Under the pieces are notes generated by a model, which was not told the DNA's origin, made no database searches, and worked only from the letters and a program-made list of their open reading frames with translations. The translations under genes were made by a program, and so were the position numbers. Below are positions 1 through 64,000 of a stretch of DNA of 64,000 nt, in pieces. Within the stretch, counting starts at the first letter, position 1. Every line of letters begins with the position of its first letter. Source of the DNA: Fistulifera solaris (Eukaryota > Bacillariophyta > Bacillariophyceae > Naviculales > Stauroneidaceae); NCBI GenBank assembly GCA_030295235.1, contig AP026167.1:434001-498000 (forward strand). The letters are read 5' to 3'.

Positions 1-1634
1 GAAGAAGCAACCAAATCAAACGGAACTGCTCTCCACGTTGTGGTCTACAATCCGCTGGGCCAAAATCAATCAACTGTTTTGCGAATCCCAGTTGCATCAT
101 TAGCGTGCTATGAAATTACTGATTTATCCAACAATATCAGTATTTGCGATCATTCCATCAGGGCAGCCATGCAGCCTGCTGACACCTCTACATATGTCGT
201 ATACTACGACACCGGGTCGCTACCACCTTTGGGCTACAAAACATTTCAGATCAGCAAACAATGCGATTGCCCAACGACAGATATATTTCGAAATCCCTCA
301 CTTGTAATTGTCGAAAAGGAAAGAAGACGACTTCGAAAAGCCACCAGCACTACTATCGCAGTCACAAATGATTTCATGACAGTTGAATTCGATACGATCA
401 CGGGGCAAATGAAAAGAGCTGTATCTGATGGGACCGGGATAGATCTTGTTCAAGATTGGGGCTACTATACGTCATTCGACCATCAGTGGGATCATTCTGA
501 AGTTCCTGCTGTGGATCCTACGCAGAACTCGGGGGCCTACATCTTTCGACCAAGCACTCCAACTCAAGATATACACCATCTTTTGCCTCGAAAGGCGACA
601 GTCGTCGACACTCCTCAAGGCGCGGAAGTTCGCATCGAATTCCATCAAAATTGGATACGGCAAACAACCCGTATTTTCCAGTCTCAACCGTTCATTGAAG
701 TCGAATACGAAATAGGCCCAATCCCTATTGATGATCTTCGAGGAAAAGAAATTGTGACACGATACAGAGCGTCTATTGCCAGCAAGTCGGCCTTCTATAC
801 TGATTCGAATGGACGTGAGTTCCTTCGACGACAACGTAATTATAGACCATCCTGGGATCTCGACGTCTTTGAGCCTGTTGCTGGAAATTTCTATCCAGTC
901 AACACGGCCATTTTCCTTCAAGACAAAAATGCATCTCTAAGCGTAGTAGTCGACCGCTCTCAGGGTGGATCGTCACTGCAAGACGGAACGCTAGAGCTCA
1001 TGGTGCAGAGAAGGAACTTGGCCGATGATGCGAAAGGAGTCGGCGAACCATTAAATGAAACGTCTGGTGGGATGACACCATACCCACCTTATGGGAATGC
1101 GGAACGTGTTGGAGACGGTGTAATAATTCGAGGAACTCATCGAATCATGATAGGGAAAGGTTTGACCGGAGCTAAGCTTGCACGCTCGTTGATGGATTCG
1201 GCATTCGCCGAGCCGCTTATCTTTTTGGAAAATGCACAATCCCTTGCCCAGCTATCTTCCAAAGTGCTTCTTTTTCGTCTGGTCTATCAATCGGTTTGCC
1301 CAAGAATGTGATGCTCATAACGTTTGCGCGTTTGAACACGGCAAAGTACTTACTTCGACTTGGGCACCAGTATGGCGTGGACGATGATGACGAACTAGCA
1401 GAACCCGTAAGCGTGGATATCGGTCTCTTGTTTCTGGGCATTGGTGAAGTTGATACAATAGATGAAATGACTTTAAGTGGCAACCAAAAGTGGGAATCAT
1501 TGCAGAAGACTAAGCTGCCATGGTCAGGCGAAACTGGTAGCACTTCAGACAAGGATACTTCAAACAAGGGTAATATGGTTGTCTTGCGCCCAATGGAAAT
1601 CAGGACGTTTCACGTCACCGTAAAGGCACAATAA
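1..1634 (+). CDS. GH38 alpha-mannosidase (lysosomal/vacuolar type), 3' part, frame break
   Basis: The frame is open from base 1, so the catalytic N-terminal half lies left of the window. What remains is the C-terminal beta-rich half of a class II alpha-mannosidase, which trims mannose from N-glycans in the vacuole/lysosome. Family hallmarks are VEYEIGPIPI, the YTDSNGREF stretch that contacts the active site, and near the end LPKNVMLITFARL, LLRLGHQYGV and PMEIRTFHV, all matching the C-terminus of lysosomal rather than Golgi enzymes. The first frame reaches a stop at 1309-1311, but homologous sequence resumes in another frame by about 1258 and ends at TAA 1632-1634. The change therefore lies between about 1225 and 1262. 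An intron is unlikely because the residues just upstream still align with the family. Family call is firm; the break is unexplained. Confidence 0.88.
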
Positions 1635-2079
1635 TGGATGGACCATTTTACCTACCAAGTATAGCGACCACCTTGAAACAAGATTTACCAACGCAATTCA
1701 TCAAGAACAAGAACACCAGTGTCATCAAAAATCTTGCAATTAAATGCTGTGATCCTTTGGTTGAAAGTAGACCAACGGTACCTTTTGTAGTTGTAAGTTG
1801 TAACGGCCGACCCTTTTCCGGGACTCTTTAGTCAGTCCCATTGGAAACGTCACATCGATAGTTGCGAGTTGCAACGTTGCAACAGAATATTCACTTGCGG
1901 GCGGAAACAGACGCTTTTTGTTACATCCAAGCAACGAAGAGATGCAAAATGCGAAAATGTGGCCTTTTGTTTGTTGCAAGGAAAGAAGGAACAATTATAA
2001 ACAAAGACCAAGAAGAAGGACGTTTATCGCCTTTTACATTAAGTAAAAAAAATCTTCTTTATTACTGACTGGTTTGATA
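1635..2079. other. Intergenic, mannosidase to UTP18
   Basis: No convincing gene. Short open frames on both strands here have no recognisable motifs. It must hold the mannosidase 3' UTR and the UTP18 promoter. Confidence 0.5.
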
Positions 2080-3624
2080 ATGGAGACCGTGAAGGAACAC
2101 AAAAGACGGCGCACGTCGAAGAAGCAAAAACGGATTGCCGCCGAAAAGAAGAAGATGATCGACTTACAGCGTTGCTCTTTGGTAATGGCGAGGTACTTGA
2201 AAGACCACAAGAAATAATGCAATCCAAAACTGGGGGAGATTCTTTGTTTGTGATTGATCGCCAGGGAGAGACACAGACGACGAAAGAATTAGAGAATGTA
2301 CGAGACCTCGAAATTGATAACGGCAACGATGCTGAAGAAAAGGATGGCCCGATTTGGCAGGATGACGACGATGACATCCAAGTCCAATTGAAAAGCAGAT
2401 TAGCAAAACTACGTCACAATCGACAGGAAGGTCCTGTGAGCACGCAACAACTTGAAGGACGCCTTCGAACCTACTATCAACAGTCGCTGACTGCTCAAAC
2501 GAATTGGGCTAAACTTCCCGAAGAAAACGATCAGACAGAGGGAAGAACACACCGTAGTTGACACAGATGAGCCCATGTTGTCACAAGGTGGGCTGAAGCC
2601 AACTATTTTAGCTACTGTTCGCTGTCCGGATGCCAATATGTCAGACCCGAATCAAGCTGCTGTTCAAGCCGTTCACTTTCATCCGGGCTCCGACCCAGAT
2701 CGGCCGCTTTTACTCACGGCTGGCTTGGACAAAACGTTGCGATTTTTTCAAGTAGGTGAAGAAAAGAGTGAGAAAATTCATGGAATCCATTGTAAGTCAC
2801 GAAGCCTTGAGAAGTTCTTTCTATTGCTTTCTGTCTTTGACCTCACAACTGTTATCCTTAGTCCCTAAATTACCGATCTTTAGCGCAAGCTTTCTAGGAG
2901 ACTCTGGGAGTGTCGTTGTGACGGGTCGAAGACCTTTTTCTACATTTATAATGCCATATCGGGAAACTTGGATCACGTGCCACGCATATTAGGACGAGAA
3001 GAAAAGAGTTGGGAAAAGTCGGTGACATCGCCCGATGGGAGCACAATAGCACTGATTGGCAATGATGGTTATGTCGTCCTGTGGGATGTGGCGTCAAAGC
3101 AAATAAACAAAACGCTCAAGATAAATGGCAGCGTTCGGGCAATAACATTCACTCCGGACAATCGTGAGATTCTTGCTAGTGGTAGTGATGGAGATGTGTA
3201 TCGATGGGATCTTCGCAACACCCGGCGGTGCGCAGAGCGATGGTCGAATCAAGACGGCACCATCACTTCAGCTTTGGCGGCATCGTCACGACATGTAGCA
3301 GTGGGAGCGGAAAGCGGTGTTGTCAACTTGTACAAGTCATCGCATTTGGTGAAATCTGTTCTTAACTTGTCAACCTCGGCAGATTTAGTGAAATTCAACT
3401 CCGACGGAGAAATTTTGGCTTTATCAACGCGACGTGAGAAGATGGGACTGAAACTTTTGCATGTGCCATCGGCTACCGTTTTCTCAAATTGGCCGACGTC
3501 CAAGACACCGCTCAATTATGTCTGGTCGTTGGATTTCTCACCGGCGAGTCGATTTTTAGCCATTGGTAACGACAAGGGAAAGTGTTTGCTGTATCAGTTG
3601 AAACATTACAGCAATGATAGTTAA
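2080..3624 (+). CDS. UTP18: U3 snoRNA-associated WD-repeat protein UTP18, one intron, three frame breaks
   Basis: A nucleolar component of the small-subunit processome needed for 18S rRNA maturation. The ATG at 2080 opens a lysine/arginine-rich N-terminus, then an acidic stretch with IWQDDDDD, the GGLKPTILATVR lead-in, and WD repeats including LLTAGLDKTLRFFQV, GNDGYVVLWDV, ASGSDGDVYRWD and the C-terminal FLAIGNDKGKCLLYQLKHYS, which closely matches UTP18 of other eukaryotes. One intron is clear: GTAAGT at 2792 to AG at 2861 (70 nt). Outside it the frame changes three times: between 2090 and 2165, near the A run at about 2522-2527, and at the T5 run near 2936-2940. Homology is continuous across each, so these look like single-base indels. 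Identity is well supported; the exact start is less so because the first break follows it closely. Confidence 0.88.
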
Positions 3625-3990
3625 AGCTAAGTTATCCTCTGATCCAACTCAAATCTGCCTATTGCAACTAAGACATTGCTAATCGGATCATCTAGAGATC
3701 ACCCCAAGCTTCATATGTTCCAAGTGTCTTTACACGTAAGAGCTCGAGCCTTTCTCTTACAAAAAAACGTACCAGGTATAATGAACAGAATTCCCAGCAC
3801 TAGACTCAGGCATCGGGTCACGCGAAAACACTGACTCACTCGTCGTACTTTTCGTTCTATAGATACCAGGTTTTTCATTGATTATGCGCCTGCTCTCGCA
3901 TCTCACATCCTCGCAACCGACACGAACATTGGACATCACACAAGCACGATTTGCTGCTTTGCTTCTATCACCAAAGTTTATTCATTACAG
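3625..3990. other. Intergenic with a TACCAGGTA motif
   Basis: No gene seen. Contains one copy of the intergenic 9-mer TACCAGGTA (3770-3778) about 210 bp before the fibrillin start. Confidence 0.5.
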
Positions 3991-4800
3991 ATGATTCAAT
4001 TAATATCAATATTCATTTGGGTGGCTTTTGCTGACGCGTGGACGTCCAGTCCCCTACAAACCCGCATCCGCACGTCTTTGCGACTCTCCAGCGCATCGTC
4101 TGAAAGTGTAGCTTCCTTGAAAGCGGATTTAATCGCAGCTTGCACTCGGGGAGGCCAACCGGAAAACATCCGTGGCCTTGTAAAAAACTTGATGCAAGTT
4201 GCCAAATCAAACGGAGAAGGGCAATCGAGTAGTTCGTCCGGTTTGCTGTCAGGCGAATGGGAATTATTGTACGGCACCGAAGACGAGACGCGGTCGTCGC
4301 CGTTTTTCTGGGCGTTTCGAAAGGCAACTGACACTGCGGATCAAATTTACAGCATCACCGATAGTATTCCTGCACCATTGAAAGAGGTCGGACCCGCGCG
4401 ACAAAACATCGAATGGATCGATACGGCACAGACAGGTCGTTTCGTATCGCGAGTCAAAGTTGCCACCTTGGGTGGTTTGGCGACGTCTATTATGACGACA
4501 CGAGGAACCATAGTCGGAACCGATGGAACAGATGGTGTTGTCTTGCAGATTGATTCTACCAAACCCGAGAAAAGCACGGCTTTGTCGACAATATTGGGCC
4601 CATTGGGTGGTGTGTTGAACGAGAATGCCCCTCCATTTCCTAGTGGACAAGCTCTCGAACAGCTCCGGCCGGGTTCATCGAAAGTAATTATGCGTACAGG
4701 ATATTGTGACGAAGGTTTGCGAATTAGTTGGGATGATGCACGTCCGGATGATTTCTTTGTGTGGAGACGAAATGAGTTTGCAAATTATGACTTCTTGTAA
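3991..4800 (+). CDS. Plastid lipid-associated protein (PAP/fibrillin family)
   Basis: Fibrillins bind lipids in plastoglobules and thylakoids and are linked to stress tolerance and carotenoid or quinone storage. The 269-residue product starts with a hydrophobic signal peptide (about residues 1-16) ending ADA-W, the aromatic +1 residue typical of bipartite plastid targeting in diatoms, followed by a Ser/Thr/Arg-rich transit region. The PAP domain fills residues 40-265: LKADLIAACTRGG, LSGEWELLYGTEDETRSSPFF (WELLYT-like core), a central beta region with FVSRVKV, and the C-terminal LRISWDDARPDDFFVWRR motif. The frame is intact and single-exon. The ATG is the only one ahead of the signal peptide. 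The exact fibrillin subgroup cannot be decided by eye. Confidence 0.86.
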   Translation: MIQLISIFIWVAFADAWTSSPLQTRIRTSLRLSSASSESVASLKADLIAACTRGGQPENIRGLVKNLMQVAKSNGEGQSSSSSGLLSGEWELLYGTEDETRSSPFFWAFRKATDTADQIYSITDSIPAPLKEVGPARQNIEWIDTAQTGRFVSRVKVATLGGLATSIMTTRGTIVGTDGTDGVVLQIDSTKPEKSTALSTILGPLGGVLNENAPPFPSGQALEQLRPGSSKVIMRTGYCDEGLRISWDDARPDDFFVWRRNEFANYDFL

Positions 4801-5066
4801 TGACGGGGAATCGATTAGATCAAATCTGGTAGCCAATTATTGACTACATATTGCTAGTTTTATTAATACAGCATAGTTTCTCGATCGATTGTAGGTCATC
4901 GACTTCGATCATCATGTGACATAAACTAATCGGACCAAGTCTTCTTTGCGGTCTCCGGATGTTGTTGTAGCTTTTTGGATGCGAGCCGAACAATGGGATA
5001 TCAATAATATAAAAAAGACAGAGTATCAAAGTGTAGATTTCGATATTTTGTCGAGATCTTGTTTAC

Positions 5067-5400
5067 TTACGAAGTCTCGGCGTCCATGTCTGGGTCAAAC
5101 TCTTGAAAACATTTCAACGCCACAGTCAAATAATCATAGAACGATGACACCGAAACCCTCAAAAATTTTGCCTGTGTTGCTTCAAACCGTCTAGCATACC
5201 AGTAAGTGAAAACAGGGAAGCATCTCCGTGAAGCTGACGACGAGCACTTACACTTTCATGCATCGAGGCTCTGCAAAGGCAAAGGTTCTTACTACCTGAT
5301 CGCTTAATTCCGAATCTACTTGCATCACTCGGACCGCTTTCTCCGCCTGTGACGACGTCGGAAAGTTGAGTTCAATCTCGCAGGCGTAGGGATAGTCCAT
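5067..5400 (-). CDS. PCC1: KEOPS complex subunit PCC1, two exons
   Basis: Small dimerising subunit of the KEOPS/EKC complex, which makes the universal t6A modification at position 37 of ANN-decoding tRNAs. Too short and split to stand out as one frame. Exon 1 is complement(5252..5400), ATG at 5400; intron 5191-5251 (61 nt, GTAAGT...CTAG); exon 2 is complement(5067..5190), stop TAA. The joined product is 90 residues with perfect phase. Exon 1 gives LNFPTSSQAEKAVRVMQVD, and the junction makes VRFEATQAKFLRVSVSSF, the signature of the Pcc1 family (RFEAT...LRVSVNSFLD in others), followed by the helix YDYLTVALKCFQEF. Length is typical of the family. Reading by hand; no frame problems. Confidence 0.9.
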
Positions 5401-6154
5401 TGCTAAAGAATGATTATAATATTCGCCGTCTTGTGGTGGATTTTGTGTTGAAATGGCGTGCGCAGGGCGGGGTTGCGCAAGGGGAGAGCGCGTATAAGGA
5501 AAGATGATAATCTCTATCCCTAAGCTACATGAGTTTACGTTAAGGTTAGACGACTTTGTGCCGGTTCTTCGTATTACCAGCTAGCTAATCAAAGTACTTT
5601 GTACTTGTACCAGGTCCCCAGGTAGCGGTGCTGGTACCGGTACTTGATACTCCGTACAAAGTAGAAAGTGGAGAAAGCAGGGGCATAAGTGATAGTTCAT
5701 TCACGAATCACGAGCGACTCGACTCCTTATTCGAGATCCGAATTCCCGCCGCCGCACTCCGCGATTTCCAACATAATAATATTTAACCCCTACAAAAATA
5801 CTCTCCTTCATTTTGTACATCTTGCAACTTCGGCAATTCTCTATGTAGATTATACTGATCACTGCCAATTTCGGCGTCGTGTTGCTGCGTTTCCGATTTC
5901 ATTTTTCCCCTTAAGTATACGCTCTCGATGAATTTCTTACGAAGAGATAGACGCAAGTTTCACTTAAAGTACAGTGTACAGTTACGAGTGACGACCATCT
6001 AAATTCTGAAATCCGCAGCCTGCAACGAGAAGCTAAAACTCCTTCACCTTTCACCTCCTATCCTTGCTTCGAGCGCACCCTTTTGGTCAAACGAAAAAAA
6101 TCAGTATTGTTGCTGATCATTAGTTCCTCCTAAATCACCTTGAAGATCAATAAC
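5401..6154. other. Divergent promoter region PCC1 / nucleotide-sugar transporter
   Basis: No gene supported. It contains a KpnI-like cluster of GGTACC/GTAC steps around 5600-5650 and one TACTCCGTA motif (5648-5656). A frame at 5689-5931 has no recognisable content and is probably chance. Confidence 0.5.
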
Positions 6155-7402
6155 ATGAGCAAAATAATATCTTGGAGCAAAGCATCGTCGGAAACATTGG
6201 ACCCTGAAAGTCTCACTATCACCAGCTTCAAATCAAAAGACGACAACGATGTCGGCACTGGAAGCGATGAGAGTAGCTTTGTTTCAAATAAGTTCAAATT
6301 CGGCCTGCTTCTGCTGGTCGTCCTACAAAACTCGTGTGCAATTCTAGTAGGACGATTCACGCGAACGAACGTACCTGCGTCAGATCTCTATGATATCAAT
6401 CACTTCATTGTCATATCCGAATTTCTGAAATTCATTTTTTCTGCTGTCTTGGAGTTTCGTTCCTCCTCTGGCAATCTTCTATCTTCGGTCGATCGCCATA
6501 TAATCCAGAAACCTTTCGACGCGAGCAAAGTCGCAATTCCTTCTTTTTTGTATCTTATTCAAAACTCGCTCATCTACTCAGCTTTTGCGAATTTATCAGT
6601 ACCTGTTTTCCAGGTCACCAATCAAGGGAAGCTGGTACTCACAGCGTTGCTAAGTGTAATTTTCTTGGAGCGACGATACTCGCTTCAGCAGTGGGTCTGT
6701 TTATTGGGGCTCTCCCTAGGCGTTGCTATTGTGATTCTGGATCAAGCAGAGGGAGAATCTGACATCGGCAAGAAGCGCGACTTGTTGATTGGTCTGTCTG
6801 CCATGGCGATTGCATCTTTCTGTTCGGCGACGGCGGGTGTGTACTTTGAGAAGGTTCTCAAGGCACCTTCAAGCGAGCTGAAACAGCCACAGGCCTCGCT
6901 TTGGATGCGAAACATGCAAATGGCGTTCTACTGCTGCAGCATCGGAATGATTCAGTCTTCGTTTCAAAAATCATCGAATGCGGAACATGCCTATCTACAT
7001 GGTTTTAGCGCCTGGGTTTGGTTATCAGTGATTCTTCAAGCAAGTGGAGGTTTGCTTATCGCATCTGTCATTCAACATCTTGACAATGTTTTCAAAGGCT
7101 TAGCCACTGGTGTGTCGGTTGTGTTATCGTCGGCACTCTCTACGGTTATTTTCGGGAACGTTCTCGGTGTGCAGTTTTGTACAGGCACGGTCATGATTCT
7201 GTGCTCGGTGTACTTTTTCAGCAATCCATTACCCAAGTCATCCCTGGTCAAGAGCTTGATTTCATCATTGGCGGGCAAGAGGTGGGTTCTATGGTTGCTC
7301 TTCACGGCTGCGGTAGGACACCGCGCTGTCCTCCTTATCGCAGCCAATCAAACTCAAAATACACTGGTTGTATTGGAAACATTGTATAAAGTAGAAGGTT
7401 AA
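6155..7402 (+). CDS. Nucleotide-sugar transporter, SLC35A-like
   Basis: A multispanning Golgi/ER antiporter that imports a nucleotide-activated sugar for glycosyltransferases. The 415-residue product has about ten hydrophobic segments, after a polar cytosolic N-terminus of about 50 residues. Family signatures (Nuc_sug_transp) are IPSFLYLIQNSLIYSAFANL, FQVTNQGKLVLTALLSVIFL, the LGLSLGVAIVIL helix, SATAGVYFEKVLK and SVIQHLDNVFKGLATGVSVV, the last corresponding to the conserved K-N/ D-N-x-x-K region of CMP-sialic acid and UDP-galactose carriers. The substrate cannot be told from sequence; with three O-fucosyltransferases nearby GDP-fucose would be attractive, but this subfamily usually carries UDP- or CMP-sugars. 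ATG at 6155 is the first methionine in frame. Single exon, intact. Confidence 0.88.
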   Translation: MSKIISWSKASSETLDPESLTITSFKSKDDNDVGTGSDESSFVSNKFKFGLLLLVVLQNSCAILVGRFTRTNVPASDLYDINHFIVISEFLKFIFSAVLEFRSSSGNLLSSVDRHIIQKPFDASKVAIPSFLYLIQNSLIYSAFANLSVPVFQVTNQGKLVLTALLSVIFLERRYSLQQWVCLLGLSLGVAIVILDQAEGESDIGKKRDLLIGLSAMAIASFCSATAGVYFEKVLKAPSSELKQPQASLWMRNMQMAFYCCSIGMIQSSFQKSSNAEHAYLHGFSAWVWLSVILQASGGLLIASVIQHLDNVFKGLATGVSVVLSSALSTVIFGNVLGVQFCTGTVMILCSVYFFSNPLPKSSLVKSLISSLAGKRWVLWLLFTAAVGHRAVLLIAANQTQNTLVVLETLYKVEG

Positions 7403-7468
7403 CTATTAGGAAACTGGTTCCTTTTATTTGAAACATATGAATTAAAGACTTCGATAGCGGCAATCTGT

Positions 7469-9080
7469 TCACTCACGAGATTCCCATGTCATGTCGAGTG
7501 ATCGTGAGGCGAAGCTGCCGCTTTTGTTACTTCCCTTAGAAATAAGAGATTCGTCGTCGGAGCCAAGATTCAGAGGACTCCGTGTTGGAAAGCTGGCTCG
7601 ATCCCCCGAAGACGTTGGCCCGACGCTGTCCATACTCGTTTCGTGATCAAAAACACGCACGAGTGAGTTTCCTCCAATCGACATGTTGCCATCATTGCTG
7701 CTGCCTGATTCTTCCCCCCCACGAAAGTACGAAGACGCGGCACTTATTTGCTCGGGGAACCACGAATGGCAACTACCAATCGACGACATGCCCATCGAGC
7801 TAGCAGCATCGTAAAACGGTCGAGGTCGAACGTCCGGTGGGGGCATGGCACGCTCATCGGGAACAACTTGCTCCATGAGTTGCACCTCTTGACCCTCCCA
7901 TTCGACTTCTTCCATTTCTTCGTCCGCTTGGTTGCCCCCAGAAGATACTGGAAATGGTATTCTTGTGTCAGTACTATCATGTCCGCACATGACAGATACA
8001 GCATCAAAGGAACCAAGCGAACCCATCACCCGGTCAGCAAAGTGAGCTAAAACCGAGTTTGACGCTTCCGTGTTGTGTTCCATATTATGAGGCTCGTAGT
8101 CACTATCTGTCGCAACGGAGTTTATACTGCCGATCATAGGAGCATATTCATCTTTAAATTTGACCAATCGGCGTTTCCGTGACATGTCTTCGTGTATGTA
8201 AGAAATAGGTTTGCTGCGAGCAGACCGTGATCCGTGTCCGTCTCTCGACGACCCAGAAGGGATGACACTATTCAGGCTACTCGTGGCCCAGTTTTTAAAT
8301 GACTCGGCTCCTGCATTCACAAAGTCAAAAAAGGGTTCGATGGCTGACGTAGAAGGCCCCGTAGGCTGAGCATAGTAGTGAGGGTGCGGAGCCTCGTGTG
8401 TTGTATGTGCATGGTGCGAATATTCGTATTGTGGATGTTGCGGATGTTGATTATGATGAGGTGGGTAAGCTGAAGGCGTATGTGCAGGATAGTTTCCATA
8501 AAATGAATATCCACCCCAGCCAGCACCATAATACGGGGGAGGCGGGGGTGGTGGTGGTTGTTGCTGTTGTGAAAGGTTTTCTTCTCGTTTCATATCAGCT
8601 CTCTGTACGTTAATCTCGGTCTCAATTTCTGCTCGTATCGAAGGCGCATTTTCTCTTAAAGCCTGTGACGCCTTGTCGCGTGCTTTCTCATCTCCGATAT
8701 CTTTCCAGAAACCACATTTTGAATCTCTGGTTAAAAATCTCCCCGGAGGATTTAGACCCCGAATCTCCGAAACAATACTACTCGCGATCAATCGTTTTTC
8801 GCGCTTGAAACGAGCTGTAAGATATACACGCTTTCGTTTTTCTACGAGCAGGCGAAAGCGTTCATTTCCTGGATGGGAGTTGATGGAACCGCCTCTGAAA
8901 ATATTCGATAAATTAGAATGCGAGAGCAAAGTGAGGAAAACAGTGTGCCCAAAGCTATCATTCTTTCCAAGCATACCTTCCACACAAAACGTCCGAATCG
9001 GTTGTCTCTCGAATTATTTCATCAGACTCAAAGAAAGTCAAACCCTCTTCGCTGTTATCATCCGACATAGTTGGAGCCAT
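7469..9080 (-). CDS. DUF6824-domain protein, two exons
   Basis: Unknown function; the domain is expanded in diatoms and is thought to be nuclear. Exon 1 is complement(8977..9080), intron 8895-8976 (82 nt, GTATGC...TTTCAG), exon 2 complement(7469..8894); joined product about 509 residues. The domain spans the junction, which restores DVLCGRGGSINSHPGNERF (residues about 33-50), the defining start of DUF6824, followed by KRLIASSIVSEIRG, GRFLTRD, W-K-D-I-G-D-E-K-A and KASQALRENAP. Downstream is a Q4/P8 tract, a His/Pro/Tyr-rich stretch and a long Ser-rich low-complexity tail with acidic patches, as expected of a regulatory protein. Start chosen as the only ATG ahead of the domain in phase with the splice. 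Frame intact. Confidence 0.85.
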
Positions 9081-10101
9081 TGATTGTTTCCCGATAGTTC
9101 TTGCCTTCTGCTATATAATGCTTGCAAGAGCTTGCTCGTTCCTTTTCGATATTTGGTTCGTGCCTTCCTAAAACATTCCCTCCAATGTGTTCCCAGTTGT
9201 CTATCGAATCGTGCTCAAAAGGTCAAAGATCAAGGCGGTGCGTTCGATTTGAATACTATGGCAGATCAATCATCGCCAAAGCTCTATTCGAACCTTTGCA
9301 AAATACTACCGGAGTACATTTTTATCGCTTAGTTTTACCTGGTGGTATCGGCAGGTTGCTGTTTGCCCCGACCTGGCGTCTTTACTACGGTGGTCCCAGT
9401 CAGAGACAAGTGTACAAATTTTTCGCCAAATAGAAATACTATGGACTTGTTCGGAACTCATAACAGGATAACGTCTTCTTGTCGTCGGCAGCATTGTCCG
9501 GTATTTCCGGTAAGAGTATGAAAAGAAGCGGTTCTATTGCCGTTCGTCAGCCGTTGAAATCGGAAAGAGATATCTGTTGGGAATGGTCCCACTGCACTCC
9601 CAAGTGCCATCTGTTAAGCAACAATGTACTTGTATAGTAGCCTTTCGTCTATGTAACATGTTGTCAGGGAAAATGCTCCGACTCAACTGTCTTTCAGTCC
9701 CGGAAGCGGTTTCAGGCCTATGGAAACACAGATTGCTTACAGAACTAAGAACTAAAGGGCTTGGTCCGATGAATTATTTAGACTAGCTTTTTAGAGGACC
9801 ATTGTCACAAAAATGGTTGTTCCTTCCTTGTCTTCGTTACCCTAAACTTGGGGTGACACTTTGTCGATGTAGGACGCTCGCTTTTCAAATCGGTTGCTCG
9901 AACGATGAGAATCTATTGCCACGGTTTCCTGCAGTAGAGACTAGGAAGCTCAAAGGCCATTTTCGCGACCAAATGTGACAATAAAGCCGATCAAGTGTCC
10001 CATCTCAAGCATGAATACATGATCTACGAAGCTACAGTCATCCCCGTAGCTCAACGAAGTAGCAGCTCTTTTCCACATTAGACGAGGAGATGTCTTTCCA
10101 A
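9081..10101. other. Intergenic, about 1 kb
   Basis: Upstream of the DUF6824 gene and downstream of the first fucosyltransferase. Several short frames (for example 9122-9433, 9577-9786) carry no motif I can name. Nothing else seen. Confidence 0.5.
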
Positions 10102-12403
10102 TCATTTTGAATAGGAGAGGCTTGCGATGCTTCTATCCAAATCTCTCCAGCTCGTTGGAAACTCCCTGTTAAAGTATGCACCGTGAAGCCGCGCGTACTT
10201 ATGCATAGCATCGATATTTTCTCGGGGTACGTAGTAATAAGAAGTCGGAAGAAGGCCATCTTCATAGCCAGGCTCTCTGTGGTTTGTCGAATGGTAACCT
10301 CGTAAACGATGGATAAATCCTGTGAAACTGTTTCATAAAATGATAAGGAAAGTGAAACCCCAATAGTTCGTCCGATTGTCAATAACTTACGTCGAATGCC
10401 AACATCCGAAAAAAAGCCTTCCACGAGACGCCACCAGCTGATCTGAGATGCTATACGTCAGTCTCAAAAGAAGTATAGCATAGTAGAACCACTCCTTTTT
10501 TCTTACCAATCATTCCATAAAAATTTGTATTCACACCCTTTAACTCATCAACGAAATCATCAAGAAACTTGACATCGTAATGCTTCTTCAAGTCGCTAAA
10601 AAATGTTTTGTCTCTTTCGTCCGTAGCAATGTAGATGGTGGCATTCAGAGCAATATATTGCCTCACATTCTCATAAATTTCACTTGCTTCAATGCGGGTT
10701 CTCTTGTATTGGAAGTCACCACGTCGAATATGAAATGTATCGAACTCGCCAGTGCCTATCATCTGATGTCCAGGAAAATCCTCCCGGCGACTTTTGTCGT
10801 ATTCTCTCATAGCATGTACGATCCGAGCGGCAGCGCACTGTATTTCATCAATGTATCGTCTAAATCAACGTTTTCTTACGGCATGAGAACAGAACGAACA
10901 GCAAAAGCATATTCTGAAGGACATTGCACGTACACATGATCTCTCATAAAGCGTTTCATCCACAAGTCTTCCCGCCAGTCCTCAAAATACAAAAAGGCGT
11001 AGAAATGCACTAACATGCGTACACGCATTTTGTGATAGCACATGAAATGAACCACCAATTCACCTTGCATTTCTTCATCATAAACGCACAGCTCCTTGCG
11101 GTCGGCCAAATTCTCGCGCATTCGATCGAGTGGCGAGCTGTCCACAGCTGGAGGTGGATCGAGAATAATGTCTCGCATTGTCAAGGACTCTTTGTGAATT
11201 CGACGTTGCATATCTTGAAGTATATGTGCGTCCTCAGCATTTCCACTGGCGGGGAATGCGGCCATACATTGCGTTGGACTCCACAACGGCGTGTGCGTTA
11301 CGTTTCGAAGCCATTCTTTGTATAGTTTGACATCTTGCCCATTCCAGTTGGTTCGATTACCTGGAGGAAAGCTAATCTCGCCAGTGTTCTTGTCCCGCAA
11401 TTGTCCCGTCATAGCAACTTCGTTCAAAAATTGTTCCGTAGTGATCATATGCAATCCATCGTTCTCTCGGGCCAAATCGTGCATCGGGAAAAAATCCGCA
11501 AACGAAAAATCTGTCTTCTCTTGTCCACGATTTTTGGCAAGTAAATACATGCGCTGCTCCGGAGGTAACACCAATGTTCGACCCATGGCGATTGCTGTCA
11601 GGATTCAAAACGTCAGGATCATGAGAGGATGCTAATCAGGAAGGAGATGCATGTTGAGAATACAAAGTACACACCTAGACCAAGGACAGTTTCCCTGTGC
11701 ATGAAATACCGAGAAGGTGAGATCGTGAGCATTCATTCTGCGTCTATGCTTGGGTTTGAAGCATGAATAGAATCGAATCGAATCAAGATCATCCCTGAGT
11801 GTCGTGTGAGCACTTACATTGCCCTGTAAGGAAAGCAAAGGATCAAGTGAGTTACATGTTATGCACGAGATTCACACAGAGCATATATCGACTGCGTCAT
11901 AGATTTCGTCAAAGACCTTACATGCGAATATTATTCCAGCCTCCTCCATCGGGTTCAAATGTCATATATTTGCGAGGTTGATCTTTCGGAGGAGTAAATG
12001 GACTAACAAATCGTTCATCGGAACTGATGTTTTGCCAGTATACCATCTCCTGTGCAAATTCATCCGCGGGTCCGCCGTAAGCGGCACAAGACAAGTGCGA
12101 TAATCGCCGCTCCGGTGGTTCTTCATTCTGTCGATTGTTTCGATCCGGTTTGTCGTATGCATATTTGTAATAATCCGAGACGAAACTATCAACGATCTTG
12201 TCCATTGCTTTATCTGCTACGGCAAAATTTTGTAAGTCCGTTTTCAAGGCGTACAAAGCCTCTTCTTCTTGATAAACGTGTTGCAGATTCACTATGGCAC
12301 TAATGACGAAACAAATGACAATACCCAGCATCAATATTTTGGTGAGCGATGATGAACTGTTGGAGGTCGTCGGAGACAACGGATCTCGACTCGAAACTAC
12401 CAT
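10102..12403 (-). CDS. O-fucosyltransferase-like type II membrane protein (paralogue A), seven exons
   Basis: Golgi/ER glycosyltransferase of the GDP-fucose protein O-fucosyltransferase superfamily. Exons, all complement: 11922..12403, 11818..11823, 11675..11694, 10934..11594, 10507..10859, 10391..10442, 10102..10327; introns 63-123 nt, all GT-AG; 599 residues with perfect phase. A signal-anchor lies at about residues 21-40. The domain begins YMTFEPDGGGWNNIRM, then AMGRTLVLPPEQ, the donor-site motif FDTFHIRRGDFQ, the nucleotide-loop motif IYIATDERDKTFF, and DQLVASRGRLFFGCW. The end, YFNREFPTSWRDLD, is shared with two neighbours. Exon 2 is only 6 nt (GGCAAT) and is needed to read M-A-M-E-T-V; the same micro-exon occurs in paralogue B. 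Acceptor protein or glycan unknown. ATG at 12403 gives a short cytosolic tail; an upstream in-frame extension exists but looks like leader. Confidence 0.86.
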
Positions 12404-13634
12404 GGTACTGCGCCTACAAACTACGTAAATAAAAACCTCCTTTGCTGTCGTTCGGTCGCGAGGAAGGGATGAAAATTTGCTTGTTAAGAGGAGAAATCGA
12501 CGACTTTCGACAAAATGAAAACAACGCGTTCTCAATAAAAGCGGTCATGGTCGCGCATAGAAAGGCGAAATGTCGTCGGCTCGTACTGGTACTCATCTTT
12601 CACGAGGTTTGGGTTCGACGTGGGTTTATGGGCAAATAAAATCAGCACACATCATGCAACAGAGTAACAAACGACGCGATGAATTGCTTTATCATTGAAA
12701 TTTTAGTTAACCGGCTTGTTATCTACTTTACAGTTACTTAGAGCTGCCTTATTGGAACATCTTTGAGAGGAAAATGGAATGGATTATCCTCGTATCTATC
12801 AGAATCCGAAAATGATCGGCGATACGAAATGGTCGGCATATCGATTCGAAACGATCATGAATTATGAATCTCGAGCGATACTAATGGTACTAAGTCGGGC
12901 ATTGATGTGAAGTTACAGTTGATTTCCCAGACGCGTGTCCTTTCTTGTAGCTCTTGGTTGCTATCCGTTGACACGACGCCGATAAAGACTGTGTCACTTT
13001 GGGCAACTAGCTTTGGGCCAAATACACTCCAACATGCTTTCCAAGTCATCAGAGATAGAAAAATTGTCGACGAGGAAGTCTTCATTCTAAAAGGAACGGC
13101 ATAGTAAGAATATTGTACAAAGAGAACAAATGCCGAGCAACGAATTCATCCGAAGGAAAGAACGTGTATGATTGTCTCAACTTGCCTATTGTTGGATTAT
13201 GCTCTAATATAAATTGATATTATGAAGAGTGTGTAACAAATTTCAAAGAACGTTTCGTCGCTGATGGATCGTCAACAATGACTCGAACAAGGCGTTGAAA
13301 GAATGATTTGTGACACCAAGGAACAATTCGAGAAGGAGAAGATCGCAAACAAGATCCAAAAACTAAATTTAGCACATTCAATGAGATAGTCCGACTTGTC
13401 AGACAGTTTGATTGAATAGTGTTGTGTACTCAGTCCTGCATTTTGGGCCTAATCTGCTATTATCCGATTCGTGTTCTTTCCGTTCTACCAAAAGTCCAAC
13501 ACCTAAGCTAAGTTGCGGTGGTTGTTCTTGAAATTCTTCAAAGCTTTATTAACGAGGATTAAACGAATCATACCTTTTCTAAAACACGAGAAACGCCGTT
13601 ATAGCTCAGGTAATACAGGGAAGTACCGGATGTT
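12404..13634. other. Intergenic between fucosyltransferase paralogues A and B
   Basis: Nothing convincing. A 76-codon minus-strand frame at 12855-13085 begins with ATG but shows no recognised family and no similarity to its neighbours. Confidence 0.5.
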
Positions 13635-15660
13635 TCAGGGCACGCCGGTGTGAAAATCGATCATACGCCAGCTTGTCGGAAACTCGCGCGCGTAAAAAAC
13701 TTTCTTGACAGGATAATAATGTTGCATATGATCGAAGCGGTCCTCTAAAGCATAATACCAACTATTCGAAATGCCTTGATCGTAACCAGGCACTTTTTGC
13801 TTACCCTCATGATAGCCACGTAAGCGCATGATGTAGCTCTGTTTGTAGCAACAAAATAAATTAGTCACGCGCAAGAGGTCTCCAGCCAAAAGTATATGAT
13901 TTACAACGTACCGAAAAGGTGGAAAACCAACAACCGAAGAAGATTCGTCCACGGGATGCAACGAGTTGGTCGATCATCCCAAAATAGTTCGAGTTTATTC
14001 CTCGTAATTCTGCCATGAAATCGTCAAGAAAAACGACATCGTAGTGTTCCATGAGTGGATTGAAATAGGATTTGTCTCGTTCGTCTGTCGCAATATAGAC
14101 TGTTGCCCCGTCTTTTATCTTTTTCTGCGCCTGCTGCAATATCTGCGAAGCTTCAACCCGTGTTTTCTTGTACTGAAAGTCACCTCTACGGATATGAAAA
14201 CTATCGAACTCACCACTCTCACTATTCCAGTTTAATCGAACACGCTGTCGAATCGCTTGAACAACCCGTGCTGCCGCGCATTGTATACTATCAATATATC
14301 GGCTGAAACGTTTGCTGACTGAATGAGACACCGAAACACAAGAAGCACACGACAAGAATGTTGTTGCTGAACGTACACATGATCCCGAATAAAGCGCTTT
14401 CCCCAAAGGTCTTGTTTCCAATCTTCCATGAACAAAAATGCGTAAAAATGAACTAGCAACCGTGCTCCCAACTTTTGATCACCCGAAAAGTGCACCAACG
14501 GAGAATGCTGCATTTCAGTATCGTAGATGCAAAGACCGTCACGTTCGGCCCAATTCTCCGCCAACCGGTCGACTGCGGGTGCATCTACGGGTACCGGATT
14601 GTCGACATAATCTTCCCAATGGGGTGGATTGTTTTTCATTTGTAGTTCCAGTTCTCTTAGGTTCGCATCATTGTCTCGTTCTTTCGGAAATGCAGCAAGA
14701 CACTTTTCCGGATTCCATGGCGCCACATGAGCTACCTTCCGTAACCACCGAAACAACTCATCCATCTCTGCCGGTGGTGCTCCGTCCCATTCCGTCCGAT
14801 TCCCCGGTGGAAACGTCGCTTGACCGGTCGCTCGATCCACAAATTGTCCCTTCATGACATGTTCGCTTAAAAATTCCGACATGGATATTATACTTAATCC
14901 AGCATGTTCTTCATGAATAGCTCGCATATTGAAAAAGTGCGCAAACGAAAAGTGTTTGCGTTGTTGTTGCCCCCTGGTGGTGCTTGGCGGTGAGCAGATA
15001 AAATTCCTTTTCGGGAGGAAGAACGAGCGTACGTCCCATGGCGAAAGCGAGAGCCAGAACCGTTTCCCTGTGTCAATGTGAAATATAAAAGATTTTATAA
15101 GAGAAAGATTTTCACCAGATGCGAAGAAAGAAGCACCGGAACGCAATTATCACTGATTTTGTTGATGACACAGAAACTTACATCGCCCTGTGTTCGCAAG
15201 TTGGAAAGAAAAACAAAAGTCAGTAGACGATCGAATGCTGAACGGTCTCCTTTGATTCCGTTTAAAAAGCAGCAACTTACATTCGAATATTGTTCCAGCC
15301 TCCATTGTCTGGTTCAAAAGTGAGAAACTGGTTGGGTCGATAGAATGGACTGATGTGACGATTGTCTTCTGGAATATCCGACCAGTATACCATTTCTTGA
15401 CTGGCCTCATCCGAGGGTCCTCCCCAACGCTCACAGGATAGCCCTGCTAAGGAGAAATTACTAGCAGTATAATCGGTTGCAGATTCAGCATCATCGTCGT
15501 CTTGCTGCGCGTTTCCTTCGGACAGAAAGGATTGGAGATGAGCGTGTTTGACCGTCGGTATATCTTGCAAGTGCAGTTGATTTACATACAAGGAAACTGC
15601 CGCAAAGAAGACCAGTAAAAAGGCGAAAGAGATGGTTGGATTGCATGCGGAAGAGGGCAT
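13635..15660 (-). CDS. O-fucosyltransferase-like type II membrane protein (paralogue B), five exons, one frame break
   Basis: Same family and layout as paralogue A. Exons, all complement: 15281..15660, 15182..15187 (6-nt micro-exon GGCGAT), 14377..15067, 13912..14302, 13635..13838. Motifs: N-terminal anchor about residues 9-27, FLTFEPDNGGWNNIRM, AMGRTLVLPPEKE, FDSFHIRRGDFQYKKTR, VYIATDERDKSYF, DQLVASRGRIFFGCW and AREFPTSWR. In exon 3 the frame changes at a C5 run (plus strand 14970-14974): upstream reads PPEKEFYLLTAKHHQG, downstream the conserved HFSFAHFF. One base fewer in the run would join them, giving about 556 residues. Two A introns are absent or moved: A's D-Q intron is missing, and the last intron sits 7 nt downstream of A's. 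ATG at 15660 is the first methionine. May be functional if the break is an assembly error. Confidence 0.84.
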
Positions 15661-15810
15661 CTTCTTCAAGTGGATCTAATGTCTATTGTTCATTCTCATC
15701 ATTGTTGGTTTTATTGCAAACAGGGCATTCTGGTCGCTTCCAAACTGCCGCAGAAGTTCATTTAGAAAGTCATAATCATGTTTTTATATTTTGATTTTAC
15801 CGCTTTACGT

Positions 15811-15928
15811 GGGAACGACCATACTACGATGACAGCACCGCTTCCCGTCTGCTCAGCGAAGTTAAGCATCGTCAGGCCCAGTTAGTACTACGGTGGGGGA
15901 CCACGTTGGAATCCCGGGTGTTGTTCTT
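15811..15928 (+). rRNA. rrn5: 5S ribosomal RNA
   Basis: About 118 nt with all 5S landmarks: 5' GGGAACGAC pairing, with G-U wobbles, to GTTGTTCTT at the 3' end (helix I); GACCATACTA; loop C and A-box region AGTTAAGC at 15860-15867; TTAGTACT at 15882-15889; and the C-box region GGTGGGGGACCACG. A T run follows (15927-15930), as expected for RNA polymerase III termination. It stands alone between fucosyltransferase B and ALG13, with no second copy in the window. The ends are set by the helix I pairing and may be off by one or two bases. Confidence 0.96.
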
Positions 15929-16058
15929 TTATCTTTTCTTCTAAGAAGAGTTCGCAGTACGCATTGGCGTTCTTCTTTTCTCTAAATTCATTATTTTTCC
16001 TACTTGTACTTCTAGTGAACAACCATTTCCAATACAACCATTAAGATCATTAAAGAGA

Positions 16059-16601
16059 ATGAGCAGCAAAAATAAAACAATTCTGGTAACGGTGGGAACG
16101 ACACAATTCGATGATCTCGTGCAATGCGTGACGGCCGATCAAGCGTTGCAAAGCATGGCGAATCTCGGCTATTATCGACTGGTGATTCAGTATGGGAAAG
16201 GATTAAGGCCCAGTACCATCAGCACAAAATACGAAATCGAAATGATTTGTTACGATTTCAAATCGTCACTACAAGAAGATATTTTACAAGCCGATCTCAT
16301 TTTATCACACGCGGGTGCGGGGACTGTGATGGAATGTTTGACGTTGCATCGCAAGCTGGTGGCAGTGATCAATTCCAAGCTCATGCACAATCATCAAATG
16401 GAATTAGCGGTAGCGTTGCAACAGCGGGGGCACTTGTACATGGTCGAACAGCCTCAAGATTTGTGGATACCGGAATTATGGGAGGCCATCGATCAGTTTG
16501 ATCCACTGCCTCATCCGGCTGGTGATGAGTATGCCTTTCCGAGGCTCCTAGATGAATTTTGTGGCTTCAGGAATAACAGCAATTCCTCTAAAATACAGTA
16601 A
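16059..16601 (+). CDS. ALG13: ALG13, UDP-GlcNAc transferase catalytic subunit
   Basis: Catalytic subunit of the ALG13/ALG14 enzyme that adds the second GlcNAc to dolichol-PP-GlcNAc on the cytosolic face of the ER, an early step of N-glycan assembly. The 180-residue single-exon product is the usual size for a stand-alone ALG13. It opens with the family motif ILVTVGTTQFDDLV, has VIQYGKG, and carries the UDP-GlcNAc-binding signature ADLILSHAGAGTVMECL followed by LVAVINSKLMHNHQMELA (the MxxHQxELA motif). No membrane segment, consistent with recruitment by ALG14. ATG at 16059 lies directly before the Rossmann strand. It is read divergently from paralogue B, with the 5S gene in between. No frame problem. 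Confidence 0.94.
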   Translation: MSSKNKTILVTVGTTQFDDLVQCVTADQALQSMANLGYYRLVIQYGKGLRPSTISTKYEIEMICYDFKSSLQEDILQADLILSHAGAGTVMECLTLHRKLVAVINSKLMHNHQMELAVALQQRGHLYMVEQPQDLWIPELWEAIDQFDPLPHPAGDEYAFPRLLDEFCGFRNNSNSSKIQ

Positions 16602-16975
16602 GCGAGCACGGTCAAACCAATAAACGATTAGAATTAGAGCTTGCGAAGGTATTTGGTCGTCACCATGAGTTGAACCAATATTTTTTTCAAGTGCTCACTC
16701 CGATGTTTGTTATCGAGCAAACATCCGACCATGCACTTGCTCGTTTGTAAGGGATTCGTCGCAGCGGTTTGTTTGATGGGAAAGAATCATACAGTACAAT
16801 CTGGACGGTCCGCCCACTTCGACTTTTGATTCCTATAAGAAATCGGGAGGAGGCTTTGAAAGAAGCCGCGACCTCTTGCTTTAATTAGAGTGTACGATAG
16901 GTGAGTGTATGACTTGACTCGTCCACCTTGAGCCTGAATTCAACCAGCGTATCCGCATTCTCCCCGATATTTTTT
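16602..16975. other. Short convergent intergenic gap, ALG13 / paralogue C
   Basis: 3' flanks of two convergent genes. No further feature seen. Confidence 0.5.
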
Positions 16976-18615
16976 TTATGAAATGTCATGATCAATATCC
17001 CTCCAACTTGTGGGAAACTCTCTGGCATAAAGGGATCCAAACAATGGCCAGTATCCACGCATGCGGTGCTTTTTCTCAATGGGAGCATAGTAGTAGGATG
17101 AGACGATTCCGTGTTTGTATCCTTTTACTTTGTTCTTGTCCGCATGATAACCTCGGATGCGATTGATGTATCCGGTGAAAGTGCTAAACCAACAACCAAA
17201 GAACACTCTTGATTGACTTGCCACTAGCTGATCGACCATCCCATAGTACATAGTATCCATTCCGTCAAGTGAATGCACAAAGTCATCCAAGAAAACAATG
17301 TCAAATTGCTTTTGAAGATCCGCGAAGAACGTCTTGTTGCGCTCATCGGTGGCTACATAGACGACCGCTCCGTGGCGGATTTCTGGTTGCGACGCGTTGT
17401 ATATATCGCTGGCGGATATACGTGTTTTCTGACATTGAAATTCTCCTCGACGAATGTGAAACGCATCAAACTCCCGACGGCCGGTGCGCTTAAAGGCATG
17501 ATCCCGCACCGCCTGCACCACACGCGCCGCCGCACACTGGATATGATCGGCATAGCGAAGGTGATCCCGAACCAAGCGCTTGTAAAACAGATCATTGTGC
17601 CAGTTTTCGAAAAAGAGGAATGCATAAAAGTGGGTCAGTAGACGTCCGCTCAATTTGGGTTTGCCGTGAAAATGTAAAAGTCGTTGTTGCTGCAACGTAG
17701 CGTTGTAGACACAAAGTTGTTCACGTCCAGCGCGCATTTCACTCAAACGATCGGTGGAAGGAGCACCGACAGAAACGGGATGACCGAAGTATTGTTCTGG
17801 CTTGGGAAAGGCTTGATTCTCCAGCCTCATGGAAAACCAAGACTCCAGTTCTGACACACTCGACTCGTCGTCAGAAAACACGGCAATACACTTCTCTGGA
17901 TTCCACGAGGGCATCGTTGCCACACTCCGTATCCAGGGTTGAAACTCGGTAGCAATTTCGTACGACATGCCGTCCCAATGCGTGCGATTGTGGGGTGGCC
18001 GTAATAAAGGTCTCTCGCGACGCAAAAATTCTTCCGTGGAAATGATTTCCAACCCAGCTTGTTCACGGCTTATGCGCGAGAGTGGCAGGAAAGTGTCCAA
18101 TGTGATAGTATTCTTGCCTTTTTGGCTTTCTAGCAAATAATATTCCTGTGCCGGGGGCTAGAGAGAGAAGTGAGAATAACGAATTGAAGAGTCGACAACA
18201 AGCAATTATATGTCTTCAAACAGACCATCACCAAAGTTCGTCCCATAGCATGCGCCATAACAATGACTGTTTCCAGATTCATTCGAACATTATTCCAGCC
18301 TCCTTTATCGGGCTCGAATGTCAAGTATTTGGTCGTCTTGCTGTTGTAAAATGGTGATGTGTAGGCGGCATCTGTCGGTATATCCCTCCAATAGATCATT
18401 CCGGACGCATCTTCGGGCCCACCATACGACAAACAATTCAATTCTGCCAAAGGACTATGCTCATCGATCACAATATGGTTTTCGAGGGTCCATTGAGGTT
18501 CCGGTAGAAGGAACGGAAGCCCTATCGGAATGAAACATCCGAGAAAAAGCAAAATAAAAACAAGAGCGATGACCGCCATAGAACCAAGCGGTTTCCGTCG
18601 ACGCTGCTTTCCCAT
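16976..18615 (-). CDS. O-fucosyltransferase-like type II membrane protein (paralogue C), two exons
   Basis: Third member of the array, 523 residues, frame intact. Exon 1 complement(18226..18615), intron 18158-18225 (68 nt, GTCTGT...CTCTAG), exon 2 complement(16976..18157). Signal anchor at about residues 13-37; then YLTFEPDKGGWNNVRMNLE, AMGRTLVMPPAQEYYLL across the junction, FDAFHIRRGEFQ, VYVATDERNKTFF, MVDQLVASQSRVFFGCW, TGYINRIRGYH and AREFPTSWRDID. Unlike A and B it has no micro-exon: the same stretch is continuous, and its single intron is at a position neither paralogue uses. The donor motif has E where A and B have D (RRGE against RRGD), a conservative change. The ATG at 18615 gives a basic cytosolic tail before the anchor. 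Confidence 0.87.
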
Positions 18616-19046
18616 TTCAAATGAAACAGTAAACTACTGCTTATTACTTCGATACGTCATTGTAGTCATTACAATTTGATTCATTGCTGTTGTTACTGTT
18701 TGGAAAAGCTGTGATTATTGCGAAAAAAAATAAAAATAGCACCGAACCATTTTTCGGGTCAAAGATGCTACGCTTCGAAAAGTTTATCAGTATGCGACCC
18801 GGATGTTTTAGTACCTTTTTCCTTCAGAGTAATAAGTCTTACCAGGTATCGTGTTTCAGAACGGCGTTTCAAATCACGAGTGACATACTTCAAGCTTCAC
18901 CTTTTCAAAAATTTGCTCGACCATCATGCGAGCACAGACGAAATGCTATAAATACGAAATAATTGACAATTGACAATTGAAAACAACTATATTCTGCAAA
19001 AGGCTTTTAATTCGTCGAATTGATTGGTGGCGTCTATCCGGAAAGA
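18616..19046. other. Divergent promoter region, paralogue C / acyltransferase-lipocalin
   Basis: No gene supported. One TACCAGGTA motif at 18840-18848. Confidence 0.5.
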
Positions 19047-22000
19047 ATGAATCTTAACACAATACTCCTGCTTTTTTTTTCTTGTCATTATTCCGATGCC
19101 TTTGCGCCTCGTCTGACACGAGGCATACACACTACACTGAGGGAAACGAGTACTAAACCATGGTTCTTTGCCGATAAGCAAGTCGTGAAGAAAGAAGAAG
19201 AACAAATCGATGCAGCCACAGAAACAAGAATATTGGGTTCACAAGAACTGCTCATGGCACCACGTCAATACAGTTTGAGTGATGAAACATTCCCCGCTAT
19301 GAATCATGTCGCGTGTGCCATTTTATCCGCTACTCCGGATTCCAACGTCATTCGACAAGCACTGAACTATGTTATGCAAACACACCCTTTGCTTAGAGCG
19401 AAAATTATTGGGGACGGAGAACCAGAGAAACGCATCGATCTCTTCCAAATGGTGCGAAAGGTACGTCTCTACAATTGTGTCAATCCTCGTTGAAAGACAC
19501 TCGAGTCGTCTCTATAATCTCATTCGTTTCTGGTAGGGCGATCCAAATCCGATGCAATTTCAAGTAGATTCTTCGCTCACCGCGGATGCAGTTCTACATA
19601 TCATCGATACGGATCAGTTGGAAACAAGCTGGCAAACTGCTTTTGCTCGGAACTTAGATGACGGGACGTGGTGTGATGTGACGGTAGGGCCTTTGTGGAA
19701 GCTAGAATTGCATCGAGACAAGAAAACGGGAAAATGCGCCCTCTTGTTTGCGTTCAATCATGCCATTTCCGATCAAAGTAGTGTCAACCGGCTGGTCGAC
19801 CAGATTTTGCGTAAAGTAGTCGTATTGGAGAAGGGCGAAACACTGCCCCTGCAGCCGCAACGTATACCCGTGGCATTGGAAGATTCCGTCTTGGGTATGC
19901 AACAGAGATGGTCGGATGTAACAACAAATGGGGTGTCGGTCGACACTATCCAATACGTTGCGAGTAAGGCGGCGGAGGGATTGCGCAATCCGGTCATTCT
20001 CCCGGAATCGTCGTCATCGAACAGCGGGAATCCACTGGGTGCACTCACGATCATTTCCGGACAAACTGCTGGAGGAATGGATACCGAACAACGAAAATCG
20101 ACGGTACAATTTCGGTCGTTGTCTCCGAGTCCTACATCAGCGTTGTTATCGCAATGCCGCGCCAAGAATGTATCTGTCACCAATCTTTTGACAGCAGCCG
20201 TTACGTTGACCGCAACTGATTTCATCGGAGACGGAACTGACACGAGTAGTGAGCGCAACTACAAAATATTACAGTCCATGGATATGCGTCGTTTTGGACA
20301 GCAACTTGATAAGGGCGAATCGGTGGCGTGTATGGCAGGTTCCATGGATTTGATGCACGGGCCTTTACCGGATCGTTCCGGAGAACGAGTTAGAACGGGT
20401 GAAGAAACCGAACTAGTATGGAAATTGGCCATGGAAGGAAAAGAGCAGACAGCACAGTTCATAGACAAGGGCGGACCCGAGCAAGCGGTTCGAGTGTTCG
20501 ATTTTGCCATGTCCGTTGCAGACTTGAACAATTTAGTTTACTTGACAGCTCAATCCAAAGACACAAAAGGCAGAGCATACAGTGCTGGAATAGCTAACAT
20601 TGGTGTATTCGAAAGCCAATCGGCATTTGGTACCAAAGCGGAGACTTTAAAGAGTAAACACGGGAGATATCAAGTGGAAAATATGTTCTTTGCGACCTCG
20701 CATGTACAATCGGGATGCCTGTATCAAGTATCGTGTATGACGGTAGATGGGAAATTGGAGTTGACATTCCACCCTGTTTCTCCTATTGTAAGCGAAGAGA
20801 CAAACCAGAAATTTGCCGATACATTTATGGAACTTCTCGAAGTTATTGCTGGCACGAAAGGTCCGGTGTCCATCGACTCCGCCAGCAGCAAGATCCCGAT
20901 TCTCCCTAAGAATATTCTCACTAGAGTTGCTGCGGTTATCGGAATCGGTTCCGTCTTGAGTCACTCAGCTGCTTGGGTTGATTTCTTCCGCTCCGTGTTG
21001 GAAATGAAAGCCAACATTGCCGATCCTGCTGACTTTTGGGCCGCTATCAACTTCTGGATCTTCTTCGCCGTCGGCCACCCTCTTCTACAACCAATTTTGT
21101 ATCTGAGCGATCTTCTTCATGGCAGTCCAGGTCCCCTGGTGGGAAACCTAGTTCCCTTTTCTTTCTTGGCGGGGAATGCTGTCGTTCTCTTCGCCATTAT
21201 GAAATTCAAAGATGTAAGTTGGATTTGTACGCTCATAAAGCATTCGACATCTCCATGGAGTTCAACTAACCCCGCGATCCCGCAGCTACGAAACGCGTTA
21301 AACGTTGCCGCACTGGCCGCGTTCTTCTCCTACGTGGGTGCTGGTTTAGATGGAACTGCGGGACTTGGAGACTTTAACCTTGCCTTAGATGACAACTACA
21401 AAGGCCAGATCGTGAAAGGATGCCCCGCATACGAAGACGTTCGACAGCCCAGTATGGACAACTTTGATCTAAACAAATATCAAGGCCTGTGGTACGAGCA
21501 GAAGTTTCACGATTGGACACAATTTAAAGAGGTCTACGATACCTCTCTCGATATCAGGGTGAGTCGATTGACCAAGTACTAACGCAAATTGTCTTGAACT
21601 GGTGCTTGAAGGAGTTACTCACACACTTGAAATTCTCAGTTAACGGAAGGAGGCAAGGGATGGGTGGATGACTTTGGCGTGAAGGGACCCGCTCCCGACG
21701 CTGCACCACTCTTCCTGGGACAAGAGTCCCGTGGCCAATGGCGCGCATTACTTTTTATTTGGACGCGTCGATGAGCGCGATCCTCCGGGAATTTTACGAG
21801 AAAAAGGATTTGGTGTTGAATTTCCCAATTACATTGTGGATGTTAAGAAAGATCCTAAAACGGGTGAATACACGGAATCGATACAATTTCAGTGCCTGGA
21901 ACGAGGCGGAGTTCGGGTTTTTGAAGGTATCAATTTCATGTCGCGCAACAAGGTTATGACCGACGAAGAATTGATGGCTATGCATGCTCGAGCTGAAAAA

Positions 22001-22171
22001 GCGGGCATGTATCCCTACGGAGCGAGTCCTGAGCAGATGCATCGCGTAGCACAGAGACCGGAGAATGCTCCGGCCATTGACAATAGTTGGCAGGCCATGT
22101 GGAGAGCGATTGGCCTAGACAAATTGCTAGAGTTGCTTACCGAGTCTATTGAGGATGGCGGACGAGAATAA
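19047..22171 (+). CDS. Plastid-targeted HxxxD acyltransferase fused to a membrane region and a lipocalin domain
   Basis: Exons 19047..19460, 19537..21213, 21286..21558, 21640..22171; about 964 residues. A signal peptide (residues 1-18) ends SDA-FAPR, the diatom plastid motif. Residues about 75-460 form a condensation/alcohol-acyltransferase-like fold: YVMQTHPLLRAKIIG, the catalytic FNHAISDQSSVNRLVDQIL (HxxxD), TNLLTAAVTLTATDF and the late GIANIGVF strand. Three or four hydrophobic spans follow (about 470-640), then a C-terminal lipocalin with the GxW-type start FDLNKYQGLWYEQKFHDW and a HYFLFGRVDERDP strand. Frame change in exon 4 near 21715-21731 (one extra base would explain it). Intron 21214-21285 is 72 nt with no in-frame stop. 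Lipocalins occur in xanthophyll-cycle enzymes, so an acyl transfer onto a lipid or carotenoid in plastid membranes is plausible; this is inference. Confidence 0.78.
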
Positions 22172-22483
22172 AGTAATTTTACGAGTAGGGTAGCGTGATC
22201 GAACGTGTTTTCATCAAGCTACATAAGTTCGTTATTGCTGCATCTCGTCCGTATTGGCTTGTGTGACCCAACCTTAGGCAGGATGTTTGATTCTGAACTT
22301 GAACCTTATAGGTGCATGTATCGTCCGAACAACATGAAATAATAATAATACGGAGTAATAAAAATGAAACGTTCATCGCATCCGCATCAATCATTCTCTC
22401 TTTTGTTTCCTGTGCATGATTTCTAAAACCTGCTGTAGAACTAAACTAGAAGGAAACAAGTGAATGGTTCTCGGAAGGAAACT
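22172..22483. other. Intergenic with an AAT run and TACGGAGTA
   Basis: Small gap before TBCD. Holds a short (AAT)n run at about 22341-22350 followed directly by TACGGAGTA (22349-22357). No gene. Confidence 0.5.
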
Positions 22484-25400
22484 ATGGCAGCAGAAAGCGA
22501 TGAGGATAACAATAACAATCGACACAGCCAGCCTTTTCTGTTTGCCGAACAGGAGCAAGTCTTTGCAAATATTGAACTATTGCGATGCAGCCAAGACGAT
22601 TTGTCGGAAAAGGCACAAGAAACCCGCCTTATATTCGACAAATATCTTGAGTGTCCTACACTGCTGGACCCCTCCTTACCGAAACTAGTGGAATGCTTGA
22701 GTCGAGGGTATCTTCATCGTCCGCCCAACGAAGCAAACGGTGCCTCCATGTTATCCATCTTGTATTCGCTTTCTAAAGTAAGGGGGTGGAAACACGTCGT
22801 GCGCTTTTTACCCGCACATAGTGAACACATTCTTATCGTGTGGGAAGCCTTGCAAACGTCGTCGTCTTGGGAATCGATTTATATCCTGTGGCATTGGATG
22901 GCCGTATTAAGTCTCGTGCCGTTCGATGTACAAGTCATGGTGGCGGAAGAACAAACGTGGTTGTCCCAAATGTTCGACTCGGCCCGTCAACAGTGTCACG
23001 ATGCGGGCCCGACGCGCGAGGCTTCCGCAATTTGTGTGGCTGCGTGGTTGTCGCGTGCGGATGTCTTTGCGATGCAGTGGTCCGTGTACGAAGCCTATGT
23101 GCAGCAAACTATAACTCAATATTCAAGTAAAAGCCAGACGGATGTGTTATTTCCACTCTTGGGAGCTCTAAAAGTGCTTAACACAATGCTCAAAACCTGT
23201 CGCACCGATCGGGAACAGCTGGTGCAACACTTTTTGCCCTTTTGGGATCCATTGTGGAAAATTGGGGAAAAACAGAAAGATCTACTAGTGACACACCAAT
23301 TGATCAAGTGGTGGGCACGCATGGCGGCAGCGCATTTGCCGCCGCGGATTGCACCGTGGCGGTATCAACGGGGGAAGCGTCTCTTATTCGTATTGTCTGA
23401 AACTACCAGCGAGACTCTTAACGACGAAAGTATAGAAAAGGAAAGGGAAACATTATGGAAGGTTCCAGATTTAGTGGAAGATGTCATGGGTCGCATTCTT
23501 TTGCGTTGCGAAATTCTTCTACCGTTGTTCGGTGGTCGGCGGCCAAAGGAGTGGGTCGTCTCACGGAACGATTGCCGGCTCTTTGCGCAGATGATGTGGT
23601 GGACGCCTTGTTAGAGACAGTGGAAGAAGAATCAGATGATGATAAGGTTTGGCACGGAACTTGTTTGGCAGTAGCAGAATTGGCGCGTCGTGGGTTACTG
23701 TTGCCCCATCGACTCGAGGAAGTTGTACCATTTGTCATAAGGGCGATCCATTTTGATGCGAGTCCGCCGTCATCGTCATCCACAGCAACTTCTAGTGTAG
23801 GAGCTCATGTCCGCGATGCTGCTTGTTATACGTACTGGGCATTTGGAAGGGCCTTTCACCCAAGTGTATTACGACCTTTCTTACGGGAGCTCAATCACGC
23901 GGCTGTTGTCACGAGCTTGCTGGACCGTGAGGTCAATTGTCGGCGAGCCGCTAGTGCTGCATTTCAAGAAGTTGCGGGTCGTCAGAAAGGAAATGTGCCC
24001 CACGGGATCGACATTTTGACAACGGCGGATTTTTTTCTCTTTAGGGAATCGGACAAACTCGTATACAAAGATCGCCTGCTCTGTTGCAACTTACGTCGAA
24101 TACAGAAAACCCATCATCAACCATCTCTACCGAGAAAAGCTCTTCCACTGGGATATTTCCATCCGGACACTGGCAGCTAATACTCTTGGTCGAATTGTGC
24201 CACTGGATGCAAGCTATTTCTGCTCGATCATCTTGCCAGATCTACTGGAGAATTCCCTTGATATGAAAAATTTGCACGTGCGTCATGGTGCTGTGGTTGG
24301 AGTTGCGGAAATAACATTTGCTCTAGCGACAAACGGTAGACTCTCCCAAATCTCTAATAAACACATGACTGTGCTAAAACGCTTAGTTGCGAACATTGAA
24401 AAGAAAAGGCTGTATCGAGGACGCGGAGGAGAAATTATGCGGTCAGCTATTTGCCAGTTGGTGAAACGCATTTCACAGTCTCGAATCGACCTATCAGTGA
24501 AAGAGCAAGTTCAGTTGCTGGATTCTGTGGATGCCTGCATCCCTCACCCGTCCGAAAGTATTCAAAACGATGCCTGCCAAGCTCTCCATCAACTACTGAT
24601 GGCTTATTTCCCAGTTAGCGAACATGGGCCCTCCGACAGGCTACAGAATCGTGTGGTCGGCAAATTTACTGATACGTGTTCATCAAGCGAAAATCCAGCG
24701 GCTACCAGAGGCTATGCTCTTGCACTGGGTTATTTACCAGCGAAACTCGTCGCTCCCTCTGATGCTGTCTTAAGCTGTGTCATTTCTTGTCTTATTGAGT
24801 CTTCCAAGCACACGAGCCTTGTTGGAAGTGAAGGCGACGCCGAAACTCGAAGAAATGCTCTTTTCTCTCTTCGTCGGATCGCGACAAGGGCATTGACTGC
24901 TCGCGACACGTCAGAAACTTCATATCCTGTTGTCTTTATAAGCGTAGACTTGGTATTTCAAGTTTTGGATGCCCTTTATCTTGCTTTGAATGATTACAAA
25001 ACAGATCGCAGAGGCGATGTGGGTTCCTGGTGCCGCATGGCTGCGATCGACGGGATGGTCGAAATACTATTGCTTTCCGGCGATAACGCTGAGCTTGCCG
25101 GTCGTTTATCACATGGCCATGCTACAAGATTAGTTGCGGCCATTTTGAAGCAGCTTGGTGAAAAATTGGATGTTGTTCGTAAGTGCGCTGGTAACGGTTT
25201 AGCGAGAATTCTCTTGCATGAACCGCATATCACTGGAATTGACTTCAGAAGCGAACTTCAAAATGCTTTAGGGGTGGCAGGAACGCCTCCAAATTGGGCC
25301 GATTCCTCGCTGGCATTCGACCGTTTGAAGGATGTGATTTCACTACAAGACGTTCCTGACCTTTACGTCGATAACGTTCTTTTCGGACTTATAGTGAGTG

Positions 25401-26052
25401 TTGGCGGTCTTACCGAAGCCGTCAGCAAACACGCATTCTCTTCTCTTTACAATGGACAAGAGAAGGCGATGAAAGCCGACGATTAAAGCTGTGGGAGCTT
25501 ATAAACAACCTACTTGCACAAAATCGAGGCACGCGCCGCGTTATTCTCCCAGCTTTGAAATCAATGTCAAAACTTATCACACGCCAATGTTTTGATGACA
25601 TTGTGCAAAGACACGACACAGTATCAACTTTACAGGTTTTTATTGATTTAGAAGCACAAACCAGTAAAGATATGCAAACACTCTTTGCGTTGGTGGATGT
25701 ATCAGTGTCGCTCCTTCATTCTTCGCCTACTTTACATCAGCCTTCATTGCGGTTCCTGCTGCAAATGCTGATTCATCAATATCCGCGAATGAGATCATAT
25801 GCTGCAGATCAGTTATATGTCTTCCTCCTGGAACTGGAAGGGCAGCTGCCAGGTGGGAAAATCGCAACACGTAGTCTGGACATAGTGTCGAAAACATGTT
25901 GGGCAACGCAGGATGCTGCCGATTTGAAAGTTATCTTAACTGAACTGCGTACATTGCTTGACGTCCAAGGGAGCGCTGAAAGTATTTCAATTACAAGTCA
26001 TCCGTGTACCCCCGTAGCGACTTGGAGTGGCGAGCGCAATTCAGCGCTTTGA
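22484..26052 (+). CDS. TBCD: Tubulin-specific chaperone D (cofactor D), three frame breaks
   Basis: TBCD is a HEAT/ARM-repeat protein that takes beta-tubulin from prefoldin/CCT and forms the supercomplex that assembles alpha-beta tubulin dimers. Recognised by VRGWKHVVRFLPAH and the WHWMAVLSLVPFDVQVM segment near the start, by the family signature STVVRWSAAKGVGRLTERLP, VWHGTCLAVAELARRGLLLP, VRDAACYTYWAFGRAF, NCRRAASAAFQEVAGRQ and HGIDILTTADFF, and by the C-terminal helical repeats. The gene reads in three frames: changes at about 23495-23520, at the T7 run 24030-24036 (one T fewer restores ADFFSLGNR), and near 25465. No intron signals sit at these points. ATG at 22484. The 3' end overlaps the convergent gene by 62 bp (25991-26052). 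Beta-tubulin lies 1.8 kb further on. Confidence 0.9.
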
Positions 26053-27205
26053 AACCATGGTCGATCTTGTACGGCCATCCGATACAACGACGACCCAAGA
26101 CATTCTCTAAACGCTCCACAATATTCCCAATACCAGCTCCTATGGATGATAGAGTCACATTCTGACGCCTCGGATTGTAGTCACAATCCGTCATCCACAC
26201 TGTCTCGTCAGCACGACTTCGTAAAAAACAACAATGCGGGTGTTCCACTATTCCCAGTGAATTGCGAAGCGCTTTACGCATTGCTGGAAAAATAGTTACA
26301 TTCATAAATGTTTCCGCATGCAACGCTCGACCTTCGTCGTTTTCAAGAATCCAGCGAGCATGTTCATCAATCCGTTCAAAGCGCTCCGACGCCCAGACGC
26401 GAACCGCTTCGTATGGGCCATACACCATTCGATCACTCACAGGGTATCGACCAAAACCGGGCACGACAGCAGTGTCATCAGCTGTGTATTCATCCAAGTA
26501 AATGGGGGTCAAATAGACGACATCGTTACGCAGCATAGCCACTCTCTTGTACTGAATATTTCGTTTGCTTGCTTCGCGTTCCATCAAAAGCCAAGCAGAC
26601 TCAATGGAATTCCACATTCGAATTACATTCTCGATAGTTCTGTTGCTGTAAGTCCGTTCTTTCCAAGGAAAATATAGTAATCGATCTTGTGGATCTTTTA
26701 CTGTCGAAACCTTTTGAAGAAGATCCCCGCGTTTTTCTATAAATTCTTTCTCCACCTCTGCTTGATAATAAACTGTAGAAGCATATTCATCGAGAAGGTA
26801 AACGTCATCAGGATGAATACGACCGCCTTTTCCCGATCTTCCTGGCCTGTCAAGAGTTTGATTGTAGTAATGAACGTAGATATCACATGCCGGATTTGTT
26901 TGCAGCACGTTTTTGCGAACGGAGGGGAGCACCAGCGACGCGAAGGCACGTGGTAAACCGAAGAAAAGGATGGCACAGGGCGTCGTTTCCTCGACCTCCG
27001 CCAGTAACGATCCACCTTCTCTTCGGTCCATCGCCAGATCAGGTGACGCACCAGGTAATTGAATCACTAGGAATAACCCAACCAAGGCGTATGCTAAAGT
27101 CATCAGAACGAGGTTCGTCCGTGGGGACGGCGAACGAAGAGGAAAACTCATTCTTCTTTTCCGTCTTTGTGCTCGTCTTGGGTGTGGCTTCGACGAAACG
27201 GTCAT
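25991..27205 (-). CDS. Type II membrane protein, possible glycosyltransferase
   Basis: 404 residues, single exon, intact. A basic N-terminus (residues 1-30) precedes one signal-anchor helix (about 31-50, LVLMTLAYALVGLFLVIQL), then a lumenal domain. It contains CAILFFGLPRAFASLVLPSVRKNV and CDIYVHYYNQ, a pattern of strand, helix and strand seen at the start of several poorly described glycosyltransferase families, and VAMLRNDVVYLTPIYL, where an acidic residue next to a strand could bind a metal. Cysteines cluster in CCFLRSR and CDYNPRR. I cannot assign a named family with certainty. Its 3' end overlaps TBCD on the other strand. The ATG at 27205 is the first; an internal Met at residue 19 would also retain the anchor. 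Confidence 0.6.
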   Translation of the reverse strand: MTVSSKPHPRRAQRRKRRMSFPLRSPSPRTNLVLMTLAYALVGLFLVIQLPGASPDLAMDRREGGSLLAEVEETTPCAILFFGLPRAFASLVLPSVRKNVLQTNPACDIYVHYYNQTLDRPGRSGKGGRIHPDDVYLLDEYASTVYYQAEVEKEFIEKRGDLLQKVSTVKDPQDRLLYFPWKERTYSNRTIENVIRMWNSIESAWLLMEREASKRNIQYKRVAMLRNDVVYLTPIYLDEYTADDTAVVPGFGRYPVSDRMVYGPYEAVRVWASERFERIDEHARWILENDEGRALHAETFMNVTIFPAMRKALRNSLGIVEHPHCCFLRSRADETVWMTDCDYNPRRQNVTLSSIGAGIGNIVERLENVLGRRCIGWPYKIDHGFKALNCARHSKSLRGYTDDL

Positions 27206-27898
27206 TACAAAGCCATGCTTGTGGTTTAGAAGAAGAGGCGGATTTTAGATCGGAACAAAGAACATCAATTGTTGAGAAATAATGTGCAATAATGAGACGA
27301 AGAAGAAAGAAAAATATCATCTGTTATCTACTCCGTAAAAAAAATTGAAGCGGAGAGTAGCAATAATAATAAAACTGGCCGTTAAATAGACAGTAAATTT
27401 ATCGGTATCGGGACCGGTAGTGAGTAGTGAGTACTAGTAGGCAGTAATGAGGATAGAGGATACGTAGGTCCCCATTCCCCATAAGTAATGCGAAGTTGTA
27501 GAAAATGTCCCTGCCTGTCGCGCGCGCCGGCTCGCTTTGCTTGTAAAAATCACACCCGAATGCAAAGTGGTATCACATAGATTGTAAAGCAAATGACATT
27601 GTGTCCCGGACACCGCACGCAACCGGTACTGACGAGTCACTTGCTTCCTGTGCTAATGCTACGTAGTACGTAGTATCCTGGTACCAGGTATCAATTCGAA
27701 GACCACCATTGTTTTTTTTTGAACCGGCACTCGAAAGGACGCAACGACGGACGACGATTTGGATCTTCGCGCAGCTCTCGCGATACCTGGTGTAGTGGTC
27801 CTCCCACCCACGACAGCGCCCAACAGCACGCGCGTTCATCATCGTCAACACACATTTGTTTGCCAAAGCGTCTCTTCTCGCATAACAAATAAACAACC
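27206..27898. other. Divergent promoter region upstream of beta-tubulin
   Basis: No gene. Contains TACTCCGTA (27330-27338) and TACCAGGTA (27682-27690), plus a GT-rich ACCGGTAGTGAGTAGTGAG stretch around 27411-27430. As the promoter of a strongly expressed gene it is a good place to test the two motifs. Confidence 0.5.
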
Positions 27899-29631
27899 AT
27901 GAGAGAAATTGTTCACATTCAAGCAGGCCAATGCGGTAACCAAATCGGTGCCAAGTTCTGGCAGGTACGTTCAGTTTTCTTATCATTTACGATCGGGATA
28001 CCAACGCGGCCGCACCAATCCGATGCCGTCGTCCACGGAGACAGCCCTGGTAATGACGGTCCGGTTTTAGAGGGGAATGTCTTATTGGCTTCTCTTCCAA
28101 TAAGTAAAACTTCTGTTTGAACCTTTGCTGTTATACAGAAAACGTGTAGGACGGATTCCAGTTTTTCAATCCGCTCCTAATTGAATGACCATGGAGGTCG
28201 GAAGATCAATGAATTGGCTCTGCTGTGGGATTTTACTAGCATTTTCACAGTATTCACTTTAAACATGATGTGCTTTGCTTCAGAGATGCCCGAAATGACT
28301 TTGCCTTCTCTCAGGATCTTTTCAACTAACTATTAAATGTCGCCTCGTTTTGACAGGTCATGTCAGCAGAGCATGGAATCTCGGGAGACGGCTCTTATCA
28401 CGGAGATAACGAGAATCAACTGAAACGCATTGATGTTTACTTCCATGAAGGTATGGAGGGCCGCTACGTTCCCCGCGCTGTTCTTACGGATCTTGAACCT
28501 GGTACCATGGACGCGATTCGCGCCGGACCCTTCGGGCAGCTGTTCCGCCCCGATAACTTCGTGTTTGGACAGAGCGGTGCCGGTAATAACTGGGCCAAGG
28601 GACACTACACGGAGGGTGCTGAGCTAGTTGATGCCGTAATGGATGTCATCCGCAAGGAGAGCGAGAGCTGTGATACTCTGCAGGGTTTCCAGTTAACTCA
28701 CTCGATGGGTGGAGGAACCGGGTCTGGTATGGGTACTTTGTTGGTGTCAAAAGTCAAGGAAGAGTATCCCGACCGTATTTTGAGCACCTACAGTGTCGTG
28801 CCTTCTCCCAAAGTTTCGGACACTGTCGTTGAGCCCTACAACGCTACTCTTTCGATTCATCAGTTGGTGGAAAACGCGGATCAGTGCTTTGCTCTCGACA
28901 ACGAAGCCTTGTACGATATTTGCTTCCGCACCCTGAAGCTAGCGAACCCTAGTTACGGAGACTTGAACCATTTGATTGCTAACGCAATTGCAGGAACTAC
29001 CTGTTCTCTTCGTTTCCCTGGACAGCTCAACTGTGATCTTCGCAAGTTGGCTGTCAACATGGTTCCGTTCCCTCGCCTCCACTTCTTCTTGGTTGGTTTC
29101 GCTCCGCTCACTGCTGCCAGCTCGCAGAGTTTCCGTGTCTTGACAGTCCCCGAACTCACTCAGCAGGCATTTGACGCGAAGAACATGATGTGTGCCGCCG
29201 ATCCTCGTCATGGACGTTACTTGACTTGCGCCATGATGTTCCGAGGAAGCATGTCCAGTAAGGAAGTCGACGACCAGATGCTGCAGATGGTCACCAAGAA
29301 CTCTTCTTACTTTGTTGAGTGGATCCCGAACAACTTGAAGGCCTCTATTTGCGATATTCCGCCCAAGGGATTGGCGATGTCGAGTGTATTTATCGGTAAC
29401 TCCACCGCCATTCAAGAGGCATGGAAGCGTGTCGCTGATCAGTTCACAGTCATGTTCCGTCGTAAGGCTTTCCTCCACTGGTACACGGGTGAGGGTATGG
29501 ACGAGATGGAGTTCACCGAGGCGGAATCCAACTTGAACGATCTCGTCTCCGAGTACCAGCAATACCAAGACGCCACGGCCGAAGAAGAAGACATTTCGGG
29601 TGACTTTGAAGAGGGTGCTTATGCCGAGTAA
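27899..29631 (+). CDS. TUBB: Beta-tubulin, two exons
   Basis: Structural subunit of microtubules. Exon 1 is 27899..27964 (22 codons), intron 27965-28356 (392 nt, GTACGT...TGACAG), exon 2 is 28357..29631; 446 residues, the usual length. The start is MREI, the tetrapeptide read by the tubulin mRNA autoregulation machinery, followed by [17 protein letters not shown]. The GTP-binding loop [19 protein letters not shown]-like [29 protein letters not shown] and an acidic tail ([16 protein letters not shown]) are all present. The intron is some five times longer than any other in the window and sits right after codon 22. No frame problem in a gene under strong constraint. Confidence 0.98.
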
Positions 29632-30000
29632 ACTTTTGTCGCCCATGTTTTACCTGCTGAAAGTCTGTCTTTGTGTTGATCGGGGGAATTCGTAGTGTCT
29701 TAAAGTAACATATTATAATCCTGGACGGCATCGCTTTTTCTTCTCGCTTCATACCGATCATCGTTAATATTAGCGAACCGAACGCTGGGTTTAATAGATG
29801 CTGAGGTATTCTCAAACTAATTTGGTTGATTACGTAACGATTGGCGTTTACTACCTCGTGAACAAGATTCCCACAATACACTAGACCTAGTCCTGTGATT
29901 CATTACTTTTTCAACAAGTCGACTTTAATTGAAAGCAAATACGATCAAAAAGAAGGCATCATCGCATCATCCTAAAGAGGATATTATTATTTAACAAAGC
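29632..30000. other. Convergent intergenic gap after beta-tubulin
   Basis: 3' flanks only; nothing further seen. Confidence 0.5.
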
Positions 30001-30567
30001 TTACTGAGCAGCTGTGCGCTGTTCCAATTGACGCAAACGCATTTCTAGCTCCGCCTCCTTCAACTTGGCCTGCTGAAGTTCCGATCGCGCATCGCGAATT
30101 TCGGATTCTTGACGGTATTCGCGCATTCCCTCGCTGATGCTACCGATCGCATTAATACCCAAAGCCAATCCAAGCCCGGCGTTGGGATTGTATCCGTAAC
30201 CGTAACCGTATCCAGGAGAAACAATGACCGGAGATGGTTGAACGATGGTGGTTTGTCGTTCCACGACGCGGGTGGGGGCTCGGGAAGGTGCTTTCGCACG
30301 TCCTCCGGAACGACCACCACTGCGACCGGCAATCACTTGCGAAGATCCCGCAAAATCTCCATCCCAAGCAAACGCGGGGGCTGCCGCGACGATGTTACTC
30401 ATGAGATAAGCTGCCGCTACGACGGAAGTCATGGCTTTACGAGAGGCTTCGTCACTGCGGGCCGAGTGGAGGACGGTCGCTGGGCGCGCACTTTGAACAG
30501 GCGCAAAAGCGTGTACGGAGCTTAATGCGAACAAGGTAAAAACAGCGAAGGATCGAAGAAATGTCAT
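30001..30567 (-). CDS. Plastid protein with two-stage targeting, Gly/Tyr-rich, C-terminal coiled coil
   Basis: 188 residues, unknown function. The N-terminus is a signal peptide ending SSVHAFAPV, the diatom plastid-entry motif. A second hydrophobic stretch (VVAAAYLMSNIVAAAPAFA-W, about residues 53-71) ends in an AxA cleavage pattern like a thylakoid-lumen signal, so the mature part may be lumenal. The mature region has an RSGGRSGGRAKAPSRAPTR basic segment, a YGYGYGYN repeat, a short apolar stretch (LGLALGINAIGSI) and a C-terminal heptad-like helix rich in E, R, K and L. ATG at 30567 is the Met directly before the signal peptide. No homologue recognised. Confidence 0.7.
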   Translation of the reverse strand: MTFLRSFAVFTLFALSSVHAFAPVQSARPATVLHSARSDEASRKAMTSVVAAAYLMSNIVAAAPAFAWDGDFAGSSQVIAGRSGGRSGGRAKAPSRAPTRVVERQTTIVQPSPVIVSPGYGYGYGYNPNAGLGLALGINAIGSISEGMREYRQESEIRDARSELQQAKLKEAELEMRLRQLEQRTAAQ

Positions 30568-31235
30568 GATTAGTATAAAAAAGGTCGCAACGCAGATATT
30601 TGACGTTTGTTTGTCACGTTGTTCAAATTTGTTGTTTGTTGCATGAAGAGCAGCTGTCCACAAGAGGTGAGATGCAAATGGCAAAAAGTGCTGCAAACTG
30701 GTGACGTAAGGCACCGAGGGCTAATTTTATATAGATCACAAAGTGCTGTTTACTGTCGTACTGGCTAAACCACGTCAGCGTTAAAGAATGTCGACTATGG
30801 GATTGGTTCCTTTAGCGTGAATGATGATGATTCATCATTCACGCTCATGATTTAAAGCTTTATTCCCGTTTGTTCTGTTGGGTCCCAAAATTTGAGGAAA
30901 AGTGAAAGTGCAACCACGCGCCACGGACGCGAAGCTACTGTTTCGAAGGACGTTTTCTTCATAATCCAAACGATTTCCAGGTTCGATTGTGGCATCGGAG
31001 AACTTATTTCACAACATTATGCTTTGTGTTCGTTACGACATCCATGTCACACAGGCCGAAGCTACTTTATCGCCAAGACGCGCAAGTGTAAAAAAAAAAA
31101 CGAAACTCAACCGTCGCACCTCCCTTCGCAAAAGAAAAAAGTGTCGGGTCACTTAAAACACAAAACACAGAACACGAATGTTCCCAACACATAGGCTGCT
31201 CTTCTACTACCGGTTCAATTAGTGAAACTACCAGA
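30568..31235. other. Divergent intergenic region with a hairpin
   Basis: No gene supported. A perfect 14-bp inverted repeat lies at 30814-30845 (listed separately). Confidence 0.5.
30814..30845. repeat. 14-bp inverted repeat with 4-nt loop
   Basis: Arms AGCGTGAATGATGA (30814-30827) and TCATCATTCACGCT (30832-30845) are exactly complementary around TGAT. It lies about 250 bp upstream of the lumen-targeted protein gene and 390 bp upstream of the next plus-strand gene. Could be a symmetric protein-binding site or a chance hairpin. Confidence 0.8.
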
Positions 31236-32343
31236 ATGTCGGACAAGAAAGACAAAAGGAGAAACGGGGATTCTTCGGGGCGAAGAAAAGCGGTGATGCT
31301 TCCGTTCGAAAATCAAAATCCTTCAAGCGGATTCGCGGTCTTTTGAAAGGAAGCAAGAGCAAAAAAGACCTTAGAGAAGCAAGAAAAACAACGAGACGAA
31401 GGAGATACGGTGTATGATGTTGATGTCGAAGATCGTTCGATTATGACTCGTCAAACGGTGGAAGAGACGAAACCGTTCCTGTTGAAAATCGTTTTGCTTT
31501 TGATGGACCCGGTGACTCGCCGATTCGAGTTACTGCAGCTGGAATTTGATTCCCTCAATGCCACCGTGAATGACATTTTGGTGCAGATTCCTGTCTCGGT
31601 CACCGAAGAAGCTTTACGTGAACAAAAGTATGTGGCGATATGTGGACCCGACGCAAAGAGAAATCGCCCACCGAAATGCTGTCCAACTTTTGTGCAGGAA
31701 ATGGGGTCTTGGTGGCCATTCCGGAGGGATTGCAGTCCAGAGAATGTGTGCGACTAGCGACACCCATTCTTTCGGATACAAAAGTGACACAAATGGTAAG
31801 TAAATACTTTGGATCATTTCATTACTTGAGAATAGAAACTCAATTTCCTTTAGCTCAAAGCCAGTGGTATTAACGCCTCAGAGTGGAAGGACGATGTTAA
31901 AAGCAAGAGTGTGCCGGAAGTTCGACAGAACAAAAGTGCCCCGAAGAAAAAGGCCAGGGGGAAGCGGTACCGCTCTCACAGTCCTCGTGATCGCTCTTTT
32001 GGCGGCAGGATTGCAGGTATTCCATCTCTACATTTCGGCACCTATTCAGAGAGGCAACGTCGTTTCTCCCAATATATGGCTACGGGAATGTGGTTTGAAT
32101 TTCTTTTCATGCGATAAAGAATCTTATTTCCGTATCAAGGATGGCAAGGCAATCCGCACGAATGGCCGAAACGAGGTGATGTGGGTGATGGAGGGAGCTG
32201 CTTGCGCTTCGGGAGAGTGCCAAAATGGTATGCAAGTAAAGTCAGACGGAAGTATTTTGATTGGAGAAAAGCCAGTAACGCATGTCACTATGTATAAGGA
32301 CGCTGCGTTGTCTCCGTGGCCTTTGCCGAGGAACCGCTTGTGA
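31236..32343 (+). CDS. Unknown protein, basic N-terminus and C-terminal membrane segment, several frame breaks
   Basis: No family recognised. Pieces belong together because they form one open course: ATG 31236 (SDKKDKRRNGDSSGRRK), a Lys/Arg/Ser-rich stretch (FKRIRGLLKGSKSKKDL), DVEDRSIMTRQTVEETKPFLLKI... with a ubiquitin-like strand pattern, NDILVQIPVSVTEEAL, MLSNFCAGNGVLVAIPEG, then intron 31796-31853 (58 nt, GTAAGT...TTTAG), LKASGINASEWKDDVKS, a transmembrane helix (ALTVLVIALLAAGLQVF) and a C-terminal domain with four cysteines (ECGLNFFSCDKES, ACASGECQ). The frame changes twice near 31335-31372, near 31650 and at the G5 run 31957-31961. The layout resembles a large set of diatom proteins with a basic head and a single late helix. 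Gene reality likely, boundaries uncertain. Confidence 0.55.
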
Positions 32344-32585
32344 AGACTCGACATGCGAAAATCCTAGTGAACTAATCAATTTATGGTTTAAGTGTGGTTG
32401 TGGATGTTAATGTGGCCGACCCAATGTGCGTGCGCTCCTGATATCAACAACACTGCTTGCCTATTGGATTCGTGTGATTGAGTTAAATTTAAAAATAGAC
32501 TACGTACGTTTTGGAATTGTTCGTTTTGTAAACTAACATTGTGGAATTGTTTAGGGGCTTGCCGTTTCATCTTCGCTGCCTTTAC

Positions 32586-33745
32586 CTAAACCCACGCCGT
32601 CGGAGTCAAACCAGAGGTGCCCAACTCTTCCAACGTCTGAAAAGCTTTAGTAAAGTCTTTGTTAAATTTTTCGGCATCTCCAGCGTAGATATCCACATAC
32701 TTCTTGAATTTCTTATCCTGTAGAAGAACGAGATCCGAAGGCAGCATCATTAGATTTCCACCGGGAGCGTTCACGTACTGATACGGTCCGTCCCAATCTT
32801 TGGCCACCCAGTTTAGATTCTTCAATATAGTAAAGTACGCATTATTGAACGTCGTGGGTGTAGGAGTCCACGGTCCATCGTAACCACTGGCAGTGCTGTG
32901 GAACAAAGAAAAACGTCCGACGTGAGGTGTGTGTTCTGCAAAGATACCGAATGACACAATTCGATACGCACGTATGACAGCGCCCGAGCGCATGAGCACC
33001 ACTCAGTGCCACGATTTCTTGATCGTTGAAACCCATGCGATTGAAGATAGCCCGAACGTGTGCGGCGTCTGCTGGATCACTCCCTTTGGGACCGCTGTCG
33101 GCATTTGGCAAACGACCATCCGGTGTCACGGCCGATGCATCGAGTGCATCGACACGACCACTGCTCCAAGGAATGACGGGGCCTCCCATGGCATGAATTG
33201 CCGCGACTAACGTACAAGTATACGAGTTGTGAGATGTTGTTTTCCTGACATCCAAGAAAGAGGGAGTCAAACGTACCTCCGGCCAATGTGTACAGATCCG
33301 CATACGAAATGAGTCCGTCGTACTTGGCATGAATGGGTTCCAGCCACTGTACGGCCGTGTCTTTCAATCCAGCATTGCCGCCATGTGCCAGTTCTTCAGC
33401 GAACCGAATGGTACCTTGTCCGGAACCACCGGTGTTTGATTTTTTGTCGTAAGTCCCCGAAGAATGCCACGCCAATCGCACCAAGGTCGGGCCTTTGTCG
33501 GGATCGGCACGAACGAGATCTTCGATATCTTTCGCGACTTCTTTGTAATCGACGGCCCACGAAAATGACGGCCAGAAACTGATGACGGCTGTCGCAACAG
33601 AACTGGCCAAGACATCTCGTCGCGTGGCTGAAAGAGTGGGCAATACGCTACGATGAGGCGTCGTCGTCGTCGTCGTCATCGTCGTCGGATGAAAGGCTTG
33701 TCCTGCGCACAGGAAAGAGAAAAGAAGAACCAGAGTGGGTAACAT
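32586..33745 (-). CDS. Class I haem peroxidase (CCP/APX type), thylakoid-lumen targeted, three exons
   Basis: Exons complement 33277..33745, 32972..33206, 32586..32895; introns 70 and 76 nt; 337 residues, frame intact. Reduces H2O2 with a haem centre. Distal site [13 protein letters not shown] (Arg, Trp, His), proximal His in [13 protein letters not shown], the cytochrome-c-peroxidase-type Trp in SGYDGPWTP and the Asp in [11 protein letters not shown] are all present. The Arg that binds ascorbate in plant APX (just before S-G-F/Y) is Ala here, so the donor may not be ascorbate. N-terminus: a signal peptide ending GQA-FHP (plastid entry), then SATRRDVL plus a hydrophobic stretch ending SWA, a twin-arginine lumen signal. 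A lumenal class I peroxidase is the inference. ATG at 33745. Confidence 0.9.
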
Positions 33746-34175
33746 GGAAGTGGGATGATAGGTAGATGGTAGTAATGATATAGAGTAAGAAATAATGGAG
33801 TATCCATCACACCATCGGCGTCGGATCTGGTTCCATCCATCAACAAGAACACCGAAAAAAGATCTCGGTACCTTGTACCCGGTACTTGGTTCGCTTTTTT
33901 CACAATATAATGACGTAGTAAACGGTACACAATCAAACTATAGACGCAAAGTGTTGACGGCACATTACTATGACTGGATTTCAGTCACGAGGCATTATTA
34001 TCCCCAATCCCCACCGTATCATCGTCGCCATCATCGTTACAACATGGACAACATTTACCAGGTATACCGACACTTGTTTCTTCCTCGTAAAGCTTCTTAA
34101 CTGTTGCTGTCAATTGTGCTTAGTTCTAAGAGGCGCTCGCGGGAACGCCCATTTTCTTTGCCCAACTATAACGAA
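33746..34175. other. Divergent promoter region peroxidase / GT49
   Basis: No gene. One TACCAGGTA (34056-34064) and a GGTACCTTGTACCCGGTAC cluster near 33870. Confidence 0.5.
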
Positions 34176-35746
34176 ATGCACCTCTTTCGTTCCTCGAAAC
34201 GTTCGAAGGATGCACGATCCGTATCGCCCTCCCCATCCCCTCGTTCGACTCAAACACTGACGGCTTCTGCCGCTCGTTTTCGAAGACGACAACCCGATAC
34301 TACAACTCTGCCGTTACATGGAACGCCTCCCACACCGGCGTGGAAGAAACAAGGGAATTCCAACTTTTTATACGGAGGACAATATTATCCAGAAGGTCGC
34401 AGGAGACGAAAGATACGTCGCGATTATCCACTCTGGCAACGAATCTTTTGTTCTTCACCGACACGAATGATCATCACTCTTTTGGTGGTGACGTACGTTT
34501 CCCTTCTCTATGTATTATGGCCGTTACTTCATTTTCTGATGCAAAGTTATCGTCGCACGGCAGTACAATCGTGCGGGGAAACGATTTGTTATTGCATCTT
34601 TCGTACTCCTCCGAGAGCCTGACTCGCATCGATGCACTGTACGACGCAATACAACACATTCCTCCCTCACCGTTACTGACCACACGGTCTGAGTTTTTAC
34701 AACAAATGTACCCACAATTCTATCATCGGAATTCCGAACGAAAAAGCGAACAACCCAATCGGAGTCTGGTGGCTCCCGATCATCATCGAAGACCGCATTG
34801 TCCTACACCACCAACAACGACATTACAAGTGACTCTTGTTATTCAAACGACAATACATCGTCTTCCTGTTGTACAAGAAACATGTCGACGTTGGAAATCA
34901 TCACCCATGATTGTGGTGCTGGCGTTGGAGGAGGACGCGGAACTTTCCTCCATCGTTGATGATTCGTACGATTGCCCGAATACAAAGTGGATTACTTATC
35001 ACTTGTCGTCGACATTGGATTATCCCGTCAATCATTTACGGAACTTGGCATTGGAAGCCGTTTCCACCAGTCACGTATTGGTGGTGGATGCCGATTTTGT
35101 TCCCTCGACCGGTTTGGAAGAAGCCATTGTACAAAATTTGCCCGCATTGCCACCACGACAAGCTTTGGTGATTCCGGCGTTTGAACGAATCATGGAATGC
35201 AGCAATCAGAACGATTGTCTCGAACTGTTGCGGTACAATAGTTCCTTCATTCCGCATACCATGAAGGAACTAGAGACGTGTGTGCAGGCCCACGACTGTC
35301 GTGTGTTTCAAGCCAACAACAATCCAGAGGGTCATTCTTCCACCCGTTCGAAGGAGTGGTTGTACGATCGGCAGAAGGATGAATTGCGTACCATCGAATG
35401 CTTCGATTCACTGCGTTATGAGCCGTATCTGGTGTTACCGTGGTGCGCGAATGACGCGGTTCCGTATTACGACGAACGGTTTCATGGATACGGGAAGAAT
35501 AAAATTCAACACGTCCAGCACGTGCGATTCTTGGGGTTTTCGTTTGCCGTCTTACCACCACAGGGATTTCTCGTGCACGCTCCCCACCTTGAATCGGCTG
35601 TAAAAGAAGAATGGAATAATGTCAAGACATCTTCGTTGCATCGAGAAATGGATGCCTTGTATCGAGAATTCTTACGCGAGCTAGTGGAGGAAAGCCGCGC
35701 CAAGATGGTGGATGTCCATTCCATTGTGGGGCCATGCGAGTCCTAA
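34176..35746 (+). CDS. Glycosyltransferase family 49 (LARGE/B4GAT1-like), one frame break
   Basis: Golgi type II enzyme; animal relatives build the beta-glucuronyl/xylosyl chain on alpha-dystroglycan, but the diatom substrate is unknown. A basic, Ser/Pro-rich cytosolic part (about 100 residues) precedes a signal anchor (MIITLLVVTYVSLLYVLWPLL). The lumenal domain has YPVNHLRNLALEAVSTSHVLVVDADFV, whose DAD is the metal-binding DxD motif, then PYYDERFHGYGKNKIQHVQHV and FLGFSFAVLPPQGFLVHAPH, the C-terminal GT49 signature. The frame changes between about 34540 and 34590, perhaps at the G4 run; the anchor is in the first frame and the catalytic domain in the second, so both are needed for a working enzyme. 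ATG at 34176 is the first methionine of the first frame. Convergent with COQ10. Confidence 0.85.
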
Positions 35747-35820
35747 GCGAGTCCTAAAAGGATACCAATATTTCATAACAACAAGCTTAGCGATAAACTA
35801 CAAAGTGATCTTCTATACTA

Positions 35821-36425
35821 CTACTGACGTTCTTGCTCCATTCGAAGAATAGGAACACGACGACACCGCTCTCGAAATGCCGCGACTTGTTGTTTTCCGA
35901 CTTGCGGCAAAAGAAAGTCCAGTGAAGTCGCCAATAAAGGATCACGGCTGGTGATTTGCAGTTCCAGTGATACTTGAGTTTTGCTTTCTGATAAAGGTTG
36001 CAGGCGCCACTTGCTCTGCAAGGAATCAAAGAGACGACTTTCGATGCTCACAATGTCGACATGAAATTGTTCGGGATCGAACGTCACCGACGACACGTAC
36101 GAATCTTGAATCAAGGGCGGAAATTCGAACGACAGAGTTGCTTTCATGTGATTTCCATTTCTTTCCAAGACTTTGGATTGCGTGACGAAGGGAAGAAATT
36201 GGGAATAAGCATCGACGTCTTTGACAATTTGGAAACAAGTGATGGGCCGGTGTAGGAACGATTTGCCGTTCGATGTGTCGTTTTGTCACCGAAAGTGCAC
36301 GGAAGAGCATGGAATTTGAGAGTTCTGATAGAAGAGGATTGTTGTGTTAACAAGAAGTTCAAGCACGGCGGAAGAGAACCGTGATTTAGTCTCAAGGTTG
36401 CCGCAGCGATCATCATGGTCGTCAT
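35821..36425 (-). CDS. COQ10: Coenzyme Q-binding protein COQ10 (START-like), frame breaks
   Basis: Mitochondrial lipid-binding protein that delivers coenzyme Q for respiration. The START/polyketide-cyclase-like fold is read as ERQIV, HRPITCFQIVKDVDAYSQFL, FPFVTQSKV-type strand, KATLSFEFPPLIQDSYVSSV, LFDSLQSKWRLQPL, VSLELQITSRDPLL and the C-terminal amphipathic helix QVAAFRERC, in the order seen in COQ10. A likely presequence (MTTMMIAAATLRLNHG..., ATG 36425) is in a different frame, and the frame changes twice between about 36200 and 36330, once where ERQIV meets LHRPITC. Length, about 200 residues, fits. Family call is good; the 5' part is provisional. Confidence 0.78.
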
Positions 36426-36726
36426 TCGAGAGTTGCGTTTTTCGCTTTCTTCAGTGGTGACGTCATAGGACACTGAACGACTATACACGAAGGTGTAGAC
36501 AGCCTTTGTGCATGACTGGATCACATACTCGAGTCATGAAGGTCTCGTTAGGCTCCAGGTGCGCGCGCCGGTTACAACGGAAACTGGCCCGCGTTGGAGG
36601 GAAAATTGTCGTCCTCGCGATCTGCGCTCCTCGTAAAAAAGACTACCTTTTATTATCACCATGATGTTCGTATAATAGTAGCAAGCTGAAAGAAGATTCC
36701 ACACGCAACACACAATAACTAACAAT
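36426..36726. other. Divergent promoter COQ10 / POLD3
   Basis: About 300 bp, no gene or repeat recognised. Confidence 0.5.
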
Positions 36727-37908
36727 ATGACAGCTTTGTATACAGAAGATCAATTGCAAGAGGCAACATCCTGGATAGAAGATGAAGGTCGAAGTGTAAC
36801 AATTGCGACCGTCAGCCAATCGCTAGAATTTCGCGATCGCCAGCACAAGCGTTGCTGGAACAGTTGGGCCAGGGGACGAGCGCTCTTCGAGTCACTGTCA
36901 CTGATGCGGAAACAAAGATTCGAGGCAGCTCAATTCCGACGACCGGTATGTTGTCTGAAGCTTAAAAAGAACTTTTGCCGTGTCAATCATCTCACGTATT
37001 GGCGATTCCCCTCTACCTAAAATGCACTTTCGTTCGTGCAGTTTTCAGTCTTTCTCCAAGCTCCAAGGACGGGTACATGTATGCGATTTCGGGACAAGAG
37101 TCGGTAGCAATGGCTCACGAACGAGATATGGATCAAATGAGAGACATGCTAAAAAACAATCAATTGAGCCATTTGACCGCTTCGGCCACGGATAGCATTG
37201 CACCGTCCGAACAGGTTCTATCCTTGATGCAACACAATGTAGAGTTGTCGGATCGACCCATTGTGAGTTCACTGGATCGCAGCAAACCCACTGCACCTGC
37301 GAAAAAAGTTACCACGGCAGAATCCTTCTTTCAAAAGAAAAGTGCGACTCCGGCAGAGAAAACGAGCTCTTCTACCGCAGAGAAAACAACCACAATCAAG
37401 GACACGAAGCCTACTCTTGCCAAATCATCGAAAGGAAAAGAATTCAGCAAAGAGAATGAAAAGGAAAATAATAAGAAAGTCGGTCGCGTCGATGATTTGG
37501 TCGGCGATGAAGACGATAGCGAGGGAGGAGGATGTGGCGCCGCGCAAGAAAATTATTCGCGGACGCCAACCACCGAAGGAAGAGAATGTCGAGAAAGAGG
37601 AAGCACCCGTGGTGGAACCAGTGGTATCCGTCCGAGGGGCGATGGATGATTTTGCCACAGAAATGAAACGTCCGACGGCACCCACCACCACGACGGGACG
37701 AAGACGGCGCAAGAAACTCATTCAAAAGACGTCCATGGATGCTCAGGGTTATCTGCATACGGAAACGCAAGAGGTATGGGAAGATATTCTATCTGATGAA
37801 GAAGATGAACCGATCTTTGTCCCGAAAAAGCCAACGACACAACAAGCGGCCAATAAAAAGGTGAATATGAAGCAAGGTAGTTTGTTGGGATTCTTTACTA
37901 AGAAATAA
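36727..37908 (+). CDS. POLD3: DNA polymerase delta subunit 3 (POLD3/Cdc27), two exons, frame breaks
   Basis: Accessory subunit that links polymerase delta to PCNA. Exons 36727..36945 and 37042..37908, intron 96 nt (GTATGT...GTGCAG). The N-terminus (TEDQLQEATSWIEDEGRSVT, then SRSPAQALLEQL) matches the winged-helix start of POLD3; a long charged, Lys/Glu/Thr-rich middle follows; near the end KKLIQKTSMDAQGYLHTETQ corresponds to the conserved K-T-x-x-D-x-x-G-x-x-x-T-E segment, and the last residues KQGSLLGFFTKK are a PCNA-interacting (PIP) box, QxxLxxFF. Frame changes at the TTT at 36829-36831 and near 37525; both are repaired by single bases. Its stop lies only 52 bp from the convergent HCF173-like gene. 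Identification rests mainly on the C-terminal pair of motifs. Confidence 0.85.
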
Positions 37909-37960
37909 TGCAAGCTGGTTTCATATTAACTTCATTTCTATACCGATCTGATGAACGCTT

Positions 37961-40257
37961 TTATCTTGTTTTGTCGGTTGGTAGGGCTCGAAACTTTTCT
38001 TTCATGTTGGCATCGGTTACTTGCACTGCCCCGACCTTCTTGGTGACGTAGAAGCATTTGTTCAGCGCGTTGGGTTCCATGACAGCGCTAACGCACACTT
38101 GAGCGATTTCAGCCCGTGACATTGATGTCACATATTCATTGCTTGGTTGCAGGTCGATTGTAGTCTCTTCCGCGGAGGGTATTTCGTTAAAACCGGAGAC
38201 CCGAACGATTGCGTAATTGAGACCGCTATTTCGTACAGTTTCTTCACCACGGTATTTGTAATACGTTTCCTCGGGACTGTTCAGTCTTCCTGCGCCATCC
38301 TTTGCCAAACTTTGGAAGGTGGAATCATCCAAAAGCTTAACTGTGTTGACATCGTTATTACTGCCGGCAAGTGCAAGTTGTCGAGCCTCGTGCCGAATCA
38401 TACTGTTTTGAACCACTGGGGGAATTTGGGCGTCGCTGAGATACACGAACTCAGGTTCAGGTTGCGACTTGTAGAGCTTGATGTAGCTTAGCGCTAAATA
38501 AAAACAACTCCACTCTCCTCTTTCTAGTTTCGCCTTCAATGGATTGCTGGAACTTCGGTATCGAAACCCTATATTGCGAACATCGCTGCCTTGAAACACC
38601 GGCACTGCATTAATATCTTTTGTAACCTTCTCCGTTTGTTGCACCGGCCTAAAGTTTTCAAATGGCAGTCGGACTGTCACAAACTTATTCCGCGACTTAT
38701 TTTTCGCTGTTTGGGATTTGCTCGCTGTGGAGAATTGACAGACGTATTCGATTCCGTTATCGTAGAACTCCTTCGTCCTAACGAACGCCTCATAAGAAGC
38801 GCCATCACTGCATACACGGACAATGAATCCGCCGAAACCAGCCCCAAGATCAATACCATTTTCAGGATCTTGTCGAGATCTTAGGCGGCTTGAAGTAATG
38901 GCAGCTTCGCCACCTGAGCGGCCTTCACTCGGTTTCGGAACTCGACCGACAAACACACCATGCCCGAATTGATTACGGATCCATTGTGTCTGCATTTTGA
39001 CCGATGCATCTTTTATCTTTTCGATTTCTGATTCATAAAGCTTCTCAACGTAGTCGTCGTCATCGTCATCAAAGTTATCATAGATATCAGAGAAATCATC
39101 GGGCTCGTAGCCCAGGTCCCCGCTTGTTGCTCCTGCGGATGCATTTTCGACGTCCTCATCGTCCAGAGAAAAAAGATTGAAATCTTCCGGCCTACCCTGA
39201 AACTTGAAGAGAGACCGCTTGGCAGCTTGAGACGTTCCATAATCGGAATGACGAACGTTCAAAAAGGCCTGAACAATATTATTCAAGCCAATTAAATCAA
39301 CTTGCTTAGCGAGTTGAGCTCGGACTTCCAGAACCGACTCCATCTGCTCCCACTCACGATCACTCGCAGTGCCCTTTTCGGCCAATTTAGGAGCCCCACT
39401 GTCTGTCATGATCTGATCGCCATCTAGATTCTCTTCCATGAACTCACGAAACTTATCCTGGAATTCATCTTCGTCAGCGCGTGGAGGATTCGTGCAAAAA
39501 TAATTTTGTCCACATCAGTCACCGCGTACTCCAGACTTTCAATGTTATTTAAATCCCCTTGACAGTACGTAACTCCTGTCCCCAACATGTTGAGCGTTTG
39601 CGTGTACAAATCGCGGACGAGTACCCGCACACGGGATCGTCCTTCTTGTAAAAGACGCTTCACCACGAGTCGCCCAATTTCACCCGTGGCACCGACAACG
39701 AGAATCTCGGGAATGTAATCATCTTCCGACAATCTTCCTAGAGACGAGGTCCCATCTTGAAAGTTGGTAAAACGATCATCCAGATAGTAGATAGATGATT
39801 TAAGCTCGTCGGATGTTTTAATGGAAGTCAGCGCCGTGTCGATCTGTTTTCGCAGATTTTGTCCCGCTTTGAAAGGATTAAATTTGTCGAGCAAATTTGG
39901 TTTTTCCTGCTCTTCATTTTGTTGTTGCTTGCTTCTCATACGCTCTCCGACCGCTTTTAATAGATCTCGTTTCTTTGCTTCCGCATCTTTTTGATCATTC
40001 TTTTTAGCTTTCTTTCGTTTTGACGGCTCTTTGTTATCACCGCTCACATCGCCAGAATCAGATTTATTCTTGTTGGTATTCGATTGAAGAATGATACGTG
40101 TTCGACTGGCGGAAGCAGGTGTAAACGGTTCGATATGAAGGCTATTCTTGGGTAGAGCAGGCATGGTGTAAGCCTGTGATTCCCAAACAGCCCACAGGAG
40201 CATGCATGGAATATATGAGATGAAACGTCGAGACGTCGAGGGCATGATCTCTTTCAT
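37961..40257 (-). CDS. HCF173: HCF173-like plastid protein: atypical SDR with CIA30 insertion, one frame break
   Basis: In plants HCF173 binds psbA mRNA and promotes translation of the D1 protein of photosystem II. Here an N-terminal hydrophobic leader (ISYIPCMLLWAVWESQAY) and a Lys-rich linker precede a Rossmann start ILVVGATGEIGRLVVKRLLQEG, RVLVRDLYTQ and a D-V-D-K-I-I-F strand. A CIA30-like domain is inserted (WEQMESVLEVRAQ, GFGGFIVRVCSDG, YVCQFSTASK, FVTVRLPFENFRPV, NIGFRYRSS), after which the SDR fold resumes (NYAIVRVSGF, MSRAEIAQVCVSAV, CFYVTKK). This order is specific to HCF173. The frame changes at the A5 run 39496-39500 (plus strand); one extra base restores I-I-F-C-T-N. Start uncertain: Met at 40257 or 40245. 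About 765 residues. Confidence 0.85.
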
Positions 40258-40997
40258 TTTGTTTGTAAAACCTGGTAAAGGATTTAGCAGCAATGAACAT
40301 CACCTGGTATGTCCCTTTGCTATAGACCATGTTTTGCCTTTCCGTGTCAACTCTCATCGTTGTCATCGCGTTCGCGTTATCGACGTATTCCCAGTGAAAG
40401 TTATGGTTAGGGGTTAGGGACTTTCATTCTTCATTTTCATAACTTGTCGGTCCGGTATTACACTAACAAAGTTGAACATAGGTTTTCGCCAAAGCATCAT
40501 TAATCGAGCAACTTCATCAATTACATCCATATCGAACTGCATTGTAGAAGCGTACCTGGTACTGATAAATAATATCATCACTCCGGCAGATCAGTTACGA
40601 CAAAAGCCTTGCGGGTCGTTGTCTCTCGAACTTTACTATATGCTCCAAGTGTAGGCCAAACTTTACCACGACTGCTTTTCGGTCATGAGTCAAGAGTCAC
40701 GACTTTCAATTACGCTACTTCCTTTTGCGAACACATGTTTAGACAAATTGAACTTGAAAGCAACTAAAGCAGCATTTACGATGCACGCCTTCAATTAGTT
40801 ACGTCAAGACTGGAGGGTCGTTGGTCGTTCCCTTCCATCTTGACTAAAGTGTAATAGAGCATCAATGTTACCAAGACTGCATTATTTTAGTCATGATTTA
40901 CGTTCACGCAAAAATTGCTTCCCCTTAATTATTTTGCCTCAAAAACAGCGTTTGTCCCCAAAACGTTTCAGTGAAAAGCAAGCGAAATTCGAATGAA
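40258..40997. other. Divergent intergenic region HCF173-like / mTERF fusion
   Basis: No gene recognised. One TACCTGGTA (40553-40561, reverse of TACCAGGTA). Confidence 0.5.
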
Positions 40998-43672
40998 ATG
41001 CAAACAATACAAAAGAAACGTATCCCAGCTTTCTTTTTTCTAATATTCCACATCGTCCGATGCTTTCCTAATGCAAAGATTGGCTGGAATTCCTATCATC
41101 CAACGAAACGCGGGCTTCTGTTGGCCATCACCGCCGAAGAATTGGCGTCTCATTCGAATATCACAATTCGATATTCTCACAATTTTCGTCGTCATATTGT
41201 AGAAAAGAATGGAGTTGTCGTTCAAAGTTACTTTTGGCTCGACCAAGCGCTTCAGCAGTATCCAAGGGCCAAATTGCTTCCCGTGTATCCGATTGCCATG
41301 ATCGCGGGGACATCCTTCTATGATAGTCAAGCGTATCCTTTTCATGCAAATGCTCTTAGCGCCTCCGAAAATCGATTGCAACTCATCGATCTATTATGTG
41401 AACATCTGAAGTGGGGTTCTACTCAGGCAAATGGACTTTTGGATCGATGGTCGGGCTTTGAGCTTTACCCGGTGGACTTATTACGTGAAAGGATTGAGTT
41501 TCTAATGGCCCCTCTTCCCGAGGAAGAATTGCTCCTAAAAGTTAATTATACGGAAAATATAGACTGGCCGGTACAATTACTACGACATGGTCGTGGGTGT
41601 GGCTTGTCACTGGCACAAGTCTCACATGCGCTGCAAGTGCTTCCACAATTCATTTTACGACTGCCACAAGTCCCTTCTGCCCGGGCGGTGGATCCTTCTC
41701 TCTTAAAACTAAACGAAGAAACACCTTCGATCTCGGTCGTCATGACGGGAGATAGGATGGAAGCATGGTTGGCGGGAGCATCCGTTGCTGAAACGTTAGC
41801 TTTGGGGTATTTACAATGGAGGGGGTGGACCTGGATGGAATTCAAATTATTGCTGCATGCGTTTCCTTCGATTCTACAACCGGCGCTGGAACCAAACTGG
41901 GATATTAAAGGTCGTGTACGGAATCAATTGCGTCCGGATGTACTTCATTATTTACAGGCGAGGCTTCAATTACGGCCCTGGCATTTACAAGCCATGCTTC
42001 GAACACATTCAGCTTTGTCTACTTATAAATTAAGTTTGATTCAAAGAAACATGGATTTTCTTCAAGGAGCCCTGCAGCTTCAATCGGACCAGCTACGACA
42101 GATACTACTGGAAATGCCCAGCCTTCTGGGTGTGTCGACAATCTCGTTGCAGAAGCGTCTCGACTTTTGGAGGTTCGAGGTCGGTCTCACAACGTCTCGG
42201 TTGAAGGCCTGCTCGCTCGAAAAAGCGTCACTTCTGCATTGCAGCGTGGATGACAACTTGAGGCGAAAGCTTTCTTTTTTCGAAACGATTTAAATATAAG
42301 TGCAGAGAGCCTGATTGGGTTGACCATGTCACGACCAGTAATATGGGCCTATTCCTTGGAGAAAAATCTGGCTCCAACTGCTCAATCCTTTGTGAATTAC
42401 TGTGGGAATATGACTCTAAATGACTATGGACTTTTAGTGACGAAAGTACCACAAGTGTTGCGTAGCAGCTGGAAGACAAACCTGTCTATCAAACTGAAGT
42501 TCTTGAGAGAAACGCTCTCCCTGTCTGACTTTGAGCTTTGTGACTTAATCAAAGCTGTGCCTTGGGTGATGATACAAAGCATGAAGACTCTGGAGTTAAA
42601 AATGTCTATCTTTCGAGAGGAACTGGGGTCCGATGGGCTTTTGGCAGTAAAAAGAAACCCCTCGCTTCTGCTTAGTTCTCCTGACGCCTTGGATAAACGG
42701 GTCCGTCGATGCCTGGAGCATGCAACAGGTGATGTGTCGGTCTTTCATCTGTTAACCGGCTCAGATGAAGAGAAAGCATCGGTTCGTCGTAGACGCGTGT
42801 ATTTGCTCAAACGAGATTCTTCACAAATTGAAGCCGAATTTGCAGGGGTTCCAGACGCCGCCAACTATGCAGGAATGAGCCAGTCTAGGATGTATCGAGC
42901 TCTTCAGCTAGGTCTTCCTGTCCAAGGACGCCGCTTCGCTTATGCTAAGCCAACTGAACAAAGTAGCCAAGCAAACATCTCGCAGGTTATTATGGAGAGC
43001 GAGTTTGCGTCGCTTTCTCTTCTCGCAAGAAATGGTCCCCCGCTAGACCGTTTCTGTGTCGATGTGGCTGGCTACGCCTATCCGCCCGGGCTCCGTGTAC
43101 GGGGTAGAAAACGATCTGGTGGAGTGGCTCTTCACGTCGCCGCATGGTCCATCAGAGATTGGCGCAAGTATTTCCATGTGTGGAGTGGACGGAAGTATAA
43201 ACTTCTACAAGATGAAAAGACGATGATATTGGGCTATCACTACATTCGGGCCAGCCGACCACGCTGTAGCCTGTTCGCGTGTCACGAGGCGCTACGCATA
43301 GCTCGTCTTTGGCTTGCGGAGACGCGTTTAAAATCAGCTGACATTGAGATTCGGTCAGACTCTAGCTATGTCGTAGATCTATTGCAAAACACGACACGAC
43401 TTCTGAAATGGGGCAAAATGGAAAGATTGGAAAAGTGCGACTTTTCGGATCTAGGCGATCCTAAAACTACCTACACGGCCAACCCTGATATCCTCTACAC
43501 TGTCGCGCGATCTTATTATTTCCTGATCCGTCAAGAAAATATAGCAGACAACGAACGCGTGCAGGTTAAAGTTCATTTTAGTTTCTCACCTGCAAGCAGT
43601 AAACCTGGTGCATACGCTAGGAGGGGTGCAAAAGTAGCTGCTCAGTTAATATACGATGCAAGCAGGCCATGA
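40998..43672 (+). CDS. mTERF-repeat protein fused to a helix-turn-helix-like segment and an RNase H-like domain
   Basis: About 891 residues if the single frame break at the T6 run 42275-42280 is repaired (one more T joins KLSFFRND...). mTERF proteins act on organelle DNA or RNA. The N-terminal leader (IPAFFFLIFHIVRC-F) suggests a plastid. From about residue 60 to 580 repeated helical units carry the mTERF pattern L-x-x-x-P-x-x-L (LLHAFPSIL, ILLEMPSLLG, LVTKVPQVL, LIKAVPWVMI, VKRNPSLLL). Next is a short module, NYAGMSQSRMYRALQLG then QGRRFAYA, like the NUMOD-type DNA-binding repeat. The C-terminal 200 residues have an RNase H course: RFCVDVAGYAYPPG...GGVALHVA, CHEALRIARLWLAE, IEIRSDSSYVVDLLQN, supplying Asp, Glu and Asp of the metal site. 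Fold assignments are by eye. Confidence 0.75.
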
Positions 43673-43782
43673 TGGTACTTAAGTATGATTGAGCACGATG
43701 TACACACTAGATCAAATGAAATCAATGAGATTTTTGCTTACAAGTACAGAGACTGATGATATTATTTGCAATTGTATTGAGT

Positions 43783-45437
43783 CTAGAAAAGCGCAAAGAT
43801 AGCAAAGGCGATTCCGGCGCCAACCATCACCAGCGACATGGGACGGGCAGAGGAAACATAGTCCACACCAGCGCTAGGATCCCAATAAATAATGGACGCG
43901 CGATGAGCGGCATCTCCACCGACAAAAGAGTAGGCAATAGACTCCACCTGCTTGCCTTCTTGGGCACGTCGCTCAGCGCGCTCAACCAACGGTGAGGTCG
44001 CAACGACCTTGATTGTCTGTGAAGTCGTATTGACTGATCGCGAGGACATAATTTCTGTCTCATTCGTGGCCGCCGTTGTCGCATCTGTGGCATCAGTGGT
44101 CTGGTTGGTGCTGGCTCCTTTAGTAGTAGCTTCAGCGGTCTCGGCCCAAGAGTATTCACCAAAGGGTGTAAAGCTGGTAGTGTCGGCCACATCGTCAAAG
44201 GCAATAAAGACATCCTCGGCTTCCATCCTGGCGGCTTCCGATTCCATTCCTTTTCGGTACTTGACATCCACTTTACGCTCAGTTTCGACAGTAGAGAGCA
44301 ACGCAACGAAACTATCATTACTGGTCCAGGGGAAGTCTTTCAACTCGAAATCAATCTTCATTTTATTGGCACTGGCGCTTTCTCCCTTAGGGGCTTGATT
44401 GATGGTGAAGGTGAAAGTAATGTTTCCATCAGGGCTAGTGAGACTAAACGAGGACGTTTCATTGTCGGAGGCAACATCGGAAATCACATTCCAGGTGTTG
44501 AGACTGATAGTCTGTAACACCACATCATTTTCCCAGTCATATGCCTCTCCGGTCGTAGAGTTTTCACCCTTGGTGTATTCAATAATGCTATCGTAGATGA
44601 CTTCAAATTGAGTCTTAGTTTCCTGTTCCGCTTGCAACGCCCGTTGTCCCTCGGCACCTTCCGGCGAATCATCCGCTGCTTCCGTTGGGGGAGGAGTCTC
44701 CGGGAGCTGGGCCCCTTCATCATCAACCGGTGTTTCTTGTGTTTCTTCATCAGCCGGTGGCTCGGGAGTTTCTTCGTCGGCAGGTGGCTCAGGAGATTCT
44801 TTATCAGCCGGCGGCTCGGGAGTTTCTTCGTCGGCAGGTGGCTCAGGAGATTCTTCATCAGCCGGAGGTTCGGCACTCTCTTCTTCCGGAGACGGCTCTT
44901 CTTGGTCCTCATGTTCATGATCATGCTCTTCTCCCTCCTCGTGTTCATGTTCTTTTTCTTCATCTTCGACCTTGATTTTTTGTTCATACTTGATCTTCAC
45001 CATCACACCCTTCTCCGAAGTTCCCACAACGTAATCTATCTCATCCTTGACTTTCGCGTTAGTGTCGTCGCTCTTGGCCTTGCACTTGAACGACACTTCG
45101 TTGGTTTCGGTTTCTTGTCCTAAAAGCGAGCGAGCGTTAGGTCCATCGGATATTGATTGTAGATGCATGATTCGATGCATACAGCCGGATTTCACTTACT
45201 CAGTTTGCAATCACGTTTCTTCGGGGCAATCGGGGACTCTTTCTTCCCTCCTTTACTCTCCGGTTCATCACCGGAATCGTCTGGTTCTTCTGGTTCCGGG
45301 GTCTCCGCCTCCTGTTGCAAAAGGCGGTATTCCGACTGGGCAGTAACACCACGCACCAGAGATCGGCTACGGACGGCAGCACGAGCCGACGGGAGAATGT
45401 ATAGGGATGCAATCAAATAGGCGGAAGCAATCTTCAT
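43783..45437 (-). CDS. Secreted, probably lipid-anchored surface protein with EPPADEE repeats (copy 1), two exons
   Basis: Exon 1 complement(45200..45437), intron 45120-45199 (80 nt, GTAAGT...TTTTAG), exon 2 complement(43783..45119); 524 residues, intact. A signal peptide (MKIASAYLIASLYILPSARA) is followed by PIAPKKRDCKL, KCKAKSDDTNAKVKDEIDYVV and IKYEQKIKVE, a His/Glu/Asp-rich stretch, five or six 9-residue repeats of EPPADEE(S/T)P, and a beta-rich domain (YDSIIEYTKG, VVLQTISLNTWNV, FTFTINQAPKG, KMKIDFELKDFPWTSNDSFVALLSTVE, SFTPFGEYSWAETAEA). It ends SSARPMSLVMVGAGIAFAIFALF, a short hydrophobic tail typical of GPI attachment. N-glycosylation sequons are frequent. No known family named; likely a cell-surface or frustule-associated protein. 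A close paralogue follows upstream. Confidence 0.75.
44745..44881 (-). repeat. 27-bp coding tandem repeat (EPPADEE(S/T)P)
   Basis: Five to six 9-codon units inside the surface-protein gene. Codons alternate between two versions, so that units 1/3/5 and 2/4 are more alike at DNA level, suggesting duplication of a two-unit block. Absent from the neighbouring paralogue, whose matching stretch is acidic but not periodic. Confidence 0.85.
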
Positions 45438-46044
45438 GTTGGAGTTGTTTTAAATTAGAAAATGATTAGAAGGAATGACAATTATCGTTTGATGAAGAAA
45501 GAATAATGTGAAGATGAGAGGTGCGGAAAACGACCACAATCCACGATGCACGATCCACCGATGGACGTGGCTGGCGCGCCATGGTCCGTTGAATAGCCAC
45601 GTCCGATAACAATCGAAGACCGGTATTCAGATTTCCATAGTAAGCAAAAACTCCCTCCACCTGGAAAGGTAAAAGGTGCGCGTCGAAGGAGCAGTCGGAG
45701 TATCTTTTGCACTTCGAGCGAGTATAGTCAAATTTCAAATGTTGTCACAGTTCAACCGTTGTGTGGTGACGAAATCAGAAGCCTGCGAAATCAAAATACG
45801 GAGTACAAGTATCGTGAATGAATAGGAACGCCATCGATCTTTCGAATGATGTCACTGATGTTCACCCTGTGATCCATATCTTGTCGTCACGTCGCAACAA
45901 ATACGTACGTGTTGGAAAAGGAATATAGAAGCTCATCATCTTGCGATCGGTTTGATGCGCTAACGAGGCAAAAGATAACATAAGTTCTACAACAATGTTC
46001 TATCTTTAGTGTATATGGAGACCACAATTCTCAGAAAATGCATC
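45438..46044. other. Intergenic between the surface-protein paralogues
   Basis: No gene. One TACGGAGTA (45797-45805). Confidence 0.5.
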
Positions 46045-47722
46045 CTAAAATGCTGTGAAGAGAGCCAAGACAAGCCCTGCACCCGCCATTGCCAAAGACA
46101 GAGGACGAGCGGACGATTGATAGTCCACTCCCGCGCTCGGATCCCAGTAAATGCGAGAGGCACGATGGGCCGCATTTCCACCGACGAACGAATAGGCAAT
46201 CGATTCCACCTGCTTGCCTTCCTGGGCACGACGATCGGCGCGCTCAACCAAAGGCGAGGTCGCCACAACCTTGATGGTATGGGGAGCCGAAGCAGTGGAA
46301 GAAGTATTGACCGAGCGCGAAGACATGATTTCCGTCTCATTGGTGGATGACTCGATCGTTGTCGTGTTCGTAGAATCATCGGTGTCTATAGGATTGTTGC
46401 TAGGCCCAGTGGAAGTCGCTTCCGCCGTCTCAGCCCACGAATATTTGCCAAATGGTGTGAAACTGGACGTATCTACAACATCGGCAAACGAAATAAAAAT
46501 ATCTTTCGGTGCCATTCCTCCTTCGGTTTCGACGTCTTGCCCGTACTCCACATCTACCGTGCGTTCAGTTTCAACGGTGGAAAGCAATGCAACAAAACTC
46601 TCGTCGCTGGTCCAAGGAAAGTTGTTTAGCTCGAAATCAATTTTCATTTTATTGGCAGTGATGCGCTGCCCATCAGCAGCTTGATTGATTGTAAAAGTAA
46701 ATGCCGTGGTATCATCCGGGCTAGAGACATTGAACCTTGACGTTTGACCATCGGTGGCAACCTCGGACATAACATTCCAAGTGTTGAGAGAAATGGTCTG
46801 AAGAACAACATCGTTTTCCCAATCATAAGCTTCGCCAGTGGTAGACCCAGATCCTTTCGTGTATTCAATGATGCTGTCGTAAACAACTTCAAATTCAGTC
46901 TCCGTTTCCTGCTCCGCTTGCAAAAGGCGCTCACCCTCAACACTCTCTTCTTCGTTTGCTTCCTCAGACGGTGGGGGGAATCTCTGGGCGTTCTGCCATT
47001 TCTTCATCCGCATTGGGCGACTCGTCAGGATAATCTCCGTTGGCAGAGGGTTCGTTCATTTCCTCGTCTTCCGGTTCAGCATCTGATTCCCCTTCTGCTT
47101 CGTCTTCCTCTTTGCCCTCCGATCCTTCATCAGCCTCGTTTTCTTCGACCTCAATTTCTTGTTCGTACTTGATTCGGACCATCAAACCCCTATCAGAGGT
47201 TTCTACTGTATAGTCGATTTCGTCTTTGACTTTGGCGTTGGCGTCATCAGACGTGGCCTTGCATTCAAAAGTAACCCCATTGGCTTCGTGTCCTGTTACG
47301 GTAATTTGGATAAGAAAGGTGTTCGCAACATGAAGTTAGTTGATTGACACAAAGTGTATGGGAACTTACTGGTTCGGCAATCACGTCTCTTTGGGGCAAT
47401 AGGAGACTCCTCGTCCTCGTCGTCGTCTTCATATTCCTCCTCTTCCATCTCGGGTTTTTTCTTCATCCGTCTCGGCGTCGTCCGTGTCGGTTTCTTCCCT
47501 CTCAGTTCCTTCTGTCTCGGTTTCTTCCATCTCCGTTGCTTCCACGCTGGGTTCTTCTGTTCCGGTTTCTTCCCCATCTCCATCCGTGGTTTCTTCCAAA
47601 GAACGAGAATCGACACGACCAGGAACTCCCCGCACAAGAGACCGACTGCGCACGCCTGCATACGCCGACGGGAGAACACAGAGAGAGACAATAAAGAGAC
47701 TGTAGGCAGAAGCAATCTTCAT
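46045..47722 (-). CDS. Secreted surface protein (copy 2), two exons, two frame breaks
   Basis: Tandem paralogue of the gene at 43783-45437. Exon 1 complement(47370..47722), intron 47293-47369 (77 nt), exon 2 complement(46045..47292); the intron is at the same place and phase as in copy 1. Shared blocks: MKIASAY signal peptide, RSRSLVRGV, PIAPKRRDC, DANAKVKDEIDY, YDSIIEYTKG, KMKIDFELNNFPWTSDESFVALLSTVETER, SFTPFGKYSWAETAEA, VATSPLVERADRRAQEGKQVESIAYSFVGG and a C-terminal apolar tail. The middle differs: ETEGTEREETDTDD-type acidic repeats before the PIAP motif and no EPPADEE units. Frame changes occur at a T6 run (47455-47460) and a G6 run (46973-46978), both repaired by one base. About 530 residues. 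Confidence 0.72.
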
Positions 47723-48313
47723 ATCGATTGATCGATTTTAGAGCGTCTTTCAATAAAAAAAATCAGTTTTATTGATTTGTGAGATGAAAAAATAATGAAA
47801 AATGGATTGGATCGTGGATCTTTGGATCCTCTCATAGCAACGATTGATGACGTGCCAACACGTCCGTTGTAGGTGAAAAAGTAGTCGTGCAACTATCGGT
47901 TTTCTTCATCCCTTGGATCTCACGTTTTATCTATAGTAGCAAAAGTTGGAGCACGCGTTCATGACATCGTCATTGGTCGTGTCAAAAACTCTTCGACACG
48001 TCATCATCCACAAGCAACCACGCCCACTTTGCACTTTGGTCTTTGGTCTCAAAAGTAGTGTTGTGAAGGAATTTCTTTATTTAAGGTGAAGGTTGTTAAG
48101 TCTATAAGTATAACTTTAACCCTTGACGGGAAGTGTGATCATCGTTCGTCGCGATCGACCATGGACGCATTAAAACTTTATGATAGCCTCGATCATCAAT
48201 CACTACAGCACTTGTATAACGGAAAGCGACGCAACTCTTGACGTCGTATTATACCGAGCCAAGCGAGAGAAGAACAGCATTGAATTCTTTAGAAAGCTAC
48301 GCCGCAGTGTACC
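47723..48313. other. Divergent promoter region
   Basis: No gene or repeat recognised. Confidence 0.5.
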
Positions 48314-50039
48314 ATGGGAGCCGATTATGAACAGGATGAACCTGAATTTCTCCCTTTGGAGATCGATAGGACACTGCTGAACCCTTCACAGCGATCGCGG
48401 TATACCAGTACAGAGGATTCTCACGAACCCGAATGGATACGAGCGTATTGGTTGGGTTTTGGTATGTTTTTGATTCTTGCAGCCTTTTGGTTACTCGACA
48501 CATTGTAAGTCGGACGATTGCCGACGGATTGTATGATACACCCTTCCGTCCTCTCATCACCCATCACACAGAAAAGAGCCGACATTCGGGTCATTGGTGG
48601 CTGGAAATTTAGATCATCATCTTCCAATTGCCAAGTTAGTCAGCGTTGCTGCCACTTTAGTTCTGGTTTGTTGTGTCGAATATTTATCGAATCGCCATGA
48701 TCTCGAAATGCGACAAAGTACACTGCAGGAAAAAGAGGTATCGGAAGGACCCGAAACTTGGTCCACTATGAACGTGGCGACAACCTCCACCAATTTCGAT
48801 CGATTGTCGTACCATAGTGATATCACGGACGATCCACTCTCTTCACGGATATTCCTTTACGTATGCATTCCCTATTGCATCATCTTTGCCATCATGGCGT
48901 CATTATTGCAATTCAATCCGTTGGTGGCCCTGACCGATCCAGCGAAAGATCTGAATGCGACCACAACGTATTGGAATGTAGTTGGTTACTGTTGGTTTGC
49001 CGCCGTAGAATCCTTCGGGTCCATTGCCGTCGCCACGTTTTGGTCCTTTTGCAATTCGAATTTGTCGTTACACGATGCGGAACGATTTTACGGTATTATC
49101 ATTGCCTTGGCGCAGCTGGGAGCAATTTTGGGCAGCACCATGGTGACGACTCGGATTTGGACCAGTATTACACTGATTGTGCTCGCGTGTCTTATTATTG
49201 TTTTGCACGTGATTGTGATGCGTATATACAGTCGACGCTATCCGAGTACCAGCGATGTGCCGCAAGAGCCGACCGAAGACGACAACGATACAGACGGAGA
49301 CAGTTTCTGGACAGGAATATACCACATTGTTGGCAACAATTACGTCATTTTGATTATGGGTGCATCCTGTCTTTACGAAGTATCCCTCACTTGTTTGGAT
49401 TACCAACTAAAGCTTCTGGGTTACAGTCGTTTCGAAGAGAGTGATCACAAAATGTCGTTTAAGCAATTCATGGGACACTACGGTCAGCTAGTGAACGTCT
49501 CAAGTCTTTTTATATCGTCCATCATCTTCCCTCGGTTCATACAGCGATTTGGATTACGGATAACGATTCGTTTATTTCCTACCCTACTCTTGGTGATTAA
49601 TGTATTGACCTTTGGTGCGATACCAGGAAACCTGACCGTGCTCTTCTTGTCCATGTCACTTCTGAAAGCGATGACCTACAGTATGCACGATCCCGCCAAA
49701 GAAATATTGTACATTCCTACTTCCAATTCAATCAAGTTGAAGTCGAAGTTTTGGATTGATGTGGTGGGAGCACGAGTTGCCAAAGCCATCGGTAGCACCA
49801 TCAATAAAATGGCGGGAAGCGTGGATCGTAGTATCCGCGTGGCCAGTGCACCAAGTCTTCTAACGGCGGCTTTATTGTGGTGGGTCTGTTATCGCGTCGG
49901 GGAACAATTTGATGATCTTGTCGCGAGTGGGACTGTCGTTGGAGCAAAAAAGCAGGAACTCAACTCACTGGATCGAAGTCAGTTTCGTCCTGTTGACACG
50001 TACGAGGATGAAAAGGACGATGACGCTCAGTCGAGCTAA
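48314..50039 (+). CDS. NTT/TLC-family nucleotide transporter, two exons
   Basis: Exons 48314..48504 and 48572..50039 (intron 67 nt, GTAAGT...CACAG), 552 residues, intact. The family (plastid and Rickettsia/Chlamydia ATP/ADP translocases) moves nucleotides across membranes; diatoms hold several members. Hydrophobic spans run throughout (AYWLGFGMFLILAAFWLL, LYVCIPYCIIFAIMASLL and others, about ten). Family motifs: YWNVVGYCWFAAVESFGSIAVATFWSF, matching the conserved W-F-x-x-V-E-x-F-G-S region, and MTYSMHDPAKEILYIPTSNSIKLKSKFWIDVVGARVAKA, matching the S-x-x-D-P-x-K-E-M-x-Y-I-P segment before the last helices. Substrate not deducible. No plastid targeting sequence at the N-terminus, so the location is open; it may sit in an outer plastid membrane, the ER or elsewhere. 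Confidence 0.88.
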
Positions 50040-50155
50040 GATATAGCTACAGAGACACCTAGGCATATTATCCATGCAATGTTATATAAATTCCCATCTG
50101 TGGCAATTGAAGCGTGTCCCGACTGGTAAGTTGCAACTTGACATTCGCGAATCCT

Positions 50156-51238
50156 TTAAAAGCAATTCTTGGAGGGATCGCAACAAGGGCAAGGATTCGC
50201 CTGGCAGTCGATACCAAAGTTTGTGAAAGGACCGTTGCACACTCCCTCCTCATCGCAAATGGGACAGAATTTTTCGGGCCACGCGCCTGTGAGCTGATTG
50301 CCTTGGAGATACAATGTATCTGTATCATATAGCTCGTGAGAATTGGACGCAGTAAGATCATGCTAAGAATCAGACCAGCAGTACTTACAAAGGTTTCCAG
50401 TGGCCAAAAAGTCCTGGGCAATGGGACCTGTCAACTGATTCTCTTGTAAGTATAGAATCGCAAGATTTGGCAACGAGGCAAAAATATCGGCGCGAATCGG
50501 TCCAGTAAGATCGTTCTTGTCGAGCCAAAGAATCTTGAGATCTTGGAGGAGCGTGAGAGCCGGCGATAACGTCCCTGTTAAGTTGTTATTCGAGAGATCG
50601 AGCTCCTGTACCTTGGCGTCGATATTGACCGAACATCCAACGCCTTCCCATTCACATACATCCTCGCTACTCATCCAATTCGTCGAACGCAACCAATCGG
50701 ATCCGCCGTTGGCGTAATATATGGTGGCGAGTGCGAACCGTACAAGTACCGCGTCTTCCGATGTAACGAGTGGATCTTCGACGATCCACTTGGCTGCCAA
50801 TGCGAAGGCATCGACTTCGTTCACTTCTTGGACCGATTCCGGTAAAGCCATTTCGGCGGCGAACGTCGAATTTTTGAGCGATTCTCGAATGAAATCGTAC
50901 TTGTCCTGACTCGAAGCAAAGACGACAGAGTTGTTGTTGTCACTTTCCTTCTTGGCAACGATGGTAAATGCCACGACCGCAGCCACCAGTACCAGAACAA
51001 TCAAAGCAACGACCACGATGATATCTTTGCGCGACACATCTTTACCCCATTTCTTCCCTCCTGCTCTGGAAGTGGTTGTGTGAATAGGCTTTGCTTTCGG
51101 TTCATTGAGATTCCTCGTTGAAGGCTTGCTGGGAGGAGAACTAGCAGGAGGACGCGGACTAGGTGAAAATGCAAGGTCCTCTCGATTCGGGCGAAAGTTT
51201 GTAACCGGGTTACTGTCTCGTTTCGGCTCTGGTGTCAT
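50156..51238 (-). CDS. Leucine-rich-repeat membrane protein, two exons
   Basis: Exon 1 complement(50389..51238), intron 50320-50388 (69 nt), exon 2 complement(50156..50319); 337 residues, intact. A Pro/Ser-rich cytosolic N-terminus (about 80 residues) leads to one membrane helix (IIVVVALIVLVLVAAVVAFTIV). The outer part has the plant-type LRR cap WLRSTNWMSSEDVCEWEGVGC, then repeats VQELDLSNNNLTGTLSPAL, LKILWLDKNDLTGPI, LAILYLQENQLTGPI and, across the junction, TLYLQGNQLTGAWPEKFC. It ends with a Cys-rich stretch (CPICDEEGVC...CPCCDPSKNCF). Type II orientation with an extracellular LRR is common among diatom LRR proteins of unknown role. Ligand unknown. ATG at 51238. Confidence 0.85.
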
Positions 51239-52118
51239 GATGAATGATTGAGGTAATAACGACGACGAACGATGATGATTCTTCCCGCGATTGTGTTTTG
51301 TGAGTGTCTTTCCTGACGAGCTCGGTCTCAAAACGTCTCGAAGGGCGTGTGCAAGGAAAGTCTGGCTGACTTGCCATAACAGAAAAGTGTACTACAAGCT
51401 AATCATAGAATTGAAATGAAAAGGGCTTTCTAATTGTCCTTGCAGTTCGAATCACAGTTATGGCTACCACAAGCAACGCGAGTTGCGGGTTTAAGTAAGG
51501 TTGAGGATGTTTTTAATCGTCGACTACGACGAGAATGCAAGAAATGGAACTCTGACGTACTTATGGAAACAGCTTCATCAGCAACAAACAGCAACGTTAA
51601 GATAATATACTTTGACAGAGAATTGTTCTCAATCAATCCCGTCCAACAGTTTCAAAAAACTCGTCGGCGAAATGTTTTGCGTTCTATAATAAGAAACAGC
51701 AATTCGGCAGCAACTAGGAGACGGATGAATATCATAAAGTTTGACAAACCTGCAGTACAAACATATCTGATAAATTGTAGGAAGTAGCTTCTTATAGTAT
51801 TAACGAGGCCTCTAGAGAGAGGTGTTTTATCTCAACTATCCGTAAACCATACGGGACTGAAATCAAGTTGAGTCGTCGTCAGACGAAGTCAAGGATTCTT
51901 TCTACTACGGAGTATTTGATAGTCGAAATGGAACCGGTTGTTTTTCTTTTTTTCTGCACAGCGACGAAAGAAACGAATGCCAAAATAATTTGCTTGAAAA
52001 CAATTGGCATCTGCAATGACAAATTGATAATCGAATGATTTGCTCGGAAACGAAAGATGGACTAGTACATACTATTCGAGACGAAGTTTACGTGGTGGTT
52101 GCCTTTAAGTCTGTGAAA
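51239..52118. other. Intergenic with a weak ORF and TACGGAGTA
   Basis: A 117-codon frame at 51434-51787 (plus) starts without ATG just after a TTGTCCTTGCAG that looks like a splice acceptor; it could be a last exon whose first exon I cannot find, or chance. It has no known motif. TACGGAGTA at 51906-51914. Confidence 0.4.
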
Positions 52119-52556
52119 TCAAGCATCGTAAAGATGCATTGTTACGCTGAGCACTGCCACGAGTGCCAGGACAAGCATCGACAGTCCAACCATTTCAACG
52201 GAGCTGGAATCATCATCATCAATACAAACCAAATTGCAGTCTTTCATCTCTTGCGCAAGACATTCAAAATACTCCATGCTTTCTCTGGTGCACGTGCGTT
52301 GGCAGCAATAATGAACGACGCAGAACATTCCGTTCAACACATTGCACACCAGTTCTTCCGTGTCTAGTTCCGTAACAGAGTTAAAAACAGCTCCTTCGGC
52401 GGGGCAACCCTCTTCGCACAACGCTAAATGAGTTTCGACGCACGCGTGGTATTTGTTCGCTTCATCTATACACGCAGGACGTTGTTCTGCGCCGAGAATC
52501 ATCGCGGCGTGCAAGGAGATCAGGGGCGCGACGAAGACTTTTTTGAAGAGATGCAT
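52119..52556 (-). CDS. Small secreted Cys-rich protein with C-terminal apolar tail
   Basis: 145 residues, intact. A signal peptide (about residues 1-22, ending ILGA) is followed by a domain with ten cysteines in a C-x(n)-C, CEEGC, CVVHYCCQRTC, CNLVC pattern, then an Asp/Ser linker and a hydrophobic tail (VEMVGLSMLVLALVAVLSVTM) that could be a membrane helix or a lipid-anchor signal. Family not recognised. It lies 138 bp downstream of the kinase-like gene's stop, on the same strand. ATG at 52556 is the first in frame. Confidence 0.65.
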   Translation of the reverse strand: MHLFKKVFVAPLISLHAAMILGAEQRPACIDEANKYHACVETHLALCEEGCPAEGAVFNSVTELDTEELVCNVLNGMFCVVHYCCQRTCTRESMEYFECLAQEMKDCNLVCIDDDDSSSVEMVGLSMLVLALVAVLSVTMHLYDA

Positions 52557-52694
52557 GTCGAGGAATTAAGGGAGTGAAATGCTGCTGGTGCTGTAACTTA
52601 TTTGCTCGTTTGCAAAATAATGAGAAAATTCGCTCGACGTTGGTCGCAAGAAAGCCGGTTTCCTTCAGTCGTGCCGTTTCTGCTCACTCCGTTT

Positions 52695-54145
52695 TCACTT
52701 GAGAGGTTTCGTCGTTTCCTCGTATTCTTTCCACGCGTCGCGCAATTGTTGTAATACACTGAAGATTGAAGCACGGTCTTCTGGTACCGGCCTATGACAT
52801 GATGCGACAATCTCCATGAGTCGATGTTCGATGTGAGTGAAATTACGATCCATGAAAGGAGGTATCGCGGGAACTTCTCCCCGTAAAACGGCTTGTTGCG
52901 ACTCTTCGGTGTTGGCTTTTTCGATCCAAGGTTCTACTCCGGTGACAATGGAAAACAGAATGTTCCCAAAACTCCACATGTCATCCGATTCCATGGACGT
53001 GCGATCCGGCGAGAACGATTCGATTGGACGGTATTCACCTACTTTAACATAGGTAAAATAAGGGCAGTAGTCGTTTTGATCGTCATTCCACTCGAGGACT
53101 CGAATGGTATTCACGTCGTTCAAAAATGCTTCCCCTTTGTCATTCCAAAGCCATTGACTCATACTCACATCATCGTGACAGATGACGCCTTCATAATAAC
53201 CATGCAATTCGGCAAGTCCTTCGGCCATTTCCAAAGCCAACTTCAATTTTTCGTGCGGCAAAAGTTGGTTGTCGGGTATTTTTGGCAAAGGTGGTCGTTC
53301 GGCATCCAATCGCAACTTCCAGTTGGGTCTAGGGACCACCACATCTCCGAAGCCAACCCCTACTTGCGTCAATGTTGTGAAGGTGCAGAACCCATAGATA
53401 TCTGCCAATCGCGGTGACGACGACAACTTTTCCAGCAGCATGGCTTCGCCACGAATGTACCATGTCGAAACAATGTCAAAGCGAAAATTCTCGGTGGGTC
53501 GCAATGTTTTCAGTACGAACTGTGTCTGTTGGTCGTATCGTTGGAATCGAAATACTTCTCGATACAGTCCATTCCCTAAATGATCGACCGAATACTCTTG
53601 CTGTTCGGGTAAACGTTCGATCGATAGTTCATGAAGGAGGTTGCAGACGGGATAGGTGTCATATTTCCATTTGGGTGGACGGCATTCATCACGTTCAAAG
53701 TCCTGATCTTCGTACGGATCGTAATACGGCGATACGTTTTTGTCGATTTCCGACAAGAAGGCATCGCGTTGGAGATGTAGCAAAATTGTATCATTTTGGT
53801 CAATGTTACGTCGTTGTTTGCGCACGAAATGATCCAGAACACCAAAGTCAGGACTTATCGTCATATCTTCCAGAGGCGGAAGAGAATGCGATGAAATAGC
53901 AATCGAAGGCTTCCATGGTGTGTTTAGTTGTACGAGACGAGGATTCAGACTAGCAATTAAAGGATCCTTGACAAAAGAACTTGCTTTTTCGACAAGCCGA
54001 GCAATGATATGCGACTTTGTAGACCGATATATGCGAGGAAAATGATCGCAGCAACAGAATTGAGTATTCTGTGAAGAGAAAATCTCTTTCCTGCCCGAGC
54101 GCGTGTCCTGCCTGTCAGTTTCGAGTTCGTTGGCCTCAATAGCAT
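52695..54145 (-). CDS. Type II membrane kinase-like protein (secretory-pathway type), frame break
   Basis: About 483 residues if the break at the A4 run 54039-54042 (plus strand) is repaired; it separates the anchor (RILNSVAAIIFLAYIG, ATG 54145) from the lumenal part. The kinase fold is seen in GNGLYREVFRFQRYDQQTQFVLKTLR (glycine-rich strand and VAVK-like Lys), LALEMAEGLAELHGY, CHDDVSMSQWLW in place of HRDLKxxN, and EAFLNDVNTIRVLEW in place of DFG. The catalytic Asp and the metal-binding Asp are kept, but the loop Asn is not. SDDMWSFGNILFSIVTG is a normal alpha-F/G region. Such a catalytic loop, with C-D and Q-W/F, recalls lumenal kinases such as POMK and FAM69/PKDCC. Activity and substrate unknown. 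Confidence 0.7.
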
Positions 54146-54904
54146 TGTTGCAATTGAGAAACAGCTGACAGAACGTGAAGCCTTGCCAGTGACCACGGAC
54201 GAAAAACTCGGTCCTTTTTCTGTGTTGCGAGGATGCAATTTGTCCTCTTCACGTTGCCAGCATCAATTTCTTGTCCTAAAATTCATACCACTCGCAAGCA
54301 AGGAGAAGACTTCGTTGGCTTGTCATTGTTGCGATGCAAGAAAATGGCATGATGTCAAAGATAGAAGGCCGCCCTTCGCCCGTATAATTGCCCTTTTCTC
54401 ATCAATGTCGCATAGGTTCTTGGTACCGTTTTGTTCCGGCCGATCCTAATTAGGATCGGCCTCCTAACCTATAATCGAGTGAGAAGTCTTTCAATTCAAG
54501 TTGAAAGTTGCATTCTGACTTGAGGAAATTAGGAATTAGGAATAAATATCAGTATAGTCTAAGCCGGTTTAGATGATTTTCTATGCTTCGAGGCTCTTAA
54601 AAACGATTATGGTGTTCAAAAAGGATGGGTATGATAAGCGTCAGAATACCTGGTAAACGGTCGCAATTATTTGATTTCGTGACGACTTTGTCATTTTAGT
54701 CTTGTTTAACCATGCTTGGGTGTTTGCGACTTTGCGCAACAAAGGCCGCGTGACTGGACTCACTTTTCTCAAAAGTTATTGCTGTCGTGTGCGACAAAAA
54801 GGAACTCATTTTTGTTAATTGTCTATTGTCCTTTTGTTTTTGTTAATTGTCTATTATCCTTCGAATCCTAGTTGTTGCTCAGTCTCTCACAAATTTCACA
54901 AGTC
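54146..54904. other. Divergent intergenic region with a perfect palindrome
   Basis: No gene. Holds the 24-bp palindrome at 54438-54461, TACCTGGTA (54647-54655) and two copies of TTTTTGTTAATTGTCTATT close together near 54810-54856 (a short direct repeat). Confidence 0.5.
54438..54461. repeat. 24-bp perfect palindrome
   Basis: Half site GGCCGATCCTAA followed directly by its reverse complement, with no loop. It sits between divergent genes, about 290 bp from the kinase start and 440 bp from the dsRBM start. Confidence 0.9.
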
Positions 54905-57209
54905 ATGAGTAATAGAAACGATGACGATATTCGTTCGGACGAAGAACCGAAAGCAGAGGCAGCAAACAAGAAAATCAAACAGGAAACTCAGGCAGATGGA
55001 CTTCCTCCAGCAGCGCAACCTCGACTTGCGAACGAACCAATTCCAGCATTTTCAGAAGATTCTTCTAATCTACATTTGCCTCAACCTCCAGTGAACCAGT
55101 ATCCTGCGCAAATAGCTTACAATCCTCTCGGTCTTTTCGTACCGTCTCAATTTCCATTCATCCCCCAGCCTGCGTATCACGTACCGCACAATCTACCCTA
55201 TCCTGTCCATCCGCCGCCACCACCTTTTCATCTCCCTCAACAGCCGCAGTATCCGGAGTCCCCCGGCATCGATACAATACTACGAAGCGCGCATGCGCGA
55301 TCATGCCGCAGCCTAGTAAGTTCCTTTCGAAAAGACACGATGTTGACTGGTGAAATGATTCTCATTTAGTTCATTGCTTTGTTCTCTATCAAGTGCATCG
55401 GCTGCAGCGGGAGCCGCTTGGGCAGCAGCTCAGATGGCGGCAGCGGCTGCCGATTTTGCGGCACAAGGGCAAATGCCATTGTTTCGGAATGGTGAACATC
55501 CTCCCTTTTATCCACCATATCAACCCCCTCCTTTCATTCCATCCGAACACCACGACCCTCAACAACCGGATGCACAGTACGAATCGTCGTCAGATCCTCC
55601 GCACCGACGGAAACGTCGACCTCGTCTAGACGACGTTCCCGGACGCATCAGCACCAAGCAACACCGTGACCGGATTCGCCGCGGAGAAGACAGTAGCAGT
55701 AACAGCAGTTGTAGTACGTTTGTTCGAAAAAGCAAAAAGAAAGATCGGTCCGATGAATCGATGTTGGGCAAAACGGCTGTTGCCGCGCTGTACGAATGGT
55801 GCAGTCGGAGGAATCATCTTCCTTCGTTTGTTTTACAACAAATCACTCCGACGCATTTTCATTGTGTCGTGACTCTCGAAGATGACGTCGAGTGGGGTCA
55901 CGGACAAGGAGGAAACAAAGGTGCCGCTAAGAAAGAAGCGGCGAGACAAGCTCTGCAAAGTCTCTGTCCGACGGTGGTCTTTGATGAAACTAGCGGATTT
56001 GTGATTGCTTTGAGAAACGCCGTGGAAGATTTAGCGCCTCATTTAGCCAAACAACTCGCAATTGATGCCACTGACGATAATATCAGTAGCACCACGGATT
56101 TCTCAGAAGACGAAAACGATTTCTGGAAGTCTGGGCAAGGTGCTACAATCTTATCGAATCTGTTGTTTACAACGATTCAGATAGATCCACGTATCAAAGA
56201 ATCTGTTCCTGTCTTCACTTATCAGATAATGCCGGTGGTACAGCATCACCCACTGAAACGCAAAACAACGACATCTGATGTCAGTCGCGGGCGTTTCACG
56301 TGTATTGCCGAGCTAAAAGTCTACCATGACGAGGGTAGCGAAGATGTGTTGCAAGCCAAAGGCGTGGGAACATCCAAACGCGAGGCGCGGCATATGGCCT
56401 GTGCCGCTTTGCTGGTAAAGCTATTTCCCGAATGTGATGGCAATTTTGCCAAAGTCAAAGAGGCTGCCGAAGCAGCCCGTACGCGGTATAAAAGCACCCG
56501 CCTGAATTCTAGAGGTCCTCCCTTTCCCGAAAGTTTCGTATCGGGGTTTCAACGCGTACTTGACCACAATGACCTACCACAGACAGCAGCTGTGCGAGTA
56601 TCAACCCGAAGAAAACAACTTGATATTCTTGTGGAAAAGGCACTTCATAGCTATCATGATGGAAGTAATGCCGAGGACGAAAAGCTTTTGTTACAACGGG
56701 CAGAGCCACAAGATCTGACTTTAATTAAGAAAGTGTTGCTGTCGGATGAGGACGTCCGCACACTAAATTTCTTGAAACTTTGGTCAAGTTCCTCCATTGT
56801 CTTGCTTTTGTGCAAAGATGCTTGCTTCCAAGATCCGCTAGGATGTGCGGTGTTGACACTTGGTTTTAACTTTCACGATGGCCAGCTCCTTCGTATACAA
56901 CATTTATCAACCGAATCACGTCTTACCCGGGAACGTTTTATTGAACGACTCAGGGGTTTTGCAAATTCTATGAATTATACATTGGTTAACGATGAAAAGG
57001 ACAAATGCAAGAATGCCACATCAGTGAAACTCGAGTCTGCCCAGATTTTCGTTCAGCACCAACTCCGACTCAGATTAAGGACAACAACGTCCGTTTCGCA
57101 CACGCTCCAGTCCGTGCAAGAAGAGGAAGAAAACTCGGATGATTCCGAGAAGCGACCGGCGGCGAAAGTTGTCTCCACTAATCCCAGCAAGCGATCAAGA
57201 GTCGTCTAA
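54905..57209 (+). CDS. Double-stranded-RNA-binding-motif protein, two exons, one frame break
   Basis: Exons 54905..55315 and 55394..57209 (intron 78 nt, GTAAGT...TCAAG); about 742 residues. A charged and Pro/Gln-rich N-terminus leads, across the intron, to an Ala-rich helix (YYEARMRDHAAAYASAAAG) and a basic nuclear-signal-like HRRKRRPR. At about residues 270-340 is a dsRBM: TAVAALYEWCSRRNHLPSF, FHCVVTLEDDVEWGHGQGGNKGAAKKEAARQAL, with the K-K-E-A-A motif. A second, weaker dsRBM follows (FTCIAELKV...AKGVGTSKREARHMACAALLVKLF). The remaining 250 residues are not recognised. The frame changes at the C5 run 55260-55264, just before YYEARM. Role unknown; RNA silencing or editing factors use such motifs, but no catalytic domain is visible. 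Confidence 0.78.
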
Positions 57210-57412
57210 TCAATCGGTATTAGAAGCTGTTCTAAGTAATCGTCAAATAATCTATCACCACACGTCTGTCGACTCCTCGTTAGTATTGAAGCACATATAT
57301 TACTCTTCAAACATAGATTTAAGCAATAATGGAAATGGGCGCCTATATTTATGTTTACCCGTATAAGTAGAAGAAGAAAGTATACCTGATCAATGCATCA
57401 TCTCACAAGGTT

Positions 57413-58039
57413 TCATCGCCGCAGTTTGCCTGTTTTCTGTTTGGTGGCCGTGCTGTTCATCATCATACCGGTCCCCAACAATGCTTGCGCTTCGGCAATG
57501 AGTCCACTCGCATCATAGTCTTCGTTGGGAAACTTTTGATTGAAATCAAAGTCCGCGGGCAACAAGGAGCCACAATCCCAAGCCATGGCGCTGATCGGAG
57601 GCTTGCCAATGAACGCACAATCGGAGCATTTCTGACCATTCACTTCAACCTTGCAGCTTTGTGGGATATGGTTGAACGTAAAGACCCAATCTGGTTCGAG
57701 AAAGTAGCTTCCGTAGAAACAAGCCGTCGTCGAGGCATCAATTTCGTGACAGATCGCGGTATCTACGAAACCACCACGAAAAGTGAGATCGACGGTAATA
57801 TCCAAGCCGTCCGGTTTCGTGTACGAGCAGTTGGCGTCGATACCAAATCGGAAAAAGGGGATCTTTTTGTAAAAGAGAGTTGGCTCGTTGCTGCAAATGC
57901 AATTGTCACGCGTTCCAAAGTAGTAGTTAATGGCCGTGGTCACGTAAGGACAAATCACCTGGGCGTAATCCCAATATTGCAAGGGATAGGCCTCACAAAG
58001 AGAAACGAAAAATGCCAACGACAAGAACAGTTTGTTCAT
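57413..58039 (-). CDS. Secreted Cys-containing protein, unknown family
   Basis: 208 residues, intact. A signal peptide (MNKLFLSLAFFVSLCEA) precedes a compact domain with about twelve cysteines, in NCICSNEP, ANCSYTKPDG, CHEIDASTTACFYGS, KCSDCAFIG and WDCGSL. The pairing suggests a disulphide-stabilised extracellular domain. Two N-glycosylation sequons are present. No transmembrane tail; a basic C-terminus. No homologue recognised. ATG at 58039 is just before the signal peptide. Confidence 0.68.
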   Translation of the reverse strand: MNKLFLSLAFFVSLCEAYPLQYWDYAQVICPYVTTAINYYFGTRDNCICSNEPTLFYKKIPFFRFGIDANCSYTKPDGLDITVDLTFRGGFVDTAICHEIDASTTACFYGSYFLEPDWVFTFNHIPQSCKVEVNGQKCSDCAFIGKPPISAMAWDCGSLLPADFDFNQKFPNEDYDASGLIAEAQALLGTGMMMNSTATKQKTGKLRR

Positions 58040-58455
58040 TCTAAAGGGAAGAGTGTTGATATACTGATGAACAAAATCTTTTTTTTGGAAAACACCGCAA
58101 AACAACGAGGGGGAGAAATTGTGTGTGTGTTTGTTTGTTCCGCGAGAGCGCCGCGCTCCTTGCGATATTTTTAGTACACAGTGTTTCTGTTGGAGAATGG
58201 GAAATTTTTCGCATCCAACGGATCTAATTCGTGACTCGCCTCTCGTGTTTGTGACGACGACATTCAGCGGAATATTGTATTGGTATTACTCAGTACTCCG
58301 TAATAATTACGGAGTATTTAATAATGCGACAACACATGCGATGCTTCCGAATTCATGCTTCGTTTGAGGCGAAATACGATGTTGCAAATGATAAATTTAA
58401 AGCCGCTTTTTCCAACATCTGCATAGAGCAAGATAGATAATGCTACTCAGCAAAG
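58040..58455. other. Divergent intergenic region with the TACTCCGTA inverted repeat
   Basis: No gene. Holds the 23-bp inverted repeat listed at 58294-58316. Confidence 0.5.
58294..58316. repeat. 11-bp inverted repeat with 1-nt centre, built from TACTCCGTA
   Basis: TACTCCGTAAT and ATTACGGAGTA flank a single A. Each arm contains the 9-mer found five further times in intergenic DNA of this window. Confidence 0.9.
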
Positions 58456-59736
58456 ATGTGGTTCAGGGCAAAGTTAAAACGAAGTGTATGGGAAGGTGAA
58501 AATCAACTCTACAGTCGTCGACGCCATCGCAAATTACTGCACAAAAAAGACTCGTTGCGAATCCTACTGGTTTCTGTTACCGTGATGATTCTGTTGATGG
58601 TCCTAACAACCCAACCAATCAGACTATTCAACGCGTACCTCTCTATCCCGGCAAACATCGAGCCGCTCATCGTCGAGTATCGCCAAACGGACCTTCACAG
58701 CGCTCTTCAACAATCAATTATGGGGCATCACAATGTTCTTTGTGCCGACGTGGCGGAACGGCAAACAAATTCACGGGAAGTGCTTCCCATACCGCCCAAG
58801 TTCCCTGTTCGAATGTCGTTTCGAATGCACTGTGAAGACCTTTTTGTGAACAATATATATGGGACCGGAAATGTGTTATTGATGTTGTATAATATTCGCC
58901 TGATTGCGCGTTTGTTGGGGAATGTATCCATTCAAATGGAATGTGTCGACGCTATGGAAACAAGAAGCAGTTTGGTCATTCCTTGGATCATGGGCTCGTT
59001 TCCGGCAAATGTATGGCCGGGCCCGTCTGCGAGTCTCGAAGATGCGTGTGACAGTTTTCAACCCAAGACGGCGCATATCATTGTCGATGACATTCAGTAC
59101 GAACTTCGCCGCATGGCTATTAGCTTAGTCGGAGTTCCGTCGATAAATCACCCAGCCGCAAACTTCACTGTAAAGGAATCCAAAGAACGCACTTTACAAG
59201 TACCCATGACCACTGCGCCACTTCGTTCCGACGTGGAACTGGACGACGTTGTCATTCATTTCCGCTGTGGCGATATTATCGAACTAAAAGCTCATCACAA
59301 ATATCATTATGTCCGATGGAGTGTATTGGCGAAAAGAATATCACCCGCCGCGCGAACGATTGGGATTGTGACACAACCGAGTCAAGGACAAACACGAAAG
59401 ATCGACAACCACAATCGAGATCGTTGTACCCAATTACTGGGACCCATGCAAACGTACTTGCAACAAAGGCTTCCGTGGGCTCAAGTCCGTATTCGCAATG
59501 CACCCGAAGAAACCATCGCTTTAGCTTTTAGTCGATTCATCATGGCCAATCAAAGTTTAGCCGGAGGTTTTTCGACGTTTTATCGTATGCCATTCTACGC
59601 CACATTCGGGACGGCCTACGACTATGACGAAATGGGCGACAATCACATGGTCTCTTCCGAGTTAATGATGGATCTTTGGCAGAATGAAACTGGGTTGCAA
59701 CGAATTCTGAGTCTTTTTACCAGTGATGAAGATTGA
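58456..59736 (+). CDS. Type II membrane protein, fucosyltransferase-like
   Basis: 426 residues, single exon, intact. A very basic N-terminus (RRRHRKLLHKK) and signal anchor (LRILLVSVTVMILLMVLTT, about residues 34-53) give a Golgi type II layout. The lumenal domain contains MSFRMHCEDLFVNNIYGTGN, DVVIHFRCGDIIE, which resembles the H-x-R-x-G-D donor-binding motif of fucosyltransferase-like folds, and SLAGGFSTFYRMPFYATFGTAY near the end, where such enzymes have a G-G-S-T/F-x-x-x-A/G loop. A Gln-Pro-Ser-rich loop lies between. I cannot place it in a numbered family. Stop is only 17 bp from the stop of the convergent sulfotransferase. Confidence 0.65.
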   Translation: MWFRAKLKRSVWEGENQLYSRRRHRKLLHKKDSLRILLVSVTVMILLMVLTTQPIRLFNAYLSIPANIEPLIVEYRQTDLHSALQQSIMGHHNVLCADVAERQTNSREVLPIPPKFPVRMSFRMHCEDLFVNNIYGTGNVLLMLYNIRLIARLLGNVSIQMECVDAMETRSSLVIPWIMGSFPANVWPGPSASLEDACDSFQPKTAHIIVDDIQYELRRMAISLVGVPSINHPAANFTVKESKERTLQVPMTTAPLRSDVELDDVVIHFRCGDIIELKAHHKYHYVRWSVLAKRISPAARTIGIVTQPSQGQTRKIDNHNRDRCTQLLGPMQTYLQQRLPWAQVRIRNAPEETIALAFSRFIMANQSLAGGFSTFYRMPFYATFGTAYDYDEMGDNHMVSSELMMDLWQNETGLQRILSLFTSDED

Positions 59737-59753
59737 AAACATGCTAATCTCGA

Positions 59754-60875
59754 TCAAATGGATTGCTTCTCCATGCAACAACCACAACGAAACCAACCCG
59801 TCCTTCGCCAGAATCGGAAGATGCTCCATAATGCAACAGGTGGAATCAAATATAAGAAAAGAACCGGGTATCTCGTGTCGGTTTCCAAATATTGATTATT
59901 CTCTGGAAGTTCGACCTGCTTCGGTGAAAAATAATTGTCTCGGCATAGCAAGTCAACCCCCGTCGTCTTCCAAACTTGCTCTATTTGCTGGTCGAACAAC
60001 TGTCGACCTATCTTGTACAATTCTTGATCAATGGATGTCAAGTTGTTTTCGATGAACTGCAAGGACTGTTCCGAAATCATATCGACCGAATGATGCGGAA
60101 CTCCGTGATTTTCTCGATGTTGCTGCTCTTGCGCAATGATTTTGCCCGTAGTGGGATCACATTGCCGACAGAGAGGAGATAAGGCACCATCGAGAGCAAG
60201 ATATTCCAATAAACGAAGCGACGCGGAATAATACTCGGTAATGCCCACAATGTCGATCTTTTGCAAGTTCATTTCGGCCAGATCCAAGTCAGGAATTCGC
60301 CCACTACGATCATTCGCGAAATGTGGATCATTCTTTCCCGATGCCGTCATATACCTCGCTTGCATATTCCATGGTTCATAGCATCGATAACTTGGTTCCT
60401 TTCCGTACTTGTTCTGCAATTCCATGTCGATGAAATTCTCTATCCATTCATCGAATCCGGCGGTCGCGTTGTCGAGTTCATTGTAACCTGGTAATGTTGT
60501 AGCGAAATTTCGAAAGTAAAGATCGTATTTGCATTCGAGAAACTGCGATAGTACATGACTGGTTGGTTGTCGTAAAAAGACGACCGAATAATAATAACGT
60601 TGGTTGTCATTGGAGAGAAAGAGAGAAGGAGTCTCATAATAGGTCTTTTCACGATTTCCTTGCATCGTACTACCCACACTTATGTGAAAGGGAGAATCTA
60701 GCAGGAAGGACTCGCCCGCCGTTTTCGGTATATGGATGTAATGAAACTCTTTGTTGGTAAAGGAGGTTTCGTTGGTGGCTTTCTCCGACCAATAAGAAAA
60801 GGGGTCGACTTGCCCCGGAAAGACTTTCCCATCCGCTTGCGATAACGAACGCGGACGTGTCATTTGAAGAATCAT
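59754..60875 (-). CDS. PAPS-dependent sulfotransferase with C-terminal membrane helix
   Basis: 373 residues. It transfers sulphate from PAPS, probably to a glycan in the Golgi. The 5'-phosphosulphate loop is HIPKTAGES (P-K-x-A/G-G-x-S/T) and the 3'-phosphate site is VVFLRQPTSHVLSQFLEC (R-x-P-x-x-x-x-x-S). A single hydrophobic segment near the C-terminus (VLFLYLIPPVALWSIF) is followed by a basic tail, so the protein may be tail-anchored rather than type II. The N-terminus is uncertain: ATG at 60875 is used here, but an open frame just upstream (ending at 60872, in another frame) carries a hydrophobic stretch that could be a true N-terminal anchor lost through one more frame break. Confidence 0.75.
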   Translation of the reverse strand: MILQMTRPRSLSQADGKVFPGQVDPFSYWSEKATNETSFTNKEFHYIHIPKTAGESFLLDSPFHISVGSTMQGNREKTYYETPSLFLSNDNQRYYYSVVFLRQPTSHVLSQFLECKYDLYFRNFATTLPGYNELDNATAGFDEWIENFIDMELQNKYGKEPSYRCYEPWNMQARYMTASGKNDPHFANDRSGRIPDLDLAEMNLQKIDIVGITEYYSASLRLLEYLALDGALSPLCRQCDPTTGKIIAQEQQHRENHGVPHHSVDMISEQSLQFIENNLTSIDQELYKIGRQLFDQQIEQVWKTTGVDLLCRDNYFSPKQVELPENNQYLETDTRYPVLFLYLIPPVALWSIFRFWRRTGWFRCGCCMEKQSI

Positions 60876-61266
60876 ATCATAATATGCAGCTTTTTATGGT
60901 ATTTTAGTTCAGATAACAAGGGGTACCACGTACCAGTATAGGGGCGCAAATAAATAATAAGGAAGAATGTTTGGCCAATGACCCGCTCGATGCGTTTATC
61001 GTCGTCGAGCATGAAAAAAAAGGAAAACACTTTATACCGATGCGATTTACTTACGGATCGACATTGTCTGTACTTCATCCGTCTTTGCAACACGGAAATG
61101 GCAGCAACGCGGGTGCCGATCGACGAAGAAAAAGGAAAACAACAACGCCGACCATGAATCAACTTCGACTTTGTCGCCGTCACCATTACACTCAATTGAG
61201 CATTCAAGAATAGATTCACTCACTCACTCTCTCTCTCTCTCTCAATCAATCTCGAGTGTCGTTCCC
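60876..61266. other. Divergent intergenic region with a CT-rich tract
   Basis: Upstream of phosphoserine phosphatase. Low-complexity ACTCACTC...(CT)n at about 61215-61243. A minus-strand frame ending at 60872 could be the missing 5' end of the sulfotransferase. Confidence 0.5.
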
Positions 61267-62133
61267 ATGATTGCCCCACAGATTCTCAGAAGATCATCGC
61301 GGACTCTTCTTTCGTCGACGTTCCTTGTGTCGAGTTGCCAAAAGTCACTTGATTCGTCGCGTCTCATGAGTAGTAGTAGTAGTAGTAGTAGTACTTCCGT
61401 ATCGGTTTTTCTCCAATCACTTCCTAATAGCGACACTTTTATTGGAAACGACATTACCGGTGCTATTGATAACTTGATGCAAGCCGATTGTGTTTGCTTT
61501 GATGTCGATTCCACTGTCGTCGATGAAGAAGGCATTGATGTCTTGGCAGATCACCTGGGACTCGGAGAAGCGGTGGCGGCCTTGACCAAACAAGCCATGG
61601 AAGGAGGATTGCCCTTTCAAGATGCCTTGGCGCAGCGTCTGGATCTTCTCAAGCCTTCCAAGCAGTCGATTGAAGAGTGTCTCGAGGCGCATCCGTTGCG
61701 ACTGACTCCCGGTGTGGCGGAATTCATTGGGGAATTGCATTCCCAAAACAAACACGTGTATCTGGTTTCAGGAGGATTTCGTATCATGATTGAACCGGTC
61801 GCTGAGATGCTCAATATTTCCGTCACTGATAACATTGTAGCGAATACAATTCTCTTTGACCAGGACGGTCAATACGCTGGATTCGATCCGAACGAACCAA
61901 CATCGAGGGATATGGGCAAACCCAAAGCATTACAACGAATTCAAGAAGCGGGTGGATACAAGACAATGATAATGATTGGTGATGGAGCGACGGATGCACA
62001 GGCCAAGCCACCAGCGGCTTCCTTCATTGGATTTGGGGGAGTGGCCCGTCGCGAGAAGGTGGTGCAATTGTCCGACTGGTTCGTCACCGACTTTGGTTTG
62101 CTGACGAAAGTGGTACGAGCGGCCGCAAAGTAA
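61267..62133 (+). CDS. PSP: Phosphoserine phosphatase
   Basis: Last step of the phosphorylated serine pathway: O-phosphoserine to serine. A HAD-family enzyme of 288 residues, intact. Motif I is CFDVDSTVVDEEGIDVLA (nucleophile first Asp of DVDST), then the substrate-loop residues MEGGLPFQDALAQRLDLL, motif II LVSGGFRIMIEPVAEML, the motif III Lys in MGKPKAL and motif IV MIGDGATDAQA; the order and spacing match eukaryotic PSP. The first 45 residues are Ser/Arg-rich with few acidic residues (a mitochondrial- or plastid-type leader) and contain an eight-codon AGT serine run. ATG at 61267. Confidence 0.95.
   Translation: MIAPQILRRSSRTLLSSTFLVSSCQKSLDSSRLMSSSSSSSSTSVSVFLQSLPNSDTFIGNDITGAIDNLMQADCVCFDVDSTVVDEEGIDVLADHLGLGEAVAALTKQAMEGGLPFQDALAQRLDLLKPSKQSIEECLEAHPLRLTPGVAEFIGELHSQNKHVYLVSGGFRIMIEPVAEMLNISVTDNIVANTILFDQDGQYAGFDPNEPTSRDMGKPKALQRIQEAGGYKTMIMIGDGATDAQAKPPAASFIGFGGVARREKVVQLSDWFVTDFGLLTKVVRAAAK
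61369..61392 (+). repeat. (AGT)8 microsatellite in the phosphatase leader
   Basis: Eight AGT codons giving Ser8 directly after an internal Met. It lies between the leader and the catalytic domain, so length changes would probably be tolerated. Confidence 0.95.
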
Positions 62134-62265
62134 CAGGGAGAATCAGAAAAAGATCAAGTAATTTGGCAGTTTCTATCATATGACAATCGTCATATTCAAT
62201 TATATCTATGCTTAGAAAACTGTAGCCGGCCAAGAAACAACTCACATTTGAGCTTTATCCATCGT

Positions 62266-63945
62266 TCAAGTGTTTTTTGTTTGAAAATAGGCTTCCCGGA
62301 TGGTGGGATCCGTGGCGGCAAAGAGCAAGGCCGACATGCCGGTCATATCAGGAAGTTTCGACACCTTGAATAAAGGACTACGAAAGCGGATGCCCGTCTC
62401 GGTGTCCACAAGACCCAGTGACAACGCTGATTCCACATAAAATTGACCCATGGGTGAAGCGCGAGCGCCTTTGGCAGCTTTCACGCGCGTGTTCTGTGGC
62501 TTTTCACTGGAATACAGTTGCTCAAAGCGTGCCTTGACGTTGGTGGGAAGACTTTGACAGATAGTGAAGTGGTCAAACTTCATGTTGGAAACGGCGTGAT
62601 AGATTCCTTTCATTGAGGGAGGGTAACAAACAGCTCTTTTCAAGCGTTGTTGGGCCGGTAACGCAGCGCAATGGATGCAGCGAATGCCCACTTGACCGAG
62701 GATGATACGTTGACGGCGTCCTGGGGCTGGAGCATTGACATCGCTCGAGTCGGCTGCAAATACTTCGACTTGTTTGCGGATGAAGCAGTGGATTTCGTTC
62801 AAGTGCTGTTCGTCGCGTGGAGAAGATAGCAAAATGACACCAGCCCCTGGGGAAGGTTGTGGAGATAGAAGAGAAACATGCGTGTTGACTTGAGACACAC
62901 CTATCTTCTTGGGTGAAAGATAAGGTAACTTGACTTGCGTGATCCTACGTTTCTCTTCTTCCAAATTGAAGCGCGATTGGACAGTAGGAGAAAGTGCTTG
63001 AAGCATTCGAGGACGCTCATTCACAAGAAGAGGTTTCGGACTCATTTGATACTGCAACAACAATTTGGATACAGTAGAATCGCACAACGTAGGCGTGATA
63101 TGGCTGGTAGTCCTGGCTCGTTTTCTTGGAGGATCTGCTCTCGGTAGACTCTTCTGTAAGGCCAAGGTCAAAGCGGTAAGACTCTTTTCTTGATCTTTTT
63201 CTTTCGGAGTTGACACCTGATTTTTCATATAAACTCCTCCATCACGATCGATCATTCCCATCGATACCGCCGCATCATGATAATACTGGGCAGTCGAGGT
63301 AAACGATGACTTTCCAGCAGTCTTCTTTTTCTTCTTATCATGTTCTTTGTGAGACTTTTGACCTTCTCTCAGTTCACGGAGCTTGGCTCGCACGCTTTCT
63401 GGAAGACCCGCGCAGCGACTAAAGTGATCAAACTTCATATCACTGACTGCATGATAGACGCGCGCTACACTGGTCGGAAAGCAGACCGCCCGTTTCGCCC
63501 GTTGCGGTAAGTGGCGGCAATGAATGCAGCGCAAGCCGACTTGGTGCAAGCGGATTGGGTTCTTCCGTCCCGGAGCTCTCTGATCCATGTCGGCCTGTTC
63601 GACCATGAAGACTTCAATCTGCTGTCGAATGTATGAATGCAATGGTGGGAGAGCCGTCATGTCTTCACGCGGTTGTGCTAATAACCGGAAAGGTCGTTCG
63701 TCTCCTCCATCGGAAACGGTGCGCTTACGAGGATTTCTCTCTGAAGTGTTAGCCGAGTAATCGGGCACAGAAGGCTTTTGAAGAATTTCTGCACACAAAG
63801 ACTCGTCCGAAGATACGGTGGAGACCTCCGATTGATCCGAAACAGCGGGAGGGGAGTTTTTCTCGACACCATGGTTCTCAAAGAGGACTTGGCAGTTTTC
63901 CAAACGGATCGCTCGGGGCGTGAGCTGAGGATTCGAGTTCATCAT
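62266..63945 (-). CDS. Protein with a duplicated Cys/His (zinc-binding-like) domain
   Basis: 559 residues, intact, unknown family. Two copies of one about 90-residue module lie at about residues 101-190 and 385-475. Each has a helix IRQQIEVF / IRKQVEVF, APGRKNPIRLHQVGLRCIHC / APGRRQRIILGQVGIRCIHC, KRAVCFPTSV / KRAVCYPPSM, IYHAVS-MKFDHF and a last Cys before the LP turn. The conserved C-x-x-C, C, H, H and C residues would suit a zinc site. Between and around them are basic, Ser/Pro-rich linkers with DKKKKKTAGK and PRKRARTTS, which look like nuclear signals. A DNA- or chromatin-associated role is possible but not shown. ATG at 63945; an MMN double start makes the exact Met immaterial. Confidence 0.75.
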   Translation of the reverse strand: MMNSNPQLTPRAIRLENCQVLFENHGVEKNSPPAVSDQSEVSTVSSDESLCAEILQKPSVPDYSANTSERNPRKRTVSDGGDERPFRLLAQPREDMTALPPLHSYIRQQIEVFMVEQADMDQRAPGRKNPIRLHQVGLRCIHCRHLPQRAKRAVCFPTSVARVYHAVSDMKFDHFSRCAGLPESVRAKLRELREGQKSHKEHDKKKKKTAGKSSFTSTAQYYHDAAVSMGMIDRDGGVYMKNQVSTPKEKDQEKSLTALTLALQKSLPRADPPRKRARTTSHITPTLCDSTVSKLLLQYQMSPKPLLVNERPRMLQALSPTVQSRFNLEEEKRRITQVKLPYLSPKKIGVSQVNTHVSLLSPQPSPGAGVILLSSPRDEQHLNEIHCFIRKQVEVFAADSSDVNAPAPGRRQRIILGQVGIRCIHCAALPAQQRLKRAVCYPPSMKGIYHAVSNMKFDHFTICQSLPTNVKARFEQLYSSEKPQNTRVKAAKGARASPMGQFYVESALSLGLVDTETGIRFRSPLFKVSKLPDMTGMSALLFAATDPTIREAYFQTKNT

Positions 63946-64000
63946 CGTGGCTTGTTGTATTCTTCTGAAATGGCTTCAGCGAATGTTTTCGCACTTCGAA

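Follow-up and report, generated by a model that had tools for sequence, protein, structure and literature searches.

A predicted plastid protein of the diatom Fistulifera solaris that joins an HxxxD acyltransferase to a putative lipocalin, a possible candidate for fucoxanthin acetylation

Fucoxanthin is the main brown pigment of marine algae and among the most abundant of the marine carotenoids. Xanthophyll esters are the product of the plant xanthophyll acyltransferase (XAT/PYP), which belongs to the esterase/lipase group. Acyltransferases of the HxxxD superfamily also esterify sterols, fatty alcohols and further lipids, and PapA5 (phthiocerol dimycocerosyl transferase, PF16911) carries out acyl transfer to hydrophobic alcohols without a lipocalin or a membrane part. 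For fucoxanthin itself, the late steps in Phaeodactylum are set out in PMC10396379 and in the available parts of PMC11857680 and PMC11629738: VDL2 leads to allenoxanthin, acetylation gives haptoxanthin, and ZEP1 and CRTISO5 complete the pigment. The acetylase yielding haptoxanthin is without an assigned enzyme in the available part of a January 2025 review (PMC11857680), as is the step to haptaxanthin, with the substrate named alloxanthin, in that of a March 2025 review (PMC11880063). VDL2, ZEP1 and CRTISO5 are assigned to late steps in Phaeodactylum; the acetylation falls between VDL2 and ZEP1, and the strongly conserved fusion gene described here makes it directly testable. A literature search, whose coverage excluded preprints and most subscription journals, found no carotenoid, xanthophyll or fucoxanthin acetyl- or acyltransferase by name, and no description of a lipocalin–acyltransferase fusion of the diatom chloroplast was found in titles and abstract openings or in the available part of PMC7212465.

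We analysed a window of 64,000 nucleotides (C18:434001-498000) from the 51.7 Mb, 61-contig assembly of Fistulifera solaris, which the available part of PMC5935921 describes as an allodiploid diatom with 42 homoeologous chromosome pairs. In this species, RNP editing is reported to reach the two homoeologous copies of a gene (PMC13276009). The gene reported here is also present on contig C17, with 92% identity over 900 bases, and an own-genome search found no further copies besides these two; the C18/C17 pair fits a pair of homeologs, consistent with the allodiploid genome. The gene model was derived by aligning the window copy with the homeolog. It runs on the + strand from an ATG at 19047 to a stop ending at 22171, the same position as in the first-pass annotation, and comprises four exons encoding one protein of ~964 amino acids. 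From the N- to the C-terminus, the domain order is a plastid-type presequence, an HxxxD acyltransferase, four hydrophobic segments and a domain read as a lipocalin. The features of the locus, in window positions, are:

18872..18898, + strand: non-coding 27-bp block, ~150 bases upstream, identical in both homeologs
19047..19157, + strand: bipartite presequence of plastid type, in which a hydrophobic start, MNLNTILLLFFSCHYSDA, is followed by FAPRLTRGIHTTLRETSTK; TDA-FTPRATRAIHTALRE in the homeolog
19047..19460, + strand: exon 1, from the homeolog alignment, 138 aa, with the start, the presequence and the beginning of the acyltransferase
19461..19536, + strand: intron 1, 76 nt long against 78 nt in the homeolog, identical at 64 of 76 aligned positions
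19537..21213, + strand: exon 2, 559 aa: remaining acyltransferase and hydrophobic segments 1-3
19759..19773, + strand: HAISD, the HxxxD motif, residues 213-217, identical in both copies
20581..20604, + strand: SAGIANIG, residues 487-494
20914..21348, + strand: four hydrophobic segments, residues ~598-616, 641-659, 675-693 and 700-718, interrupted by intron 2
21214..21285, + strand: intron 2, 72 nt long against 71 nt in the homeolog, identical at 54 of 70 aligned positions
21286..21558, + strand: exon 3, 91 aa, covering hydrophobic segment 4 and strand A of the putative lipocalin
21559..21639, + strand: intron 3, 81 nt long against 69 nt in the homeolog, identical at 49 of 69 aligned positions
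21640..22171, + strand: exon 4: remaining putative lipocalin and C-terminal extension

All three introns are GT-AG, lie in phase 0 and are conserved in the homeolog, with intron 2 placed within the membrane part and intron 3 within the lipocalin. Intron 2 is an open frame in the window copy and would, if unspliced, shift the frame of the homeolog; because its length differs by one base between the copies, splicing is needed for them to share a frame.

The protein of the window copy begins MNLNTILLLFFSCHYSDA-FAPRLTRGIHTTLRE. By eye, the cleavage-site motif reads SDA-FAPRLTR in the window and TDA-FTPRATR in the homeolog, with a Phe following the cleavage site and a basic transit part. A signal and transit form with Phe at the cleavage site (the ASAFAP rule) directs diatom proteins to the plastid, and the VDE of the same genome has a similar start, SVES-FAPR. 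By this motif check the fusion protein resembles the plastid-targeted type, and the plastid-targeting signal (SDA-FAPR) proposed in the first-pass annotation was recovered, by motif, as a plastid-type presequence in both copies.

In the Pfam profile search, AATase (PF07247) matched with 24.5 bits, above the cut-off of 22, and Condensation (PF00668) matched residues 84-246 with 28.1 bits (E 1.1e-6), slightly under the cut-off of 30.6; of the two profiles proposed earlier, the former therefore held and the latter fell short. The likeness to PapA5 lies in the C-lobe and is weak (PapA_C, PF16911, residues 330-390, 19.4 bits, below the cut-off of 30), and NCBIfam returned only a weak PapA-type match (E 0.13). 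The best PDB sequence match for the acyltransferase is the McyA condensation protein 8jbr_A (E 0.0029), where FNHAISD of the fusion protein aligns with FHHSILD. The first His of HHxxxD is here replaced by Asn, at a position where replacement is frequent across the HxxxD superfamily, and SAGIANIG resembles a motif from the C-lobe of AATase/PapA relatives. Judged by profile cut-off, the domain falls within the HxxxD superfamily and closest to its alcohol-acetyltransferase branch, and the protein would probably act as an O-acyltransferase. The AATase match and the alignment to 8jbr_A bear out the HxxxD acyltransferase (FNHAISDQ) first read at this position.

An NRPS condensation domain was considered and rejected, as the score of 28.1 lies under the cut-off of 30.6 and none of the Pfam matches of the fusion protein is an NRPS domain. 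With AATase (PF07247) and NRPS condensation (PF00668) proteins the fusion protein has the profile and HxxxD in common, and it is set apart from them by its plastid presequence, its hydrophobic segments and its lipocalin. An AlphaFold model of exon 2, predicted as a contiguous window piece without an alignment, had a low mean pLDDT of 36.0. Searches of the genome with PF07247 and PF00668 missed the fusion gene itself and are thus uninformative on other candidates; the same applies to a search with PF02458, which gave no match anywhere in the genome, controls included.

Four hydrophobic segments follow the acyltransferase between residues 598 and 718, as counted from hydropathy with a 19-residue threshold and overlapping peaks merged by hand, which agrees with the several membrane spans of the first-pass annotation. 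This stretch has no Pfam match. A further hydropathy peak within the acyltransferase (residues 350-368) is taken for a buried helix, and the hydrophobic core of the presequence is short and stays below the 19-residue threshold.

We interpret the C-terminal domain as a divergent member of the lipocalins, akin to Blc and ApoD. A Pfam search returned no lipocalin up to E 10, so that the earlier call of a lipocalin stands on profile alignment to Blc and not on the Pfam profile. Strand A carries a G-x-W motif (GLWYE at 21484-21498, exon 3), and FMSRN at 21935-21949 (exon 4) is followed by a helix-like stretch. We built a Blc profile from the best 80 of 540 bacterial blc loci, mostly close to E. coli, together with one lipocalin from the F. 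solaris genome. Aligned with this profile using hhalign, the window pair scored 29.9 over 136 columns (probability 32%); the maximum of 200 shuffles was 22.5, with none of the 200 reaching 29.9. The homeolog domain alone, aligned with the profile without the own-genome sequence, scored 33.0 over 135 columns (probability 54%), compared with 19.8 for its reversed sequence and at most 17.3 for 78 decoy chunks of other window genes; the two probabilities are modest. On the scale of the Blc profile, the lipocalin of the F. solaris VDE scores 22.1 as a single sequence and 38.7 as a six-row profile, and an own Lipocalin_2 protein scores 82.7. In the PDB the best match is apolipoprotein D, limited to the first strand (NFDLNKYxGxWYE) and not significant (E 0.24). 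AlphaFold, given a contiguous window piece covering part of the lipocalin and no alignment, returned a low mean pLDDT of 42.5. The domain thus shares with Blc and apolipoprotein D (PF08212) the G-x-W strand A, the SR with its helix-like stretch and a colinear alignment of ~135 columns, and differs from them in lying beyond the reach of the Pfam model and in being placed after an enzyme and a membrane stretch in one chain.

The first-pass annotation had tied this lipocalin to that of VDE, and this special likeness was not supported. Like the fusion protein, VDE and VDL (PF07137) combine a lipocalin with a plastid location and a similar presequence, and alignment to a VDE profile gave a score of 23.6, slightly above the maximum of 22.4 among 200 shuffles; however, this covers 32 C-terminal columns only, against 29.9 over 136 columns for Blc. 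A VDE-type lipocalin is not supported by this comparison; the Blc profile is the deeper of the two, which makes the ranking of Blc before VDE a lean and not a proof. PF07137 has no match in the fusion protein, and the fusion gene lies outside the 13 genome places that this profile found.

These parts suggest how the protein might work. After import, the HxxxD domain would face the stroma and move an acyl group, most likely from acetyl-CoA, onto the hydroxyl of a hydrophobic alcohol. The four hydrophobic segments would anchor the protein in a plastid membrane and, because their number is even, would place the lipocalin on the same, stromal, side as the acyltransferase. From there the lipocalin may extract substrate from the membrane or pass the product on. 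A xanthophyll would be the likeliest substrate, and the likeliest reaction would be the acetylation of allenoxanthin to haptoxanthin. We give a carotenoid acceptor a prospect approaching, but short of, even, and put forward tentatively the fuller reading of a plastid O-acyltransferase that is anchored in a membrane, carries a lipocalin and has a xanthophyll as its acceptor. The specific assignment as the allenoxanthin O-acetyltransferase of fucoxanthin synthesis, with the lipocalin fetching the xanthophyll from the membrane, is possible but more doubtful. The plastid compartment, the AATase chemistry and the build of membrane segments and lipid carrier suit the acetylation step, and suit other plastid lipid esters too. 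The earlier proposal of a plastid acylation candidate accordingly retains its acyltransferase match, plastid-type presequence, lipocalin and a pathway step without an assigned enzyme, and loses the tie of its lipocalin to VDE. Plant XAT/PYP would share the proposed job, the making of a xanthophyll ester, but is of a different family, of which the fusion protein has no Pfam match.

The same membrane-anchored plastid O-acyltransferase with a lipocalin could instead act on another lipid: a galactolipid head-group, a sterol or phytol-type alcohol, a chlorophyll c ester or xanthophyll fatty-acid esters. We hold this to be a serious possibility, nearly as likely as the reading with a xanthophyll acceptor, although not a probable one. 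AATase/PapA-type enzymes accept many lipid alcohols, the lipocalin resembles general lipid carriers (Blc/ApoD), and no carotenoid-specific feature was found among the sequence, profile and neighbour-gene results. Weighing against another substrate, we know of no comparable enzyme gap for other plastid esters. Fucoxanthin acetate, by comparison, is plentiful among plastid esters, and the enzyme that forms it is given as missing in the available parts of PMC11857680 and PMC11880063. Even with another substrate, the protein would pair a condensation-type acyltransferase and a lipid-carrier barrel in one chain.

Between the two homeologs, Ka/Ks is 0.063 over 959 codons; by region, the acyltransferase has a value of 0.069, the membrane part one of 0.091 and the lipocalin with the C-terminus one of 0.008. 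Within exon 1, Ka/Ks is 0.52 in the presequence and 0.16 outside it; exon 3 has a Ka/Ks of 0.026. Because these ratios are low (0.06 overall and 0.008 in the lipocalin), the fusion is selected as a single gene. Purifying selection in every segment past the presequence, together with the length difference that requires splicing of intron 2, corroborates the single fused gene of the first-pass annotation.

Evolution is slower in the lipocalin and C-terminus than in the acyltransferase (Nd/Sd 2/52 versus 26/93, Fisher p 0.0017), as might be seen if the acyltransferase-like fold were non-enzymatic in vivo and the protein, with the lipocalin as its main part, served as an assembly factor or as a membrane carrier of lipid or pigment. 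The Asn in place of the first His of HHxxxD points the same way. We consider such a role unlikely, however, since HxxxD is intact in both copies, the acyltransferase is itself constrained (Ka/Ks 0.069), and the first His is a commonly replaced residue in the superfamily.

Each assembled copy carries one frame-breaking base. In the window copy, a single surplus base near 21711 disrupts the frame within the lipocalin, a stretch that is unbroken in the homeolog; in the homeolog, one base is missing near window position 19743, in exon 2 just ahead of HxxxD. Substitutions between the copies are mostly synonymous on either side of both breaks, with Ka/Ks in exon 2 of 0.015 upstream and 0.072 downstream of the missing-base site, and in exon 4 of 0.005 downstream of the break. 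Alignment of the window with C17 gave 56 non-triplet gaps in 22 coding-like segments (23,688 bp), with at least one in 18 of the 22 and in 16 of the 20 that remain without the two segments of the fusion gene; these counts are an upper bound, as the segments run from stop to stop and take in leader or intron sequence, where some of the gaps fall. In segment 3835-4797, for example, every gap precedes the likely ATG at 3991. Isolated one-base gaps deep in open frames occur at 6549, 29013, 39328, 49045, 53361 and 55738, among others, that at 29013 lying within what we take, by eye, to be a beta-tubulin gene. VDE-family genes of the same assembly also contain internal stops or frame changes. Because non-triplet gaps are present in 16 of 20 other segments, assembly error is likely for both frame breaks and is their simplest reading; in this assembly, a frame break is poor evidence for a pseudogene without reads. 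That two adjacent genes or a decayed gene have been misread as a fusion, as the one broken frame per copy might suggest, is highly improbable, given that the breaks fall at different sites with strong selection downstream of both, that such gaps (some in leader or intron sequence) also affect the beta-tubulin gene and VDE-family genes are likewise broken, and that introns lie within the membrane part and within the lipocalin; selection on both sides of each break led us to reject two genes or a pseudogene.

The upstream neighbour, on the opposite strand, is an O-fucosyltransferase-like gene, and the downstream neighbour is tubulin cofactor D; the immediate neighbours are not pigment genes and the context adds nothing. 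No Rfam match was found in 17000-24000. Scans for relatives confirmed none in viral contigs (queried with exon 2, exon 3 and the in-frame part of exon 4) or prokaryote genomes (queried with the exon 3-4 part, without the acyltransferase), these scans reaching close relatives only. The 27-bp block upstream of the gene occurs at two genome sites when up to three mismatches are allowed, both exact and both upstream of the fusion gene copies, while its reversed control had 0 sites, and it is a possible promoter element.

Elsewhere on the same contigs as the fusion gene homeologs, distant VDE-family matches lie at C18:277332-278027 and C17:353507-353944 (47.4 and 35.7 bits). About 14 kb upstream of the fusion gene in the window, 3991-4797 (+ strand) encodes a protein of the plastid lipid-associated type, with a plastid-type start and a PAP/fibrillin-like domain (PF04755) at 21.2 bits, under the cut-off of 22. 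At 43786-47055 (- strand), two tandem related genes have, by eye, a common C-terminal part and show several indels against the homeologous region; the first of them contains acidic, proline-rich EPPADEE repeats.
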